Source: a virus. From it: 58,541 nucleotides of DNA. The notes under the pieces are model-generated. The model was not told where the DNA came from. It made no database searches and saw only the letters and a program-made list of their open reading frames with translations. The first letter of the stretch is position 1. The number at the start of each line of letters is the position of its first letter. Location of the stretch: positions 1-58,541 of the IMG/VR virus record IMGVR_UViG_3300044715_001863; one strand, written 5' to 3'. Made by a program: the position numbers and the translations under genes. Positions 1 through 58,541 of the stretch are shown one piece after another.

Positions 1-248
1 TCCATCGAGAACTTACTTAATTCATTGGCCCATCCTGTGATATTAAATCCGTTAGTATCCTGTATGTTAAATACCAAAGTAGAGGTGTTGTCTAGATTGC
101 TTACGTCCAGCTGCCCCCTAGAATTCGATGTGGATGAGCTAACATATAGTAGCTTGAAATCAAGAGGGGTTGGTCCAGTTGGCCCAACGTAAGCAAAGTT
201 GAGCGGATTGCCCGATTTATTAAAAAACTTTAACTTACTGTCTGCCAT
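1..248 (-). CDS. Partial virion-like protein, N-terminal part only
   Basis: The frame starts with ATG at its right end and stays open to the left edge, so only about 82 N-terminal residues are visible (beginning MADSKLKFFNKSGNPLNF). I do not recognise the family. The visible part is rich in Ser, Thr, Asn and Gly with short beta-like stretches, as in many baseplate or fibre proteins, and it lies downstream of the gp6-like gene, so a tail or baseplate role is inferred from position. Its ATG shares one base with the TAA of the gene before it (TAATG), which suggests translational coupling. Confidence 0.6.
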   Translation of the reverse strand, partial: MADSKLKFFNKSGNPLNFAYVGPTGPTPLDFKLLYVSSSTSNSRGQLDVSNLDNTSTLVFNIQDTNGFNITGWANELSKFSM

Positions 249-787
249 TAGAATACTCTCCTGTTATTTTTCTTCACTGTATAGTTAACGAAGTTACTTA
301 TCTGTTTTGTCGATTCTATTAATCCAAAAACTACCCTCTGGAAGTATTGAAGTATAGAAGCTTTTACTGGATCTCTTAGTATGACTTTAGACATAGATTT
401 CTCAAAAATCTTTTCTTTATACTCAAAACCTGTATAGATGTTGTCATTAATGCTATTTTTAACATCATCTATATTATCAGTTGGATCGAATGCATAATAG
501 ATCCTCTCCTGATTAATCTTAGGCATACCCTGCATGAGGATAACATAAGTAGCAGAAGCTGCACACGGAGCATATTTAACGGTTCCTGTTGCATTAACCG
601 TTACGTTTCTGTAACCGGTGCATCCTATATTATATGATCTTTCCTCTGCTAACTGCGTGGTTGCATACACGTCATTGGGCTGGTAATATGTACTGTTTGT
701 AGTAGGCGGAACCTTTCTTACAACAGTAAAATTTACTCCTCCTTCAGGGTCCTGGAATTGCGGTAGAAATCTATTATTTGACGCCAT
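248..787 (-). CDS. Baseplate-region protein, 179 aa, unknown
   Basis: Not recognised. It lies two bases downstream of the gp6-like wedge gene and is coupled by TAATG to the next gene, so it belongs to the baseplate operon. The N-terminal half is Thr/Asn/Tyr-rich and beta-like. The C-terminal 60 residues are basic and look helical (DPVKASILQYFQRVVFGLIE). There is no signal peptide or membrane segment. In T4 the gene after gp6 is gp7, but this protein is far too short for gp7. A small baseplate wedge or tail accessory protein is the likeliest role. Confidence 0.6.
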   Translation of the reverse strand: MASNNRFLPQFQDPEGGVNFTVVRKVPPTTNSTYYQPNDVYATTQLAEERSYNIGCTGYRNVTVNATGTVKYAPCAASATYVILMQGMPKINQERIYYAFDPTDNIDDVKNSINDNIYTGFEYKEKIFEKSMSKVILRDPVKASILQYFQRVVFGLIESTKQISNFVNYTVKKNNRRVF

Positions 788-789
788 AA

Positions 790-2535
790 TTACATTGTTC
801 TTGGTACGGTCTGGCTGTTAGAATCAATAATAACAGACTTCTGGTTCTTAGCGGATTCTGTGTTAAATGTATTAGGAACCACATAAGGTATATCAATATT
901 CAAAGAACAAGGTGCGCCATCAACGATACCTTCTTTATAGGTCACGCCGTAACGGTCTGTCCATCCTCCTCTCATTATTACTAACTCATTTCTTCCTATG
1001 AGGATGTCACCGAAAGAATCTATTCCAACCTGAGTGTTAAGTGTTGCAGCGTTTAAATTAGTAGCACCCTGCATTGTTAACTGATTTGCTTCATTCTTCT
1101 GGCTTGTAAAAAAGAAGTTAGCTGAGTCAACACCTGGTATAGATTCTAATATAGCGATAATATCAGATCTTGGTATTCTGTCTCTTCTCTTTAGATTGAG
1201 CATATAGCTTGCTATGGATCTACGGATAGTGTTCTTTATGGTAGTTGGATCGTTGCCTTCAAATATCGTAACAGAAGCGTTACCAACTATCCTAGTTATA
1301 GCTGGATCAATTATCTTTAACACGGTAGTAGCTATCATCTGTCCTGAATCCTCCAGAAGATTTATTATAGCTAATTTCATTTCAGGTGAAAGTATAAACT
1401 CCGCTGTGGGTATATCAAAGTAATCCTGGTTTGATTCTAGGTTGAGAGTTATATCTGGAACTAGATAAATGTAAACTATATTATCATCGTCCAAATATTC
1501 ATCTTCAAAAGTAGAGTAAGCATGTATTTGCGAGAAAATATTTAATCTTGTCAAATATATTTCATACGATTGTGGATTTGCCAGAACGAACGCTCTACTA
1601 GTATAGGGTGCAACCAATCTTATAAGTTCAGTACTCTCGGGATCGCTACCAAACAAAGGATCAACCTCATTTCTGATATTAACACAATCATTAAGATTAA
1701 GCTGCTGTCCAAATAGATCGGTCCCTAAAGTTGTGAATCTATAAGTAATTGGCTTATCTGCTGTTGATCTAAGATTTCCTTGTCCTCCTAGTGTCTGTAT
1801 GTACTCTATTCTTATTATAGATCCAGGAGGTGGAACCTTGCCAAAATTACCATTACCAAAATAGACATCAATTCCCTGTGAAATACCGGTTCTTACTATG
1901 AAAGTAGATCCCTGCAAAGGCATATCATAAAAAGAATCATATCTTTTCCACTTCTCCTCATTCACATAAACGTTCACATAATATTGATCAATAAAAGCTC
2001 CCGATTTAGAAGGTATGTTAAAAGATTGAAGTGCAAGTCCAGTCCCCGTAACAGTCGCATTTTGAACTGTTCCCTGTGCTATCTTAACCCTTAGAGTGTT
2101 ATTGGGCACAAGATTGAAGGTAACCGTCGGAGAGGGTAACATCATAGAATAGTACTTACCGTTCTGTATACATTGAACCTGTGTGTTGTTCGCTATTATA
2201 ACTGATCCCCCACCAACTGGAGCAGTATTAAGATTCCATTGTATTGAGATCTCGCCCTGAGCTGTAGATGCTCTACCTGGATCATACCCAGATAGTCTAG
2301 CTATGCTCTTCACTGAGTAGTCCCGTGTTGCTTGATAAATGTTCAATTCGGTAATTGAGTCCTCTATGAAATAAAGGATCATCTGCGATAGGTTCTGTAA
2401 TACAAAAAGTATTTGTCCCCAAGCTGAAGCAGCGGTAAATACGTTTCTAGACTGATTGTATGTTCTCTGTAGAAAAACATAAGTGTCCGATAAGAGACCG
2501 CTGATTAGAATTCTATTCTTTTGATATATGTTCAT
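790..2535 (-). CDS. gp6: Baseplate wedge protein, gp6 / gpJ-like
   Basis: A 581-residue baseplate J-type protein, slightly shorter than T4 gp6 (660 aa). Residues 72-94 hold the usual core of the family (DYSVKSIARLSGYDP followed by a Ser/Ala/Gly-rich turn). Further on come beta-rich repeats and a C-terminal region with the acidic-helix pattern of gp6. In T4, gp6 dimers form the iris that ties the baseplate wedges together. It follows the gp25-like gene with a 5-base gap, the same pairing as in T4 and most contractile tails. The leader has no Shine-Dalgarno sequence. Assignment is from motif plus synteny. Confidence 0.85.
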   Translation of the reverse strand: MNIYQKNRILISGLLSDTYVFLQRTYNQSRNVFTAASAWGQILFVLQNLSQMILYFIEDSITELNIYQATRDYSVKSIARLSGYDPGRASTAQGEISIQWNLNTAPVGGGSVIIANNTQVQCIQNGKYYSMMLPSPTVTFNLVPNNTLRVKIAQGTVQNATVTGTGLALQSFNIPSKSGAFIDQYYVNVYVNEEKWKRYDSFYDMPLQGSTFIVRTGISQGIDVYFGNGNFGKVPPPGSIIRIEYIQTLGGQGNLRSTADKPITYRFTTLGTDLFGQQLNLNDCVNIRNEVDPLFGSDPESTELIRLVAPYTSRAFVLANPQSYEIYLTRLNIFSQIHAYSTFEDEYLDDDNIVYIYLVPDITLNLESNQDYFDIPTAEFILSPEMKLAIINLLEDSGQMIATTVLKIIDPAITRIVGNASVTIFEGNDPTTIKNTIRRSIASYMLNLKRRDRIPRSDIIAILESIPGVDSANFFFTSQKNEANQLTMQGATNLNAATLNTQVGIDSFGDILIGRNELVIMRGGWTDRYGVTYKEGIVDGAPCSLNIDIPYVVPNTFNTESAKNQKSVIIDSNSQTVPRTM

Positions 2536-2540
2536 GCTTT

Positions 2541-2912
2541 TTAACTTAACTTTAAACTAACAACTGGACTTTGATCGCCTTGGTATGGCAAAAGAAAATC
2601 TAGAAATGCTATATCCCTATTCGTACCCAAATAAAACTTCAAATCATATGTTCCACCGAGTACTCTAAAAAGCGGGCAATATGTTGACAGATGAAGATCT
2701 AGCTCTTTTCTTATAGAGTCCTGAGATAGATTTAATTCGAAAATTAAAGATTCCAAGGCAAGCCCAAATTTAGGATCACCTAAAACTTCACCCTTGTCTG
2801 TCAAGAGCATCATTTTAAGCTGGCCAACACAGATCTCTATTGGATCTGTGACCTCTAAGATGTAAGGTACGTAATTAGGATCTTGTGGATCTCTGTTGTA
2901 AATGTCTCTCAT
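2541..2912 (-). CDS. gp25: Baseplate wedge protein gp25 (GPW/gp25 family)
   Basis: A 123-residue protein of the GPW/gp25 (lysozyme-like fold) family, typical length. The diagnostic stretch is at residues 36-50 (LLTDKGEVLGDPKFG), followed by the helix ALESLIFEL. T4 gp25 sits at the core of the baseplate wedge and helps start sheath assembly. It is the first gene of a baseplate operon: a GATATATA late-type promoter motif lies 13 bases before its ATG, and the gp6-like gene follows at once. Confidence 0.9.
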   Translation of the reverse strand: MRDIYNRDPQDPNYVPYILEVTDPIEICVGQLKMMLLTDKGEVLGDPKFGLALESLIFELNLSQDSIRKELDLHLSTYCPLFRVLGGTYDLKFYLGTNRDIAFLDFLLPYQGDQSPVVSLKLS

Positions 2913-2925
2913 CCCTATTTTTGTT

Positions 2926-2933
2926 TATATATC
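2926..2933 (-). promoter_or_regulatory. Candidate late promoter (GATATATA)
   Basis: The minus strand reads GATATATAAAC, 13 bases before the gp25 start. It is one of a recurring set of motifs resembling the T4 late promoter TATAAATA. Confidence 0.5.
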
Positions 2934-2986
2934 GATCAAAATAAAGGGAGCTAAATGCTATCTACAATAAACTCACTGTGTATTTT

Positions 2987-3793
2987 TTAATTCCACTGTA
3001 AGAAATAACTAGGAGTGTTCTCACCATTGATCATATCCATGACCTCCTGTAACTCTTCGGTTCCGGCGCTAATGACATCCGTTGCATTTACTTGAACTCC
3101 ACCAGGTAGATTATAGTTAAATGTCCCGAGCATTCTTCCTAAAGCTATCTTGGACTTAGCGATACAATATCTAACAAACAATTCGTCATCGAAAAGATAC
3201 TCGTCACCTATTTTAACAAAACATCTCACATATAGATCGTATCCGCCATTCCCGCTCGAAAATCCTTGAGCTAACTGTGAATTAGAATTACTATTTGAAC
3301 CCCCTACTCCTGATCTATTTGGATCACGTCCTTGAATGGTAAGTCTCTTTGAGTTCTTATTCCATTTGAAAGCATAGGTAGCTAATAGATAAGCCTTAGC
3401 CAAATCAAAATAGGAGTACATAACTGTTCTATAAACAAGATTATCACCAATAAAAGGAGATAGCAGCAGTTCGGAACCAAGGAGTTTAGAATCACCAAAA
3501 TCCTTATCTGGATTACCACTAACACCCGCTCCACCCACGTCTCTAACTTCATATACTGATACAATCGAATCAGGGAGTGTCAGTTGTCTAGTTGCCCTCC
3601 ATTCAGGATGTGCAAAAACAGCTTTACCGATTATGAACATTCTATCCTCAACAGAATATTGATAGTTATCATAGAACCAATCCTTGGCTCTCTTTATAAT
3701 CCTTCTAACCTCTTGTTCATTAAGGGAATAAGGAAGACCGCAGCTGAAATTAAGCGCGTCTGTAATTTCTTGGATTAATTCTGTTTCAGTCAT
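2987..3793 (-). CDS. Virion structural protein, 268 aa, probable neck or tail component
   Basis: No confident family match. The N-terminus is a charged helical segment (residues 1-45, with SLNEQEVRRIIKRAKDWFYD). Beta-rich stretches follow, then a Gly/Ser/Asn-rich linker near residues 160-185, and a C-terminal helical part with ELFVRYCIAKSKIALGRML. This helix plus beta-sandwich plus linker build is common in phage connector and tail proteins. It is separated from gp25 by a short promoter-bearing gap. Calling it a connector or tail component is inference from build and location. Confidence 0.5.
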   Translation of the reverse strand: MTETELIQEITDALNFSCGLPYSLNEQEVRRIIKRAKDWFYDNYQYSVEDRMFIIGKAVFAHPEWRATRQLTLPDSIVSVYEVRDVGGAGVSGNPDKDFGDSKLLGSELLLSPFIGDNLVYRTVMYSYFDLAKAYLLATYAFKWNKNSKRLTIQGRDPNRSGVGGSNSNSNSQLAQGFSSGNGGYDLYVRCFVKIGDEYLFDDELFVRYCIAKSKIALGRMLGTFNYNLPGGVQVNATDVISAGTEELQEVMDMINGENTPSYFLQWN

Positions 3794-3801
3794 GGTGAAG
3801 T

Positions 3802-5208
3802 TTAATAATTCATATCGCCAAATTTGGCTCCTTTATATTTATCGTTTAGGTCCTGAAGTCTTTTATCAGTTATGAATCTTTCATTTCTAACCTCGTTCCA
3901 TCCCTTGACTTTTTTAGTGTCCTTACTTAATTCAGCATATTCACCAAGTATACCTGCTCTTAGCACTCCGCCATCAATCTCGCAATTGATAGATTTCTGT
4001 TCACAGTTTATGTAGCAGTCCTTAAGCTTATTAGTAGGTTCAACAGAGCATGCTTCTATTCTAGAATTAAGAACATCTGTACCTCTTACTAGGTAGCATT
4101 CATCTAGATTTGATTTGTTAATCTTAGAATCGTATATGTTGCACTTCTTTAAATAAGAACCCTTTATATCGCAATCAATCACGTCAAAATCGTAGATCTC
4201 AAAAGAATTTCTAGACCTTGCACCTTTAAGTTGGCATCTCCCTGTGGATGTGTCATAATTAAAAAAGCAATCTGTTATACCGCCTTCTATAACAAGATCA
4301 AATACCTTATCCCTGATTGCAGGGAAATATGTTCTTAGATTACCGTCAAATCCTTTAAGATCTATAAATATCTTGAAGTCGGGATAATATCTAAGGAAAA
4401 GCTCAGGTTTAGAGAAGCATTTTACAACATTAGCATAATCCTTCATCATTGATTTTAGCTTATCTAGGTCCTCCTTACTATAGCCTCCCATTCTTTTGCT
4501 AACTATATCATAGAGATACAGAATGATATATTCAACAACCTCTCTGATTGGCTCTATCTTTTTCTGATAATCCTTACCACCTAAATACCTGAACTCTAAA
4601 TATCCATCAGGAGCCTTTGTGAAATTCACACCATAGTACTTGTCACTAGGTGTCTTAAACATCATTGGGTCTATAGTGCTAATATTCTCCAATATCATGT
4701 ATCTACTTCTGGGTAAAACCCTTTTTATAGATTTAGCATAGACATTCTTTGTTCTGTTACCAAACTTAGAATAAATGAAATTCTCGTCAATACCAAGGAT
4801 GAACTTTAAATGATCCATCGTTTGTATCGCATTTTTAAGATTGGCTCTCTCCGGGTTAAAACTAACTGAGAATTGGAAAGCGCATTTATCGCTTGTCCAT
4901 CCATTCTCGTCTATCCATTTTAGGATCTTGATCATAACAGGTATAGCCTCGTTATAACTCATTGGACCAGTAACAAGTTCTAACATACTTATACCCCCCG
5001 AGTAATCCGGCTCTAACTTGAATCTCTCCCTGTTAACCGGTATATCCGAGTGGTATTTATTAGATACATCTACTTTTTTACCGAGAAGTTTCGAAAGAGC
5101 ATCAGCAGCTCTTCCTTTGGTAACATTGGAAAAGAATTCGAATTCAAACCCAACATCAGACAAAGAAAGAGCCTGAGCTTTTTCAAAATGGTTTCTATTA
5201 TCCTTCAT
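3802..5208 (-). CDS. Amidoligase-like enzyme with C-terminal pentapeptide-like beta-helix
   Basis: A 468-residue protein. The N-terminal 280 residues match the amidoligase (COOH-NH2 ligase, glutamine-synthetase-like fold) pattern: GFEFEFF at 20-26, a Tyr/Ser/Gly turn then ELVTGPM at 77-83, and VNFTKAPDGYLEFRYLGG at 194-211. Family members form amide bonds on peptides or proteins using ATP. Residues about 307-420 form a run of five-residue-like steps (CDIKGSYLKKCNIYDSKI, then more), suggesting a right-handed beta-helix. It overlaps the S1-protein gene by 11 bases and sits inside the baseplate cluster. The substrate is unknown; protein modification of virion or host target is inference. Confidence 0.7.
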   Translation of the reverse strand: MKDNRNHFEKAQALSLSDVGFEFEFFSNVTKGRAADALSKLLGKKVDVSNKYHSDIPVNRERFKLEPDYSGGISMLELVTGPMSYNEAIPVMIKILKWIDENGWTSDKCAFQFSVSFNPERANLKNAIQTMDHLKFILGIDENFIYSKFGNRTKNVYAKSIKRVLPRSRYMILENISTIDPMMFKTPSDKYYGVNFTKAPDGYLEFRYLGGKDYQKKIEPIREVVEYIILYLYDIVSKRMGGYSKEDLDKLKSMMKDYANVVKCFSKPELFLRYYPDFKIFIDLKGFDGNLRTYFPAIRDKVFDLVIEGGITDCFFNYDTSTGRCQLKGARSRNSFEIYDFDVIDCDIKGSYLKKCNIYDSKINKSNLDECYLVRGTDVLNSRIEACSVEPTNKLKDCYINCEQKSINCEIDGGVLRAGILGEYAELSKDTKKVKGWNEVRNERFITDKRLQDLNDKYKGAKFGDMNY

Positions 5209-6367
5209 TTATGGATTTAGCAAATATTTTTCCTGTGTGAACGTCTATCTTCCATATTAATATTTCAATAGGATCACCAGTCTTAGCATTTCTATCGCCT
5301 TTACCCAAATGCTCGGAACTTATAAATGCCATTAGACCAATATCGCTTATCTCTATAAGCACTCCATTTTTTCTTTTGTGCTTGATGAGAGCTTGCATTG
5401 GCTCTATTGTGCCTTCCTCGACACGAGTCTCAATATCATAAAGAATTACGTTTCTTTCTAAGGGTCTATCTAGCGTTAGAGTCAATTTATTGTTCTCTTT
5501 AATCTCCTTCACATAGAATTCTATCTCGTCACCTGAACAAAGTTTGGACAATTCATCGTCACTCTCGAACTCGCTCTTATGGATCAAGCCAGTATAGATC
5601 TCCTCCCACTCAACAAAAACTCCAAATGGGCTTGTTCCAGTGATGGAGCCTTTATATTTCCTGGTTAGGTCAAGCTCTTGAATCTTCTGCTCCATAATCT
5701 TGGAAATATACTTCTTGTAAGAAACAATGAAGGTATCTTTTGCCTCTATATAGCCTTCCATCATTACGTGTATATCCTTTCCAATATAGGATTCGAAATC
5801 CTTGATCTTATTAGCTGCAGCCAAGGATCCAGGCATGAAACACTTAATACCACAAAGATCGACAATATATCCACCTTTATTTATGCTCTCAACCTTTACT
5901 TTATAAGCTGTAGTTTCTTTTTTGATTTGATCAAAAAGTTCAGACTTCAGCGTCTTTATATAATGCTCAACAACAGATCCAAGATATCCCTTAGGAGTTC
6001 TTCTAACGTGAGCTTCTATTCTAGTACCTACTGTAAAATCAATACCCTCGATATTTAATTTTTCAGCATCCCTTCTTTCCTTCTTCAGGTCAATATAAAT
6101 TGTTTGACCTGAGTCAGTCTGGGCAAAAGCCTCTTCTTCAGTTAAAGCAACAATTTTACAAGGGTACATTCTGCCATCAACTAGATCCTTAGCTAGATCA
6201 TTCCAATCTAGTCCTTCAGAATGCTTAGCGTATGCCGCAGCAAGTTCTTCAGCATAATCAGCATGACAATAAATAGTCATCCCGTGATTATTCTTAATTT
6301 TTTTGTTAGGCTTAAATCCGTTTGAATTTTCCCAACTGAATTCTTCATTTTCGAATTCTTGATACAT
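5198..6367 (-). CDS. Four-S1-domain RNA-binding protein (ribosomal S1-like)
   Basis: About 389 residues with four OB-fold S1-type repeats at roughly residues 66-136, 153-219, 237-302 and 320-388. The third is the clearest (YKGSITGTSPFGVFVEWEE, then GLIHKSEF). The start used is the ATG one codon inside a TTG that also opens the frame. S1 domains bind single-stranded RNA; in bacteria S1 brings mRNA to the 30S subunit. Because genes here lack Shine-Dalgarno sequences, a role in phage mRNA translation is attractive but inferred. A GATATATA motif lies about 38 bases upstream. An RNA-stability role is the main alternative. Confidence 0.8.
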   Translation of the reverse strand: MYQEFENEEFSWENSNGFKPNKKIKNNHGMTIYCHADYAEELAAAYAKHSEGLDWNDLAKDLVDGRMYPCKIVALTEEEAFAQTDSGQTIYIDLKKERRDAEKLNIEGIDFTVGTRIEAHVRRTPKGYLGSVVEHYIKTLKSELFDQIKKETTAYKVKVESINKGGYIVDLCGIKCFMPGSLAAANKIKDFESYIGKDIHVMMEGYIEAKDTFIVSYKKYISKIMEQKIQELDLTRKYKGSITGTSPFGVFVEWEEIYTGLIHKSEFESDDELSKLCSGDEIEFYVKEIKENNKLTLTLDRPLERNVILYDIETRVEEGTIEPMQALIKHKRKNGVLIEISDIGLMAFISSEHLGKGDRNAKTGDPIEILIWKIDVHTGKIFAKSINEG

Positions 6368-6405
6368 CAATTTTAGTTTTAAATGGTTAATATTAGTTTC
6401 TTATG

Positions 6406-6413
6406 TATATATC
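6406..6413 (-). promoter_or_regulatory. Candidate late promoter (GATATATA)
   Basis: The minus strand reads CTGATATATACATAAG in the gap before the S1-like gene. Same recurring motif as at other gene starts. Confidence 0.45.
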
Positions 6414-6426
6414 AGATAGCAAAAGT

Positions 6427-8355
6427 TTAAAATACGAGCAAAACAAATCCAGGGGTCGGAACAGTTGCAGGTCCTGCCTGAGTTGATCCAGTATATAGAA
6501 ACTTCAGAGAAAGCAAATGTAATGCAAAAGAAACTGCGAGTTTAGTTGAAACCGCTTTAGAAACTAGATTTTGGCTCTTTGTTGCTTCTAGCAAGGCCTT
6601 CTGTGATTCTATAAGGGAAAGAAGAGCTTTAAATTCTTCAGATTCGATAGAATTGGAAAGCGAAGCTGCTTTTTCTACAAGCCCATTTGGATCTAATTCA
6701 GGATTAAAGACGGGATTCAATCCTGCATTAAAAGACAGTCTCAATTTATTAGCAAGCGTAAACGGAAGACCTGGAAAAATTATAGTAAAAAGTCCAGGAG
6801 CTGGTATGCTAGCAGGAAGTACCGGCGGATTGGCTGCAAAGCAAGTAGGAACCAATCCCAATATAGTCCAATATAGGACTACACTAGATGACATAACTAG
6901 ATAAGGATCGCTCTTAGACATAAGATCAGCTATCTTAGCATCCAATCCGAAATTTATCAACTTTTGTTGGAAGTCAGCGGACAGAGACCCTAGTACACCA
7001 TTAATTGAATCTTTTGCGCTTTTTACAGCATCCTGCTCCTGTACAGCAGCGGACGGATAAATTGGCCCGCCAGGAGGAAATCTATATGTCTCGTTTTGAC
7101 TTCCGGCTGGGTAACCATTCTGTCCAAAAACTTTATTTATAGTGAATCTTTCCTGAGATCTAGTAGATAAATCAGTTACCACTACGCTTAAATCCTCAGA
7201 TCCATTTAATGTAAACCTTATGTCAATTACCGGTGTACCAGCAAGGCCATATTGTATGTTATTAAGGGTAACGTCCCGTAATACAGAAACATCGCTTCCC
7301 GCTTTTATTGCAATTTTAAATTGGACCTCCTTCTGAAAATCACCTACTGTAGTCACAGATCGGGAGCTAACAGTAGGAAAAATAGAATTCTCTTCTATTA
7401 TAGATATAAAATTTTCACCGTCCGATGATATTCCTAGAGAAGAAGGGGTTGTCTTGGCTGAGTCAGAAAATGTCTCATCTGATGCATTTGCCAAACTCTT
7501 AGAAATATAAGGGGTTATTATCTCTATCCATTTCTGAAGTTCTGTAGAATAAAGACTTAGAAATATATTGTCTATATCGTTTCTAACTGCCTGAGTTCCA
7601 CTGTCCGATCCCGTGTTTGCTCTTACCGCTTGATCCAATCTATCCTTTCTATCGTCATTTAGAGTTTTTACAAGATAGCTATATAGGTCATTAAAGGTTA
7701 AAGCTCCAATGCCTCTAGAATTTATCTCATCCTGGGCATCCTCTTTCGCATCCTCTCTATCGTATGTTAATATCGTATTGATACCGGGGAGAAATCCGTA
7801 CCTAGCTATACCGCTCTTAGCTTTTTGTAATGTGTTACCAAATATAGAAACCTTCGTATTACCTACGTTATTAAAATCTACTTTAGCTTTGTAGTTAAAT
7901 ATCTTGGTTGATTCTTTGCCGTCCGTCTCATGTAGGAAAAAATTCCAAGTACCATTTTTTCTAATATCCTCAAGATCGTCCTGGGATACTAGATTAAATA
8001 TATCATCTATGGATTGATCCTGAACCTGAGGCTGTTCTTTAAACGCCTTTTGCTCCTCCTCGGAAGGTATGGGGCTGGACCCATCGAAATATTTCTCGTC
8101 TCCCTGTAACTGTTTGAAAGTTTTCTGTGAGTTCTGTAGAAGAAAAAAGCCAAGTCCAAATCCAAGATCTAATATAGGCTTGAAGCTCTGTGCTAAATTA
8201 CCATTTAAAGCATTTCCTGCGGGAATAGCCTTAGCACCTTTTATGGTATTAACATAATATTCAGATAGTTTTTTGCCGGTCTGAAAGGGACCGCTAGATT
8301 GGTTAGAAGATAAAAAGTTAGAAAAATCCGTTATAAATTGCTGCCAATTAGCCAT
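6427..8355 (-). CDS. Large baseplate/tail virion protein, 642 aa, unknown family
   Basis: I do not recognise a domain. The protein is Ser/Asn/Gln-rich. It has a hydrophobic patch near residues 70-85 (LDLGFGLGFFLLQNS), a helical acidic segment (about 90-230), a beta-rich centre and a C-terminal half with hydrophobic stretches rich in Pro and Ala (ILGLVPTCFAANPPVLPASI). It lies directly after the gp5-like spike gene with a two-base gap, so it is almost certainly co-expressed with the hub. The start ATG is preceded by the gp5 stop without a Shine-Dalgarno sequence. Confidence 0.55.
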   Translation of the reverse strand: MANWQQFITDFSNFLSSNQSSGPFQTGKKLSEYYVNTIKGAKAIPAGNALNGNLAQSFKPILDLGFGLGFFLLQNSQKTFKQLQGDEKYFDGSSPIPSEEEQKAFKEQPQVQDQSIDDIFNLVSQDDLEDIRKNGTWNFFLHETDGKESTKIFNYKAKVDFNNVGNTKVSIFGNTLQKAKSGIARYGFLPGINTILTYDREDAKEDAQDEINSRGIGALTFNDLYSYLVKTLNDDRKDRLDQAVRANTGSDSGTQAVRNDIDNIFLSLYSTELQKWIEIITPYISKSLANASDETFSDSAKTTPSSLGISSDGENFISIIEENSIFPTVSSRSVTTVGDFQKEVQFKIAIKAGSDVSVLRDVTLNNIQYGLAGTPVIDIRFTLNGSEDLSVVVTDLSTRSQERFTINKVFGQNGYPAGSQNETYRFPPGGPIYPSAAVQEQDAVKSAKDSINGVLGSLSADFQQKLINFGLDAKIADLMSKSDPYLVMSSSVVLYWTILGLVPTCFAANPPVLPASIPAPGLFTIIFPGLPFTLANKLRLSFNAGLNPVFNPELDPNGLVEKAASLSNSIESEEFKALLSLIESQKALLEATKSQNLVSKAVSTKLAVSFALHLLSLKFLYTGSTQAGPATVPTPGFVLLVF

Positions 8356-8357
8356 CC

Positions 8358-9038
8358 TTACCTAGTTTTAGTGATGAAACTCAATTGAGCTGTTGTCATC
8401 GGTGAAGCAGGAGGGGAGGATGGTCCTGCTGGTGTAGCATGTGTGTGCTGATTAAAGAAGCTTAAAAATGTATCACCAAGTATAACCTTTTCCAATGTAC
8501 TAGTACCGCTACCTAGTTCTATATTTCCAGATTCTATGATAACTTTGCTATTCTCCATTCTAATCTCATCGTCACCCATTTTTACAACCACTCTAAGCTG
8601 ACCACCATTCTGTGTGTCCAGTTGTATTTTTGCATTATCTAATTCAAAAACAACACCATCCTTATACGTATAGTACATATGCAAAGGACCGGGTTTTGCC
8701 TCGGAATCATATATTAAATAGTTTGCACCCGTGTAACAGTTATCCTCCTGCATCTTATCCAAAAGATCACTAGATATCTCCTTAATATAGTGATAGGTAA
8801 TCTTATAGTAATTATTCTCCTCGAAGTGAACCGCTACAACAGCTCCCAATCTAGGTATAGTCAGGTTACCCCCTCCGCCACCTCCGCCAAAAGATAATCC
8901 AGCGATTTGTTCTGCCCAAGGGAGATCCTCTACTGCAACATCATCGAAAAATCCAAAAGCACGGATTTTTGCCCTAGCCTCTTTTAGAGGATCATCTATG
9001 TCTACTATTATCCCCAGTAGGGTTCTTTCACTTGGCAT
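8358..9038 (-). CDS. gp5: Baseplate central spike, gp5/gpV-like OB-fold protein
   Basis: A 226-residue spike protein. The N-terminal OB-fold runs to about residue 110 (LLGIIVDIDDPLKEARAKIR, then RLGAVVAVHFEENNYYKITY). A Gly-only loop of seven Gly is at 51-57. Residues 125-180 read as a beta-helix needle with alternating short strands, and the end carries HTHATPAGPSSPP, typical of gpV-type spikes. T4 gp5 carries a lysozyme domain between these parts (575 aa); none is present here. It lies next to gp27-like and tail-tube-junction-like genes, as expected for the hub. Confidence 0.85.
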   Translation of the reverse strand: MPSERTLLGIIVDIDDPLKEARAKIRAFGFFDDVAVEDLPWAEQIAGLSFGGGGGGGNLTIPRLGAVVAVHFEENNYYKITYHYIKEISSDLLDKMQEDNCYTGANYLIYDSEAKPGPLHMYYTYKDGVVFELDNAKIQLDTQNGGQLRVVVKMGDDEIRMENSKVIIESGNIELGSGTSTLEKVILGDTFLSFFNQHTHATPAGPSSPPASPMTTAQLSFITKTR

Positions 9039-9040
9039 AG

Positions 9041-11455
9041 TTACATTTCAAAATCAGACTCTGGTGAATTAAAGTCACCTAAGCTTATATTATACTTATC
9101 AACAGGCTTCAAGTTTCCTAGAGTTAGATCCTTCTGTGATATAATTTTCTCCAAAACAAAATCCTCTACAGTTTTAGGATAAACCCTACCTATCGCATTA
9201 TCATTAGGTGCCTGTAAATTACCGATACCAGAATAAACATCACCAATTGAATTTGGTGAATTTGTCGCAGGTGGTACCGGAGGATAAACATCTCCAATTG
9301 AATTTGGTGCATTTGTCGCAGGTGGAACTGGTGGATAAACGTCATAGGATCCTAAATCACTATTAGCATTCGGAACATTAGGTGGATATACTTTTTCATT
9401 GATATCCGATTCTCTTGTCCCCAAGTTTGGTGGATAAACTTCCTCCCTAAAAGGAGGATATAGCCTATCCGGAACACCTAAATCAGCTCCCGGAACATCA
9501 GAATAAACATCATCCCTTAACGATGGACTATATAGACGTCCAGGAACACCCAAATCCTCACCAGGTACTCTATTATATGCATCACCCTCAGCTGGCGGAT
9601 AGACTCTACCAGGACCACCTAAATCTTTTCCGGGTACATCAGGATAGAAGTCGCCATCCGAAGGTGGGTATACCCTATCAGGACCACCTAAATCCTCGCC
9701 TGGTACTTTATCATAAACGTCGCTGTCCACTACGGGATAAACCCTATCAGGTACTCCTAAATCAGGTCCAGGAACGTTGTTGTATGAATCAGATCCTCTA
9801 GTTGCATCTGGATAAACCCTATCTGGTACACCAAGATCTCTTCCTGGTACATTACGATAAACATCGCTTTGCCCGCCTACCTCAGTCGGATACACCCTGC
9901 TAATTGTCTCGTTAGTGCTGACGCCAAGATCCTGTCCAGGAACCCTTCTGTAAACGTCACCTTCACCTGAGTTAGAGGGAGGACCATATACTCTATCGGG
10001 AGGTCCACCGAATCCAGTTGTCTGAGGGTTCGGTAAAGGTCGATCCAGATTTCTTAGACTAAGTTCTGAATTAGTAACCTGATCTAAGAAATTTTGGGCA
10101 GAGTTATAACTCAGATCGCTAAGAATCTGTGATGGATTCAGGGAGTAAATATTACCCAATAGAGTCTGATCCAGTCCGGAAAGAGCTGGATTTAGGTACT
10201 CTGCAACACCTTCGTTTATAAAATCATCTACTGTGTTGCTCAGAAAGTTAGTTAAAAGCTCTCCTGCTATACCTAAAGCCCCACCTGTTGTTGTTGGATC
10301 CTGCATAACAGAACTCTTTGATTGATCCCATCCGTCCGATAGTACAAGAGGGTTTTGATCACTTCTAATATTCGGAAATTGATACTTGGTTCTTACCCTT
10401 CCGACGTGTACTTTGAAAGAATACCCGATAGGTCTAGCAGACTCAGACCCAGCATCTATTGTTGTAGGCACAGAGGTGGAATCATCAAAATCAAACTCGC
10501 AATTACTGCACTCCATTATCAACATAGGTTTTATCCCCGTTTGATCACTCTGATTTCTAAATAAGCTAAGTTCGCCATCAAGACCAGAATTATCTATAAC
10601 ATTGCCAAGCAATCCGCTAAAAGCACCGGGGGTCTGAGAGGGATCAGATCCATAGGACTGATTAAAAGAATTAGCGGTATCAGCCGAATTTGTAGACCCA
10701 GGATTGTTGTTATTACCTACCAGGCTGGATAGGTTGCTTATCGTAGTTAAAGCTGCAGAAGATGCAATAAGTCTAGATGTTTTAAAGAAATTTCTTATCT
10801 CCGTAACAAATATGTACATCTTGAATCTTCTCAAGTTTCTAGGAACGGTTTCTCTCATGTGATCAGCATCGAATGTTGCTTGTTTATACATTTCTCCCAG
10901 AGCTGTCATTCTCTGATTTAAAGACTCGAGACAAGTGAATACTAGCGGTTTACCGGAGGTTCTTGATGGGTTAAATCCGGCTTCTGCACCACCGATGTAT
11001 CCAGTTCTAGCCACTTTAACTAAAGCGTCTAATCCATCTATAGATTGCAGGAACCAGGGATAATTGTCCAGTAGATCCTTAAGAGAAACTGAAAATTGAT
11101 TCAATATATCAGCTCTTTTACCACCAGACCCGTTGAAGAATTGGCTTTCTCTTTGCCTCAGATAACCCTGTGCGGAGTAAAAGGACACATTCTGACTTCC
11201 TTTAACGGAGTAAGCTGGCTGCCCGAATGGGTTTGAACTGAAAAATCCGCTATTACCGGATTGGAATGAATAATTATCCTTTCTAAAAAGAGGACTAGGC
11301 GGTTGACCAAACTCGGCATCGATAGGAAGATTTCCGAAGTCTATCACAACCTTAAACCCAAGGTATGTAGGGTCTTCGAATTTGCCCTGTTCTGATAGCT
11401 TAAATCCTTTTAGAAATAAACTCCTGAGTTGATCTGTTGTTCCCGGCCAAGCCAT
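9041..11455 (-). CDS. Tail/baseplate protein with seven VPGxDLGxPxRVYP repeats
   Basis: An 804-residue protein in two parts. The N-terminal 400 residues look like a tail-tube-junction or tube-initiator domain, with TCLESLNQRMTALGEMYKQA followed by a PRNLRRFKMYIFVTEIR segment; a gp48/gp54-type role is plausible but unproven. The C-terminal part holds seven copies of a unit of the form Y..VPG.DLG.P.RVYP, then two near-identical 18-residue VYPPVPPATN.PNSIGD units, then a short acidic tail. It lies between the hub gp27-like gene and the spike gene, two bases from the latter. Confidence 0.6.
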   Translation of the reverse strand: MAWPGTTDQLRSLFLKGFKLSEQGKFEDPTYLGFKVVIDFGNLPIDAEFGQPPSPLFRKDNYSFQSGNSGFFSSNPFGQPAYSVKGSQNVSFYSAQGYLRQRESQFFNGSGGKRADILNQFSVSLKDLLDNYPWFLQSIDGLDALVKVARTGYIGGAEAGFNPSRTSGKPLVFTCLESLNQRMTALGEMYKQATFDADHMRETVPRNLRRFKMYIFVTEIRNFFKTSRLIASSAALTTISNLSSLVGNNNNPGSTNSADTANSFNQSYGSDPSQTPGAFSGLLGNVIDNSGLDGELSLFRNQSDQTGIKPMLIMECSNCEFDFDDSTSVPTTIDAGSESARPIGYSFKVHVGRVRTKYQFPNIRSDQNPLVLSDGWDQSKSSVMQDPTTTGGALGIAGELLTNFLSNTVDDFINEGVAEYLNPALSGLDQTLLGNIYSLNPSQILSDLSYNSAQNFLDQVTNSELSLRNLDRPLPNPQTTGFGGPPDRVYGPPSNSGEGDVYRRVPGQDLGVSTNETISRVYPTEVGGQSDVYRNVPGRDLGVPDRVYPDATRGSDSYNNVPGPDLGVPDRVYPVVDSDVYDKVPGEDLGGPDRVYPPSDGDFYPDVPGKDLGGPGRVYPPAEGDAYNRVPGEDLGVPGRLYSPSLRDDVYSDVPGADLGVPDRLYPPFREEVYPPNLGTRESDINEKVYPPNVPNANSDLGSYDVYPPVPPATNAPNSIGDVYPPVPPATNSPNSIGDVYSGIGNLQAPNDNAIGRVYPKTVEDFVLEKIISQKDLTLGNLKPVDKYNISLGDFNSPESDFEM
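9229..9970 (-). repeat. Coding tandem repeats in the 804-aa tail protein
   Basis: Seven imperfect units of roughly 54-75 bp encode Y..VPG.DLG.P.RVYP (about 9.43-9.97 kb). Two further near-identical 54-bp units encode VYPPVPPATN.PNSIGD (about 9.23-9.34 kb). Codons vary between units while the protein pattern is kept, so selection acts at protein level. Confidence 0.85.
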
Positions 11456-11469
11456 TTAATTAATTTTTT

Positions 11470-11480
11470 CTATATTTATC
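11470..11480 (-). promoter_or_regulatory. Candidate late promoter (GATAAATATAG)
   Basis: The minus strand reads GATAAATATAG, 14 bases before the ATG of the 804-residue tail gene. It is one of the closest matches here to the T4 late promoter TATAAATA. Confidence 0.5.
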
Positions 11481-11491
11481 GACCAGTGCTA

Positions 11492-13045
11492 TTAAACATC
11501 CACAAGAGGAAACGGAGAGTATTTTTGAAGAATACCCGATGTGTTAATATCCCATTGTCTCTTAGCTAAAGTGAGCACCTGCCTCATCCCTCTAGCACTA
11601 TCATAAGTAACATCCATACCAACAACCACATAATTACCAGAGAGAAAGTTATCAAGAACTGGCTGATCTGAGTTACCTGACTTGTAATTCTCTACCGTAC
11701 CGGTGTTATCCTTTCTTTTATCTTGTGCACCATAGACGTACATCTGAACTGGCAGTACCTGTCCTCTATAAATACCCGCAAAATAGGTGACCATCTCAAC
11801 TTTAAACAAAAGCTTTGTGGCATCTTCTATATTCATTAAATTCTGGTATCTAGCGTGGAAATAGTTGGGATGGGTACCAGGATTATCCTCACTATATTCA
11901 TTCACAACGCCCAGCCATTCTATTCTTCTCTCATTTTTATACAAATCTTCAGTAGCTCTACCTTTTTGTAAAACTGTATTGGCCCCTATGCTATCGGGTG
12001 TTCCTGATTCTATATCATACCCAACAATCTTATCCTCTGCATTACTGGTTTGGTTATTCTCGTCATAATAAGTTATTCTTGTGAAATACCCGGTCTTATT
12101 TGATTTCTGGCCTGCACCCGAAACTAATATGAATCCGGATAAAGCAAAAGGTACAGATCCGGCCTTCCAAGAGTTGCTAATAACAAGTGGCGTCTGTTTA
12201 AGTGAGGGGTTAGCAGCACTAGGTATCACAGCATCGGGCGTAACACTAGCAGGACCCAATGTAACCATTGCGACAACTTCAGGGTCACCGCTATATAAAA
12301 ATTGGCTGCCCATATTTACAAAATTAAGATTATAATAGCAGTCTATAAAAGACATATAGAAGCTATTGTCATCTTTATACGAATCTCTAGTTACATCTTT
12401 TACGAAATCGAAATAGGAATAATTTGGGCAAAGCCAGTTCATTGTATCGTTTAGATTCGAATCATTAGTAGAAAATCCAAGATCTAGATCCTGAGCAACC
12501 TGAAAAAGGGTATCGTAAGACGTCGAAGCACCAAAAGATTTACTTCTGTTTGTATAAATGCCAGGAACCCTGCATTCTGCAAGGATATTAAACTTCAGAT
12601 TCTGACCTAGTCCATCCGAATCGATTCCTTTATCAGCTAATTTGGAGGTCAATTCTGCATCTACCGTAAGTATATTAAAATCCATCCTGATGGGCTTATA
12701 GACGTCCTCCAGCGATCTGATATAAACGGATACTATGTCGCCATCTTTAGGGTAGCTGACTGAAAGGAATGAAGTTTCCATAGCAGTGAAGCTGAGCCTA
12801 ATAACGGGCATAAACCCATTCATATCTAAGTTAAAATACCGAAGATACTTGGTAACGTAATATCCATTAATAACGACAAGTGGGGTCTTACTTCCCAGCG
12901 TAGCGTCGCTATTATCAGCGGCTAGATCCTTCTCTAACTCGCCCTGACCCTCGGCAGTTTTAGCTAGATCCCCTATTTGATCGAGCTTAATGGAGTTACT
13001 AGCTACTGTTGCTATTTGAATTTGGTCTTTAGATATTGTAGCCAT
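11492..13045 (-). CDS. gp27: Baseplate hub protein, gp27/gpD-like
   Basis: A 517-residue protein. Residues 177-206 carry the hub-type signature (YDTLFQVAQDLDLGFSTND, then NDTMNWLCP) common to gp27, gpD and VgrG N-terminal domains, and the N-terminus is beta-barrel-like (VVINGYYVTKYLRYFNLDM). The hub trimer joins the tail tube to the spike. T4 gp27 is 391 aa, so this one carries extra sequence, probably the Gly/Ala-rich insert around residues 255-300. It lies between gp53-like and tail-junction-like genes in the baseplate operon. Confidence 0.75.
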   Translation of the reverse strand: MATISKDQIQIATVASNSIKLDQIGDLAKTAEGQGELEKDLAADNSDATLGSKTPLVVINGYYVTKYLRYFNLDMNGFMPVIRLSFTAMETSFLSVSYPKDGDIVSVYIRSLEDVYKPIRMDFNILTVDAELTSKLADKGIDSDGLGQNLKFNILAECRVPGIYTNRSKSFGASTSYDTLFQVAQDLDLGFSTNDSNLNDTMNWLCPNYSYFDFVKDVTRDSYKDDNSFYMSFIDCYYNLNFVNMGSQFLYSGDPEVVAMVTLGPASVTPDAVIPSAANPSLKQTPLVISNSWKAGSVPFALSGFILVSGAGQKSNKTGYFTRITYYDENNQTSNAEDKIVGYDIESGTPDSIGANTVLQKGRATEDLYKNERRIEWLGVVNEYSEDNPGTHPNYFHARYQNLMNIEDATKLLFKVEMVTYFAGIYRGQVLPVQMYVYGAQDKRKDNTGTVENYKSGNSDQPVLDNFLSGNYVVVGMDVTYDSARGMRQVLTLAKRQWDINTSGILQKYSPFPLVDV

Positions 13046-13053
13046 TTAAAAAT

Positions 13054-13650
13054 TTATTGCTGATTACCGTTAGAATTATTAACACCGTTAACTCCACCAC
13101 CACCCGCATCTGGGCCAAATACTATAATTCCATTCTTTCTTACCGTTGGCCTTTCACCGGCTTGCGACACGTTTGGCGGTAGTATCTGTGCTGGCTGTTT
13201 TTTTATCTTGGATTCCACAAATTTTTTCCTACCCTCACTTGCCTTTACTATCTTTTGTTCCTGACTTTTTCTAAATGCATCCGAAGGACTAGAGTTTGTA
13301 TTCCCCCCTTTTTCTAGATTCTTTTTTACATCAAATGCATTCTCAAATGTTGATACCTTAGGTAAATATAAGAATTGGCCAGATCCTATCGCAAATGGAT
13401 TCGCTATGCTATTAAATTTACAAAGAGACCCCATTAAAGACTGGTCCCCGTATTTTGCTGCTGCTATTATATCAGGCCTCATCGTGTCATCATCACTAAG
13501 CATATAAATAGAATTTATCTGAACGTTTACATTCAAATAGTTAAGTGATGATTTAGTAAGATCCCATATACCAAGATTTGCATTCATCTGGTCCTTATTG
13601 GGATTAAAAACGTTCTTATTTCTATAAAGAGTATCTATTGATAGTGCCAT
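13054..13650 (-). CDS. gp53: gp53-like baseplate wedge protein with LysM-type motif
   Basis: A 198-residue protein. Residues 58-98 match the LysM-like pattern seen in T4 gp53 and similar tail proteins: RPDIIAAAKYGDQSLMGSL, a short Lys/Phe/Asn turn, then NPFAIGSGQFLYLP. The C-terminal 90 residues are basic, then Gly/Asn-rich and probably disordered. T4 gp53 (196 aa) is a wedge component, almost the same length. The gene lies 17 bases after the 616-residue tail gene and 8 bases before the gp27-like gene. Confidence 0.7.
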   Translation of the reverse strand: MALSIDTLYRNKNVFNPNKDQMNANLGIWDLTKSSLNYLNVNVQINSIYMLSDDDTMRPDIIAAAKYGDQSLMGSLCKFNSIANPFAIGSGQFLYLPKVSTFENAFDVKKNLEKGGNTNSSPSDAFRKSQEQKIVKASEGRKKFVESKIKKQPAQILPPNVSQAGERPTVRKNGIIVFGPDAGGGGVNGVNNSNGNQQ

Positions 13651-13667
13651 GCTAAAGTGAAAATATT

Positions 13668-15518
13668 TTAAGGATTCGTTATGGGACCTTGCGAGTCTGC
13701 GTCGCTTTGAGTGTAAGGAAGAACTCCAGATGTAATTTTCTGTGCATAATTCTGATTAATTCTATTACCCTGAGTATCTGAAAATGCTCCATCGGATTGT
13801 CCATTTGCATAAGTCTGTAGTGACGACTGATATAATCTACCATCACCTCTATTAAACATAGATTCAATCTCACCTCTTTCCCTATCTCTTCCGTGTTTTA
13901 ATGTATACGTAGCTTTCAATTCAGCTGGGAAATCGTCGGGACCTAATCTTTCAGAAAACTCAATCTGAACAGATTCACAAATAAGATTCCCTATCATCGC
14001 TATCGGGTTACACGGGTTGCCAACTACAAGATGCCATTCCCCGATTGGTGCACCCGTTAAAAAAGAAAGAGGTAATTGAACCTTTTCTATAAATTTCTCT
14101 TGCAAAGCTATGCTAATCGCTCTTTCAACAGCGGGTGATGTTCCACCTGTTATTACATTGGCAAGATCATTTGTACCATTTGCGCCTATCGTTTCCTTTA
14201 TTTTGCCGGCTGCTTCAGAAGCTGCTCCTGCTTGATCACCTGTCAAAAGTTCATTTATATCAGTTGAGTGGTTTTTTATAAAATTGATAGGGTCCCTATA
14301 AAAACTAGCAAGTCCTGCATTTCCACCTGGGAATCCTACTGGATAAAATTCGCTGTTGTATCTTATAGTGGGTGTTAAAAAGTTACCATAATTAGTGCCC
14401 AGTCCAAGTAAGCTCCCCATAAGATCAAGCATAGCTGCTTTTGTGTTAACCTCTCCTATAGAAGTCAGGTCATAATGGAAGGCAAGGGACATACCAGTGT
14501 TTGTGAAACTCAATCCCCTGTCTCTTATATACGTATTACTTACGGTATCTACACTGGTCCATATAAAATCTGATAGAGCGCCATCTTGCTCATTTACAGC
14601 TTTATCCCTCAAAACAGAAGCTAAACCTCCCCTTTGTGCTATTTGGTTAGGATCGGCTACTGATGCAACCAAGTTAAATAGCTTCTGTAAGCTATCTGCA
14701 TCCGTTGGTGCAGCATCTCCAAGGAGTTTGGCAATATCTGGTATTGAATAAGGCAGCGAATTGAAAAGGCCCTTATCAAAAGCTTCCTGTGTTATCGACC
14801 CACTTTGTGGCTTCGAAAGCCACTCCAATCCTGTTGTAAATCCTATTAGGGTGCTCAGCTTGTTACCAGTATCGTCTCCTAACCATGTAACTGCTTGAGC
14901 TACTGGTCTTCCTGCTCCCTCCCTTCTAGTTGAATCGGAATCTGCTACAGACGACGGTATACTTAAATTATCCCTCATTGGGGTTGGGAATCTTCTTAGA
15001 GTGACCATGTAGTTATTGGGTATAGTTCCGTAATATTTACAATAGAGGAAATCCTTCCAATTATACGGGGCAGCAAGCCCTCCTACTATAGAGCCTCCAA
15101 GATTATTAGAAAGGTAACTATTCAAAGTATTACTCAGTGAGGATGCTTCTAAAGATGCGCTGCTGCTAACTAGAAAAGCAGCAGAGGGGTTCTTAGATTG
15201 TATAGAGGATATCTTTGAATTGTATGTTGCATTCTCTGAGCTGTAATAAGACTCCATGAAATCATTCTCACCATTCCCGAATGCATACATAAGAAACTGC
15301 CCATACTTACCGGGTCTTCTAAAGCCAGCATCATAGAAAAGAGTTCTTGGAGCAGGACCTTTATAAGGATTATCGGAGCCTAGATTACTAGCTCTCTGTA
15401 TCGTATTTTGAGCATTAAGCTGAAGAATTCTCTCATCGTAAAGAACGGAGGGAGTATTCGAATCGAGAACATTAGATTGACCAACGTCAACTCCATTTAC
15501 TATGTAATAATAACCCAT
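13668..15518 (-). CDS. Tail/baseplate virion protein, 616 aa
   Basis: Family uncertain. Segments that look structural are TLFYDAGFRRPGKYGQFLMY near residue 59, GTIPNNYMVTLRRFPTPMRD near 164, and a C-terminal beta-rich domain (GEWHLVVGNPCNPIAMIGNL, then ATYTLKHGRDRERGEIESMF) reminiscent of tube-like folds in baseplate-proximal proteins. The Ala/Ser-rich centre is probably linker. It is the first gene of the hub block; a possible hairpin lies just upstream. A baseplate role is inferred from its place before gp53 and gp27 homologues. Confidence 0.55.
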   Translation of the reverse strand: MGYYYIVNGVDVGQSNVLDSNTPSVLYDERILQLNAQNTIQRASNLGSDNPYKGPAPRTLFYDAGFRRPGKYGQFLMYAFGNGENDFMESYYSSENATYNSKISSIQSKNPSAAFLVSSSASLEASSLSNTLNSYLSNNLGGSIVGGLAAPYNWKDFLYCKYYGTIPNNYMVTLRRFPTPMRDNLSIPSSVADSDSTRREGAGRPVAQAVTWLGDDTGNKLSTLIGFTTGLEWLSKPQSGSITQEAFDKGLFNSLPYSIPDIAKLLGDAAPTDADSLQKLFNLVASVADPNQIAQRGGLASVLRDKAVNEQDGALSDFIWTSVDTVSNTYIRDRGLSFTNTGMSLAFHYDLTSIGEVNTKAAMLDLMGSLLGLGTNYGNFLTPTIRYNSEFYPVGFPGGNAGLASFYRDPINFIKNHSTDINELLTGDQAGAASEAAGKIKETIGANGTNDLANVITGGTSPAVERAISIALQEKFIEKVQLPLSFLTGAPIGEWHLVVGNPCNPIAMIGNLICESVQIEFSERLGPDDFPAELKATYTLKHGRDRERGEIESMFNRGDGRLYQSSLQTYANGQSDGAFSDTQGNRINQNYAQKITSGVLPYTQSDADSQGPITNP

Positions 15519-15534
15519 TAGGAATATAGTTAAT

Positions 15535-15566
15535 TTAGGGGTGGTATCTTTAGCATATCACCCTAA
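15535..15566 (-). other. Possible hairpin in the leader of the 616-aa tail gene
   Basis: The arms TTAGGG and CCCTAA flank a shorter inner stem about 17 bases before the ATG on the minus strand. No T-run follows on the minus strand, so it does not look like an intrinsic terminator; it could affect mRNA stability or translation. Confidence 0.35.
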
Positions 15567-15595
15567 TATATATTCCTCCAAGAATAGACGGTAAA

Positions 15596-15871
15596 TTAAT
15601 CCTCAGAGACAGAATCCCAATCTCTTTTTATAACAAGATTCTTAAAAGAACCATATGTTGCCTCGGGGGGAGCTAGGTTCAATGAGGATGGTGTATACTC
15701 AGAATCACTTACTTCTTGAGTCTCTACCTGCTCATTCTTTAATTTTTGCAGATATCTTCTACGTATCTCCGCTCCCATCTCAGATGTAACGATTTCATTT
15801 AAAGAATTTGTAGGGTCAACTTTTTTAAGTTCCCTCTGTAATCTCCTTCTTTCTCTTCTATTTTGACTCAT
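15596..15871 (-). CDS. Small basic protein, 91 aa, unknown
   Basis: Unrecognised. The first 18 residues are very basic (MSQNRRERRRLQRELKK), followed by a helical middle with an Arg/Lys cluster and an acidic C-terminus. Such a split could bind nucleic acid or an acidic partner. It starts 8 bases after the Nudix gene and probably shares its transcript. Confidence 0.55.
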   Translation of the reverse strand: MSQNRRERRRLQRELKKVDPTNSLNEIVTSEMGAEIRRRYLQKLKNEQVETQEVSDSEYTPSSLNLAPPEATYGSFKNLVIKRDWDSVSED

Positions 15872-15878
15872 AAAAAAA

Positions 15879-16463
15879 TTATAAAGTGATATTAAATCCC
15901 TTTGGTTTAAAAAGGTCCTCCGAATCAGGATTGTGTAGATCTTTTCCTAATACAAATTTAAAAAGCTTTAAAAATAAAGCTGGAATGAAAACGTCCTTGC
16001 ATTTAACAACGTCATTAGCTGGTATGAAGACAAATTTAGAAAGAGCTTCTTGCTCACTTCCGTCTGTAGTGGGTTCCTCTCTTTGCAAATCGCTAACATC
16101 AACAGCAAAACAAGGCTGTTCGTGATCAACAAACTTAGACGATATTGCATTTCCTAGAAAATACCATCTATCATTATCGCTCACCATATACCCGGATTCC
16201 TCGTGCAGCTCTCTTTTAGCTGTTTCTAAAAAGTTAGGATCCTCGTCATCGCTGGATCCGGTGATAGGAGAGATTGAATATCCACCTTCCCTAAAAACAT
16301 TATACTCCTTCAAAACACCAATAAGTAGGGGAAGTCCCTCTTTATCAGCGATATAGGGGAGAATAACAACATTGGAGAAGTTAGGAACTATTCCTACTTT
16401 ACCGTCTCTTTCTATCAGATTTAAATATTCTGATGAAAACAATACTTTGTCATCATTCTTCAT
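15879..16463 (-). CDS. Nudix hydrolase
   Basis: A 194-residue protein with a Nudix box ending RELHEESGY at residues 84-92, after GGYSISPITGSSDDEDPNF. The upstream part of the box is shifted relative to the GX5EX7REUXEEXGU consensus: the residue eight before Arg84 is Pro76 and the nearby acidic residues are two and three positions further on. Nudix enzymes hydrolyse nucleoside diphosphates linked to another group; T4 has NudE. The substrate cannot be read from sequence. The start overlaps the preceding gene by 11 bases. Confidence 0.8.
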   Translation of the reverse strand: MKNDDKVLFSSEYLNLIERDGKVGIVPNFSNVVILPYIADKEGLPLLIGVLKEYNVFREGGYSISPITGSSDDEDPNFLETAKRELHEESGYMVSDNDRWYFLGNAISSKFVDHEQPCFAVDVSDLQREEPTTDGSEQEALSKFVFIPANDVVKCKDVFIPALFLKLFKFVLGKDLHNPDSEDLFKPKGFNITL

Positions 16464-17106
16464 TTTCTTCTCTTATCTTTTTATTTTTTACAGTTTCCTT
16501 TTGTACGGCTGGTTTGCTATTTGCTGAGCCGTAATAATTTTCTCTTATTGATTTCGAAAGAGTGTTTCTAATATCATCGATGTCTATGCTATCTATGATA
16601 AATTGTACAATTTCATTCTCAGCATCATCAAAGGAACTGGTTAGAACATTAAAAAGATCTTTGGATGGCAGAGGCACTTTAATCTTAAACTCTATTTCAA
16701 CCGGTTTCTTTTTTTGTCTAGCTAACAAATTATATATCGGAGATTGTGAAGCTTCATTTACAGCAGTTCCGGTATCGCCAAATTTTATAGATGAAACAGA
16801 TGCATGTGACTGCGGGGCTGGTGTAGGTGCGGGACGGGGCTCAACTCTTTGAGCCGGATACCACGTCATATATTCCTCGAGAATATTGTAGTTGATTCTA
16901 GAACCACCTTTAAAGTGTATATAAAATTGATCATCCTGCTGTGTAACAACATCGAATGAGACAACATTCATTAAATTTTCCCCCTTGATCCATTGAAAAT
17001 CGTGATTAGTGTATCTATTGGTTAAAATCTCAACACTGATTTCTTCTCCGTTATCAGACATATTTCTTTTTTTTATTTTAAAAATATTTGCAATTCTCTC
17101 GAACAT
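16453..17106 (-). CDS. Unknown protein, 217 aa
   Basis: Not recognised. The N-terminal 85 residues are beta-like, a Pro/Ala-rich linker (PRPAPTPAPQ) is at about residues 92-102, and the C-terminal 100 residues are helical with a conserved-looking SFDDAENEIVQFIIDSIDID stretch and a basic tail. A second ATG 15 codons in (MSDNGEE) is an alternative start and would remove a Lys-rich peptide. It precedes and overlaps the Nudix gene. Confidence 0.55.
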   Translation of the reverse strand: MFERIANIFKIKKRNMSDNGEEISVEILTNRYTNHDFQWIKGENLMNVVSFDVVTQQDDQFYIHFKGGSRINYNILEEYMTWYPAQRVEPRPAPTPAPQSHASVSSIKFGDTGTAVNEASQSPIYNLLARQKKKPVEIEFKIKVPLPSKDLFNVLTSSFDDAENEIVQFIIDSIDIDDIRNTLSKSIRENYYGSANSKPAVQKETVKNKKIREENEE

Positions 17107-17138
17107 CCAGTTCTTTTTATTTTATTCGAAAAATTCAC

Positions 17139-17273
17139 TTAGTTTCCCATGTTATAGAAGTAAATTCTAGTCATAATTTGATCATCAGACCTTTCAAATC
17201 CGTAGATATGGTTGCCATTCGGCTTAGATATTTTTAAAATCTGGCCGTGGTCAATCGAATCTATTCTTTCCAT
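17139..17273 (-). CDS. Small ORF, 44 aa, unknown
   Basis: An ATG-to-TAA frame that fills the gap between two larger genes; the protein begins MERIDSIDHGQILKISKPNG and ends in FYNMGN. It has normal composition for the neighbourhood and good spacing on both sides. No homologue is recognised. Its claim to be a gene rests on filling an otherwise empty 200-base interval in a compact genome. Confidence 0.5.
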   Translation of the reverse strand: MERIDSIDHGQILKISKPNGNHIYGFERSDDQIMTRIYFYNMGN

Positions 17274-17309
17274 GATTAGATTCTAGAGATAAAAATGAAT
17301 AAGTTTCCT

Positions 17310-18299
17310 TTATTTTTTATTTGAAAAGTTCAAATAAATGTCAGACACCTCTTTTTCGGGCATAAATTCCTTAAGAAGATCACCAACTTCATTGATGTGA
17401 TTAATATCTTTCTGGCCAGCCTTGTATGTTCTGGAGTCGTCCGAATATTGATAGTCCCAATCATGTGACTTTAGAAGCTCTATGTAATAATTAAGCAGAC
17501 CGTCTTTCTCTGCTTGCTTCTCTTTATTAAGGGATCTTAGTATCAGATACCTTAGGTATGGATTATTTTCAACCTCTGTTATCCTAGCACTTGCTTGATA
17601 ATTTTTACCGTCTATATTGAATATGAAGGAAGGCTGATTAGATCCCTTAGTGTAGCTGAATCTTATAGCAGGTCTTGTTTCTTTCTTGGAAGAATATATT
17701 TCAAAGTCACCAACAAGATCCTCCTTGGATCTTTTGTTTATTATAACATTCATCCCATTCTCTGTTATACCCTCAAATTGGTAATCTGAACTTCCCCTTT
17801 CCAGGGAAGCAATAGCATCATTAAGACCAACCTGATCTAGTATTAAATCTAGGTCATCCTTGGCCTGTTCCAAAATATCATCTATTCCCTTTCTCTTCTT
17901 TAATTCTTGCGAGTCCACAAAGTCATTCAGGAAATTTTCTAATTTTCTTCTGTTAGCTTCGTCCTTGAACCAGTAAGTATAAGATGGTATTTCAACAGGA
18001 TAATAAGCACCAGAACTAGAAACGTATTTCTTTTTGAAGCATGCTGAAGATGGAATCCATAAATACTCGGAGTGCTTACCGTCTGGCTTAACATAAGCTA
18101 ATGCAACAGCCTTTTCAGTTTTCTTAGCAATGTTTATATAAGATTCGTCCATTCGATCACCGTTTAGAAGGGAATCGCACATTCTTATATCATAGCCTCC
18201 GTCCCATCTTTCACTTATGTTATAAGCAGAAGAGCCTCCTTTGAAACTGGGAGAAGACTCGTTTATGAATAAATTAAAATCCAGCAATCTGTTATTCAT
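17310..18299 (-). CDS. Probable head-internal protein, about 329 aa
   Basis: Unrecognised body. The frame opens with TTG, but the ATG two codons inside gives the N-terminus MNNRLLDFNLFINESS, which resembles the T4 capsid-targeting peptide of IPIII (MKTYQEFIAEA): short, with two Phe, then [LI]xE where the prohead protease cuts. The rest is soluble, mixed helix and strand, with a basic Lys-rich end. Packaging inside the head is inference from the N-terminus and from many neighbours with the same feature. Confidence 0.55.
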   Translation of the reverse strand: MNNRLLDFNLFINESSPSFKGGSSAYNISERWDGGYDIRMCDSLLNGDRMDESYINIAKKTEKAVALAYVKPDGKHSEYLWIPSSACFKKKYVSSSGAYYPVEIPSYTYWFKDEANRRKLENFLNDFVDSQELKKRKGIDDILEQAKDDLDLILDQVGLNDAIASLERGSSDYQFEGITENGMNVIINKRSKEDLVGDFEIYSSKKETRPAIRFSYTKGSNQPSFIFNIDGKNYQASARITEVENNPYLRYLILRSLNKEKQAEKDGLLNYYIELLKSHDWDYQYSDDSRTYKAGQKDINHINEVGDLLKEFMPEKEVSDIYLNFSNKK

Positions 18300-18729
18300 T
18301 TCCAAAAAATACCGTGATTATGAAATTGCTAACGTTTAAACTATTACCCATATTGATTTCTATTCTAGAAGGGTTAGTTGGAATTATGCTATCCAATTCA
18401 ATGGGTCTTATTCTTCCGTGCTCTATATTTTGTCCAGGAGCAATATCAAGATCAATCTCCTCGACATCATTTGGGTATTTGTCAACAGAAAAGACTAATT
18501 CTATCATATCCACTCTGAAAGATATTCCTTCTATTCCGGACTTAGTGGCTATAGTCTCTATAGAATATTCCACCGAGGCTTTCACGTCAGATAGTTCCTT
18601 TAGTTCAACTGGAACATTTTCTAACGATATGTCAGTTTCACCAAGAGTATGTATAAAAGAGTATTCACCTCTAGCATGTTTATCAGTCTTGGCAGCTGCA
18701 AAATGTTGATAGTCTTGTATTCTTCCCAT
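18292..18729 (-). CDS. Unknown protein, 145 aa
   Basis: Not recognised. Beta-rich C-terminal two thirds (VEYSIETIATKSGIEGISF, then SRIEINMGNSLNVSNFIITV) suggest a small jelly-roll or immunoglobulin-like fold of the kind seen in phage decoration proteins. It is the first minus-strand gene left of a divergent promoter region, and its end overlaps the frame of the next gene. A GATATATAG late-type motif is 14 bases before its start. Confidence 0.5.
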   Translation of the reverse strand: MGRIQDYQHFAAAKTDKHARGEYSFIHTLGETDISLENVPVELKELSDVKASVEYSIETIATKSGIEGISFRVDMIELVFSVDKYPNDVEEIDLDIAPGQNIEHGRIRPIELDSIIPTNPSRIEINMGNSLNVSNFIITVFFGNE

Positions 18730-18743
18730 AATTTAATCAATTC

Positions 18744-18751
18744 TATATATC
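18744..18751 (-). promoter_or_regulatory. Candidate late promoter (GATATATAG), leftward
   Basis: The minus strand reads GATATATAGAATTG, 14 bases before the 145-residue gene, in the divergent spacer. Confidence 0.5.
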
Positions 18752-18771
18752 TTCTTGAGATTTTTTTGTAA

Positions 18772-18782
18772 CCATATATAAG
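18772..18782 (+). promoter_or_regulatory. Candidate late-type promoter, rightward
   Basis: The plus strand reads CATATATAAG about 23 bases before the ATG of the only clear plus-strand gene. It lies back to back with the leftward motif in the same 76-base spacer. Confidence 0.4.
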
Positions 18783-18805
18783 ATAACAGGTATAATAAAA
18801 AAGAC

Positions 18806-19540
18806 ATGGAGAAGTTGAACCCAATATGGTTTTTGGAAAGTCCTCTTGACGTAGAGCACAAAAGCTATGTGCTTTTAGATTTTTTAAAAAATAAAAGTCA
18901 AAATCTAGACGGTCCCTCAGTACTGAGCAGTTTAAAGGAGATATCTACTCTCGTTAAAGCAATGAGCTCATTCAAGGAAAGTAGGAAAATACCAGGGTTT
19001 TTACTAGCCGGTATATCTAAAGAATCCCTATCTGAATACAATAAGATAGTGGATCTGCCTAAACAAAGCGACACTTTCAAAGAGATAGACGAGGTTATTT
19101 CATCGTCTTTAGGTATATTATATGAATTCTCAGAGATATGCTTAGAGATCATTAAAGAGGAAGAGGAAAAGATCAAGATATTCAAGCTAGAGTCTAAATA
19201 CGATAGAATTTCAGGGCTTTCGGAATCAGGTGTTCTACTAATAAGAAATATGATAACAGAAAGACTGATCCCGTATTATTGGAAGGAAACGATAATGAAT
19301 ACGGAGGGAAGTAAAAAAGATGTCATAGTAATGAAAAAAATATCTCTGAACAATAAGAAATTCTCTCTATCGTACGAGCACATCTATCACGAGATCTTAT
19401 CCGAAATGGGAGCTGATAAAAATTTCACTCCAGCATTCTATGTTGTTGAGATCTATGAAAACTTTTCAGAAAAATCAGACATTCTGAAATTGGCAAAAGA
19501 TAAATTCATAGAGACACTATCTAAAAGAAGAAAGCAATAA
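18806..19540 (+). CDS. Sole plus-strand gene, 244 aa, unknown
   Basis: Not recognised. It is predicted mainly helical, with a Glu/Lys-rich segment near residues 110-125 (ICLEIIKEEEEKIKIFKLE) and a basic C-terminus (ETLSKRRKQ). There is no signal peptide, membrane segment or clear catalytic motif. It is the one gene here read left to right, with its own promoter-like motif and a shared terminator at its 3' end against the convergent next gene. Codon and base use look like those of the neighbours, so recent foreign origin is not evident. Full-length coding with an ATG and an A-rich leader supports a real gene. Confidence 0.7.
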   Translation: MEKLNPIWFLESPLDVEHKSYVLLDFLKNKSQNLDGPSVLSSLKEISTLVKAMSSFKESRKIPGFLLAGISKESLSEYNKIVDLPKQSDTFKEIDEVISSSLGILYEFSEICLEIIKEEEEKIKIFKLESKYDRISGLSESGVLLIRNMITERLIPYYWKETIMNTEGSKKDVIVMKKISLNNKKFSLSYEHIYHEILSEMGADKNFTPAFYVVEIYENFSEKSDILKLAKDKFIETLSKRRKQ

Positions 19541-19545
19541 AAAAA

Positions 19546-19565
19546 GCCCCGAGAAACTCGAGGCC
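19546..19565. terminator. Bidirectional intrinsic terminator
   Basis: The hairpin GCCCCGAG-AAA-CTCGAGGC has A-rich sequence on the left and a T-run on the right, so it can end transcripts from both convergent genes. One mismatch is in the stem. Confidence 0.75.
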
Positions 19566-19584
19566 TTTTAAAGTTTTATATCTT

Positions 19585-20148
19585 TTATTTTCTTTTAGTA
19601 AAATCTGCTCTAACCGGACCTATATTATTTTTCATTCTATATTCATTACCTCTCATAGCTTTGGCGAAAAATTCGAAAACCTCGGCAGCTTTTACTGGGT
19701 CAATGCCTCTAAATTCTCTATCTAAGAGATCGTTAATTATTCCCTTTAGGTCTCCCTCTGGTGTTGAAAGCCCCTCGTTTATACCGGACAAATCTTTTAA
19801 TCTAGCAAGAGTAAAAGACCCAGTAGATTCAGAAACTTCACTCTGAGCTCCACCACCTTGACCTAGCATTTCCATAGATCCTGCTTGTATGAAAGGTGCA
19901 GTCTTACCGCTTTGAGGGTCTCTGAAAGAAATACCAGGATATCCTATCTTAGACTCCTTACCGAAAACTGAATCTGCATACCCAGCATAATCATAAGCAG
20001 GTTCTCTTTTAATAGGGCTTAGTCCGGAAAGACCTGGATCTCCCTCCTGATTCTCAGGAGCTAGAGGTTTATAGTTATTATCGTGAACTTTTTTAAGGAA
20101 CTTGTCGAAATCGAGAATGTCCCTTTTTGATACATCGTTTAAATTCAT
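19585..20148 (-). CDS. Probable head-associated protein, 187 aa
   Basis: Unrecognised. The N-terminus MNLNDVSKRDILDFDKFLKK contains the FxxF pattern of the putative capsid-targeting peptides, though with KK where [LI]xE would be. The middle is Gly/Pro/Ser-rich and probably flexible; the C-terminal third is helical (AAEVFEFFAKAMRG). It ends at the bidirectional terminator and is the last gene of the leftward unit starting around 20.9 kb. Confidence 0.5.
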   Translation of the reverse strand: MNLNDVSKRDILDFDKFLKKVHDNNYKPLAPENQEGDPGLSGLSPIKREPAYDYAGYADSVFGKESKIGYPGISFRDPQSGKTAPFIQAGSMEMLGQGGGAQSEVSESTGSFTLARLKDLSGINEGLSTPEGDLKGIINDLLDREFRGIDPVKAAEVFEFFAKAMRGNEYRMKNNIGPVRADFTKRK

Positions 20149-20163
20149 TTTCTTTCTTATATT

Positions 20164-20868
20164 TTAGAACGTGTCGGTCATTTTGCCTGGTCTTGATAAA
20201 GAACCAACTAATGTAGAAAACCAATTTGATTCACCACCAGTTTCGGCTTTAGCCTTTGCTTGAAGATCTTTAGCTCTCTTAATTGCCAAAGGACTCTGCA
20301 TGGATAAAGCTTTACCGATTCCTTTAGATAGCTTCTCTTGAGTTTCAGCATCAAGAGTTGATGCATATTCACCTGCACTAAATTCTATACCAGCTATGAA
20401 ATTAAGAATACCTATTATCTTTTTTCTAAGCTCATCCTCACCGAGTGCCTCGAAAGATTCAACAATCGTTCTAGTTAAAAGTCCTCCGGGTTCAAGGCCA
20501 AATTTTTCAGCTAAGGGATTAAAGATCGTATCCAAACCCGTTCTTTTTACTGAATCAACTATCGCTTCGGCAAGATAAGGATTAAGATAAGTCATATTCA
20601 ACTTTTCACCAGTTAATAGAGCAGGATAATCCTCCATTGGTATTGCCTCGACTACTTCCTGTATTAACATAGAAGCAGCAGTATCTGGCTTTATACCAAG
20701 TTTATTTAGGAGAAACTCTACAAGTTTTTGCTCAACTGCGGATCCTAATCCAGGACCAAAGAAATTAACTGCACCGGTTAGCAAACTACCAGCGTCAAAT
20801 TCCAATAAGCTGTCTTTCTGTGATTTACCACTAGAGAAAGATTCGAAAGATTTAATGTGATTAGACAT
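20164..20868 (-). CDS. Probable head-associated protein, 234 aa
   Basis: Not recognised. The N-terminus MSNHIKSFESFSSGKSQKDS carries the FxxF pattern, followed by LLEF, a possible prohead protease cut site. The rest is helical with amphipathic stretches (ALLTGEKLNMTYLNPYLAEA, DELRKKIIGILNFIAGIEF) and a Gly-rich segment that could be membrane-active. A GATATATAG motif is 20 bases upstream, so it starts its own late-type unit with the 187-residue gene. Confidence 0.5.
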   Translation of the reverse strand: MSNHIKSFESFSSGKSQKDSLLEFDAGSLLTGAVNFFGPGLGSAVEQKLVEFLLNKLGIKPDTAASMLIQEVVEAIPMEDYPALLTGEKLNMTYLNPYLAEAIVDSVKRTGLDTIFNPLAEKFGLEPGGLLTRTIVESFEALGEDELRKKIIGILNFIAGIEFSAGEYASTLDAETQEKLSKGIGKALSMQSPLAIKRAKDLQAKAKAETGGESNWFSTLVGSLSRPGKMTDTF

Positions 20869-20888
20869 AAAAATACGTTATTTTAGTC

Positions 20889-20896
20889 TATATATC
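20889..20896 (-). promoter_or_regulatory. Candidate late promoter (GATATATAG)
   Basis: The minus strand reads GTGATATATAGAC, 20 bases before the 234-residue gene. The ten central bases are identical to those at the motif near 27.41 kb. Confidence 0.5.
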
Positions 20897-20905
20897 ACTG
20901 CTCCT

Positions 20906-22315
20906 TTACATTTCAGAAAGAAAAAGATCTATTGCCTTCTGTCTATATGCTATTTTATCTTCCTTGATCTGTGGGTTCTTCAGGGGTATTTTCTTTCTTC
21001 CCACTATCTCGGGTGGCAGGATAGGAGAAAAAGTATCTTTTAGTATCTTCTTATCTTTTCTCCACTCAAGAGGTAAATGTAGTGCAAATCGCACTATGTC
21101 AAGATTTAAAAATGGGGTTCTTAGCTCCAGTGTATGGGCCATGCTCATCTTGTCCAATCGTGGCAGGTGATAGTAAGAAAGTTCTTCGAAAACATCTGAC
21201 TTTTGTGAATCAAATTCATGTATCCTTGAATATCCACCAAATAATTCATCAGAGCCATCACCGCTTATAACTATTCTATATCCAGTCTGTTCTTTGACAG
21301 CTTTAAATAAATGATACTGTGGTATAACAGAACCAAGATCGACTGGTCCTTCGTTCCATATTTTATAGATCTCCTTGTTTAAGGATTCGTCCATATCGTA
21401 TGTTAGCTTATTGACCTTGATATCAAGGTGTTTAGCTAGAAGGTCGACATATTCAGTTTCGCCATTCTCTATAGTGAACCAGTTTATTCTATCAATAGAC
21501 TCCGATTTCATTAATGCTGCAATAATAGATGAATCGAGTCCACCTGATATTAATGCGGATATTGGGTAATTCTTGCTAAGTAATCTATTCTTAACACTTT
21601 CTACCATCTTATCCCATAGCCATTCCATGTGTTCCTCGTATGGTTTACCTCGAAGCTCATAAATAGGGGAGTCAAATCCCTCCCAGTATTTTTGATAAAC
21701 CTGTTGGAACATAGGAGATACTATGTTAAAAGAGTAGATGTTATTAGGAAGTATTCTTTTTATTTCCTTATAAGGAGTTCTATTGTCAGTGTTATAACCC
21801 CACTTTCTAACGCTAGAAATATAAGTATCGTCTATGGAATATCCCTGACGATGCACACCTTTTATCTCCGAGGATATCTCACCTTCTTTATTAACATATA
21901 GACATTTTTTACCCAACGGGTCAGTAAAGCAAATAACATCTCCTGTTTTTGAATCATATATGACAATAGCCCAAAAACCATCCCAGGTTTGCATATGTGG
22001 AAGAAAGAGAGCTGAAAACATTTCAACACCTCCGAAATTATAAGAGCTAAAAAGATTACAAAGATACTCTATATCGGAGGAATATGCATTAGTATCGTAG
22101 TTGAAAATCTCACCATTAAAAAGCATATAGATACCATCTGATATTTGTTTTGGTTGGTACCAATTATCACCTTCCACTGTTTGGATAGGCAATCTATGAT
22201 GACATAGTGTAACACCTTCTAATTTTTTATCGGTTCTTTCAATTCCTCTATGAGAGATTGAATTTAATATTTCCTCAGTCGAGTTAAATTCAGTTGCTAG
22301 TATTATTCCGCACAT
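20906..22315 (-). CDS. asnB: Asparagine synthetase-like (class II glutamine amidotransferase)
   Basis: A 469-residue, near full-length AsnB-type enzyme. The N-terminal MCGI supplies the class II amidotransferase Cys at residue 2, with LPIQTVEGDNWYQP and GEIFNYD typical of the glutaminase domain. The synthetase domain has the PP-loop SGGLDSS at 257-263 and a later SGDGSDELFGGYSR. It would use glutamine and ATP to amidate an aspartate or other carboxyl group; E. coli AsnB is about 550 aa. It overlaps the adjacent P-loop kinase gene by 26 bases. True asparagine production versus a specialised amidation (compare the amidoligase near 4 kb) cannot be decided here. Confidence 0.85.
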   Translation of the reverse strand: MCGIILATEFNSTEEILNSISHRGIERTDKKLEGVTLCHHRLPIQTVEGDNWYQPKQISDGIYMLFNGEIFNYDTNAYSSDIEYLCNLFSSYNFGGVEMFSALFLPHMQTWDGFWAIVIYDSKTGDVICFTDPLGKKCLYVNKEGEISSEIKGVHRQGYSIDDTYISSVRKWGYNTDNRTPYKEIKRILPNNIYSFNIVSPMFQQVYQKYWEGFDSPIYELRGKPYEEHMEWLWDKMVESVKNRLLSKNYPISALISGGLDSSIIAALMKSESIDRINWFTIENGETEYVDLLAKHLDIKVNKLTYDMDESLNKEIYKIWNEGPVDLGSVIPQYHLFKAVKEQTGYRIVISGDGSDELFGGYSRIHEFDSQKSDVFEELSYYHLPRLDKMSMAHTLELRTPFLNLDIVRFALHLPLEWRKDKKILKDTFSPILPPEIVGRKKIPLKNPQIKEDKIAYRQKAIDLFLSEM

Positions 22316-22865
22316 TCTTTATAATTTTTGCTAAATCGTGTATTGATTGTTCATTAAATTCGTTTCTGAATCTTGTTACTTTTATGTCAGTGTGTTCAGA
22401 AGATATCTGATGGAGTATAAATTCATAAGCAAACTTCTCACTGTTTGTTTTCTCTACGTCATCCCACATATCCTTATTTCTATCCGATTGGTCGGGGTTA
22501 TCACCCTCTATGTAAATGATGTGAATATCCTTCGTTAAGCCATTAGAGTTTAAAAGACCAAGATGCTTCCTTGAAGTAGGTAGATCTATTCTTTTCTCTA
22601 GCAATCCCCAAGAAAGAACTGTGAGAAATCCACGATCTATGATAACATCATCCTGTATGAAGCCATCCCGATTTAATTGCATTAACATTAAATCCTTGCC
22701 CATAGAAAAAGAGTGAGCGGATTCGCTTTCTTTGCTTTCTAGATTAAGCCCGTTAAAGTATTCAACAAAATCAAATTGGAATCTAGGTATGTACAAATCC
22801 TCAGATATCTGTTTACTGAGAAATGTTTTACCGGAATTTCTGCAACCCTCAAATATGATAATCAT
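22290..22865 (-). CDS. P-loop deoxynucleoside/nucleotide kinase-like protein
   Basis: A 191-residue P-loop kinase. Walker A is GCRNSGKT (residues 7-14), and a DRGFLTVLSWG segment looks like the DR-type acceptor motif of thymidylate and deoxynucleoside kinases. The C-terminus is helical. A nucleotide-salvage role fits a large lytic phage, but the acceptor is not identifiable. Its 3' end overlaps the start of the asparagine-synthetase-like gene, implying joint translation. Confidence 0.7.
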   Translation of the reverse strand: MIIIFEGCRNSGKTFLSKQISEDLYIPRFQFDFVEYFNGLNLESKESESAHSFSMGKDLMLMQLNRDGFIQDDVIIDRGFLTVLSWGLLEKRIDLPTSRKHLGLLNSNGLTKDIHIIYIEGDNPDQSDRNKDMWDDVEKTNSEKFAYEFILHQISSEHTDIKVTRFRNEFNEQSIHDLAKIIKNVRNNTSN

Positions 22866-22913
22866 GAAGATTATATCATCAAAATGAGTTTTGTTTTCGT
22901 AAAATAATTGAAA

Positions 22914-25349
22914 TTAAGAATTCTTTACATTATAACATCTGCTCTTATCCTCCTGAGGCATTTGAGCAAAGTCTGTTGAATTCATTCTTTTCACGTGTAT
23001 CTTTATGCTTGGATAAACTCTGGATGCTATAAAATATACACTATTACCAAAAGCACACTTGATAGGAGATGAACTACTCTTAGACATTTTAGAAAGGCTT
23101 CCCCATCCCTCTAATCCATCATCTATATCCTTGTACTGATCTATTGTCTCGTCCTTGTTGATTATCTCTGATGTTGACTTAACTTTCATAGTGGATCCTT
23201 CATATTCTAACATAAATCCGTTCTTTTCTGATTCAGATTTGTTAGATAATATGCTATCACCTGCTATTCTTTTAGATACATTTGGGGTCAAAACGTTTTC
23301 ATAAATCCACTTAATAGAGCTTATGAATCTATCACCATCGAATGTAACCGTGTTAGCAATCATGCAGAGAAGATTATTAAGGACAACAATATCAGAGGCT
23401 CCGAGATCGGGATTGCTTTCGCCAATTTGGGACATTTCTTTTACTGCTTTGCCAATCTTCTTAGTTAAAAGATCGAATGGTATGTACGGTATTTCAGAGT
23501 TTTTAAGGATCTGAGAAACCATCTCATAAACGCCAGGAAAATCAAGATCAAGATCTGCATTTTTCTTATACAAGCTCTTGATTGACGCAGATCTAAAGTT
23601 AGGTCTCGTCATTCCAAACGTGCCCCAGTTTTCCAGATAACTTGAAACAAAATCCATACAGTCATCATCTGACATCATTCTAAGTTGTCTAGCTTCAGCC
23701 CACGATTTCCAATTTGACGGTGTCTTAAGACTCGTTTTGTCAGAATCTATAGCATATGCTCCACCCTCCCAGAAGAAATATTGATAATCTGTATTTTCAC
23801 CAACCTCAGTTACAGCTTGATTCCAAGCTTCTATAAAAGGTCCAGAATAAGAGGATCTAAAATTACCGTCCTCTCTTTTAAAATCGTCAGATTCAACCTT
23901 AAGGTCATAGTGCTTTCTCAATTTCTTAGCAAGATCATCAGTGTCAAAAGCATCCTTTTCTTTCTGTGACATTTTTTGGGAATTATTTTTTCCCTTGTCG
24001 TCAGTTAGATAAGATTCTAGATCCTTGGAAAAGCTTTCCTTGTCTATCACTATTTTTTCTTCGAAAATTGGATCACCGTAAACAAAAGAAAGAATAGATT
24101 CCTTTAGAGGTTTCTTTAGAGCTCTGAGATCATTTATTATTTGATCCTTGTGTTTTTTAGATATAAAATCTGATACAAGTATTGAATCTAGTAAAGCTTT
24201 ATCCATTTTACCGTCTATGTTCTTATTGCCCATATTTTTCTGGATGGCTTTAATAACAGACTCTGTCTTCTGTCCAAATGTACCCTTTTCTCCACTGCTT
24301 TTAAGAGCAGAAGAAGAACTAGGTATGCCATCTGCTAAAGCATCCTGTATATGAGCTATAAGTCCTGTACCAGCAAATCTTTTGTTTTCATCAGAATCGC
24401 CGAGCTTGATAGGAAAAACAAACTTAACCACCTCTGCTTCGTTTTCAGCTATCTCTTCTCTTAAAGATTTCATGGTCTCCAAATACTGAGTTTTAGCACG
24501 GGTTAGAATATCTAGAGCATCCGAACATATCTCCGTTGCATCAGAATAATATTTAGCTAATTCTGGCTCCTGATCTATTTCAGACATACTTCTATTAGTG
24601 GATTGTATAACAGCAGAATAATACTCGTTCATATACTTCTCAATCTGCTTCTCCAAATCCTCCAGGTGTTTTCTGTCTCTTTCGCTTATACCGTTTCTGG
24701 TAGCTTCAAGGACGTCCAACTTTTGATCCAGATCTATGAATACTCTTCTCCAATCTTTACCATATCCCATTTTTTGATTTTTGCCGTCGCAACTAGAAAT
24801 AAGGTTGTAAAGTATCTTTTTAAGATTCTCTATTCTTTCACCATAACCCATAAAAATGCTCTCATTAAGAAGTTTCTTAGTTTCCTCTATCTTCTTTAAT
24901 TTAACATTAGCCAAGACATCAACGGATCTTTGTATAGAAGAGCAATAGCTCTTAAATTCCTGTAGGGCATCCCTACCTTTATCTGCGGATATCTCATCTA
25001 TTCTGTGTAACACATCGCAAAATTTATCGAGCGATTCCCTATACATTGCCTTCGTGTCTGATAGCAACCTGCTGGAAAGATTCGCGTCCTCCGAGTAATC
25101 CTTTAGTTTTGAAACGAGCTCAGAGAGTGATCCTGATTTAGAAATATCATAAAGCTTATTTCTTAGAACATCAGGATTTCTATCATTTGAAGAAGCAATA
25201 TCAAAGACAATGGACTTAAATACATCCATAGTATTAGCAACAACCCTTGTTACGAAATCCAAGACAGTCTTTTTTCCGTCACCCGCCTTATTCGCTTCAG
25301 CTTCAAAGATCTGTCTGGCTATAGGATTATATTTGTAATATTCTTTCAT
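22914..25349 (-). CDS. Large helical head-associated protein, 811 aa
   Basis: Not recognised. The N-terminus MKEYYKYNPIARQIFEAEAN ends in a possible IFE|A protease site like those of packaged T4 proteins. Most of the first 330 residues are long charged helices (EDLEKQIEKYMNEYYS and similar), then a linker with many Lys/Ser, then a more globular C-terminal half (residues about 470-800) with aromatic clusters such as YQYFFWEGGAYAID. It lies directly before the coiled-coil pair and the major capsid gene in transcription order. A head-core or ejection role is inferred from context. Confidence 0.5.
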   Translation of the reverse strand: MKEYYKYNPIARQIFEAEANKAGDGKKTVLDFVTRVVANTMDVFKSIVFDIASSNDRNPDVLRNKLYDISKSGSLSELVSKLKDYSEDANLSSRLLSDTKAMYRESLDKFCDVLHRIDEISADKGRDALQEFKSYCSSIQRSVDVLANVKLKKIEETKKLLNESIFMGYGERIENLKKILYNLISSCDGKNQKMGYGKDWRRVFIDLDQKLDVLEATRNGISERDRKHLEDLEKQIEKYMNEYYSAVIQSTNRSMSEIDQEPELAKYYSDATEICSDALDILTRAKTQYLETMKSLREEIAENEAEVVKFVFPIKLGDSDENKRFAGTGLIAHIQDALADGIPSSSSALKSSGEKGTFGQKTESVIKAIQKNMGNKNIDGKMDKALLDSILVSDFISKKHKDQIINDLRALKKPLKESILSFVYGDPIFEEKIVIDKESFSKDLESYLTDDKGKNNSQKMSQKEKDAFDTDDLAKKLRKHYDLKVESDDFKREDGNFRSSYSGPFIEAWNQAVTEVGENTDYQYFFWEGGAYAIDSDKTSLKTPSNWKSWAEARQLRMMSDDDCMDFVSSYLENWGTFGMTRPNFRSASIKSLYKKNADLDLDFPGVYEMVSQILKNSEIPYIPFDLLTKKIGKAVKEMSQIGESNPDLGASDIVVLNNLLCMIANTVTFDGDRFISSIKWIYENVLTPNVSKRIAGDSILSNKSESEKNGFMLEYEGSTMKVKSTSEIINKDETIDQYKDIDDGLEGWGSLSKMSKSSSSPIKCAFGNSVYFIASRVYPSIKIHVKRMNSTDFAQMPQEDKSRCYNVKNS

Positions 25350-25362
25350 CTGGATTAATTTT

Positions 25363-26232
25363 TTAAGAGTACCTTTTAGCTAAAGTTATTTTAGATCTAA
25401 ACTCCCTGATTTTTTCAAGATATTTTTCTTTGATCTTTTTTATATTTCTTTCCGCTTCAATCTCAAAGTCTCTATCCTTTTTCTTTTTTATTTCCTCTTC
25501 TATTCTAGAGACCTCAAGATCCATATCAACATAAAGTCTGTTTCTTTCTTCCGTGCATATTTTCATTAGCTCTCTAGCTTCCTTTGGATCTAAGTCCTTA
25601 ACGCTATCTGAAAATTCACCTAGTGGTTTTTTAGAAAGCTTAGAAAGTGAGCTCTCGCTCTTTTCTAACTCCTCTTCCTTATCAGAAAGCTTACCAAGTT
25701 TACCTTTGTATTTTTTAGAAAGAACACTTTCCAATCTTGTTGATTTATCTAGAAATTTCTTATATTTGTCATAGAGATCAGAAGCCATCTCATCGTCACC
25801 CAATGATTTAGCTATATCATACATTCTTTTAGCTATGTCTGCATCTGCCTGTGCTTTCTCTTTTTCCCAGTAATCTGAAAGCCTCTTGTTTCCCTTCTTG
25901 ATGACTTCTACTTTTCTGAATATGTTTTCTAATTCCTTCTCCTTCTTTTTCTTTATTGCACTTAGAATTTGCTTCTTTCTCTCTATCATTCTTAAAGTGG
26001 ACTTTTCCTGAGCAGCATCAACATCTCCTTGGAGTTTGATTTCAAGTTGGTCGATCTCAGAGACTACGTCTTCCCACTCCCCTATGTACCCGGTTTCCGC
26101 TTTTTTAATTGCCAGGATAAGGCTATCTAGTTTTTCAACGGCACCGCCGAAGTTACCGCTTAGCCAATTTTTGATCGAAGTCAATACACTTGCTTCGTTC
26201 AATTGGTTCCATTGTTCAAATTTTAAAATCAT
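25363..26232 (-). CDS. Coiled-coil head-core-like protein, 289 aa
   Basis: Mostly long coiled coil, very rich in Lys and Glu. The N-terminus MILKFEQWNQLNEAS matches a capsid-targeting peptide with an LNE|A cut site. It shares a segment with the next upstream gene (RLSDYWEKEKAQADADIA here, RLREYWETTRAEDEYKLEQ there), so the two are probably paralogues. The rod-like build and charge recall T4 core and internal proteins. The gap to the upstream gene is 12 bases. Confidence 0.55.
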   Translation of the reverse strand: MILKFEQWNQLNEASVLTSIKNWLSGNFGGAVEKLDSLILAIKKAETGYIGEWEDVVSEIDQLEIKLQGDVDAAQEKSTLRMIERKKQILSAIKKKKEKELENIFRKVEVIKKGNKRLSDYWEKEKAQADADIAKRMYDIAKSLGDDEMASDLYDKYKKFLDKSTRLESVLSKKYKGKLGKLSDKEEELEKSESSLSKLSKKPLGEFSDSVKDLDPKEARELMKICTEERNRLYVDMDLEVSRIEEEIKKKKDRDFEIEAERNIKKIKEKYLEKIREFRSKITLAKRYS

Positions 26233-26244
26233 ACTCTTTAGTTG

Positions 26245-27384
26245 TCAATATACTACGATAGAAAACGAATCTAGATCGCTGGTGGCCTTGTCTATTTTAG
26301 AAGAACTTGGAGTTCCTGTAAAAGCATCTTGTACAGTTTTCTGAGCTGCTCCTGTCGTTCCACCTTGTGATGATGTAGCTTTGTTTATTTTATCTGTTAA
26401 GTCTTTAATCTTTGAGGATTTCGATGCATTTCTTCTGATCTCTTCCTCGTTCTTACCCATCTCCTTATATAGATTAAGTAGGCTAATTTTAGAGTCTAGA
26501 ATTACAGCAATCTCAATAGCATCCCGCTGAAACTTTTTAATAATGTTTTCAGATGCTTGACCTTTTATTATTTTTTTCCTAGCCTTCTCGAGGATTTCCT
26601 CTAAATCAGCCTTAAGATTCGCGATCTCTATCCCGATGTCTTTTTTTCTCTGTATTATGCTCTTTGTCTTCCCAGATTTTATTATCTTACCTTCCCTCTC
26701 TGAATCTATTCCGGAAGACTTTGGTTTATCATCCTTTTTAGAACCCTTAGCTAGCTCCGCTTTGAACTTTTCAGCAGCTTCTTCCGCATCTTTCTTTGCC
26801 TTCTCTATCTCTAATTTCTGCTTAGATAGTCTTTCAGCGTCAGCAGATCTATTCTTAAGAACTTGGTATTTAGCCTGTTCTAATTTATACTCGTCCTCTG
26901 CTCTTGTTGTTTCCCAGTATTCTCTCAATCTTGAACTTTTTGTAATCAATTTATCCAATAGATCATAAACTCTTTTAACATTGGCTTTATGAGATCCCAC
27001 TAAAGCTGTTTTTTCCTGATTCTTAGCATCGAGCTGCTTCTTTAATGCAGAAGACATTGAATCATTCTTTTCTTTAGATGCTTTAGCAAGCTCGTCTTCT
27101 AGATTATCGATTTCATCTGATAATTCAAATTTTGTATCGTAGAATTTTATCTCAAGATCCAACAATTTTTTTCTAAGGTCATCGATCATACCCGCTTTGG
27201 AGAATGATCCGAATAGAATTTTAGATGCCCCAGTTTTAAGATCATCTAAAAACCCCTCTTCTATGATAGAATCGTTATCTAGCTCGGAAATGATGTAATT
27301 AACTTCTATCATATCCTCACTGTTAGCTTTTTCTAATAGAGGCTTGATGTTTTTAAATTCTGAAAATTTTGCAAATCTACTCAT
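26245..27384 (-). CDS. Coiled-coil head-core-like protein, 379 aa
   Basis: An N-terminus with the FxxF..LLE pattern (MSRFAKFSEFKNIKPLLEKA) is followed by long Lys/Glu-rich coiled coil and a Ser/Thr-rich tail. It is partly paralogous to the 289-residue gene downstream. It is the first gene after the capsid terminator, with a strong GATATATAG motif 21 bases upstream, and may head the unit that includes the 811-residue gene. A role as internal head or core protein is inferred. Confidence 0.55.
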   Translation of the reverse strand: MSRFAKFSEFKNIKPLLEKANSEDMIEVNYIISELDNDSIIEEGFLDDLKTGASKILFGSFSKAGMIDDLRKKLLDLEIKFYDTKFELSDEIDNLEDELAKASKEKNDSMSSALKKQLDAKNQEKTALVGSHKANVKRVYDLLDKLITKSSRLREYWETTRAEDEYKLEQAKYQVLKNRSADAERLSKQKLEIEKAKKDAEEAAEKFKAELAKGSKKDDKPKSSGIDSEREGKIIKSGKTKSIIQRKKDIGIEIANLKADLEEILEKARKKIIKGQASENIIKKFQRDAIEIAVILDSKISLLNLYKEMGKNEEEIRRNASKSSKIKDLTDKINKATSSQGGTTGAAQKTVQDAFTGTPSSSKIDKATSDLDSFSIVVY

Positions 27385-27405
27385 ATTGATATTTTAATTT
27401 CAGTC

Positions 27406-27413
27406 TATATATC
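27406..27413 (-). promoter_or_regulatory. Candidate late promoter (GATATATAG)
   Basis: The minus strand reads TTAGTGATATATAGACTG, 21 bases before the 379-residue gene and just past the capsid-gene terminator, so transcription can restart here. Confidence 0.55.
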
Positions 27414-27454
27414 ACTAATCTTAAAATAAAGAAGCAAAAAAATTAGGGCAAAAG

Positions 27455-27482
27455 AAAAACCCTAAGTTTCCTTAGGGTTTTT
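27455..27482 (-). terminator. Intrinsic terminator after the major capsid gene
   Basis: A perfect 12-bp stem, AAAAACCCTAAG with its complement around a 4-base loop, is followed on the minus strand by a T-run. It lies about 30 bases past the capsid stop, as expected for a highly expressed gene. Confidence 0.85.
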
Positions 27483-27511
27483 GCTATGTTTATTTCTAGA
27501 TTAGACTAGGA

Positions 27512-29257
27512 TTAAACGATTCCACCAGCTGGAAGCTGTACGAAGAAAGTGAAATACAGGGTCTCTGGAAGCATACCAGCCTCAACTAGAGCGTATCTAG
27601 ACTTAACTGCGATCTTCGGAGACATTGTACCTTCAGAGATGGTTTGGATAGACTCAGCCATCATGTAAGGCATGAATTTCAAACCTGGCTCATCGTCACC
27701 ACCTTTTCTACCAACACAAACTCTAGTGTCGTTGTAGTTCATGTTCTGATCTACGTAAACGGTCATACCAGCTAGAGAACCAACTGGGTAAAGAGTACCG
27801 TTGTTTTGAGTTAGAGTGTTTGTGAACGGAGCGAAAGTGAACTGGCTAATATCTTGTAACGCAGAAGCGATAGCAGCGTTAGTTACAAGGAAGTTAGCAG
27901 GACCTCTTCTACCTTGGTTAGCAACCACGTTAGCAGCAGCTAGAATTCTAGAGTACAGTCTTCTTTGTAAAGTTGACAAGTTCTCGTAGCTTGAAGTAGA
28001 TGGACCAGCTGGGATTGGCATAGTCACGTTAGCATCAGATTTATTGATGTAAGCGCTAGTTGTACCAGTTCCACCACCAAGGATCAAGTTCAAGTTCAAG
28101 TTTTGATTTTGAACGTTATTGAACTGGGTGTGGTTAGACCAACCTAGTGCAAATGCTCTAGAAAGGATGTGCTTGTTAATAGCTTGAGAAACCTCGTTAA
28201 CAAGTGCATTCTCGATCATAGAGATAACGTCAATACCAAATTGCTTGTTCAAATCTTGGATTTGCTCCGTAGTTACAGAAGCAGCTACTTGGAAAGTTTC
28301 AGCTTCTACGAACTTAGTGAAGGTGCTTAGACCCATTGAGTTGTAGTAAGTAGATTCAGCTACTCCTCTCAACATTGGGTTGTAAGTCTTAGTACCATCA
28401 ACGTAAGGACCTTGCCAGTCCTGGTTGTTGTTGAAACCAGCACCAGAGAAACCTTGGATGTGATCTTCAAGAGCTTTAACCAATTGTGCAGTGAAGTTAC
28501 CACCATTTGCAGATGTACCGGTATAGAAACCGCTAGTTACCACGTTAACAGGAGTACCGTTGATAATAGAAGCAACGTTATAACCACCAGTGATAGCAGA
28601 AATTCTAAAGATTGGGAAACCATCGATTCTTGATAGACCAACGAAGATCAAAGTCAAAGCACCGCCACCATTAGTTACAGTATATTCAGTACCAACGTCA
28701 AATGTACCAGCAGTAGCACCAGTAGTACCAGTACCAGCAGTTGACTGATAAACTGGGAACTTGATCATTGTTGGAGCATCAGCTAGGTCTTCAGCAGCAG
28801 CATTAGATCCAGAAGCTGTAGCACCAGCAAGTTTACCACCAGCGTATACGTAGTCTAGGTAAGACAAAATACCAGTTGGTCCAGACATTGGAATAACAGG
28901 AACGATATCAAATCCAACAGTCTTAGCAGCCACTTGGATAGCCAATGGAAGAAGAGATGGGAATTTGTCACCAGATCCGTTGTTAGAAGCATTGTAGAAT
29001 CCTTGGTTAGCACCGAAGTTGTTTCCACCTGCGTTAGAACCAGCGAATGAAGACATTCCTGGGTATGCAGGAGGCGCTACGTTACCCATACCGTTTACTA
29101 CACCTAGAGTGTTATAAGCACCGGCAGATTCGTTCAATGAGTGGTAGTGACAATACTTAGTCAACCACGATTTTTTGTTTGAATCAGTGATACCAGCTTT
29201 GCTCTCAATTAGAGGCGACCAGGTATCATAGATTTCTTGTTCATTAATTAGTTTCAT
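27512..29257 (-). CDS. gp23: Major capsid protein, gp23-like
   Basis: A 581-residue HK97-fold capsid protein of the T4 gp23 type. The start MKLINEQEIYDTWSPLIES parallels gp23's N-terminal WKPLLE motif, and VVPVIPMSGPTGILSYLDYV parallels its NSPTGQVF region. LNE at residues 41-43 is the likely prohead cleavage site, equivalent to gp23's removal of its first 65 residues. The central region is Gly/Ala/Thr-rich and the C-terminus carries a long beta-rich domain (PKIAVKSRYALVEAGMLPET). Its codon use is markedly more regular (repeated preferred codons) than its neighbours', fitting high expression. The gp21-type protease gene lies immediately upstream in transcription. Confidence 0.92.
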   Translation of the reverse strand: MKLINEQEIYDTWSPLIESKAGITDSNKKSWLTKYCHYHSLNESAGAYNTLGVVNGMGNVAPPAYPGMSSFAGSNAGGNNFGANQGFYNASNNGSGDKFPSLLPLAIQVAAKTVGFDIVPVIPMSGPTGILSYLDYVYAGGKLAGATASGSNAAAEDLADAPTMIKFPVYQSTAGTGTTGATAGTFDVGTEYTVTNGGGALTLIFVGLSRIDGFPIFRISAITGGYNVASIINGTPVNVVTSGFYTGTSANGGNFTAQLVKALEDHIQGFSGAGFNNNQDWQGPYVDGTKTYNPMLRGVAESTYYNSMGLSTFTKFVEAETFQVAASVTTEQIQDLNKQFGIDVISMIENALVNEVSQAINKHILSRAFALGWSNHTQFNNVQNQNLNLNLILGGGTGTTSAYINKSDANVTMPIPAGPSTSSYENLSTLQRRLYSRILAAANVVANQGRRGPANFLVTNAAIASALQDISQFTFAPFTNTLTQNNGTLYPVGSLAGMTVYVDQNMNYNDTRVCVGRKGGDDEPGLKFMPYMMAESIQTISEGTMSPKIAVKSRYALVEAGMLPETLYFTFFVQLPAGGIV

Positions 29258-29273
29258 GATTAGAAATTATTTT

Positions 29274-31304
29274 TTATTTGTTTGTTTGAAATCTTGATTC
29301 TAGAGATCTAGCGATCATATCCATGTAAGCATTGCTGTAACCTGGATTTTGAGCTTGATTTCTTTCATCGGATGTGTTTTCACTCTCGTCTAATTTTTGA
29401 AGTCCAATAGGAGAAACGCCTAATTGACGGGTAGACCAGAAATTTCTGATTTGGTAAGGTGTATCTAGCTTATAGAAGTTAGACTGAGCAACAATAGATT
29501 GCTTGTATCCTTCGTTAAGTGATTCCCATACCTGAGCATACTCAGTTGGCATTTCGTCAATGAATTTAATTCCGGTGTTAAACACTTTCTCGTCATTCAA
29601 AGATTCGGTAAGTAGTGATGTCGCCTTTTGTGTTTCGGCAGGTGTATATGCAGTTTTAGCTGCTTCGTTGATTTCGGTTTTTTGGGTTTTAACCTTCTCA
29701 ATTAAATTGTCAATTTTAGAACTTAAGTCATCGTAGCTTCCAGCAAAACCTGTAGTTTCAGCTGATGTTCTTGTTGTGAAGCTTATAGACTCTTTAAGAG
29801 CTTGTGCTTGGTTCTTGTTACCAAACTCATCATTTAAAGATTCTGCGATATACTCAGAATAACTAATGTTGGTTTTAACCTTTTCATTAATTTTTTCCGT
29901 TACGTCGATAGTCTTATTCAAGCTTTCTGCTAGATACTCGCTATATGTGATAGACTTGTTTAAATTCTCTCCTATATATTCAGAATAGCTAATGTTATTA
30001 GAAACATTTTCTGCTACGTATTCAGAATAAGAAATTCCTTTATCTAAATTCTCAGCTACATATTCAGCATATTGAATATTATCGTCTATGTTTTCTGCAA
30101 GGTATTCAGAATAGTCAATATTCTTTTCTACGCTTTCAGCTAGATATTCTGAATATTGAATGTTCTGATCAAGCTTTTCAGCAATATATTTAGAATACTC
30201 AATAGAACTATCAACATTTTCAGCAATATATTCTGTATAAGAAATTCCTTTATCAACATTCTCAGCTAAATACTTAGAATAAGCAATAGACTTATCAAGG
30301 TTTTCAGCTAAATACTTAGAATATGAAATAGAATTGTCAAGATTCTCAGCTAGATATTCACCATATTTAACAGAATTTTCTAAATTCTCTGCTATATAAT
30401 CGGAATACTTTTCAAGTTTCTCAATTCTTCCCTCAAGGATTCTGCAATATTCAGAAGTGTTTCCTCCTTGAGACTCGTCAATATTCGACTTTTGTTCCTT
30501 AATTGTATCCATAGCAATTTTCATCGAATCCATCTCGTTTTTCAAGAAAACGGAATACTGATTGAGCTCTTCTGCTGTTACAAATTCATTATTCTTCTCC
30601 ATAAGGGCTTTTTTGTTTTTTTCTTTATTGTTGATCAATTTATCGAATTCCTCGTTATTTTCAACTTTATATATCTTCACACTGGAATTATTTTTAATAC
30701 CGAAACTTTCATTGATACACTCTAGACCAGATGTGACTGAATATTTATCAGTAAAGTTCTTAATATCAGATTGGGTGAATCCTGCGCTTTCATAAACTCT
30801 CTCTAATTGAGCGTCTTGAAATCCAGGATCGGCAACAAGATCATATGTGAATATCTTCTTGATCTCTACCTTCTTATCCGGACCAACATTACCAGCTGCT
30901 CTTGATGAAATAGAGATAGGAACTCCAGCATCTACTAATTTCTTAGCAATTTGTCCTGCTGGGGTGTCAAGTAATTTAACTTTTATCCTGATTGTCTTAT
31001 TATCCTTATCGTAATTAAGATCCGTTATAATGTGAGAAATATTCTTTAGAGAGACGTCAAATTTTTCCGGATGATCTAATTCACCAACTAGTCTTTTTTG
31101 TGCAATCTTATCCTTCAAATAGCTAAGATGCGGAAGATAATCCCCCTCAGTATAGATTCTATTGTTGTTGTTCTCCTTTTGGAATACAGCAGCAATGCCT
31201 TCTAGAACATAGTCATCACTATTAGTCTTCTTGGATTCAAGAATAAAATCTTGCTTCTCCAGGATGAAGACATAATTTTCGTTTATTGTATCAGAATATT
31301 TCAT
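29274..31304 (-). CDS. gp21: Prohead protease gp21 fused to a repetitive scaffold
   Basis: A 676-residue fusion. Residues about 30-175 are a gp21-type (S77) protease: GELDHPE at 74-80 holds the catalytic His, SISSRAAG at 131-138 the Ser, and LVADPG at 156-161 is consistent with the third site. Residues 300-495 are fourteen repeats of exactly 14 residues, consensus YSxYLAENLxxSIx, each with an [LI]-A-E core. T4 keeps gp21 and scaffold gp22 as separate genes. C-terminal residues 500-676 are helical, with QALKES and a C-terminal FQTNK end. The N-terminus (MKYSDTINENYVFILEKQ) also holds [LI]xE. It lies just upstream of the capsid gene. Confidence 0.9.
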   Translation of the reverse strand: MKYSDTINENYVFILEKQDFILESKKTNSDDYVLEGIAAVFQKENNNNRIYTEGDYLPHLSYLKDKIAQKRLVGELDHPEKFDVSLKNISHIITDLNYDKDNKTIRIKVKLLDTPAGQIAKKLVDAGVPISISSRAAGNVGPDKKVEIKKIFTYDLVADPGFQDAQLERVYESAGFTQSDIKNFTDKYSVTSGLECINESFGIKNNSSVKIYKVENNEEFDKLINNKEKNKKALMEKNNEFVTAEELNQYSVFLKNEMDSMKIAMDTIKEQKSNIDESQGGNTSEYCRILEGRIEKLEKYSDYIAENLENSVKYGEYLAENLDNSISYSKYLAENLDKSIAYSKYLAENVDKGISYTEYIAENVDSSIEYSKYIAEKLDQNIQYSEYLAESVEKNIDYSEYLAENIDDNIQYAEYVAENLDKGISYSEYVAENVSNNISYSEYIGENLNKSITYSEYLAESLNKTIDVTEKINEKVKTNISYSEYIAESLNDEFGNKNQAQALKESISFTTRTSAETTGFAGSYDDLSSKIDNLIEKVKTQKTEINEAAKTAYTPAETQKATSLLTESLNDEKVFNTGIKFIDEMPTEYAQVWESLNEGYKQSIVAQSNFYKLDTPYQIRNFWSTRQLGVSPIGLQKLDESENTSDERNQAQNPGYSNAYMDMIARSLESRFQTNK
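29820..30407 (-). repeat. Fourteen 42-bp coding repeats in the scaffold domain
   Basis: Fourteen consecutive units of exactly 42 bp encode YSxYLAENLxxSIx-type 14-mers. Codons differ between units while the residues Tyr1, Tyr4, [LIV]5, Glu7, [LIV]9 and Ile13 are kept, except in one degenerate unit (VTEKINEKVKTNIS). Confidence 0.9.
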
Positions 31305-31330
31305 TTATAAATATTTCTTTTCTTATTTTC

Positions 31331-31338
31331 TATATATC
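31331..31338 (-). promoter_or_regulatory. Candidate late promoter (GATATATAG)
   Basis: The minus strand reads TTGATATATAGAAAATAAG, 26 bases before the protease-scaffold start. It would drive both that gene and the capsid gene. Confidence 0.55.
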
Positions 31339-31360
31339 AATTCTATTTTAGAAAATCTTC

Positions 31361-33958
31361 TTATTTTTTAACTTCGAGCCTACTTTGCGCGCTTTGCAGC
31401 AATTTTTTTGCAATCTCGAATGATTCTCCATCAGAAGGAACATATTCTTTTGATTTTTTCATGAATTCAGCATCCTTATTTCTGACGATAATTTTAGATA
31501 TCTCACCGTTATCATCATACCTAGCTTTTACCATAGTTACCTTATCCCAATCAGATATACCTAAAATTTCCTTGTCTTCAGTGGTCAAGAATTCATCCAT
31601 TAGATTAATCCCACCGTCTTTGTCACCGTCTTTAATAACAGTGCTGTGCTTTCTTTCCTTCTTTGTAATATCAGGAGCTTTTATTTTACCGTCACCTGCC
31701 TGAACTTCCTCCGTTCCTTCTTCTTTATCATCTTTCACAGGCTCTTCAACCACCACCTCTCTGTCAACCTCACTTCCTTCCCTGTACTCTGCATAACCTG
31801 CTTTTGGATCCTCTATGTCCTCGTCGCTGTTTACATCTACGTCTATTGTTGTTCCTGGTCCTGCATTGTAGTCATCAGGATTTACTGCGAAATTAGTAAA
31901 TTGCGGAAGTCTCTTCTTTCTCCCAATTTCCCTACTAGCGTAAGCCTTACTATTTGGTTCATCACAAACGTATATTGCTATAAATGCTGGACCTTGAAAA
32001 GAATCGAGTACATCAGAAGTGTCCTCTTCATCTCCACTCTCGTATAGCCTACCGCTTTTAAAACTCTCGAAATTAACCACTCTAGATGATTCGTTTGTCT
32101 CCTCTGTTTCTAGATCCTCAATGTCTTCTTCCTCCTCTTCACTCTCAGCTTCCCCGCCTCTCCTAGAGTTCCCGGTATCAATTCCACCGTAGAATATTCT
32201 CTCTATATCATCGGTGGTTAGATTAGCAAGATCCTCGTCTGTAACTAAAGTTCCAACAACGTTTATTCTATCCCCGTCCATGTCCTCGAAATTAAATTCG
32301 TATGTAGCTGGAGCGTTAGGATCGGACTTAAACATTACACCTTCCGATGATTCAACTGCGCTAACTAAAGTATCCCAGTTACAAACTCCTTGAAAATCAA
32401 AAGGAACTGGTATAGCATCACCCTCTGCGTTAACGTCCTCCTTGGAAACAGAACAAATTCTGCCTGAAAAATCATCGTTATCAACAATACCGTTTTCCAG
32501 CTTAGCAGAATTAGGAACCGCTACAAGGGTTAGCATGCTATCCTTTATTTGTTCATTTAGGCCAGAAGAATTAGCTGATTGTAATATAAATAGGGAATAT
32601 CCAGAAGCGTCACCTATAATCTTTGTCATTTCCATTATTGTCCTAGTCTCACCCGCGTTGCTGAAAACGAAAGAAAGAACTGCACCCCATGCTGAGGCAT
32701 CAGGCTGTGACCAACAAAGAACTATAGATTCGCCAACATTGATCGATGAAGGCGAAAAAGTTTTCTTACCATCAAAAAGCTCAACTGCTTCATCTGGTGT
32801 TGGAGCTTGATTGTCGCTGTACCAGTTTATCATAGAGCCCACTGCGTCAACAGCTAGAAGAACCCATCCAACAACGGGTATTGCCCTCGTAGCAGCTGCT
32901 GATGTACCTCTTAAGAAAGCTTTACTTGTATTTAAAACCCTCATGGCTGGCTTTAATTTAGATCCAAATTTCCATGCTTGCCTTGCTGACTTAAACCCCT
33001 TTGCAGTACCCAATCCTTCTTTGAAAACGAATGTACCAATCTTTCCAAGTCTTCCAAAAATTCCTGTACCCTTTTTGGCTGCACTTCCTCCTTTTAAAAG
33101 ATCCGCTATTGTTTTTGCAGCAGTCTGTCCACCTGCATTACCTATTGCTGCCACTGCGGAAGAAAATTTCCACCCATTCAATACTCTATAAAGTAAAAAA
33201 GATCCGCCAGCAACACCAGCCACAGTGTAAATTCCCCACCCCGCTAGCATTCCAGATGCCCATACCCCTAGGGAGGAAAGATCCTGTTGAATCTTTGTTA
33301 CTATATAGTTAGACGTTGCTTCCGGTGGTATCTTGTATGGAGCACCTGGATACATCACGGTACCTTGTGCAAGCCTACCTGCTCCGGAGGAGGCTCCAGT
33401 CTTTGCCTTGAGTTTCATAGCCTTCATATTCAAAGCTTGCGCTTCTTCGTCCTCTTGAACAACAGTTAAAAAGAAAGCCTTCTCGTCCCCTTCGTTAAAA
33501 TCTGTGCTAATATCGAATGTAGTCTGTATAGCACCTTGTTTAACTAGCTTAGTGTAAGCATATAAGAATTTAATTTGATCCTGTTGGGTTATACCAGTTC
33601 CTTCAGAAACTCCTGATGTTTCACCTTCCGGTCCTTCTTCAAAAAGTTCAATATACTCAGATCTTAAACTTTCATTTACGAAATCCAAAAAGCTCATTAT
33701 GGGTTTACCCTCTTTTGCTTTCTCTGTCTTCCATCTTTCTACTAAAGCATCACCATCACTTCTTATCTCAGACTCCGAAGCTTGCCACGATCTCCCTGAT
33801 GATTTGAACCAATCGTTAAATGGCTTGCTATATGCCCACCACTGGAAATCCTCCAATTCAAAATCCGTATAGTCTGGTCCATTTACGTCAGTTGGAATGT
33901 CTACCATCGGGAATGGATCGCCTTTACTAAGAGTACCATTAGGAATTATTACGTACAT
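31361..33958 (-). CDS. 865-aa membrane-spanning virion-like protein with internal cut-site motifs
   Basis: Not recognised. Two hydrophobic Gly/Ala-rich segments, residues about 231-259 and 359-378, could span a membrane, separated by a basic stretch. Acidic runs lie near 603-622. Two internal segments resemble the capsid-targeting peptides at neighbouring N-termini: MSFLDFVNESLRSEY from Met88, and VVNFESFKSGRLYES at about 627-641. Each ends in a Glu where the prohead protease might cut. A head-packaged or ejected protein processed into pieces is inferred. Its location between the protease and a nucleotidyltransferase supports head association. Confidence 0.55.
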   Translation of the reverse strand: MYVIIPNGTLSKGDPFPMVDIPTDVNGPDYTDFELEDFQWWAYSKPFNDWFKSSGRSWQASESEIRSDGDALVERWKTEKAKEGKPIMSFLDFVNESLRSEYIELFEEGPEGETSGVSEGTGITQQDQIKFLYAYTKLVKQGAIQTTFDISTDFNEGDEKAFFLTVVQEDEEAQALNMKAMKLKAKTGASSGAGRLAQGTVMYPGAPYKIPPEATSNYIVTKIQQDLSSLGVWASGMLAGWGIYTVAGVAGGSFLLYRVLNGWKFSSAVAAIGNAGGQTAAKTIADLLKGGSAAKKGTGIFGRLGKIGTFVFKEGLGTAKGFKSARQAWKFGSKLKPAMRVLNTSKAFLRGTSAAATRAIPVVGWVLLAVDAVGSMINWYSDNQAPTPDEAVELFDGKKTFSPSSINVGESIVLCWSQPDASAWGAVLSFVFSNAGETRTIMEMTKIIGDASGYSLFILQSANSSGLNEQIKDSMLTLVAVPNSAKLENGIVDNDDFSGRICSVSKEDVNAEGDAIPVPFDFQGVCNWDTLVSAVESSEGVMFKSDPNAPATYEFNFEDMDGDRINVVGTLVTDEDLANLTTDDIERIFYGGIDTGNSRRGGEAESEEEEEDIEDLETEETNESSRVVNFESFKSGRLYESGDEEDTSDVLDSFQGPAFIAIYVCDEPNSKAYASREIGRKKRLPQFTNFAVNPDDYNAGPGTTIDVDVNSDEDIEDPKAGYAEYREGSEVDREVVVEEPVKDDKEEGTEEVQAGDGKIKAPDITKKERKHSTVIKDGDKDGGINLMDEFLTTEDKEILGISDWDKVTMVKARYDDNGEISKIIVRNKDAEFMKKSKEYVPSDGESFEIAKKLLQSAQSRLEVKK

Positions 33959-33970
33959 AATTTATTTACT

Positions 33971-34750
33971 TTATTTTATTGTGTATATTTTATCGTATGA
34001 CTTCGTGATCGTATCGATCAATTTACCTATATATCCTTCAGATCTGAGTTTCTTAAAGACCAGGTTGCCAACAGAGAATTCCCCTCCTTTTGATAAGGAC
34101 TCTTTTCTCATTTTCATTATTTTAGATTTTAGCTTAGCAGCCATATTATACAGAGGCTTGGGGTTAGAAGGAAAAACGTTGCCCAGTACTAGCTTATTTT
34201 CAAGCTTACTTATATCGTAAGCCAAAGAATTAAACTTCTTATTCACCATAAACTCATCTATTTTAGGTGGTGAGTACTTAGGTTTCTTAATCCATTTCTT
34301 CTTGCTAAGTGAATATACCGTAGAAATGTAGCTTTCCGATCCTTCGTCCTGTACTGCTATCTCCACGTCATGTCCTCTCATTGTTATGTCATGTTTCGTG
34401 TTCCATGAGAATTTTAGACCATACATAGCATAGTCTATCATTTTAGGATCATCGCCCATGTCTTTGAAATTTACAATAATATGTAGATCCAGATCAGAAT
34501 ACTGGTTCCAGTTATAACCAGTTAAGGACCCAACAAGCTGAATGTCCAAAACATCCTTTTTCTTTAGCACATCCGAACCTTCCTCTATAAAATCATTCGC
34601 TATATCCAGAAGTTTCTTTCCTACAAGAGGATCTAGCTTCCACTCTAACTCCTTGCCATCTCCTTCTTTTTCCCAAAAAAGAGGGCAAAGTTCTTCGTTA
34701 TAGAAGGGACTTTTAGATTCTTTTAGATAACTTTTGAAATTAAAAACCAC
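33971..34750 (-). CDS. Nucleotidyltransferase (pol-beta type) with a capsid-targeting-like N-terminus
   Basis: A 259-residue protein of the DNA polymerase beta-like nucleotidyltransferase superfamily: GS at 74-75 (LVGSLTGYNWNQYSDLDLHI) with the metal-binding Asp86 and Asp88, and a third acidic residue at VEIAV (Glu130). Family members move NMP onto proteins, RNA or small molecules. The start codon is GTG. The N-terminus FNFKSYLKESKSPF fits the packaged-protein pattern seen across this region. A GATATATA motif is 15 bases upstream. The target is unknown. Confidence 0.75.
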   Translation of the reverse strand: MVFNFKSYLKESKSPFYNEELCPLFWEKEGDGKELEWKLDPLVGKKLLDIANDFIEEGSDVLKKKDVLDIQLVGSLTGYNWNQYSDLDLHIIVNFKDMGDDPKMIDYAMYGLKFSWNTKHDITMRGHDVEIAVQDEGSESYISTVYSLSKKKWIKKPKYSPPKIDEFMVNKKFNSLAYDISKLENKLVLGNVFPSNPKPLYNMAAKLKSKIMKMRKESLSKGGEFSVGNLVFKKLRSEGYIGKLIDTITKSYDKIYTIK

Positions 34751-34765
34751 AGAATTTTTTTCTTT

Positions 34766-34773
34766 TATATATC
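34766..34773 (-). promoter_or_regulatory. Candidate late promoter (GATATATA)
   Basis: The minus strand reads CTTGATATATAAAAG, 15 bases before the nucleotidyltransferase GTG start, which places that gene among the late (virion) genes rather than with the repair genes to its right. Confidence 0.5.
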
Positions 34774-34796
34774 AAGAAAAAAACAATAAGGTGTAA

Positions 34797-35498
34797 CTAT
34801 ACCGAAATCTTATTCATGATCAGCATTACTGTCTCGACGTCCCTCTCGCAATATTCCTTAATTTTATCAAAATTCTTATCGACCCAGAAGACTCTAGAGA
34901 CATCCGATCCCTTGATATCCTCTTTTGGGGATCTTACATCAAGGGAGCATGCTAATAGGTCTAGACCTAGATATTTTTGGCCAATCCAATTACCGAAGGA
35001 GAATATCTCTGCGGTGTCAAGAAAAGGCATCTCCCATGGTTTTTTATCCCAAACCTGTATATTCTGAGAAGGTGTAATACCGTTATAAAGCATTCTCTTT
35101 CCTAGACAAGCTATATCAAATCCCTTAATGTTATGTCCGCATAACTTCCACCCTTTTGAGTGGGCATTGTTAAGAATTTTGTTTGTTTTGTTGAGAATGT
35201 CAATCTCATCATCACCGAAGAAAGATGTTGTCCTTATCGTACCATCATCATTAAAGCTACCGAAGGAAACACACACAATTCTTGAAAATTCAGCCTCCAG
35301 AGCAGATTTTTCAGCGAATATCTCACCGTCATTCATATCTGACAATTCTTTGTAAGAATTTCTATAGAAATTAGCTCTCTTACCCCATAGTTCACCCAAT
35401 CTCGGATTTCTCTCGTTTAATGCTTCTAGACTTTCGAAACAAGACGCAGTTTCTACATCAAAATACAGAGCTTTTTCTTTTACTTCTTTATTGATCAT
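34797..35498 (-). CDS. DEDD-family 3'-5' exonuclease (PolB-exonuclease-like)
   Basis: A 233-residue single-domain exonuclease. Motif Exo I is ALYFDVETAS (Asp14, Glu16), Exo II is LCGHNIKGFDIACL and Exo III is YCERDVETVM. The Tyr/Cys spacing at Exo III suggests the DEDDy class related to the exonuclease domain of family B polymerases. It may proofread or trim 3' ends. Its start codon shares one base with the stop of the UvdE-like gene (TAATG-type junction). Confidence 0.85.
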   Translation of the reverse strand: MINKEVKEKALYFDVETASCFESLEALNERNPRLGELWGKRANFYRNSYKELSDMNDGEIFAEKSALEAEFSRIVCVSFGSFNDDGTIRTTSFFGDDEIDILNKTNKILNNAHSKGWKLCGHNIKGFDIACLGKRMLYNGITPSQNIQVWDKKPWEMPFLDTAEIFSFGNWIGQKYLGLDLLACSLDVRSPKEDIKGSDVSRVFWVDKNFDKIKEYCERDVETVMLIMNKISV

Positions 35499-36394
35499 TA
35501 TTTTCTCTTATTAAATACAAATGGTGGTAGTGACTTAAAGTCCTTTAGATAATTAATGCAGCAAAATTCCTTCTCTGGTGAATCTATTATAACATCGACA
35601 GAAAGACCAAATGTTGGTATTCTTTTAGACAATCTTCCGGAAGGCTTGGAATTAACAGGAAATCCGTTTTCATCCTCGCTCTCAGACTCTGCATGGATCA
35701 TAATTGGATTACTGCCGAACTTCCATGTGGAGCAGCTAAGAAACAAAGCCTCCCTTGTACTAAGACCTCCGTCATTGAATAAATGATTAAGAAATCTAAA
35801 AGATACCGGTACATCCGATTTATAATAGCAACCTGATATGAGTTCCGTTACTGAAAAAAGGCTGGGTTTATCGTCGTTAACTACCGATATTCTCTTCTGG
35901 GTTTGCTTAGATATTAAATCAAACTTAACTGAAAATCTCTCTATAGTCTCCTTCCTGTTTCCATATGCACTTCCTATTCTAACTATTATCGATCTCCCCT
36001 TCTGGCCCAGCACATCTAATATGGACCCTAGGCTCTCCAGAAGTGTTATTGTTTTATCAGGAACCCCGTCTAGTTGACTAGCCAAAAAATATTCCTTCGG
36101 TATTATAAAGCAGGTCCTAAATTTATTAATATTAGAAATCTCGTGTATACTAGATAATATTCCTGAAATTTTAGGATCCTCCTCGTCAAAACTAAAATCA
36201 ACGAACAGTTCCGGATTATCAAATTCGCTTATATCCAGACATAATATGTTAAGTCCTAGATTTGAATTATAAACAATCGAATCTCTAACTAGCTTAAGAA
36301 AATCATAAACAGATTTTATTTTAACCTGTCCGTTTCCTTTTATTTTCTTCGGGAGACCGATGTACCCTAAATTAGACTTGTCTAAAGAAATCAT
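35498..36394 (-). CDS. UvdE/UvsE-like TIM-barrel protein with altered metal ligands
   Basis: A 298-residue protein resembling UV damage endonuclease: NLGYIGLPKK at the start, RKETIERFSVKFDLISKQTQKRISVVNDD at 147-175 split by helices, PVSFRFLNHLF at 196-206, STWKFGSNPIMIHAE at 222-236 and FGLSVDVIID at 262-271. UvsE cuts DNA next to lesions using a metal cluster. The Glu normally in ENDD is Val172 and the Asp of the FD..H motif appears as Arg200, so catalysis may be lost or changed. The neighbouring exonuclease and UVR-motif genes suggest a repair island. Alternative: a related TIM-barrel with another substrate. Confidence 0.55.
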   Translation of the reverse strand: MISLDKSNLGYIGLPKKIKGNGQVKIKSVYDFLKLVRDSIVYNSNLGLNILCLDISEFDNPELFVDFSFDEEDPKISGILSSIHEISNINKFRTCFIIPKEYFLASQLDGVPDKTITLLESLGSILDVLGQKGRSIIVRIGSAYGNRKETIERFSVKFDLISKQTQKRISVVNDDKPSLFSVTELISGCYYKSDVPVSFRFLNHLFNDGGLSTREALFLSCSTWKFGSNPIMIHAESESEDENGFPVNSKPSGRLSKRIPTFGLSVDVIIDSPEKEFCCINYLKDFKSLPPFVFNKRK

Positions 36395-36435
36395 TCCTTT
36401 TTATTATTATACTAAAGGAAATGACTTAAGTTCCG

Positions 36436-36927
36436 TTATCCACCTACGGTAGAAAGACCAAGATCGGCATCGTTGTAAACGGTAGGAGAATTGAATGCTT
36501 TACCAGGAAGCTGAGCGATCTTGTATTTGGAAAGTAAATCCTGGTGTCCTTTATCACCTTGGTCTATAAATTGTATAGCATTAGGCTTGACCTCTATTAC
36601 TTTCTCAGTAAGCTTCCCTATATTGAAAACCTGTATGAAATATCTAAATCCCTTTGAGTCTGGTGTTTTTTGAGCTCTAACTATTATACCAATCTTTTTA
36701 TTCTTTTTGCTCTTAGAGTTAATAGGCTCAGCTACAACGAAATCACCAACCTGAAATTCAGATCCCTTTATAGATCTAGGCACATTGGGATCCGGGCCAA
36801 CTTCTATAGAAAGATCAGAAAATGGCTTATAGTTTATTTTAAAAACACCATTTGCCCCGCCGTATCCATAGGTATCACCAAACGGGGTACCTGTGTCAAA
36901 TTCGTTTATTGATTTAATATATTTCAC
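36436..36927 (-). CDS. Unknown 163-aa protein with SH3/KOW-like barrel
   Basis: Unrecognised overall. The N-terminus MKYIKSINEFDTGTPFGD resembles the head-targeting pattern. Residues about 55-120 (FQVGDFVVAEPI, then IGIIVRAQKT and FIQVFNIG) look like a small SH3- or KOW-type beta barrel. The start is GTG, directly preceded by two in-frame stops, so this is the first possible start. A GATATATAG motif ends only 4 bases upstream. Confidence 0.5.
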   Translation of the reverse strand: MKYIKSINEFDTGTPFGDTYGYGGANGVFKINYKPFSDLSIEVGPDPNVPRSIKGSEFQVGDFVVAEPINSKSKKNKKIGIIVRAQKTPDSKGFRYFIQVFNIGKLTEKVIEVKPNAIQFIDQGDKGHQDLLSKYKIAQLPGKAFNSPTVYNDADLGLSTVGG

Positions 36928-36930
36928 CTA

Positions 36931-37482
36931 CTATATATCAGAACTTTGTTCTTTATCCTGATGCTTCAAAATGTCCCTGAATTTAGAAGCTAGTTCATAA
37001 TCCTCATTCTTAATAGCTTTCTGCATCAAGCTCTCTATTAAATAAGAGTCATTGAGTTCTCCCTCGGGTTGTTCATCCTTTAATGAGTTAATTATAAGGG
37101 CTATTCGTTGAGGTGCATAGATAACCTCAAGCCTTGAATTTACTATATTAGGATCTTCAATATTTTCCTCCTCCTGGTCATCGATATCCTCGTCCATCTC
37201 ATCCTCAACAGGCTCCCAGTCGCCATTGTCCCAGTTTATGATCCAAGGACCGTATGTTATGTCGGATATATCTCCGTCTATTACCTGTTTTAGTATAGTC
37301 TTAAGCTCTCCCTTTATGTCATTCTTGGTAAGAGAATCGCTAAAAGGTTTTCTTTTAATGCCAGGTATAACGTTGCTACCCTCGCCTATTCCCATTTTGA
37401 ATGCCTTATAGACCTCAAAAATAGAATCCCAATCTAAACTGGATATAACTTTATCGATAAGTTTTGAATGCTCTTTCCTCAT
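36931..37482 (-). CDS. UVR-motif protein, 183 aa
   Basis: The C-terminal segment, about residues 140-176 (IESLMQKAIKNEDYELASKF then RDIL), matches the UVR motif by which UvrB and UvrC interact. The rest is not recognised; residues 100-125 are highly acidic. A regulator or adaptor contacting host UvrB/UvrC or McsA/ClpC-type partners is inferred. It lies among repair and replication genes. An AAATATATAG motif is 15 bases before its start. Confidence 0.6.
   Translation of the reverse strand: MRKEHSKLIDKVISSLDWDSIFEVYKAFKMGIGEGSNVIPGIKRKPFSDSLTKNDIKGELKTILKQVIDGDISDITYGPWIINWDNGDWEPVEDEMDEDIDDQEEENIEDPNIVNSRLEVIYAPQRIALIINSLKDEQPEGELNDSYLIESLMQKAIKNEDYELASKFRDILKHQDKEQSSDI
36932..36939 (-). promoter_or_regulatory. 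Promoter-like GATATATAG overlapping a stop codon
   Basis: The motif is made by the final codons GAT ATA TAG of the 183-residue gene and ends 4 bases before the next GTG start. If used, the mRNA would have almost no leader; chance is possible. Confidence 0.3.
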
Positions 37483-37498
37483 AATTATAGTGTATCCT

Positions 37499-37507
37499 CT
37501 ATATATT
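37499..37507 (-). promoter_or_regulatory. Candidate late-type promoter (AAATATATAG)
   Basis: The minus strand reads GTAAATATATAGAGG, about 16 bases before the UVR-motif gene; weaker match to the recurring set. Confidence 0.35.
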
Positions 37508-37935
37508 TACTTACTCTTGACACCCAATTGATCCGATACGGAGGATAGCCAAGCATTATATCTATCTGGATAGAACTTCTTAATCTGATCAAGATCCCTT
37601 TTAGAAACCTCGAATTTTTCTCTTATGAACTTCTCAGCATCCTCAAAATTGTGATCCTTTTTAGAGCTATCTTTTTTCTCAGAAGATTTTTTGGTCTTTG
37701 TGTAGATCCATTTAGGAGGGGAGGTAAATCTAGGACTCAATGTATCATGCCACCAATCTATAACAGTATGTGGTGTTATCTTTAATTTATTAAACTGATT
37801 AGCTTGAACCGGAAATTGAATGGACATTATTCTATTGAGCATGAAAAAATTCCTGTTCTTGTCTACCTTAGCTACATCAGCCCACTTTGACTCTTTTTTT
37901 TCGAATATTTTCTTTACTACGTCAAAAAGTTCCAT
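37507..37935 (-). CDS. Possible clamp-loader small subunit (gp62-like), 142 aa
   Basis: The segment FFMLNRIMSIQFPVQANQFN (about residues 30-49), followed by a helix and SPPKWIYTKTKK, resembles the FMVNRALSQFP core and the basic helix of gp62-type small subunits, but the whole protein is shorter than T4 gp62 (187 aa). gp62 acts with gp44 to load the sliding clamp, and a gp44-type gene lies about 2 kb away. The match is by pattern only. It lies two bases downstream of the exonuclease gene. Confidence 0.4.
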   Translation of the reverse strand: MELFDVVKKIFEKKESKWADVAKVDKNRNFFMLNRIMSIQFPVQANQFNKLKITPHTVIDWWHDTLSPRFTSPPKWIYTKTKKSSEKKDSSKKDHNFEDAEKFIREKFEVSKRDLDQIKKFYPDRYNAWLSSVSDQLGVKSK

Positions 37936-37937
37936 CT

Positions 37938-39074
37938 TTATAGATTTGCAAAAGGATCAAATGAGGATGGGCTGTAATTAGGCGATATCCAATTTGTACC
38001 TTCTAGTATTTTTATTCTGTCTAATGTTATTGATTTTCTTTCTAGTGAAATTCCTCTTTCTATCTCCGCTTCTGAATCAGAAACAACTTTATCAGGAAAT
38101 ACTGTATCATCCAGCCACATGAGCTTGTAATTTCTTCTGATGTTATCAGAGACCTTATTTCTATTCTCTGAGGAGTCCACATCCTTCATGGTTCTCAATA
38201 TAAATCCAGAAGCCCAATTGAGAAATTCATTGCTATTTAGTAGCTCTTTTGGCTGTATATTCTTCCATTGCTCTGATGTGTTCATCGCTTCTATTAAAGA
38301 CTCGCTTTTTCTAGGCGTGAACCCCATTTTCTTGCCATTCTGCGGGATTTCCCAAACAGATGGTACCGCATCACCTTTATCACCCACAAACATCTTATTC
38401 AGAACGAAAAATTCACGATCAACCTCGTTTAATTCGCACTTGGAAAGCAGCGTCTTTAATTTACCCTTATCCGGTGATATAACAGAACCCATATTAAAAA
38501 TGCTAGCTTCCTCCTCTTTTTCCAACCAATTGGACTTCCATCCGATAGGAGTAGTTACTATATTCTTTTTATTGTTGCTATTCCACGTTATAGTCCAATT
38601 CGATCCTTCAAATCTAGCTAGCTGATGTAAATCTTTATCACCAGATACCACTATACAATCTTCTCCGTTATTATTAAAGTACTTCGACCACATATAGAGA
38701 AGGTCGTCACCCTCCGCTCCGGATACTTTAGAATAAATGAATCCCATTTTCTCCAGTTGGCGACCAAAAGAATCCATAAGATCGAAGAAAATAGTCCAAT
38801 CGACATTCTCATCCTTTGTTCTATTTGACTTATATCCGCCATTTTCAATCTCAATTTCTCTTCTCCAGCTTTTGCTATCGGCTGTAAAAATAAGTCTTCC
38901 ACCTGAAGGCAAATTGTTTAATGAGGAGCACAAGTCAGTCGCTACTTTTCTAATAAACATAGTCTGGTCTGATTTTTTAGAAAAAACCTTACCAGGATCC
39001 ACATTGCCATAACCAGCAAAAACCCCAAAGGTTTTGTGGAATATGTAATTTCCGTCAACACAAATATTAATCAT
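37938..39074 (-). CDS. rnh: 5'-3' exonuclease / RNase H (T4 rnh, FEN family)
   Basis: A 378-residue FEN/PIN-fold nuclease. Metal-site motifs are ICVDGNYIFHK (Asp7), KSWRREIEIENGGYKSNRT with the Arg/Lys arch, SGAEGDDLLYMW, VVSGDKDLHQLA and FVGDKGDAVPSV. T4 rnh (305 aa) removes RNA primers and flaps from Okazaki fragments. An acidic segment and an SFDPFANL end follow, possibly a partner-binding tail. Its start overlaps the guanylate kinase gene by 8 bases. Confidence 0.85.
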   Translation of the reverse strand: MINICVDGNYIFHKTFGVFAGYGNVDPGKVFSKKSDQTMFIRKVATDLCSSLNNLPSGGRLIFTADSKSWRREIEIENGGYKSNRTKDENVDWTIFFDLMDSFGRQLEKMGFIYSKVSGAEGDDLLYMWSKYFNNNGEDCIVVSGDKDLHQLARFEGSNWTITWNSNNKKNIVTTPIGWKSNWLEKEEEASIFNMGSVISPDKGKLKTLLSKCELNEVDREFFVLNKMFVGDKGDAVPSVWEIPQNGKKMGFTPRKSESLIEAMNTSEQWKNIQPKELLNSNEFLNWASGFILRTMKDVDSSENRNKVSDNIRRNYKLMWLDDTVFPDKVVSDSEAEIERGISLERKSITLDRIKILEGTNWISPNYSPSSFDPFANL

Positions 39075-39609
39075 TCTGTTCTATTTTTTTCAATACACTA
39101 TATAGTTCCTTCGGTATCCTGTTAAATGCAGGATCAGTTATAGAGGAATCGTAATCTATAAAATTCAAGAAGTCTTTCTCGTCTGCCTTTATTCTACGGT
39201 CAACGTCGTCTGCATCTCTTCTCATAGACATTCTATCTCTTCTTATATTCTCGTCGATGTCAACATAGAGAATAATGGACTCGCTTCTGTCTTCAGGTGA
39301 TAACTGAGAAATTCCAGAAGGTGTCATTATAAATAAATTAGATTTGTGAAACTCCGATTTACTCGTTCCGTAAACCCATCCATTAAATATGGTGTGCTCC
39401 AAAAAAAGATCTTCCAGTATCATCCCATAAGCATCGGACTCCTTTATGAAATAGTAATCTATGCCCTCTTCCTCGTCAGATCTTATAGGTCTAGTTGTAT
39501 GTGAAACACAATAATTGAAGCCCTCCTCAACCATCATCTTTCTCAAGTGGTCCTTGCCAGAAGCTCCCTTTCCTGCTATTATAACTCTTTTTTTACTCAT
39601 TGTCTTCAT
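39067..39609 (-). CDS. Guanylate kinase-like enzyme
   Basis: A 180-residue guanylate-kinase-fold protein: P-loop IAGKGASGKDHL (residues 11-22) and the GMP-binding segment SHTTRPIRSDEEEGIDYYF. It is close in length to bacterial Gmk (about 200 aa). It would phosphorylate (d)GMP for phage DNA synthesis. A second ATG three codons in is equally possible. It overlaps both neighbours, so it belongs to the replication operon. Confidence 0.8.
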   Translation of the reverse strand: MKTMSKKRVIIAGKGASGKDHLRKMMVEEGFNYCVSHTTRPIRSDEEEGIDYYFIKESDAYGMILEDLFLEHTIFNGWVYGTSKSEFHKSNLFIMTPSGISQLSPEDRSESIILYVDIDENIRRDRMSMRRDADDVDRRIKADEKDFLNFIDYDSSITDPAFNRIPKELYSVLKKIEQND

Positions 39610-39904
39610 CGTCTTCTATTCCGTTCTCTATTTTATTGAATCTATCAATAGCTTTCTCGTAGTCGGTATACGTCCAAGCCCATTTACCAAAATCCTCGTC
39701 GCTCGGGAACTTTTCCTTTTCTGGTAATTCGACTCCAAAAACAACCTTAGCTTTTCCTATTTTTATCTTAAAAACCTCAAACGCCTTGAAATCTGCTTCC
39801 AGATCTTCCGCATCAGATTGAGAATACATGGCAGCTTTATCCGTCCTCTTTAATTGTTTATAGATGTATCCGTTTCTATTAATAACTTCTGCTAATTCTT
39901 TCAT
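39593..39904 (-). CDS. Unknown 103-aa protein in the replication operon
   Basis: Not recognised. N-terminal helix, a short beta region (KIGKAKVVFGVELPEKEK), then an aromatic cluster WAWTYTDYEKA and a strongly acidic end (GIEDDEDNE). It overlaps the gp44-like gene at its start and the guanylate kinase at its end, so it is co-translated with them. Confidence 0.55.
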   Translation of the reverse strand: MKELAEVINRNGYIYKQLKRTDKAAMYSQSDAEDLEADFKAFEVFKIKIGKAKVVFGVELPEKEKFPSDEDFGKWAWTYTDYEKAIDRFNKIENGIEDDEDNE

Positions 39905-40851
39905 GGCTGTATAAGTTTTTGTATCTGGAAAAATAGGGAAAGAAGAGAAACCATCGGGTCGATAACCTGAAGTCTTTGTGCCTGATGTTCAGCCACTAGA
40001 ACTATCACACCAGGGATAATCTTAGAATGTGATTTTTTGTTTTTAATAACCCACTGTACGAATTCATCTCCTAAGGCACTCATTATGTCGTCGGTCTTTC
40101 CGTTATATTCTCCAACTAAGTTCTGATAGTTACCAATTGGGTCCGGTGGAGAAAAAAGTAAATTGTAGAGTGACTCGTAACTCCATCCTATTTCTCTAAC
40201 TTTTGCTAGATCAACCTTATTAGTTCCCTCTAGCATCCAGGTTTGGATCTTGTTAAGGGAGGATCTCAAATCAGGATAGAAGTTTCTTTCAAATTCCAGA
40301 AGAGATTCTTCGTCTATTTCAATAGAAACCTTATTCAGGATAAGGTTTATTCTCTTTCTCCATTCTGATTTTACTTCGTTCTCCTCCTCTGAAGAAACAG
40401 GATCAAAGTCAATCACCTCAAATCTGCTCTGAATTGCATCAGGAACCTTGTTGATCCAGTTACAAGTAGCAATGAATCTTGTATTAGATGCAAACTTCTC
40501 TACAGTTCCTCTTAAAGCCTTATAGAACTGATCTGATGCACCGTCGAACTCATCCAATACAACCACTTTCTTTGAAGAAGCACCGTCCATAATCGACATT
40601 GTTGAACAAAAATCATTAATTTTAGTACGTATCGTCTCAACAGAACTCTCATCCGAAACATTTATAAAAAGGTGCGGGTAGGGTGCTGCTAATATTTTAG
40701 CAAGCGTGGTCTTACCGCTACCAGGGCTACCCGATAAAAGAACATTATGATTGAGCCCGTTAGTCTCAAAGATCTTTCTTATTCTCTGAGGCAATATCAT
40801 ATGCCTAATTTCCTTGGGCCTTAATTTCTCTGTTAATAATTCCTGCATCAT
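39901..40851 (-). CDS. gp44: Sliding-clamp loader large subunit, gp44-like AAA+ ATPase
   Basis: A 316-residue AAA+ protein, almost exactly T4 gp44 length (319 aa). Walker A is SGSPGSGKTTLAK (residues 41-53), Walker B VVVLDEFDGA, and TRFIATCNWINKVPDAIQSR contains sensor 1 and the SRC-like arginine finger segment. It loads the sliding clamp onto DNA, which in T4 is also needed for late transcription with gp55. A lid and helical collar domain follow. Confidence 0.9.
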   Translation of the reverse strand: MMQELLTEKLRPKEIRHMILPQRIRKIFETNGLNHNVLLSGSPGSGKTTLAKILAAPYPHLFINVSDESSVETIRTKINDFCSTMSIMDGASSKKVVVLDEFDGASDQFYKALRGTVEKFASNTRFIATCNWINKVPDAIQSRFEVIDFDPVSSEEENEVKSEWRKRINLILNKVSIEIDEESLLEFERNFYPDLRSSLNKIQTWMLEGTNKVDLAKVREIGWSYESLYNLLFSPPDPIGNYQNLVGEYNGKTDDIMSALGDEFVQWVIKNKKSHSKIIPGVIVLVAEHQAQRLQVIDPMVSLLSLFFQIQKLIQP

Positions 40852-40885
40852 ATTGTATTATATTAGAAATTAACGAAACTGTTTC

Positions 40886-42208
40886 TCAAAATTTGGATGA
40901 TAAATCATCAGCCTCTGACTTATCGTTTCTTATCTCTACGAATCTAGGCAAAAATAGTGATCTATTATCAAACTTGTCAGTAATTGTAACGTTGTATTGC
41001 ACAGCACATATCTTCCCTCGAAGGGCATCTGGGTTAGCACTCAATGATTTAAGGTCCTCGTCGGTAAAACCTGATCCTATTTTAACATGCAAGGTTTCAG
41101 ATAGGTCCGTGCATACAAGTCCACCTATGAAGCCCTCCCTTTTACCCTCTCCTGCGTACCATCCACGGATGACAAGATCACATTCGTTAACCTCCTTGAA
41201 TTTCACCCAGCTTTTTGATCTTTTACATTCGTACAGATGATCATTCTTGCATATAACTCCCTCTCCCCCTGCATCCACTATTTTTTGGTATACCGAAGCA
41301 ATCTGAGAGGGATCTTCAAGTTCCCGCATTGTAGCTAATTTCACTGGCTCACTCTCTTCGACGTTTTTCATAACAGATTCTAGCGTCTGTCTTCTTACTG
41401 AGTAAGGTATGATACCTACACCGGCTCTTAGCGTATCATATTCTTCAAGATCAAATACATTAAATATAATACTGTCCCCAATATTGTCAGGGGCAGTCCC
41501 CTTTAGTATCTGCGTAACCTTACCACTTACTGATTTCCTATTGTGATCTGTTAATTCACCATCAAAGAACCAAGAGCCTTTCAATCCTGAAAAGTTCATT
41601 ATCTGTTTAAGAGAAAATGTAATCTTGTGCAGCTTATCTGCATCAAGTTCATTAAAAGCTCTGGTAAAGTAACTAAATCCACCTTCCTTATAAATAGCTA
41701 TTACTCTTACGCCATCATACTTTTCCTCACAATAGATCTTATCCCAGCTTAGAAGCGAATCTTGGTCGTCGGTTGCTAACATAACGGATGGATCAGGTAT
41801 CACCTCTCTACCAATAGCCTTGTTGATCAGCTTCGCACCAACGCCAACGTTCATTCTCTTGGTTAGCACCTTCATTAGAATCTTTCTAAGGTCAGCGTCG
41901 TCACTATCATCGGTAATTCTGGTGTTTACCATCTGATTAGCTTCTAACCTTATAGAATTATTAGCTGCAGGAGCTGATTTTAATTTTTCAACGAGCTCTT
42001 TGAAGTTATCCAGTCCAAAAGAATCGCTCGGATCCTCTGAAAAATTAAGCTTATGTAGCTTGGTAGTAACAAATGGATTGAAGCACACGTCAAAAACGTA
42101 AGCTAATTCAGAGGTCCAATTTTGTTTGATTATCTCCTGCTTTTTCTTCTGTGATCCCTCTCCAGTAAGTTCCTCTAATTCCTTTAAGATTCTTAGTTCT
42201 TTAATCAT
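40886..42208 (-). CDS. gp30: ATP-dependent DNA ligase, gp30-like
   Basis: A 440-residue ligase. Motif I is EEKYDGVR with the adenylated Lys at 163, motif III GSWFFDGELTDHN, motif IV GEGVICKNDH and motif V CKRSKSWVKFKE, followed by an OB-fold with a GEGKREGFIGGLVC segment. T4 gp30 is 487 aa. It joins Okazaki fragments and nicks. It begins the replication block, just after the portal-gene terminator. The leader contains TATATTTG, which fits the Bacteroidota -7 box TAnnTTTG, but no convincing -33 box is seen. Confidence 0.92.
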   Translation of the reverse strand: MIKELRILKELEELTGEGSQKKKQEIIKQNWTSELAYVFDVCFNPFVTTKLHKLNFSEDPSDSFGLDNFKELVEKLKSAPAANNSIRLEANQMVNTRITDDSDDADLRKILMKVLTKRMNVGVGAKLINKAIGREVIPDPSVMLATDDQDSLLSWDKIYCEEKYDGVRVIAIYKEGGFSYFTRAFNELDADKLHKITFSLKQIMNFSGLKGSWFFDGELTDHNRKSVSGKVTQILKGTAPDNIGDSIIFNVFDLEEYDTLRAGVGIIPYSVRRQTLESVMKNVEESEPVKLATMRELEDPSQIASVYQKIVDAGGEGVICKNDHLYECKRSKSWVKFKEVNECDLVIRGWYAGEGKREGFIGGLVCTDLSETLHVKIGSGFTDEDLKSLSANPDALRGKICAVQYNVTITDKFDNRSLFLPRFVEIRNDKSEADDLSSKF

Positions 42209-42246
42209 TTTACTTCTATTTAGTTATAATACAAATATAAATAAAA

Positions 42247-42270
42247 AAACCGTAGGTATTCCGACGGTTT
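42247..42270 (-). terminator. Intrinsic terminator after the first portal gene
   Basis: The stem AAACCGT/ACGGTTT continues with two more pairs across one mismatch around a 4-base loop, then on the minus strand a run of seven T. It follows the portal stop by about 45 bases and separates structural from replication genes. Confidence 0.8.
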
Positions 42271-42315
42271 ATGGAGAATGATAAATGTAATTACGTATTA
42301 GAGTGTTAGGCTGGA

Positions 42316-43965
42316 CTATGCAGTCTTTTCCTCAGCGGGTGCTGCCGCTTCTTCTTCCGCTGGAGCTGCCGCTTCTTCTTCCGCTGGAGCTGCCTCGCCC
42401 TCAGCTCCGCTAGTAGAGCTTTCCTTTTTAGCAGATTTAGCTTCGAGCTCTTTGTATGAAGCATTGCCCTCTATCTGCTCCGGTGTTAGACCTAAAAATC
42501 TCTGAACAAGGAAATCTTTATCAAAATAAGGCTGCTCTTCTTCACCAACTTTAACTTTCATGTCAGCAAGAGATTTTATAAAATCCCCTCTTTTAACTAG
42601 ATTAGCAAGTTCAACCAGATCGTTGAATTCGCTTTCCCTTACGAAATTAATTCCAAGATTAGTTTTAAAGCTTCTATCTTTTACAAGCTCAGGATAATCA
42701 AGACACATTTGTATATAAAGAGGCTTAACTATGATTTCCTGATAAATCGATCTCAATCTGGAAAGAAACTTCTCGAACCTTATCTCATCTCTTTCTAAAG
42801 AATCAATGCTAATTTGGTTGTTTGCAGGTGTTCCACCTCTATAAGCAAATCTCGCATACGGTATTTTAGAATCTTGCTTTAGTTTATTGAAGAAGTAAAG
42901 CACGTTGTCCATGATATTAAAATCAGGTCCAGCTGCATTTAGTGTTTCTATGGTAGGGGAAACACCATCCTTCTCAGGGAAAAGATAGTTTTTATAGAAC
43001 TGAATTTTTGGTCTTCCGTTAACAGTCAATTCCCCTGAATTGTCGTTTATAGATATCTCCTCTTTATGATAAGACATTATTTGTCCTAGCGTTTGCATGG
43101 CCTTTTGTGGTGACTGTGTACCTATAGGTATAACAAACTTCAATCTATATGAAGCGTTCATGACATTCCATATAATCCTACTGTTCTCCATTATTTTCAG
43201 GATGTTATAGGATCTAACTAATCTCTCAACATAACTTACCCTGGAAATTGAATTACCTTTAGCATATGATATGTAGATAACCTGCTCATTCTTAAGCTTT
43301 CTTGTCATCTGGGGATTCTTTGGATACTGAACCCAAACCTGCTGAAAATCATTTTCGCCAACTTTTTCAACCATAGGCTGAAGTGATGTTGCATCGAGTT
43401 CTTTAAATCCAATGACTTGCTTGCCTCTGCTATCGTAGATTATCTCATAAGCTAGAAACCCATCAATTAGGAGCTGCCTAAATACCTGCCAAGCTAATAT
43501 ACTTTCCTGAAAATTGAAAAGATGATAGATCCGGTAAAAATTCTCCATCAGTTTATCTTTTACCTTATCGCTTACGTCCAAATTCTTGATCTCAGGATAT
43601 GCAAAATAATTCTTCTCGTCGTAAACCACAGCTTCATCAGTTACCGTATCGAGTATAAACTCAATCTCACCGTTTAGCGAAAACTTCCTAAGAAAGTTTC
43701 TTTTGTCTATGTAATCCTTATCAAAATAAGCTATGTACTTTCTTACCTTCGTATCAGAATGAGAAACCGTCCAATAAAAAGCATCACTTTCTGTAAATCC
43801 TGTTCCCTGCTCATTGAAGAATTCAGATTCGGTTTTACCTATGGCCTGTGAATTCCTAACAACCATATCCTCGTACTTCATACCAAACCTAGATATCTGA
43901 GAAAGACTTCTCAGTATCGTTCCGAATGCACTATTTGGTTGTATGGGATCTATAAATCCTGCCAT
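42316..43965 (-). CDS. gp20: Portal vertex protein gp20, copy A
   Basis: A 549-residue portal protein of the T4 gp20 type (T4: 524 aa). Features include YFDKDYIDKRNFLRKFSL, the DGFLAYEIIYDSRGK segment, SYAKGNSISRVSYVERLVRS and GTQSPQKAMQTLGQIMSYHK. The portal is a dodecamer at the head vertex through which DNA enters. It is a clear paralogue of the gene just upstream. Its C-terminal 35 residues are an Ala/Glu/Pro tail encoded by perfect 24-bp repeats, absent from copy B. Copy A ends at a strong terminator. Confidence 0.93.
   Translation of the reverse strand: MAGFIDPIQPNSAFGTILRSLSQISRFGMKYEDMVVRNSQAIGKTESEFFNEQGTGFTESDAFYWTVSHSDTKVRKYIAYFDKDYIDKRNFLRKFSLNGEIEFILDTVTDEAVVYDEKNYFAYPEIKNLDVSDKVKDKLMENFYRIYHLFNFQESILAWQVFRQLLIDGFLAYEIIYDSRGKQVIGFKELDATSLQPMVEKVGENDFQQVWVQYPKNPQMTRKLKNEQVIYISYAKGNSISRVSYVERLVRSYNILKIMENSRIIWNVMNASYRLKFVIPIGTQSPQKAMQTLGQIMSYHKEEISINDNSGELTVNGRPKIQFYKNYLFPEKDGVSPTIETLNAAGPDFNIMDNVLYFFNKLKQDSKIPYARFAYRGGTPANNQISIDSLERDEIRFEKFLSRLRSIYQEIIVKPLYIQMCLDYPELVKDRSFKTNLGINFVRESEFNDLVELANLVKRGDFIKSLADMKVKVGEEEQPYFDKDFLVQRFLGLTPEQIEGNASYKELEAKSAKKESSTSGAEGEAAPAEEEAAAPAEEEAAAPAEEKTA
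42341..42394 (-). repeat. Perfect 24-bp tandem repeat in the portal copy A C-terminus
   Basis: Two perfect units and a partial third encode AAPAEEEA-type repeats. The patch is GC-rich in an AT-rich genome and could expand or contract by slippage. Confidence 0.85.
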
Positions 43966-43979
43966 TTCTATTTTTTTAT

Positions 43980-45554
43980 TTATAAAGTAACTTCTGGTGC
44001 TTCTTCCTCCCCGCCTTCCTTCTCTTTCTTCTTGGCATTCTTTTCTTTTGCTATCTTGTTAGCTTTAATGTCTGCAGGTGTAAGTCCGAGAAAATTCTCA
44101 ATTAAGTAAGTCTGCGAAAAATAAGGTTTATCGTCGTCTTCCATTATAAGAGCTAGCGAATCTACGCTTTCTTTTCTCTTGGTGATCAATTCCATCTCCT
44201 GGTTTACCCTAAAAGGGTTCTCACTGATGTACTTAAGTCCAAGCTGGCTCTTAAAAACTAGATCTTTTTCTAATTCCGGATTGTCTTTACATATTTGTAA
44301 CCAAAGTGGCTTTATAATGATATCCTGAAAATTGGTTCTCAATCTACTTATGAACTTACTAAATCTTACCTCTTCCTTGTCCAGGCCATCCGCAGTGTTG
44401 GAATATGTTGCACTAGAAGATCCATCTAACCCCTTAAATCTTGTAGCAGGTATTTTAGATTCCTCTATGAATCTATCGTAGAAATATGCAAGAGGGGCAG
44501 GATCATTTAAGTTCGGTCCCTCCATTGTCAAGGGCTCAATTGTAGGTTGACCGTTTTGGCCCTGTGGTATCAGATAATTCTTATAGAATTGTATCTTAGG
44601 TGCTCCGTCAACTAGCAATTCACCAGTATCATCGCTCAAGCTAATATCCTCCTTATAGATACTCATAAGTTCACCCAAGGTCTGCATAGCTTTCTGAGGT
44701 GATCTTGATCCAACAGGAACGGTCATTTTAAGCTTGAATGAAGCATTCATCACTGACCAAATTACCCTAGTGTATTCTATAATTCTTAGGGTATTATAAG
44801 GTCTAATTAATCTCTCAACATAACTTAATCTGGAAACTGAATTTCCCTTAGCATAAGACATGTATATGATCTGGGAGTCATATAGCATTCTTGTCTTTTT
44901 AGGGTCATTCGGAAATTGTATCCAAACGTTGACATGTCTTCCGTCTGGTTGTTTTTCTACGCTAGGTATTAAAGAAGTAGCGTCCAATTCTTTAAATCCA
45001 ATTATCTCTTTCCCCCTATTGTCCCAGATTATTTCAAATGCAAGGAATCCGTCCACCATGAATTGTCTAAAGAATTGCCATGCTGTTATATCATCGCTAA
45101 ATCCCCAGATGTCATATATTTTTCTAAAAACGTCATAAACCTTTTCTCTTGTTTTTTCTTTTAGAGTAGTTATATCTAGAAAATCGGGATATGCGTAATA
45201 ATTAGAAGGGTCGTAGTTTATGGATTCGTCACAAACAATATCAAGAACTCCTTCTATCTCTGGGTTAAGAGAGAATTTCCTAAGATAATCCCTCTTTCCC
45301 TTATAATCCTTGTCGAAATAAGAGATATACTGTTTGACCATAGTATCTTGCTTCGCAAGACTATACATCATATTCTCATCAGGAACGTTTGTTTTGTTCT
45401 GATTAATGAAAGCAGCTTCAGTAGCGCCAACAGCCATGGAGTTCTTAATCACCATGTCCTCGTATTTCATACCGAACTTAGAGATCGACTTAACAGATTC
45501 CCTAATCCTCTGAAATACCGGATTACCATTTTCGTTATCTATAAAACCAGCCAT
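43980..45554 (-). CDS. gp20: Portal vertex protein gp20, copy B
   Basis: A 524-residue portal protein, exactly the length of T4 gp20. It aligns with copy A along nearly its whole length: both start MAGFID, share FGMKYEDMV, YFDKDY, IIGFKELDATSL or VIGFKELDATSL, SYAKGNS, SPQKAMQTLG and KIQFYKNYL. By eye about half the residues are the same. Differences cluster in the region around residues 340-380 (QGQNGQPTIEPLTMEG, FKGLDGSSSATYSNTADG) and in the Lys/Glu-rich tail. The gap between copies is 14 bases, so both are made from one transcript. Confidence 0.93.
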   Translation of the reverse strand: MAGFIDNENGNPVFQRIRESVKSISKFGMKYEDMVIKNSMAVGATEAAFINQNKTNVPDENMMYSLAKQDTMVKQYISYFDKDYKGKRDYLRKFSLNPEIEGVLDIVCDESINYDPSNYYAYPDFLDITTLKEKTREKVYDVFRKIYDIWGFSDDITAWQFFRQFMVDGFLAFEIIWDNRGKEIIGFKELDATSLIPSVEKQPDGRHVNVWIQFPNDPKKTRMLYDSQIIYMSYAKGNSVSRLSYVERLIRPYNTLRIIEYTRVIWSVMNASFKLKMTVPVGSRSPQKAMQTLGELMSIYKEDISLSDDTGELLVDGAPKIQFYKNYLIPQGQNGQPTIEPLTMEGPNLNDPAPLAYFYDRFIEESKIPATRFKGLDGSSSATYSNTADGLDKEEVRFSKFISRLRTNFQDIIIKPLWLQICKDNPELEKDLVFKSQLGLKYISENPFRVNQEMELITKRKESVDSLALIMEDDDKPYFSQTYLIENFLGLTPADIKANKIAKEKNAKKKEKEGGEEEAPEVTL

Positions 45555-45557
45555 TCA

Positions 45558-46202
45558 CTACTTATTTTTATTTTCTAGACCAGAATTATCTTTTAATTTC
45601 GATCTATAGGAATTATATATCTCAATCGGAGAAGACCCTTGAAGAAGGGCTACACTAAGATATGGTATTTTTTTCCAATCATCATAGCCTATAACATAGA
45701 CTTCAGACATTGATGAAATATCGAATCCTTTAGTGCTTCCAATATACCCAGTACCTTTCAATAAAGACTTTACATTATCACCACTTAGGTTCACGGGAGA
45801 TTGGCTTCCCGATTTTTTATTAGAATCTATTATGCTCTCTGAAAAATCATAGACCCTCTCCAATATCTTAACTCTTTCATCAGGTGGGGTAGCTATTAAA
45901 TCCGATCCATATAGGATGTTGTTTAGATCTTTTGATTTCTTAACATCAAAAGCTAAAACTATCGGTAGTCTGTTTATGAACTCCTTCTCCTTTTTTTTAC
46001 CGTCATCGGGTTTCTGCTTAGGATTATATCTAAAAATATAGATCTTACCGGGAAGAAATTGGCCGTCGAACTTTTCAGGTCGAAAATCCCTGTTCGATAA
46101 CTTTATATAGGAGCTTATAAAATACTCGTCAGTTTTAGAAACAGTCTCAGATTGGGATATGAATCCGTCCTTGTATGATTTTATTTTTTCAGAAAAGCTC
46201 AT
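45558..46202 (-). CDS. Portal-adjacent conserved protein, 214 aa (gp2-like candidate)
   Basis: Not firmly recognised. It contains FLPGKIYIFRYNPKQKPDD, then RLPIVLAFDV and ATPPDERVKILERVYDFSES, a pattern I associate with a conserved T4-like family found near head-completion genes. In T4, gene 2 (DNA end protector) is adjacent to gene 4; here the gp4-like gene overlaps this one by 4 bases, so gp2 is the synteny-based candidate. It precedes portal B by 3 bases. Confidence 0.45.
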   Translation of the reverse strand: MSFSEKIKSYKDGFISQSETVSKTDEYFISSYIKLSNRDFRPEKFDGQFLPGKIYIFRYNPKQKPDDGKKKEKEFINRLPIVLAFDVKKSKDLNNILYGSDLIATPPDERVKILERVYDFSESIIDSNKKSGSQSPVNLSGDNVKSLLKGTGYIGSTKGFDISSMSEVYVIGYDDWKKIPYLSVALLQGSSPIEIYNSYRSKLKDNSGLENKNK

Positions 46203-46684
46203 TTACTATTAAAAAGAAATTTCTCGTCAACTACGCCAAATCTAAAACCTCTTTGGATAGCCCATTCTTTAGCAGCTTTAAATTTTGCCTGATTTGTTAT
46301 CCATATTTTCATATTATAGTTATAGCTCTCTAGTTTTTTAAGAGTCATATTTTTACCCTCGTATATCGGCTTTTGAGTTTGTGACTCTGGCTTAACCTCT
46401 ATTATCCACTCCTGATAGGTGTCGTCTTCTTTTAGAGTCTTTATGTAAAAATCCACATAGTATTTGTGCATTTTCTTATCTAATGGATTCCAGTAATCTA
46501 TAAAAAGAGGTTCAGAGCTCCATTTAACTATCCTTTCGTTTCTATCGCAATATGCACAGAATCTCTGCTCCCACGAAGATCTATAAATGATATTATGTAT
46601 ATCACCTATGTACTTATCGGGATTCTGTGGACTATAAAGCCCATGTTTGTGTTTTCCGTTAGGTTTAACCTTTTTTATGGACAT
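46199..46684 (-). CDS. gp4: Head completion protein gp4
   Basis: A 161-residue protein with the gp4 pattern: GLYSPQNPDKYIGDIHNIIY, RSSWEQRFCAYCDRNERIVK, WSSEPLFIDYWNPLDKK, then YYVDFYIK and EWIIEVKPE. The fold resembles PD-(D/E)XK nucleases, with Asp and Glu-x-Lys in these last segments. T4 gp4 (150 aa) completes the head after packaging before tail joining. It sits between gp55 and the gp2 candidate. Confidence 0.9.
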   Translation of the reverse strand: MSIKKVKPNGKHKHGLYSPQNPDKYIGDIHNIIYRSSWEQRFCAYCDRNERIVKWSSEPLFIDYWNPLDKKMHKYYVDFYIKTLKEDDTYQEWIIEVKPESQTQKPIYEGKNMTLKKLESYNYNMKIWITNQAKFKAAKEWAIQRGFRFGVVDEKFLFNSK

Positions 46685-46685
46685 A

Positions 46686-47045
46686 TTAAACGTTGTAACT
46701 ATTATCCTCCCCTGTTATATAACTGAAGGGTATAGTTTTAGGATTCTTTGGCGGGTGTAATTTCTTCCATCCCTTAGCAAATCCATTCTTTGCAACCTGA
46801 GTGAAGTAGGCAAATGGATTGTTAGATTTAGCAGGGTCAAATCTATTCCAATATTTGCAAAGATCCTCCATGGCAAAAGCCATACAATCGTCCTTATCGT
46901 CAGGATCCTTGTAAGCCATCTTCTTAGAAATACCTTCTATCATGAGGGTAAACATATCGATTGTCTCTCTTGTTAGCTGACCCTTCTCTTTAGATTCGGA
47001 TACGGCTCTAAGGAGCTCACTGTTTTTAACATAAACTTTTGCCAT
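46686..47045 (-). CDS. gp55: Late-transcription sigma factor gp55-like
   Basis: A 119-residue minimal sigma factor resembling T4 gp55 (185 aa), with a region-2-like core: DCMAFAMEDLCKYWNRFD (about residues 53-70) then NNPFAYFTQVAKNGFAKGW. T4 gp55 directs host RNA polymerase to TATAAATA late promoters in concert with the sliding clamp. The short C-terminus ends IPFSYITGEDNSYNV; a clamp-binding motif cannot be read. Many GATATATAG/GATAAATA motifs in this window are its natural targets. It begins about 20 bases after a terminator. Confidence 0.8.
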   Translation of the reverse strand: MAKVYVKNSELLRAVSESKEKGQLTRETIDMFTLMIEGISKKMAYKDPDDKDDCMAFAMEDLCKYWNRFDPAKSNNPFAYFTQVAKNGFAKGWKKLHPPKNPKTIPFSYITGEDNSYNV

Positions 47046-47066
47046 TCTGCGGGGTTTTTTATGTGC

Positions 47067-47102
47067 AAAAAAAATCCCCCATTCTTATTAGAAACAGGGG
47101 AT
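47067..47102 (-). terminator. Intrinsic terminator after the 864-aa gene
   Basis: The minus strand reads ATCCCC ... GGGGGAT then eight T, with a nested TTTCT-AATA-AGAA(T) stem in the loop. It lies about 50 bases past the end of the frameshifted product's stop, and just ahead of gp55. Confidence 0.85.
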
Positions 47103-47150
47103 ATTTTATCTTTGTGCTTAAATTTTAGAATTTATCTTTATATTAAGCTT

Positions 47151-47312
47151 TTACTTGTTTGTTTCGGCCTCGTCTTCCTCGCTGTCCTCTACGTGTTTGT
47201 TTATCGGCTTAGTTGGAGCCTTTGCGAACTTTCCCTTTAGAGAATCTACGAAAGGCTTACCTGATTTATTTTGTTCTGGATTCTCAGGAGCAAAATAATA
47301 GTTACGACTTAC
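47151..47312 (-). CDS. Minus-1-frame C-terminal extension (53 aa) of the 864-aa protein
   Basis: After the last Lys codon of the 864-residue frame, the -1 frame stays open for 53 codons (VSRNYYFAPENPEQNKSGKP at the start, ending ETNK then TAA). It has no start codon of its own, so it can only be read by a slip at the A10 tract. It contains FAKAPTKP, matching the YAKAP/SKAP motifs spread through the last 150 residues of the main frame, and the same acidic-basic alternation. It fills the space up to the terminator. Confidence 0.6.
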   Translation of the reverse strand, partial: VSRNYYFAPENPEQNKSGKPFVDSLKGKFAKAPTKPINKHVEDSEEDEAETNK

Positions 47313-49903
47313 TTTTTTTTTTGCAATTCAGATTCTTCTAAGTTATATCTGAGCTTGTCATTTACTCCAAAGTCTATAGCATCTCTGTGCTTGCTTCTAG
47401 AGGTAGCAGTATTTGGGCCCGATTTAGTAGCCACTCCTTCTTCTACCTTTCTATATCCATGCAGCAAATCCAGTGAAAGATCTATTTTGTCATTGCTTCC
47501 TGGAGCTTTCGCATATCCGTGTTTCTGTGCCATACCAGCTAAAGCATTTTTATCGTGCGTTCTCTCAATTTTACCGAAATTAGGAGCTTCTGCTAATCCT
47601 TGAGATCTATCTTCTACTTCGCTAGCTTCGTCGATATTATAACCAATAGCATATCCAGCAACATCGAAATCTGTTGGCTTTTGTCCTTTAATTCCTTCCG
47701 CATAATGGGCAGCTTTAGGATTCTTTAGGTCGTGAGCCATTGGTTTCTCCTGATCCTTAGATCTAGGAGCTTTAGCATATGTTGGCTGTGATTGCTTTTC
47801 TTTAACATTTTTAGTTCTCGTAGGTGCTTTAGATAAAGTAGTATTTGATTCCTTTACTTCCTCGGTGCCATCCTCTTCTTCAGACTCGTCACTTTCTATA
47901 TCACTAGCAGGATCATTGTCGAAATAGTCTTTATCGAAATCACTTGTCTTTTCAGCATTTTTTTCTGCTGCATCTGACATAGCTTCCTCTAAATCTTGAA
48001 TATCATTTACTCTATGATCCTCTGTTCTACCCGCATCGGTTAAAATTGTATATCTTCCCGAAGTACCGTCTATTGAAACGATTTTACCGGTTTCTCCTGA
48101 TTCTTTTATTTTAACATAGTCTCCTATATTAAATTTAGCATCCTCTATAAGGTACATGCTAGGATCTAAATCAACATTTTCAATTTTCTCGATCTCCTCG
48201 TTGATGCTAGCCCATTTATTTCTTAAAACCTTCAATTCCCTTTTTAGCATTTTCTCTGCTTCTTTAAGCTCAGACGAATGCGAGTAGTTAGGATTTTCTA
48301 TCAAGGATTGAACTTTGGCCAACTGTTCCTCAACATTTTGTATGTTTTCAAGAAGACTAGATCTGTCATTTAGAAGAACCGATTTAGTTCTTAATTCACC
48401 AACCAAGAATTCGCTTAGACCTTCAGAAATATCATATCTTAATGTGTCTTTTACTAACTTAACAGCTTGCATGCTATTAACAGAGAATATTGAATTCTCT
48501 CTCATAGCTTCATTTATTCTTTGAAGGTAGATCTTATCGTTCCATTTGAACAGATTAACAGAAAGTCCCTCGTAAATTCTAGATACGATCGACTTAGCAA
48601 AATCAAGCTCCACGAAAGAATTGTAATTTTCATAAACGGTAGCTATATCTTTTACAAGAGACATATCATTATATCCCATATAAGAGGATACTTCCAATCC
48701 TATTATCTTAGCCATTTCGTTAACATTAGAGAAAGCTAATTTATTTCTACCAACAAATACATTAGGATTATTCTCCGTTCCTTCTGTTATACTAACTACC
48801 TTCTTGCCGATTGAGAAATGAACACCCGCTTCATTTATCTTAACATCGGGTCTAGAAGTAATTCCCAATAGATTAACAAATGTATTACCGTATGAAGAAG
48901 CTGCAGTCTTAGCGTCTATTCTCTGTACGCCATTCTCTGTTGCTTCGAAAATAAATCCACCAAGGCCAAATGCGAAATTTTGATCCTCATTAGTTGCCAT
49001 TGCGGAATAAGCTCTCTCTACGTATGATTCACCTTGATTAGTTTCAGGGATAGAAAGTCTGCTTGAATCTTTTCGACTTTCGTTAAGATTCAAATAGTTT
49101 ATAAGGTTTTTAACTACAGGATTGAAAGAATATTTAGAGATTTGATTAACTAGGAGACCGTTTGACTTGTCTTTAGATACCATCCACTCATTTAAACACT
49201 CATAAAGATCAGAGTAAAATTCTCTAGATCCAGATCCCTTAATAGAATCTATCACTTTAGAAACGTATATCTCTCTGTTGTAAGTATTAGCTTTACCTAG
49301 AAGTGATTCAAAGACCTCCTTAGATTTAGCATCCCATGTCAATTGGCTTAAATCATTAACAAAATTTTCAATAACTGCATACTCTGGGATATTCTTATTA
49401 ACAAGGATATTTTTATAATTCTCTAACATGATCTTAGCCTTCATGTGCTCGGCAACAGGTGAACTAAGAAGAGACTTAACAGACTCAAGAACACCTAGAT
49501 TTTTAATAGACTCAGAAGTTAAAAAAGAATTAACAGATTTATCACCTTTTATGTGAGAAAGGGACTCGTTTAAAGAACTCATCTCTTTATCACCTGATTT
49601 TTCTTTAGAAGGCGTAATCCAAGTTCCGGAATTATCTCCTTTAGATGTATTCTGGCTCCAAGATTCCAAAAGTGAAGAAGCTGCTCTTTTGGAAGCTTCC
49701 ATTTCTTGATTTCTGAAATCATTCCAGATGTTTGATGTATTTTCTCTTAAGAAACCAGAAACCTCAACATCATTGGAATTTTTAAGTCCCTCTATAAGGG
49801 TATTTTTATTTGATGCCTCGTTTAAGAAGTTCTCACACAGAGATTTAACCTCCGGTGAGGTAGTAGTTTCTTTTAATTTTTGTACTTTGTTAATGAAGTC
49901 CAT
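47309..49903 (-). CDS. 864-aa probable head protein, frameshift site at its end
   Basis: Not recognised by domain. The first 250 residues hold many short stretches ending [LI]xE or similar (FLNEAS, LIEG, LLESW, SLNES), the preferred cut pattern of the prohead protease. Residues about 595-640 form a KOW/SH3-like barrel (FNIGDYVKIKESGETGKIVS). The C-terminal 200 residues are acidic then Lys/Ala/Pro-rich with recurring xAKAP motifs. The frame ends QKKK-stop on a C-A10-G tract that would slip into a further 53-codon frame. Two GATATATAG motifs lie before its start. Confidence 0.6.
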   Translation of the reverse strand: MDFINKVQKLKETTTSPEVKSLCENFLNEASNKNTLIEGLKNSNDVEVSGFLRENTSNIWNDFRNQEMEASKRAASSLLESWSQNTSKGDNSGTWITPSKEKSGDKEMSSLNESLSHIKGDKSVNSFLTSESIKNLGVLESVKSLLSSPVAEHMKAKIMLENYKNILVNKNIPEYAVIENFVNDLSQLTWDAKSKEVFESLLGKANTYNREIYVSKVIDSIKGSGSREFYSDLYECLNEWMVSKDKSNGLLVNQISKYSFNPVVKNLINYLNLNESRKDSSRLSIPETNQGESYVERAYSAMATNEDQNFAFGLGGFIFEATENGVQRIDAKTAASSYGNTFVNLLGITSRPDVKINEAGVHFSIGKKVVSITEGTENNPNVFVGRNKLAFSNVNEMAKIIGLEVSSYMGYNDMSLVKDIATVYENYNSFVELDFAKSIVSRIYEGLSVNLFKWNDKIYLQRINEAMRENSIFSVNSMQAVKLVKDTLRYDISEGLSEFLVGELRTKSVLLNDRSSLLENIQNVEEQLAKVQSLIENPNYSHSSELKEAEKMLKRELKVLRNKWASINEEIEKIENVDLDPSMYLIEDAKFNIGDYVKIKESGETGKIVSIDGTSGRYTILTDAGRTEDHRVNDIQDLEEAMSDAAEKNAEKTSDFDKDYFDNDPASDIESDESEEEDGTEEVKESNTTLSKAPTRTKNVKEKQSQPTYAKAPRSKDQEKPMAHDLKNPKAAHYAEGIKGQKPTDFDVAGYAIGYNIDEASEVEDRSQGLAEAPNFGKIERTHDKNALAGMAQKHGYAKAPGSNDKIDLSLDLLHGYRKVEEGVATKSGPNTATSRSKHRDAIDFGVNDKLRYNLEESELQKKK
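47313..47322 (-). other. A10 slippery tract overlapping an in-frame stop
   Basis: The minus strand reads CAAAAAAAAAAGTAA. It contains A-AAA-AAG, the slippery heptamer used by E. coli dnaX, in the right register, with the in-frame TAA immediately after. Slippage by one base joins the 864-residue frame to the 53-codon extension. Confidence 0.65.
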
Positions 49904-49926
49904 GAGTTAATAATTTTTTTGTATTC

Positions 49927-49934
49927 TATATATC
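49927..49934 (-). promoter_or_regulatory. Candidate late promoter (GATATATAG), proximal
   Basis: The minus strand reads AAAGATATATAGAATAC, 23 bases before the 864-residue gene. Confidence 0.5.
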
Positions 49935-49956
49935 TTTTTCAGAGTACTTTTTGGTC

Positions 49957-49964
49957 TATATATC
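49957..49964 (-). promoter_or_regulatory. Candidate late promoter (GATATATAG), distal
   Basis: A second GATATATAG exactly 30 bases upstream of the proximal copy. The double motif could raise expression of the 864-residue gene. Confidence 0.45.
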
Positions 49965-49965
49965 A

Positions 49966-50451
49966 TTATCTGCAAACCAATATCTCTAAAATTACCCTTT
50001 TATCTAAGTGGGGATTACACACCGTTATGCCTCCGTCCTGGTATACTGGTCCAGGTTTAGCCAGATTCCATCCATATTGCTCAGAATCAAAAGTTGTGAT
50101 ATTAACACCGCTCAATACAGTAAGTTCGCCCATAAAATATTCATTGCCCCTGTACTCCCATGTAATGAACTTGTCTTTTTCTAAAGTCCCAGCTGGGTAT
50201 ACTGCTTTAATAGCTATAAAGCTAACGTACCCTCCAGGATCCGCTATGTCCGACTGGCTTATCAGTGCGCAGGATTCAGCTCTAAGATTTATTGTGGATT
50301 TTGAATATGCAGGAACATCAAATAACAAATCCTCTAACATAAGCACTATTTGAGGATTCATCATGCTGTTTGAATCTATAACCAGGTTAGTTCTTTCGAA
50401 TTTCAATCCCTCTGGTTCTATATAGGGACATATAACGGGTCTTGTTGCCAT
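49966..50451 (-). CDS. Virion-like beta protein, 161 aa (paralogue A)
   Basis: Not recognised, but clearly related to the next gene upstream: WEYRGNEYFMGELTVLSG here against WDYDGNTRYPMGEIMVLTG there, then YGWNLAKPGPVYQDGGITVCNP against KGWNISSFSNIGHTGPVSNP. Beta-rich with no membrane segment or signal. Such small paired beta proteins in large phages are often decoration or fibre-tip proteins; that role is inferred. The start follows the upstream stop by one base. Confidence 0.55.
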   Translation of the reverse strand: MATRPVICPYIEPEGLKFERTNLVIDSNSMMNPQIVLMLEDLLFDVPAYSKSTINLRAESCALISQSDIADPGGYVSFIAIKAVYPAGTLEKDKFITWEYRGNEYFMGELTVLSGVNITTFDSEQYGWNLAKPGPVYQDGGITVCNPHLDKRVILEILVCR

Positions 50452-50452
50452 A

Positions 50453-51142
50453 TTAGTTTGCTGTTATTACTACCAGTTTAACTGGCGATTCGGTTGGGTT
50501 TGTAAAGGTGATGCCACCCAAACTAGGATTGGATACAGGACCTGTGTGACCTATATTAGAGAAAGAACTTATATTCCACCCCTTCCAATTCTGATCCTCT
50601 TTTACAGCGCCGGTTAAAACCATTATTTCACCCATCGGGTATCTAGTGTTTCCGTCGTAGTCCCAAAATAATACTCTAGCAGCTCCCTTTTGTGTCGGTA
50701 GATAATAAGCTCTTGCCAATATAAAGCTAACCTCGTTTAATGTGTTGGCAAAATTACCAGTATCTACATCGATTGAAGTATCCGGAGCTATTACAAATGT
50801 TTGCTTTTGGTAACTAGAGAAAGAAAGAAAAGGATGAAAAAAAGAAGCTAAGCTCAGAGTATCCATCACATTTGACTGCAGGCACACATTAAAAGAGGAC
50901 TTGAAGTATTTAAAAAAAGCAGGTTGGTTCTTATACTTAAACGTCCAATCTATCAGCGGTAATGCTTCCCTTGTTCGAGCAACGTTAGTGTATCTAGCAG
51001 TAAAAGTACAAGCACCAGGTGTGAAAACTGGCGCACTAGTAGATCCACCCTGTACAGTTTGGGTATATGTACCGCCTGTACTACCTCCTCCGTCGTAATT
51101 TAAGTTATTTGACTCCTGTTGGATCTGTGGGTAATCTGCCAT
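50453..51142 (-). CDS. Virion-like beta protein, 229 aa (paralogue B)
   Basis: Paralogue of the preceding protein with an extra N-terminal Gly/Ser/Thr-rich segment (GGGSTGGTYTQTVQGG) and a longer aromatic middle (FFHPFLSFSSYQKQTF). The shared C-terminal half carries WDYDGNTRYPMGEIMVLTG. It begins 21 bases after the membrane protein gene, so this is one operon. No catalytic motif is seen. Confidence 0.55.
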   Translation of the reverse strand: MADYPQIQQESNNLNYDGGGSTGGTYTQTVQGGSTSAPVFTPGACTFTARYTNVARTREALPLIDWTFKYKNQPAFFKYFKSSFNVCLQSNVMDTLSLASFFHPFLSFSSYQKQTFVIAPDTSIDVDTGNFANTLNEVSFILARAYYLPTQKGAARVLFWDYDGNTRYPMGEIMVLTGAVKEDQNWKGWNISSFSNIGHTGPVSNPSLGGITFTNPTESPVKLVVITAN

Positions 51143-51163
51143 TTCTTATTCTTTTATTTATCC

Positions 51164-51922
51164 TTATATGAAAGGTGGAACGCCTTGCTTCAGTGATTTC
51201 CTGTTGGAGTTAGCGTTCTTTATTTCGTTGAAAGTCTGTGGTAAATTCTGATTGTTAGCTTCAGCATGTTCCTGTCCAACGTTTACATACTGCAAATCTG
51301 GTAGATCACTAGCTTCCTCAATTTTGATAGCAGGATCCTCCTCTTTCATCTCAGATATACTTATAACATCTACATTATTTTCCAAAGGAACCTCAGGTTT
51401 ATCGCCAGATGCCACGATCTCTAGTTCCTCACTAGGTAAAGCATCATCTTCTTCCACGATCGGGTCGGGTTTCAATATCTGCTCCGGATCCTCTGGCTTT
51501 ATGTAATCAACTAGAGATTTTATAAAGCCCAGAGCTACAAGAGGCAGTATTGCACCGCTGATTATCGACAATATACGTTTTTGAAATATAATATCCTCTT
51601 CTATTAAGCCAAATAGCTCGCTCCATCCCTGGAAATCCTGTATGTTTGTATATGCATAGTAGGTATTTCCCATGGCTTGCATAGCAGTAAGCGTTATAAA
51701 AAGTATCCAAACTAGGAATTTATTCATCTTATCTAGAGCTATAAGGGAAGCAAGGGAAGCAGCTGCACCGAGTTCAAAAGCTATAGCAAGTGACACTGAA
51801 AGCCACTTTGGATTTGTAAGATCAAAGAATTGAATAACGTGTATCGTAGAGATTACGGACACTACAAGGTAAAGGGAAACAAAAGTTCCTATTATAAAGT
51901 ATTTTAGCCATCCTTTCTCCAT
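51164..51922 (-). CDS. Four-helix membrane protein, 252 aa
   Basis: Four hydrophobic helices at about residues 8-30, 40-62, 69-90 and 113-136, followed by a long acidic cytoplasmic-type tail rich in Glu, Pro and Asp (residues 140-240) and a short basic end. The second helix is Ala/Gly-rich. Family unknown. It could be a holin-like or host-membrane factor, but four helices plus a long tail are not a classical holin. The next gene is 4 bases away and also membrane-anchored. Confidence 0.6.
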   Translation of the reverse strand: MEKGWLKYFIIGTFVSLYLVVSVISTIHVIQFFDLTNPKWLSVSLAIAFELGAAASLASLIALDKMNKFLVWILFITLTAMQAMGNTYYAYTNIQDFQGWSELFGLIEEDIIFQKRILSIISGAILPLVALGFIKSLVDYIKPEDPEQILKPDPIVEEDDALPSEELEIVASGDKPEVPLENNVDVISISEMKEEDPAIKIEEASDLPDLQYVNVGQEHAEANNQNLPQTFNEIKNANSNRKSLKQGVPPFI

Positions 51923-51926
51923 ACGA

Positions 51927-52220
51927 TTACTTATTAGAATTTTCTATCTTGGATTTTATATCAGACAAAGAGGTTTTTCCTTTATCGAAATCGTCTTCGT
52001 AAATAAGAAAATTGAACATATTCTGCTTAAGAGCATTATCCATCTGATCCTTAGTTATAAGTGACTCTTGTATAGAATCGGTGGATTGTGTTATTTTCTT
52101 AATCTCTTTATCTATTCTATCAACCTCTCTGTTTACTCCACATTGTTTTAAAAATACAACTAAAAGTAAGAAAAGGGTAATTGCCCAGGAATATTCCTTA
52201 ATTTTTTCTAATGTTTTCAT
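51927..52220 (-). CDS. Single-helix membrane protein, 97 aa
   Basis: One transmembrane helix at about residues 11-27 (SWAITLFLLLVVFLKQC) then a coiled-coil-like, charged domain (VDRIDKEIKKITQSTDSIQE) and an acidic C-terminus. The N-in, C-out layout would put the charged part in the periplasm. No lipobox of the usual form is present. An inner-membrane spanin component (Rz-like) is one possibility; no partner was found. Confidence 0.55.
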   Translation of the reverse strand: MKTLEKIKEYSWAITLFLLLVVFLKQCGVNREVDRIDKEIKKITQSTDSIQESLITKDQMDNALKQNMFNFLIYEDDFDKGKTSLSDIKSKIENSNK

Positions 52221-52251
52221 GTTTTATTGTTTTATTGTTTTAAAGTACTAA

Positions 52252-52260
52252 GTATTTATC
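52252..52260 (-). promoter_or_regulatory. Candidate late promoter (GATAAATAC)
   Basis: The minus strand reads TTAGATAAATACTTAG about 31 bases before the 97-residue membrane protein gene; near-identical to the T4 late consensus TATAAATA plus C. Confidence 0.5.
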
Positions 52261-52280
52261 TAATATTATTTTGGAAAAAG

Positions 52281-52304
52281 AAAAAGCCGGAAACCCGGCT
52301 TTTT
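52281..52304 (-). terminator. Intrinsic terminator
   Basis: The perfect stem AAAAAGCCGG/CCGGCTTTTT around AAAC has T-runs on both sides, so it may work both ways. It follows the stop of the 178-residue gene by about 20 bases. Confidence 0.85.
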
Positions 52305-52325
52305 TAGATGCTATTTAAAAATTAA

Positions 52326-52862
52326 TTACACTAGCTCTATACCTTGTTGAGCTGCGTTTAATCTTTTTCTAATCTCCTCGATATTTCTATTGTCCTCTTT
52401 TACATCATTTAATGCAATATCAATAGGCTTGTATAGCTTAATGAAGTTCTTTGCTTCATCTAGTCCTTTACCTCTTGACTTAGAAATGAAATAGTGACTA
52501 GCCTCAAGAGTCAAAGAGCTCATATAAACCATGTTGTCTTTAATTCCTTCTTTTTCAATCTTAGAGATAGATTTGCTAATCTCTACAATACCAATAGACT
52601 CGGTGGAGCTCCATTCAGCACTCTCGGTTATGTATTTTTTAAAAGCTTGGAATGCTTCGGTATCCATAGAAACAGCATATACTTTTTTTCTGGACTCCTC
52701 TATTTTTTCCTCTAGTTCTTTTTCAATTCTTTGAACTTTTTCTTCATCAACCGAAATATGCATACCCCCAAATTCCATAGTTTCAATCTCACCCGGTAAT
52801 CTATCTAAATTAGCTGGGGATGCTAAATTCAATTCTTCGTTTTTTTCCTTTTGTCTAGCCAT
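52326..52862 (-). CDS. Helical protein, 178 aa, unknown
   Basis: Not recognised. Mostly helical and Lys/Glu-rich, with a coiled coil around residues 38-60 (DEEKVQRIEKELEEKIEES) and a Ser/Ile-rich core (STESIGIVEISKSISKIEK). No catalytic motif. It lies downstream of the PD-(D/E)XK nuclease gene and ends at a strong terminator, so it closes an operon. Confidence 0.55.
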   Translation of the reverse strand: MARQKEKNEELNLASPANLDRLPGEIETMEFGGMHISVDEEKVQRIEKELEEKIEESRKKVYAVSMDTEAFQAFKKYITESAEWSSTESIGIVEISKSISKIEKEGIKDNMVYMSSLTLEASHYFISKSRGKGLDEAKNFIKLYKPIDIALNDVKEDNRNIEEIRKRLNAAQQGIELV

Positions 52863-52912
52863 TTTGTTATTTTTTTAATTTATACTTCTTTTTAGTAATA
52901 AGTTTCACTATT

Positions 52913-53719
52913 TTATTCAATATCGAAGATATCAGACTCTGCTCTATTTTGATCTAGGTAGGCTCTAAGAGGAGCTCGAAGATCTCTCGCTGGAAATATT
53001 CTAGCGGGTCCATCTGGTCCTATATGAACTAGGAATCCGCTTTCGGTCTCCAAACCAATAGCTTCCTCTAGTATCAGTCTATACATGGAAAGCTGTATAG
53101 AATATTCATTATGCTGATTCTCGTAAAGAGTATGAAAAGGTCTAAGCAATTTTTTATATCTTCCCTTTGGATGATCGTCGTGCTTAAATTCCTTGTTTGT
53201 TTTCCAGTCGCCTATTAAAATTAAAATCTTATTTCTCTTCTCGTCCCACATTAGAAATGGCTGATCTATAGTTCCAGCTAATCTCCATTTCTTAGAAAAT
53301 ATTTTTAGCTCAGAAGGCAGTGGAACTAGATCTTTTAATTTTTGCTCGTACAATTCCTTAAACTTCAAAACTCTCTCCATCTCCTCCCCTGGTGCAGGCA
53401 TTTCTGGATTAAGGCCAGTCCAAAAATCCTCTATCCATTTATGTACGTTTGTACCGAGAATAGTAGATTTGTCAGCTTTTTCCTTCCACTCGTTCTCTAT
53501 GACAGATGGGTCAACTCCTCTCTGTCTTGCTTTTTCTCTTACCCAATAATCCCTCTGGAACGGTTCTTTAAAATTCTTCAGGAAAGTTGTAACTGAATCG
53601 AATTTTTTACCAGAGTATGTGTAGGTATGTGAAGGTTCGTCAAAAATAAAATTAGCATCATTAAACACTTTAAGTCTCTTCTCTATTTCATCTTTCTCTT
53701 TTAGCAGTATTTCTTTCAT
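52913..53719 (-). CDS. PD-(D/E)XK (RecB/Cas4-like) nuclease
   Basis: About 268 residues from the internal ATG chosen here; the longer open frame would overlap the next gene and begins with an unlikely hydrophobic stretch. The nuclease core reads GTNVHKWIEDFW, then GTIDQPFLMW and IGDWKTNKEF, giving the D ... D-x-K pattern, with a C-terminal helix QLSMYRLILEEA typical of RecB-like nucleases. In large phages such enzymes act in recombination or DNA degradation. The neighbouring gene order does not show which. Confidence 0.75.
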   Translation of the reverse strand: MKEILLKEKDEIEKRLKVFNDANFIFDEPSHTYTYSGKKFDSVTTFLKNFKEPFQRDYWVREKARQRGVDPSVIENEWKEKADKSTILGTNVHKWIEDFWTGLNPEMPAPGEEMERVLKFKELYEQKLKDLVPLPSELKIFSKKWRLAGTIDQPFLMWDEKRNKILILIGDWKTNKEFKHDDHPKGRYKKLLRPFHTLYENQHNEYSIQLSMYRLILEEAIGLETESGFLVHIGPDGPARIFPARDLRAPLRAYLDQNRAESDIFDIE

Positions 53720-53730
53720 GGTATTATAAT

Positions 53731-54144
53731 TTAAAAGAGAAAGTGAATTATGGCCCAAATTGATGAAACAGGCAAAAGTATGGAATAAAAAATAAACCAA
53801 AACCAAGTCAGCTTACGGAAAACAAAATAATACACGACAAGGTATGATTCATTGTTAGTTGTCTGGATAGGATCAAGTGAAACAGATATCATCTCTTCCA
53901 GCCCAACCTTTCCTAAATATTCATTAATAGGCTTAATCGTTTCAAAAACAAAAGATGGTCTAGACTCCAGAGGCAAATCCTTTGATAGTGTCACCTGCGG
54001 TGGAAGATTAACCACCGTGTAAATTCTGCAAAGCCAATCGTATCTAAGTCCCCTTCTGGTCCAAATTATATCGCTTGCAGCCTCGCTCTTGACCATCTTA
54101 CGATATTTAAGGTAGATGTAAAATTCCTTTAGTGCTCCAAACAT
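53731..54144 (-). CDS. Membrane-anchored protein, 137 aa
   Basis: Unrecognised. A soluble N-terminal part has a Lys/Arg-rich beginning, and a C-terminal hydrophobic stretch (residues about 110-137: RKLTWFWFIFYSILLPVSSI) anchors it. No signal peptide. It is followed by the nuclease gene after 11 bases, but no functional link is visible. Confidence 0.55.
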   Translation of the reverse strand: MFGALKEFYIYLKYRKMVKSEAASDIIWTRRGLRYDWLCRIYTVVNLPPQVTLSKDLPLESRPSFVFETIKPINEYLGKVGLEEMISVSLDPIQTTNNESYLVVYYFVFRKLTWFWFIFYSILLPVSSIWAIIHFLF

Positions 54145-54178
54145 GATGTTAACTTTTAATTTATATCGTATTATTCCA

Positions 54179-54793
54179 TTAAGGTTTCCCCATTTTTTTC
54201 TTGATCTTAGCTCTTGCTCTTCTTATTCTCGTAGCTATGGATCTTTTCTTGATACCATATTTGATCGCTATGTCCTTGTATTTCATACCATTTATCTCTC
54301 GGTCTACCATAATGTCTCGGTAGAGTTCAGGTAATGTTCTTATTTCGTCTATGACCGCCTCATATACGGCATCAACAGTGTTCTCTTCATTGAAAAAAGC
54401 ATAATCAATTGAATTTTCTAGAACATAATGCTCGCCCATGATTGAATCATGCTTAATTGAATGAAAATCCAATTCCTTTTCATTCTGTGAAACGTATTTG
54501 TTCCTAGATTTAATTAGCAATAAGCTCTCATTACGTGCAATATTATAACACCACGTAGAGAAATTACCTCTCTCATCGTCATATTGATCTATTTTAGTCC
54601 AGATCTTGGTCATTGTGTTAATGAAAGCATCCTCCGCTAATTCCCTGTCTTTTAGAATAACGTAGCAGTGATTCAATACACCGGGTCTCAATCTCTCAAA
54701 AAGTTCTTTGAATGATTTCTCGTTCTTCTCGAATAGGAAATTCCCTGCAAGTTTTTGGATGTTTTTCTCAACCTTCTCTTTCTGTTCTATCAT
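54179..54793 (-). CDS. ECF-like sigma-70 family sigma factor
   Basis: A 204-residue sigma factor with region 2 at about residues 25-95 (ERLRPGVLNHCYVILKDREL, DAFINTMTKIWTKIDQYDD, STWCYNIARNE) and region 4 at about 145-200 (TLPELYRDIMVDREINGMKY, then the helix-turn-helix IAIKYGIKKRSIATRIRRAR). It has the layout and size of extracytoplasmic-function sigma factors, which direct RNA polymerase to a small promoter set. The recognition sequence is not known. The gp55-like gene is a separate, much smaller sigma, so the phage has at least two. Confidence 0.9.
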   Translation of the reverse strand: MIEQKEKVEKNIQKLAGNFLFEKNEKSFKELFERLRPGVLNHCYVILKDRELAEDAFINTMTKIWTKIDQYDDERGNFSTWCYNIARNESLLLIKSRNKYVSQNEKELDFHSIKHDSIMGEHYVLENSIDYAFFNEENTVDAVYEAVIDEIRTLPELYRDIMVDREINGMKYKDIAIKYGIKKRSIATRIRRARAKIKKKMGKP

Positions 54794-54813
54794 TATATAA
54801 ATATATTTACAAA

Positions 54814-55362
54814 TTATAATTTCATTAATTCAATCCCGCCTCTTAAAAGAAAGGACAACGAATCATGCTTCCTATATAGCTCGGTAAAAACTACTCTCTT
54901 TATAGCGGATTGAATGATTAGTTTTGAGCATTCGAAGCAAGGGGAAAGAGTTACGTAAATCGTAGAGCCATCGGAGCTCTGAGTGCTCTTAGCTAACTTT
55001 GTTATAGCGTTTGCCTCCGCATGCAAAACCCAGGATAGCGTATCACCTTTCTCATCCTCACATACATTAGGAAATCCCGTTGGTGATCCGTTATACCCAT
55101 CCGATATAATAGACTTATTTTTAACCATTAAACATCCAACCTGTGCTCTTTTACAATGGGAATTCTTTCCCCAGGATTCAGCCATCTCGAGATACACGGA
55201 ATCCATTCTCTCCTCTTTTTCGTTTAAATATAAGTTATCGCCAGTTAAAAGTAAATACGTTGAATCTGACTGTGGTATAACTCTCCAGGAGATGTTTTTT
55301 TCTATAAATTCTTCATTTATGAAAGATAGATCTTTAAAGAGTATCTTTTCTGACATAGGCAT
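54814..55362 (-). CDS. cd: dCMP deaminase (deoxycytidylate deaminase)
   Basis: A 182-residue deaminase. Zinc site motifs HAEANA (114-119, catalytic Glu) and PCFEC (141-145), with CKRAQVGCLMVKNKSIISDGYNG ahead, are the standard dCMP deaminase layout (T4 cd, 193 aa). It makes dUMP for thymidylate synthesis. The first 50 residues look like an extra N-terminal domain (SWRVIPQSDSTYLLLTGDN). A second ATG two codons in is possible. It precedes the sigma gene by 20 bases. The leader has TACATTTG, fitting the Bacteroidota -7 box, but no clear -33 box. Confidence 0.9.
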   Translation of the reverse strand: MPMSEKILFKDLSFINEEFIEKNISWRVIPQSDSTYLLLTGDNLYLNEKEERMDSVYLEMAESWGKNSHCKRAQVGCLMVKNKSIISDGYNGSPTGFPNVCEDEKGDTLSWVLHAEANAITKLAKSTQSSDGSTIYVTLSPCFECSKLIIQSAIKRVVFTELYRKHDSLSFLLRGGIELMKL

Positions 55363-55397
55363 TCCAGTTTAATATACCTCAAATGTAATACAAAAAT

Positions 55398-55414
55398 CCG
55401 CAGGAAACCCGAGG
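55398..55414 (-). terminator. Weak candidate terminator
   Basis: An imperfect 7-bp stem (CCTCGGG/CCTGCGG, two mismatches) followed on the minus strand by ATTTTTG. It lies between the tape-measure-like gene's stop and the dCMP deaminase leader. Confidence 0.4.
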
Positions 55415-55422
55415 GTTTTAAA

Positions 55423-56880
55423 TTAAATTCTTCTAGAATCTGGTCTAAAAGGATCAGGTGAACTAATATTTAGTGGTCCAGCTAGTGTATTTGCTATCTT
55501 ACTAAGAAGGCTTTTAATGTCTTTAGCATCCTCATTAGACAGAGATGCACCAGAGGAAGAACTAGAAGCTCCACTAGACGCGGGCTCAGCTGTCCCTGAT
55601 TTGCTAGCTGTCTCAGTAGTTTCTGATTTTGAGCTAGCCTCCGGGTTTGCTGATTTGCTCTTCTCCGGGGCAGGGGCTGCGGTTGGAGCCGGCTTGGGCT
55701 CGGGTGGTGGCGCTGGCTTAGGCGGTGGATTTAATTCAGGCTTCTCGTTTACTGCTTTGCTTTTGGTATCTTCCTTATCTTCATTTTCCTTGGGTGATTT
55801 TTTACCCAAATCCTGAACTTTACTTACAGCTTTCTGTTTAGCAGTGCCGATTAACTTTTCAGTTTTATCCCCTGATATACCAAATTTGGATCCCAAGTTA
55901 ACAGCTTTATCTGTTAGTCCTGATTTTTTTTCCAGAATAGAAAGACCCATACCTATAGCACTACTCTTTGCGTTTTCCTTACGCTCGGTTGACTTTCCTT
56001 TAGAAAATAGACCTTCTCCAGTCCCCTCTTTTTCTTTTTTTTCTTTTTTATTTTTCTTTTTTGAGGTCTTCTCTGTGCTTTCCTCTTTTGAATTATCCTT
56101 TTCCTTTCCCTCTCTTTCCTCTTTAGAATTAGGCTTTTCCTTCTCCGATAATGCTGGTTCCGCAGTTTTATTAAGGGAAGAGCCAGGTCCAGAATTGTAG
56201 CTACTTATATAAGAATCTAGATCATCCTGTAGGCTTTTAGGGTATTCGGTATAGAATTCATAGTCTTCTGCTAATAATCTTTCTCTCTCCGCTTTTATTT
56301 CCTCTGCACTCGGGCCCGCTGATTTAGCAATTTTTTCATCCATGCTTCCCTCTTTGCTTTCAGGTTTAGCATTTTTTATCTTATCCTGTAATTTTTCAAG
56401 AGCAACTACAGCTTCTGCACTTTTACCACCATCAGAAACATCCATAGCAGCATCCTCAGCTATTTGCTTTTCGAGTTGTTTTTTTATAAAACCAATATCG
56501 TAATCACCCGTTGGCGTAACTACAACATTATTAGATTTGTCATAGTTTAAAATCTTATCATCAAGATCACCTTTGAGTTGCGAAACGTTTTTTAATCCCT
56601 CTATTAAATCTGAAACATCTAAAGGTATTATTGAGGATCCGGTAGGAAGCGAAACCACTTCTGGTCCATTCTCACCAACTAAATAGTTTCCATCATCCTT
56701 AGTTTTACCGCCTCTTCTAAAGCTACCCTTTACGTTACCCAGTGATCTCTCTATAACATCACCCTGTTTCTTAATATCGTCCTTGATAGACGATATGTTC
56801 ATTTTTTTCAATTCACCAACGAGACCCTCTAAACTTCTCGATAGGTCAATGAACTGTTTTTCACTTTCGGTAGATGACAT
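55423..56880 (-). CDS. Tape-measure-like tail protein, 485 aa
   Basis: The N-terminus is helical (residues 1-55). Residues 66-86 (YLVGENGPEVVSLPTGSSII) match the GErGPElv.LP.Gs.ViP stretch found near the end of many tape measure proteins. The rest is charged, low-complexity sequence (Lys/Glu/Ser at 240-310, Pro/Ala at 370-420) with short helices between. T4 gp29 is 590 aa. Its unusual shortness and disordered C-terminal half make a spacer, chaperone or truncated tape measure possible. An AATATATAGA motif is about 22 bases upstream. Confidence 0.5.
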   Translation of the reverse strand: MSSTESEKQFIDLSRSLEGLVGELKKMNISSIKDDIKKQGDVIERSLGNVKGSFRRGGKTKDDGNYLVGENGPEVVSLPTGSSIIPLDVSDLIEGLKNVSQLKGDLDDKILNYDKSNNVVVTPTGDYDIGFIKKQLEKQIAEDAAMDVSDGGKSAEAVVALEKLQDKIKNAKPESKEGSMDEKIAKSAGPSAEEIKAERERLLAEDYEFYTEYPKSLQDDLDSYISSYNSGPGSSLNKTAEPALSEKEKPNSKEEREGKEKDNSKEESTEKTSKKKNKKEKKEKEGTGEGLFSKGKSTERKENAKSSAIGMGLSILEKKSGLTDKAVNLGSKFGISGDKTEKLIGTAKQKAVSKVQDLGKKSPKENEDKEDTKSKAVNEKPELNPPPKPAPPPEPKPAPTAAPAPEKSKSANPEASSKSETTETASKSGTAEPASSGASSSSSGASLSNEDAKDIKSLLSKIANTLAGPLNISSPDPFRPDSRRI

Positions 56881-56902
56881 TTATGAAATAATTCTTTATT
56901 TC

Positions 56903-56909
56903 TATATAT
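56903..56909 (-). promoter_or_regulatory. Candidate late-type promoter (AATATATAG)
   Basis: The minus strand reads AAAATATATAGAAATAAAG, about 22 bases before the tape-measure-like gene; one base off the GATATATAG form. Confidence 0.35.
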
Positions 56910-56922
56910 TTTAGTTGCAATT

Positions 56923-57183
56923 TTACTTCCTAAAAGAGAAAACTGTTTTCTTTCCTGAATCTGCAAGTACTTCTTGATTATCGACCTCGATAGCGAGATT
57001 GAGCTTATCTATCCACATCTGGTATTCGTAATAGGGTATTCCCTCTACCCATTCAGGATCGAGGCCGTGCTCCTTCCATAGTCTAAACTTCAGATCAAAG
57101 AAGTTCTCCAATGATATCTGAAATAACGAAAAGTGATCTAAGCCCTTTGGGAAAGGTAATGTCGGCGGTGACCTCCCTTCCAC
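56923..57183 (-). CDS. Overlapping tail-assembly ORF (frameshift or GTG/TTG start)
   Basis: 86 codons if a GTG start is used, 61 nt of which lie before the stop of the gp26-like gene in another frame; no ATG precedes residue 57. The region from FFDLKFRLWKEHG to PYYEYQMWIDKLNLAIEVDN resembles the helical ends of tail-assembly/hub-assembly proteins. Either it begins at GTG/TTG, or it is reached from the gp26-like frame by a +1 shift in the shared 89 bases. Both frames would end a hub-assembly polypeptide. Confidence 0.5.
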   Translation of the reverse strand: MEGRSPPTLPFPKGLDHFSLFQISLENFFDLKFRLWKEHGLDPEWVEGIPYYEYQMWIDKLNLAIEVDNQEVLADSGKKTVFSFRK

Positions 57184-58213
57184 CGCACTTAGGGCAATTT
57201 ACCAATGCCTTGGACTTTGTACCTATTTTTATTTTTTCAGATAATTCAAACAGTAAGCTGAATTCCTCTTTTGACCAGGAATCACTGTCTTTCAATCTTG
57301 CCTGGAATGACCCTTCAGTTAGAGTTCTCCAATCCTCAAATATGAAAGGGGATATCTGTACAAAAGCATCATCTATTTCAACTCCCCTCTTGGCAAGGGA
57401 TATTATAAAATCTGATATTCTTTTAGTAACTCCTATACTAGGAACAAACATCTTAATATTTTTATCCAGCTTCTTTATATCAAAAGAAAAACATCTTCTT
57501 TCGCTGTCATAATATTCCAGTATTTTATCTTCAATTTCATACATTGACAAAACACCGGTTCTAAGCTCAAATCCGTCCCTTACCGGGCATTCCTTAAATT
57601 CACAGGGATTATTAGGGATCAATATTACACTATTCTCACCTCTAGTAAAAGTTAGATCTCTTATTGCTAATGTTATGAAAAATCTATCCTCGGATTTTAG
57701 GTCTTGATAAGAAACTATACCCTGTGTCGGAAAATCCATTCTCATACACTTATCTAGGATATAGCCTAATTTTTCCTCTATGTCTATTCTATCCTCGTCG
57801 TCTATCGTTGAGAAATGTCTGATTTCCTTTACCTCCGCAGCTCTAATAGCTATTCTAGTGCCATCTGGGTAGTACATACCCTTTGATGGAAGTATGCCCA
57901 TTGGTATATTCTTCCAGCCTAACTCACCAGGCTGTTTTTGAGCACTATTATGGGGCTGAGTAGATTGAGCTTCCTGCTGGGGATAAGCGGGTTTTCTTTC
58001 GATCCTGCCTAACGAATTAGGAGGGTTCTGGGCAGGCTGCTCCTCAATAGGTGATTTAGGGAGAGCTGGTTCCTGCGAGGCGTAAGCATTCTCGTTTAGT
58101 GTAACCGGATTCTCGGTATTTGTTACAGTTACTTCATCTTTAGGATCGTCATAGACGAATCCACTAGCTGCTTCTTTATTTCTGAGGATTTCCTCGGGCG
58201 ATAAATTCTTCAT
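57095..58213 (-). CDS. gp26: Baseplate hub assembly protein, gp26-like
   Basis: A 372-residue protein. The N-terminal 95 residues are Pro/Gln/Asn-rich and disordered. The T4-baseplate-type core starts about residue 100 (PMGILPSKGMYYPDGTRIAI) and includes EIRHFSTIDDEDRIDIEEKL and QDLKSEDRFFITLAIRDLTF. A CEFKEC ... CPKCGG pattern could bind zinc. T4 gp26 is 208 aa, shorter because it lacks the N-terminal tail. The 3' end overlaps a second frame by 89 bases. Confidence 0.7.
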   Translation of the reverse strand: MKNLSPEEILRNKEAASGFVYDDPKDEVTVTNTENPVTLNENAYASQEPALPKSPIEEQPAQNPPNSLGRIERKPAYPQQEAQSTQPHNSAQKQPGELGWKNIPMGILPSKGMYYPDGTRIAIRAAEVKEIRHFSTIDDEDRIDIEEKLGYILDKCMRMDFPTQGIVSYQDLKSEDRFFITLAIRDLTFTRGENSVILIPNNPCEFKECPVRDGFELRTGVLSMYEIEDKILEYYDSERRCFSFDIKKLDKNIKMFVPSIGVTKRISDFIISLAKRGVEIDDAFVQISPFIFEDWRTLTEGSFQARLKDSDSWSKEEFSLLFELSEKIKIGTKSKALVNCPKCGGREVTADITFPKGLRSLFVISDIIGELL

Positions 58214-58257
58214 AATATTAAGGTCTTATGTTATAAATTATATAACGGTCCACAAAA

Positions 58258-58283
58258 AAAGGACACAATTTATAGTGTCCTTT
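58258..58283 (-). terminator. Intrinsic terminator after the tail tube gene
   Basis: The perfect 9-bp stem AAAGGACAC/GTGTCCTTT with an 8-base loop is followed on the minus strand by seven T. It sits about 20 bases past the tail-tube stop, matching an abundant structural gene. Confidence 0.85.
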
Positions 58284-58302
58284 CCCTTTAAGTTCCTTTA
58301 TT

Positions 58303-58541
58303 TTATAAGAAAAGATCTTCCCAGTAATCACATTTCCATTGAATACTGATACTATAGATACTAGCTCCCTGATCATAATCTAGCTCCAAAGGTGTTATTG
58401 GGGCACTTATAAAGCAAACCGGTATTCTTATTCTTCTAAAAACATCACCCTGCTTATTGAATATGGATATAACCATAGATCCAACATAATCACGCTTAAG
58501 TCCCATAGCACCAGTCAATGGGTTATAGATAAGATCCGACC
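58303..58541 (-). CDS. gp19: Tail tube protein gp19-like, C-terminal part only
   Basis: The frame is open at the right edge; 78 residues are visible (beginning SDLIYNPLTGAMGLKRDYVG and ending WEDLFL). The pattern of IYNPLTG, RIRIPVCFISAP and ASIYSISIQWKCDYWED matches the C-terminus of T4 gp19-type tail tube proteins, whose length is about 163 aa. No start can be chosen. The terminator after it suggests strong expression. The sheath gene is expected to the right, outside the window. Confidence 0.7.
   Translation of the reverse strand, partial: SDLIYNPLTGAMGLKRDYVGSMVISIFNKQGDVFRRIRIPVCFISAPITPLELDYDQGASIYSISIQWKCDYWEDLFL

Follow-up and report, generated by a model that had tools for sequence, protein, structure and literature searches.

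A conserved signal near the end of a phage tail gene very probably adds a second domain to its protein by +1 frameshifting

Two overlapping reading frames at the end of a gp26-like gene

The window, by which we mean the whole of the virus record that was analyzed (58,541 bases), carries on its minus strand a gp26-like gene of 372 amino acids (57095..58213, hereafter G), the product of which would be made by normal termination at a TGA codon (57095..57097) whose position is kept in most relatives. The open reading frame list adds a small frame of 86 amino acids with a GTG start (56923..57183, minus strand), and its coordinates agree with the preliminary description that the 86-codon frame overlaps the last 89 bases of G (57095-57183) in the +1 register. 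As also described there, no ATG lies near the beginning of this frame, the candidates being GTG at 57183 and a TTG located 14 nt before the 0-frame stop; the first ATG of the +1 frame is found 79 nt beyond that stop. The frame itself is real, but the extent first given to it is not that of the functional +1 domain, which runs from about 57150 to 56923 rather than over the whole open reading frame. Based on sequence comparison and a structural model, this domain, T (56923..57150, minus strand), would be fused to G after a slip to give a GT protein of 429 amino acids. The segment from 57098 to 57148 (minus strand), which contains CTTTTC at 57128-57133, appears from alignments, change counts and codon usage to encode the end of G in frame 0 and the start of T in frame +1.

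Similar strings had been noticed in the two frames of the overlap, and they can be read as FPKGLRSLF in frame 0 and FPKGLDHFSLF in frame +1. FPKGL is common to both because each codon in TTT CCC AAA GGG CTT A and its +1 neighbor specify the same residue. The helical character expected of the tail was borne out with modest confidence (mean pLDDT 67, pTM 0.42) by the model of T, which has predicted helices at residues 25-38, 43-48 and 51-75.

Protein family and neighboring genes

The G protein matches phrog_36717 (E=1.8e-21) and, weakly, phrog_150, annotated as "baseplate hub" (E=0.027), a family that the counterpart in a 735-kb phage (LR756501, locus L109) matches at E=5.3e-5; neither frame matched Pfam above cut-offs. 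In a model of G with a pTM of 0.68, residues 101-360 form a block with pLDDT of 78-95. Searching this fold against BFVD returned first members of the same family (pT24, PTm1 and others), followed by a baseplate hub subunit of Bacillus phage SP-15 (E=2.1e-10) and proteins labeled "baseplate hub assembly protein, bacteriophage T4-like" (E=4.4e-7 and 8.8e-7). Matches of G to tail assembly chaperone (TAC) folds were weak (E=0.35, prob 0.84 in BFVD; HK97 2ob9, E=4.7), and a PDB fold search of G gave nothing at E<=0.001.

Both T4 gp26 and T4 gp51 belong to phrog_150, a profile of 282 positions along which gp26 reaches position 235 and gp51 position 280. When 13 joined GT sequences were aligned with six gp51 sequences by HHalign, nearly the whole of gp51 was covered (P=4.6e-4, at a probability of only 33%), and the alignment of GT with gp26 spanned 92 columns (P=1.4e-4, probability only 53%); gp51 and gp26 themselves align at P=1e-18. 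From the end positions and these alignments, gp51 therefore looks like GT and gp26 like G. Homology in sequence and predicted fold places the protein near T4 gp26/gp51. A gp26/gp51-like tail assembly chaperone describes it better than the label of structural hub gene previously attached to it; the chaperone role itself, including any binding of the tape measure or tail tube, is inferred.

Upstream of G lies the 3' part of a tail tube protein (58303..58539, minus strand), which matches phrog_32623, of unknown function (E=9.3e-8), and the tail tube family phrog_45 (E=1.2e-4), and in relatives a sheath gene is found further upstream of the tail tube. Downstream is a lysine- and serine-rich gene of 485 amino acids (55423..56880, minus strand) without a PHROG or Pfam match at E<=1. 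We infer that it may encode the tape measure protein, and it contains LVGENGPEVVSLPTGSSIIP, which we take to resemble a tape measure protein motif. It is followed on the same strand by genes for a dCMP deaminase (54814-55362, phrog_174, E=3.3e-51) and a sigma-factor-like protein (54179-54793, phrog_1740, E=2.4e-22).

Occurrence of the arrangement in related phages

A blastn search of the DNA against phages gave no match. By tblastn, the small frame matched PAU, PTm1, PTm5 and one unannotated 462-kb phage, and the big gene has relatives in, among others, 15 Lak megaphage records, phages of 634-735 kb, MA9V-1/2, MaF61 and pT24; a query with the T sequence of MA9V found no relatives. All ten loci inspected from these (L105-L114) have the overlapping +1 frame, in Lak-B5 only when TAG is read as an amino acid. 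The T frame of Lak-B5 (L106:4758-5189) carries an in-frame TAG, which would be readable as an amino acid as under code 15. A weak match in Vibrio phage GR11A (L115, E=0.02) has an overlapping +1 frame with its own ATG that does not read as T-like, and it was excluded from all counts.

Further relatives were fetched from IMG/VR (95 for the small frame, of which 80 were kept, 19 for the big gene, 69 for a second clade and four for L002). Sequences were compared in three groups: clade A, with 100 loci that gave 54 distinct sequences, clade B (42 distinct from 67 loci) and clade C (25 distinct). Clades A and B were picked by the motif CTTTTC/ATTTTC, and the search pattern for clade C fixed TTT CCC. 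Among the fetched loci, 161 distinct sites, those of PAU and pT24 included, show the arrangement according to a script that required GAGG upstream, TTTC, a 0-frame stop 30-110 nt further on and a reading that looks like T. These sites are related by descent and are not independent events. Outside this set lie Lak, PTm, MA9V, MaF61, L109 and L110, and the Lak megaphages, PTm1/5, MA9V and MaF61 have the arrangement as well. The register was +1, and not -1, in the relatives that were aligned or read. In L109 (L109:4881-5228) an insertion follows the slip in the T frame, and the FSVF motif comes later, past the 0-frame stop.

In order to look for the arrangement without protein information, the pattern GGAGGTC-N15-TTTCCC-N3-GG (15 fixed bases) was scanned over viral contigs, some of which were already among the loci fetched earlier. 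It occurs in at least 120 stretches, 119 of which were examined. The full architecture, for which the 0 frame had to be open over 100 codons or more and to stop 20-110 nt further on, and the +1 frame had to run for 55 codons or more, was present in 108/119 among the matches listed, and 117/119 among the matches listed had a T-like reading by eye, counting L203, which has an insertion in the tail. Nine of the other 11 among the matches listed read as T, mostly shortened; L200 and L248 do not.

The coding frame switches near the end of G

The frame switch was measured as Fitch parsimony changes at 0-frame codon positions 1/2/3. In clade A the counts are 214/170/472 upstream, 35/6/9 over the 33 nt from CTTTTC to the stop, and 466/171/90 past the stop. 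Clade B gives 62/54/225 upstream, 6/2/7 in the overlap, without a +1 bias, and 203/54/11 past the stop, and clade C gives 30/11/81 upstream, 21/1/27 from the slip to the stop, with third positions free to change, and 98/42/11 past the stop. Judged by these counts, the periodicity switches clearly from the 0 frame to the +1 frame in clades A, B and C, and as the +1 frame has its own codon periodicity after the slip region in all three, the observation goes beyond chance. The overlap leans toward +1 in clade A only, which is as expected if both frames are read. The comparison thus establishes coding in two frames, the need for a change of frame and the region in which it takes place. In L066, L069 and L076 the 0-frame stop is shifted two codons downstream (CTT GGA TCT TAA), and the +1 frame is the same.

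A conserved UUU CCC is the most likely slip site

When relatives were compared for a conserved shift site, UUU CCC (57149..57154, minus strand) emerged as the most likely slip. It is the sole in-frame TTTCCC in the 48 open reading frames of the window, and both of its codons are fixed beyond codon bias, with TTT present in 53/53 clade A and 40/40 clade B sequences (background 70% and 61%) and CCC in 52/53 and 40/40 (background 14% and 1%). In addition, GGG occurs after the slip in 50/53 clade A sequences (background 12%). Stop codons of the +1 frame starting 5 nt before TTT CCC are seen in 13/53 clade A and 2/40 clade B sequences, and between TTT CCC and the 0-frame stop none was found in the same 53 and 40. 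Over the whole G gene, wobble changes reach minima in the 3' region at the hairpin described below, the slip and the overlap. Sites in which UUU is followed by a pyrimidine are known to slip in the +1 direction. At the RF2 site, CUU is the most slippery codon and CCC and UUU come next, according to the part of that report available to us (PMC10885494).

The second codon is not universal, and the place is occupied by UUU CAA in Lak and L002, UUU CGA in MaF61 and UUU CGC in L188; MA9V has UUU CUA further downstream, L110 has UAC CCC A, and in PTm1/5 UUU C is missing at the aligned place. A -2 shift at UUU CCC was rejected, as cognate re-pairing is absent. The slip, its direction (+1 and not -2) and the exact codon are inferences from these patterns.

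The alternative that survives best, although we regard it as improbable, places the slip 21 nt later at CUU UUC (57128-57133), by a +1 movement from CUU to UUU or a -2 movement from UUC to UUU. It was our first reading, since dropped on codon usage, +1 stop counts and clade C. CTTTTC/ATTTTC is invariant in clades A and B, both of which were picked by that motif, NTTTTC lies at +21 or +24 in 146/161 sites, conservation of FSLFQ in the +1 frame is strongest from CTTTTC on, and in clade C third positions vary between the UUU CCC and CUU UUC sites. Against these points, the +1 frame is already open and codon-biased upstream of CUU UUC: at the codon 9 nt before CTTTTC, 19.4 +1 stops are expected in clade A from codon usage and none is observed, and the bias toward GGG falls in the same stretch. 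Most of clade C has CTG or CTC before TTC/TTT at the later site (20/25, with backgrounds of 2% and 1%, and 59% for TTA), Lak has ATA TTC there and pT24 ATT GTC, and a slip at this place would leave the fixed TTT CCC unexplained. On sequence evidence these observations point to UUU CCC over CUU UUC, though the +1 residues just after the slip vary.

A covarying hairpin with GGAGG in its loop precedes the proposed slip site

Upstream of this site the minus strand can form an RNA hairpin, a feature absent from the preliminary description (57165..57186; stem GCGGUGG/UCACCGC, 8-nt loop AAGGGAGG) whose base ends 10 nt before UUU in the window and whose loop holds GGAGG (57172..57176), the complement of the anti-Shine-Dalgarno (anti-SD) sequence. 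GGAGG is conserved in clades A and B, being intact in 45/53 and 38/40 sequences (missing in 8/53 of clade A), and its GAG codon is found in 53/53 and 40/40 (background 34% and 18%). The distance from the end of GGAGG to UUU is 17 nt.

The pairing was tested within each clade against shuffles. For clade A, 33 of 45 distinct segments were used, omitting L022, L025, L097 and L185-L187, in which the 5' arm is shifted by three bases, and others that are near-identical. In these 33 sequences 98.7% of 231 cells are paired, and two pairs are changed on both sides (5 cells); the observed percentage of paired cells, number of double-change cells and covariation score are each reached by 0/500 shuffles, the number of doubly changed pairs by 26/500 and that of pair types by 25/500. 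RNAalifold on 39 clade A rows recovers this hairpin. With 23 of 32 clade B segments, 81.4% of 161 cells are paired in one register, a subgroup having the hairpin one base off, and three pairs are changed on both sides. Here 0/500 shuffles reach the percentage, cells or score, 28/500 the pairs and 275/500 the pair types. RNAalifold prefers another fold in clade B, in which the GGAGG loop pairs with UUUCC; it was rejected because 0/15 pairs are changed on both sides, and it is also disfavored by the keeping of GGAGG where UUUCCC has become UUUCAA or UUUCGC (L002, Lak-C1, L188).

Across lineages the stem takes the forms GCGGUG/CACCGC, GCAGUG/CACUGC, GCGGAG/CUCCGC, GUGCGG/CCGCAC, GCUGUG/CACAGC and GGGGAUA/UAUCCCC, and UUU follows the stem at a distance of 9-13 nt in most of them (3 in Lak, 4 in MA9V-2 and 6 in L188). 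A stem of at least 5 bp is present in 147 of 150 distinct pattern-matched cassettes, and 92 of the 150 pass a test against synonymous recodings. When 5' arms were swapped among 22 divergent representatives, thinned from the 150 by T identity, the mean stem score fell from 16.2 in the native pairs to 13.6 (sd 0.58), with 0/1000 swaps reaching the native value. Taken lineage by lineage, the hairpin at its proper place outscores 95% of synonymous recodings in 11/22, PTm1 passes only via a stem elsewhere, and in 10/22, including PAU, L002, L107, pT24, MaF61, MA9V-2 and Lak-C1, the stem is no better than synonymous recodings at 5%. The sequences behind all of these statistics are related and not independent. 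No Rfam family matched window positions 56900-58250 at E<=1. By these comparisons, the hairpin is a covarying structure; how it and GGAGG act is inferred.

Clade B has an invariant ATG in the 0 frame 11 nt after GGAGG (40/40, e.g. L108:4736-4738), at a place occupied by ATT/ATA/ATC in clade A. It cannot be excluded that in clade B translation also begins at this ATG and yields a short 0-frame peptide.

Alternative explanations for the second frame

The preliminary description had allowed for re-initiation beside a slip, and T might be a separate protein begun at a GTG, TTG or non-standard codon, by re-initiation or overlap. Between the last +1 stop and the 14th codon after the slip, ATG, GTG or TTG is present in the +1 frame at 142/161 sites and ATG at 94/161 (absent at 67/161), and many clade A sequences share the GTG that the window has at 57183. 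This GTG comes from GGT G in the stem of the hairpin, none of the three codons is available at 19/161 sites, and at 31/161 a +1 stop lies at most 30 nt upstream of TTT. Independent initiation therefore cannot serve all members, re-initiation is left unsupported, and a separate start would leave both the fixed TTT CCC and the hairpin unexplained, making this a very improbable account.

We give even less weight to a slip at the 0-frame stop in the manner of RF2 (CUU UGA in the window): most clade A sequences do have [CT]TT TGA at the stop, but in this clade the 33 nt before the stop already show the substitution pattern of a coding +1 frame, and relatives have TCT TAA, TTA TGA or GAA TAA there. 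A pseudogene, a sequencing error or transcriptional slippage, for none of which there is specific support, can be practically dismissed, as the register is identical in 161 distinct sequences and in complete phage genomes, constraint on both frames disfavors decay, and TTTCCC is short for polymerase slippage.

Proposed mechanism

The explanation that we consider highly probable is that G (372 amino acids) and a minor GT fusion (429 amino acids) are made from one start, GT arising by a programmed +1 slip at UUU CCC that is aided by the hairpin, and that together they form a tail assembly chaperone of the G/GT type. The longer chaperone form first suggested for this locus is strongly supported, although all of the support is comparative: no fusion peptide has been observed, and there is no reporter or ribosome-profiling evidence. 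In PAU, the tryptic peptide expected across the G-T junction is EVYHDIVFPTESNIFSLIQLPSLR, a prediction for which no peptide data exist.

Normal decoding would give G, and a slip near the 3' end of its gene would give GT, whose status as the minor product is inferred. At the moment of the slip, UUU (Phe) would occupy the P site and CCC, an uncommon codon, would stand in the A site. The tRNA for Phe would exchange its pairing with UUU for one with UUC (alternatively, the tRNA for Pro would move from CCC to CCN, yielding an identical peptide), and decoding would continue in the +1 frame. When UUU arrives in the P site, the hairpin, with its base about 10 nt upstream, may refold where the mRNA leaves the ribosome, with or without pairing to the anti-SD, and so block backward and favor forward movement. 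It is possible that 16S rRNA, through its anti-SD, binds the GGAGG of the loop; a direct pull of the prfB type is unlikely because GGAGG lies 17 nt from UUU, far beyond the 3 nt of prfB. G and GT would then act as a chaperone pair like lambda gpG/gpGT, within the T4 gp26/gp51 family.

More tentatively, these loci may represent a natural class of +1 recoding, spread in giant Bacteroidota phages, in which a covarying hairpin with a Shine-Dalgarno (SD) sequence in its loop refolds at the mRNA exit, or is caught there by the anti-SD, and pushes the ribosome forward on UUU CCC; this wider reading is conceivable, and we would not yet call it probable. GGAGG could serve in it as a private frameshift signal because Bacteroidota ribosomes scarcely use SD sequences for initiation. 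Flavobacterium johnsoniae (Bacteroidia) seldom uses SD, and 523/726 Bacteroidia genomes keep the prfB +1 frameshift, as stated in the accessible text of PMC8710568. In the window, an SD-like 4-mer (GGAG/GAGG/AGGA within -18..-4 of the start) precedes only 2/48 minus-strand open reading frames, and the sequence before the starts is rich in A/T, as hosts not using SD would lead one to expect. The phage fits SD-sparing hosts because of this scarcity and of the hosts of its named relatives, which are Prevotella, Tenacibaculum, Chryseobacterium and Flavobacterium; PAU, recorded on Sphingomonas paucimobilis, is a poor fit.

Relation to known systems

Forward shifting is a rare version of the frameshift trick used in building phage tails, and judging from its conservation, the signal described here very probably uses it to add a second domain. 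As in lambda gpG/gpGT, a short protein and a frameshift-made long form would arise at the 3' end of G in a gene that follows the tail tube gene, whereas the inferred shift here is +1 and not -1, UUU CCC is not a -1 site and the hairpin is upstream (PMC5009743, as far as its available text goes). The T4-like TAC genes 26 and 51 belong to the same protein family by phrog_150, fold and HHalign, but they are separate genes in T4, in place of one gene with an overlapping +1 tail. Some T4-like phages are described as having one short and one long gene without a frameshift (PRFect, citing Vladimirov et al. 2022, from the portion available). Frameshifts of the -1 type in TAC genes are already known, and for T4-like TACs, too, frameshifting may have precedents, because -1 poly-T signals are mentioned in their TAC-N genes in the part of PMC12846349 that we could consult, citing Vladimirov et al. 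2022.

The prfB (RF2) system shares the +1 register, an internal SD-like sequence and a pyrimidine-rich slip, but here UUU is followed by CCC and no stop, and the SD lies 17 nt off in a hairpin loop. Within the accessible sections of PMC5009743, Listeria phage PSA, discussed with A118 and A500, likewise shifts +1 at a proline CCC in structural genes, using a stop codon or a downstream pseudoknot in different genes and hosts, and haloarchaeal HSTV-2 very likely has a +1 shift in its TAC gene, as is proposed here, again with other genes and hosts. An upstream duplex favoring +1 movement is shared with an engineered hairpin that stimulates +1 shifting on 70S ribosomes; in the excerpted text of PMC6321510, that hairpin adjoins the E site and acts on CUUUGA only without RF2, whereas the present one is natural, covarying and about 10 nt from the P-site codon. 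In the literature on TAC, T4-like, Bacteroidetes and Lak frameshifts and on upstream hairpins, so far as it was covered, most subscription papers lying outside, there is no apparent description of this element, and the consulted part of the PRFect paper states that no general motif is known for forward shifts.

The 161 distinct sites provide a large natural set of +1 sites with a candidate slip and an upstream structural element, and they suggest frameshift-made chaperones in the gp26/gp51 family, in which some T4-like phages reportedly use separate genes. They also open to experiment the action of an internal SD and an upstream hairpin on ribosomes in which initiation seldom relies on SD. Finally, there is a consequence for annotation practice: in 7/7 annotated records (PAU, PTm1, PTm5, MA9V-1, MA9V-2, MaF61 and pT24), the T domain is given as a separate short gene without a function, with a start inside the domain.
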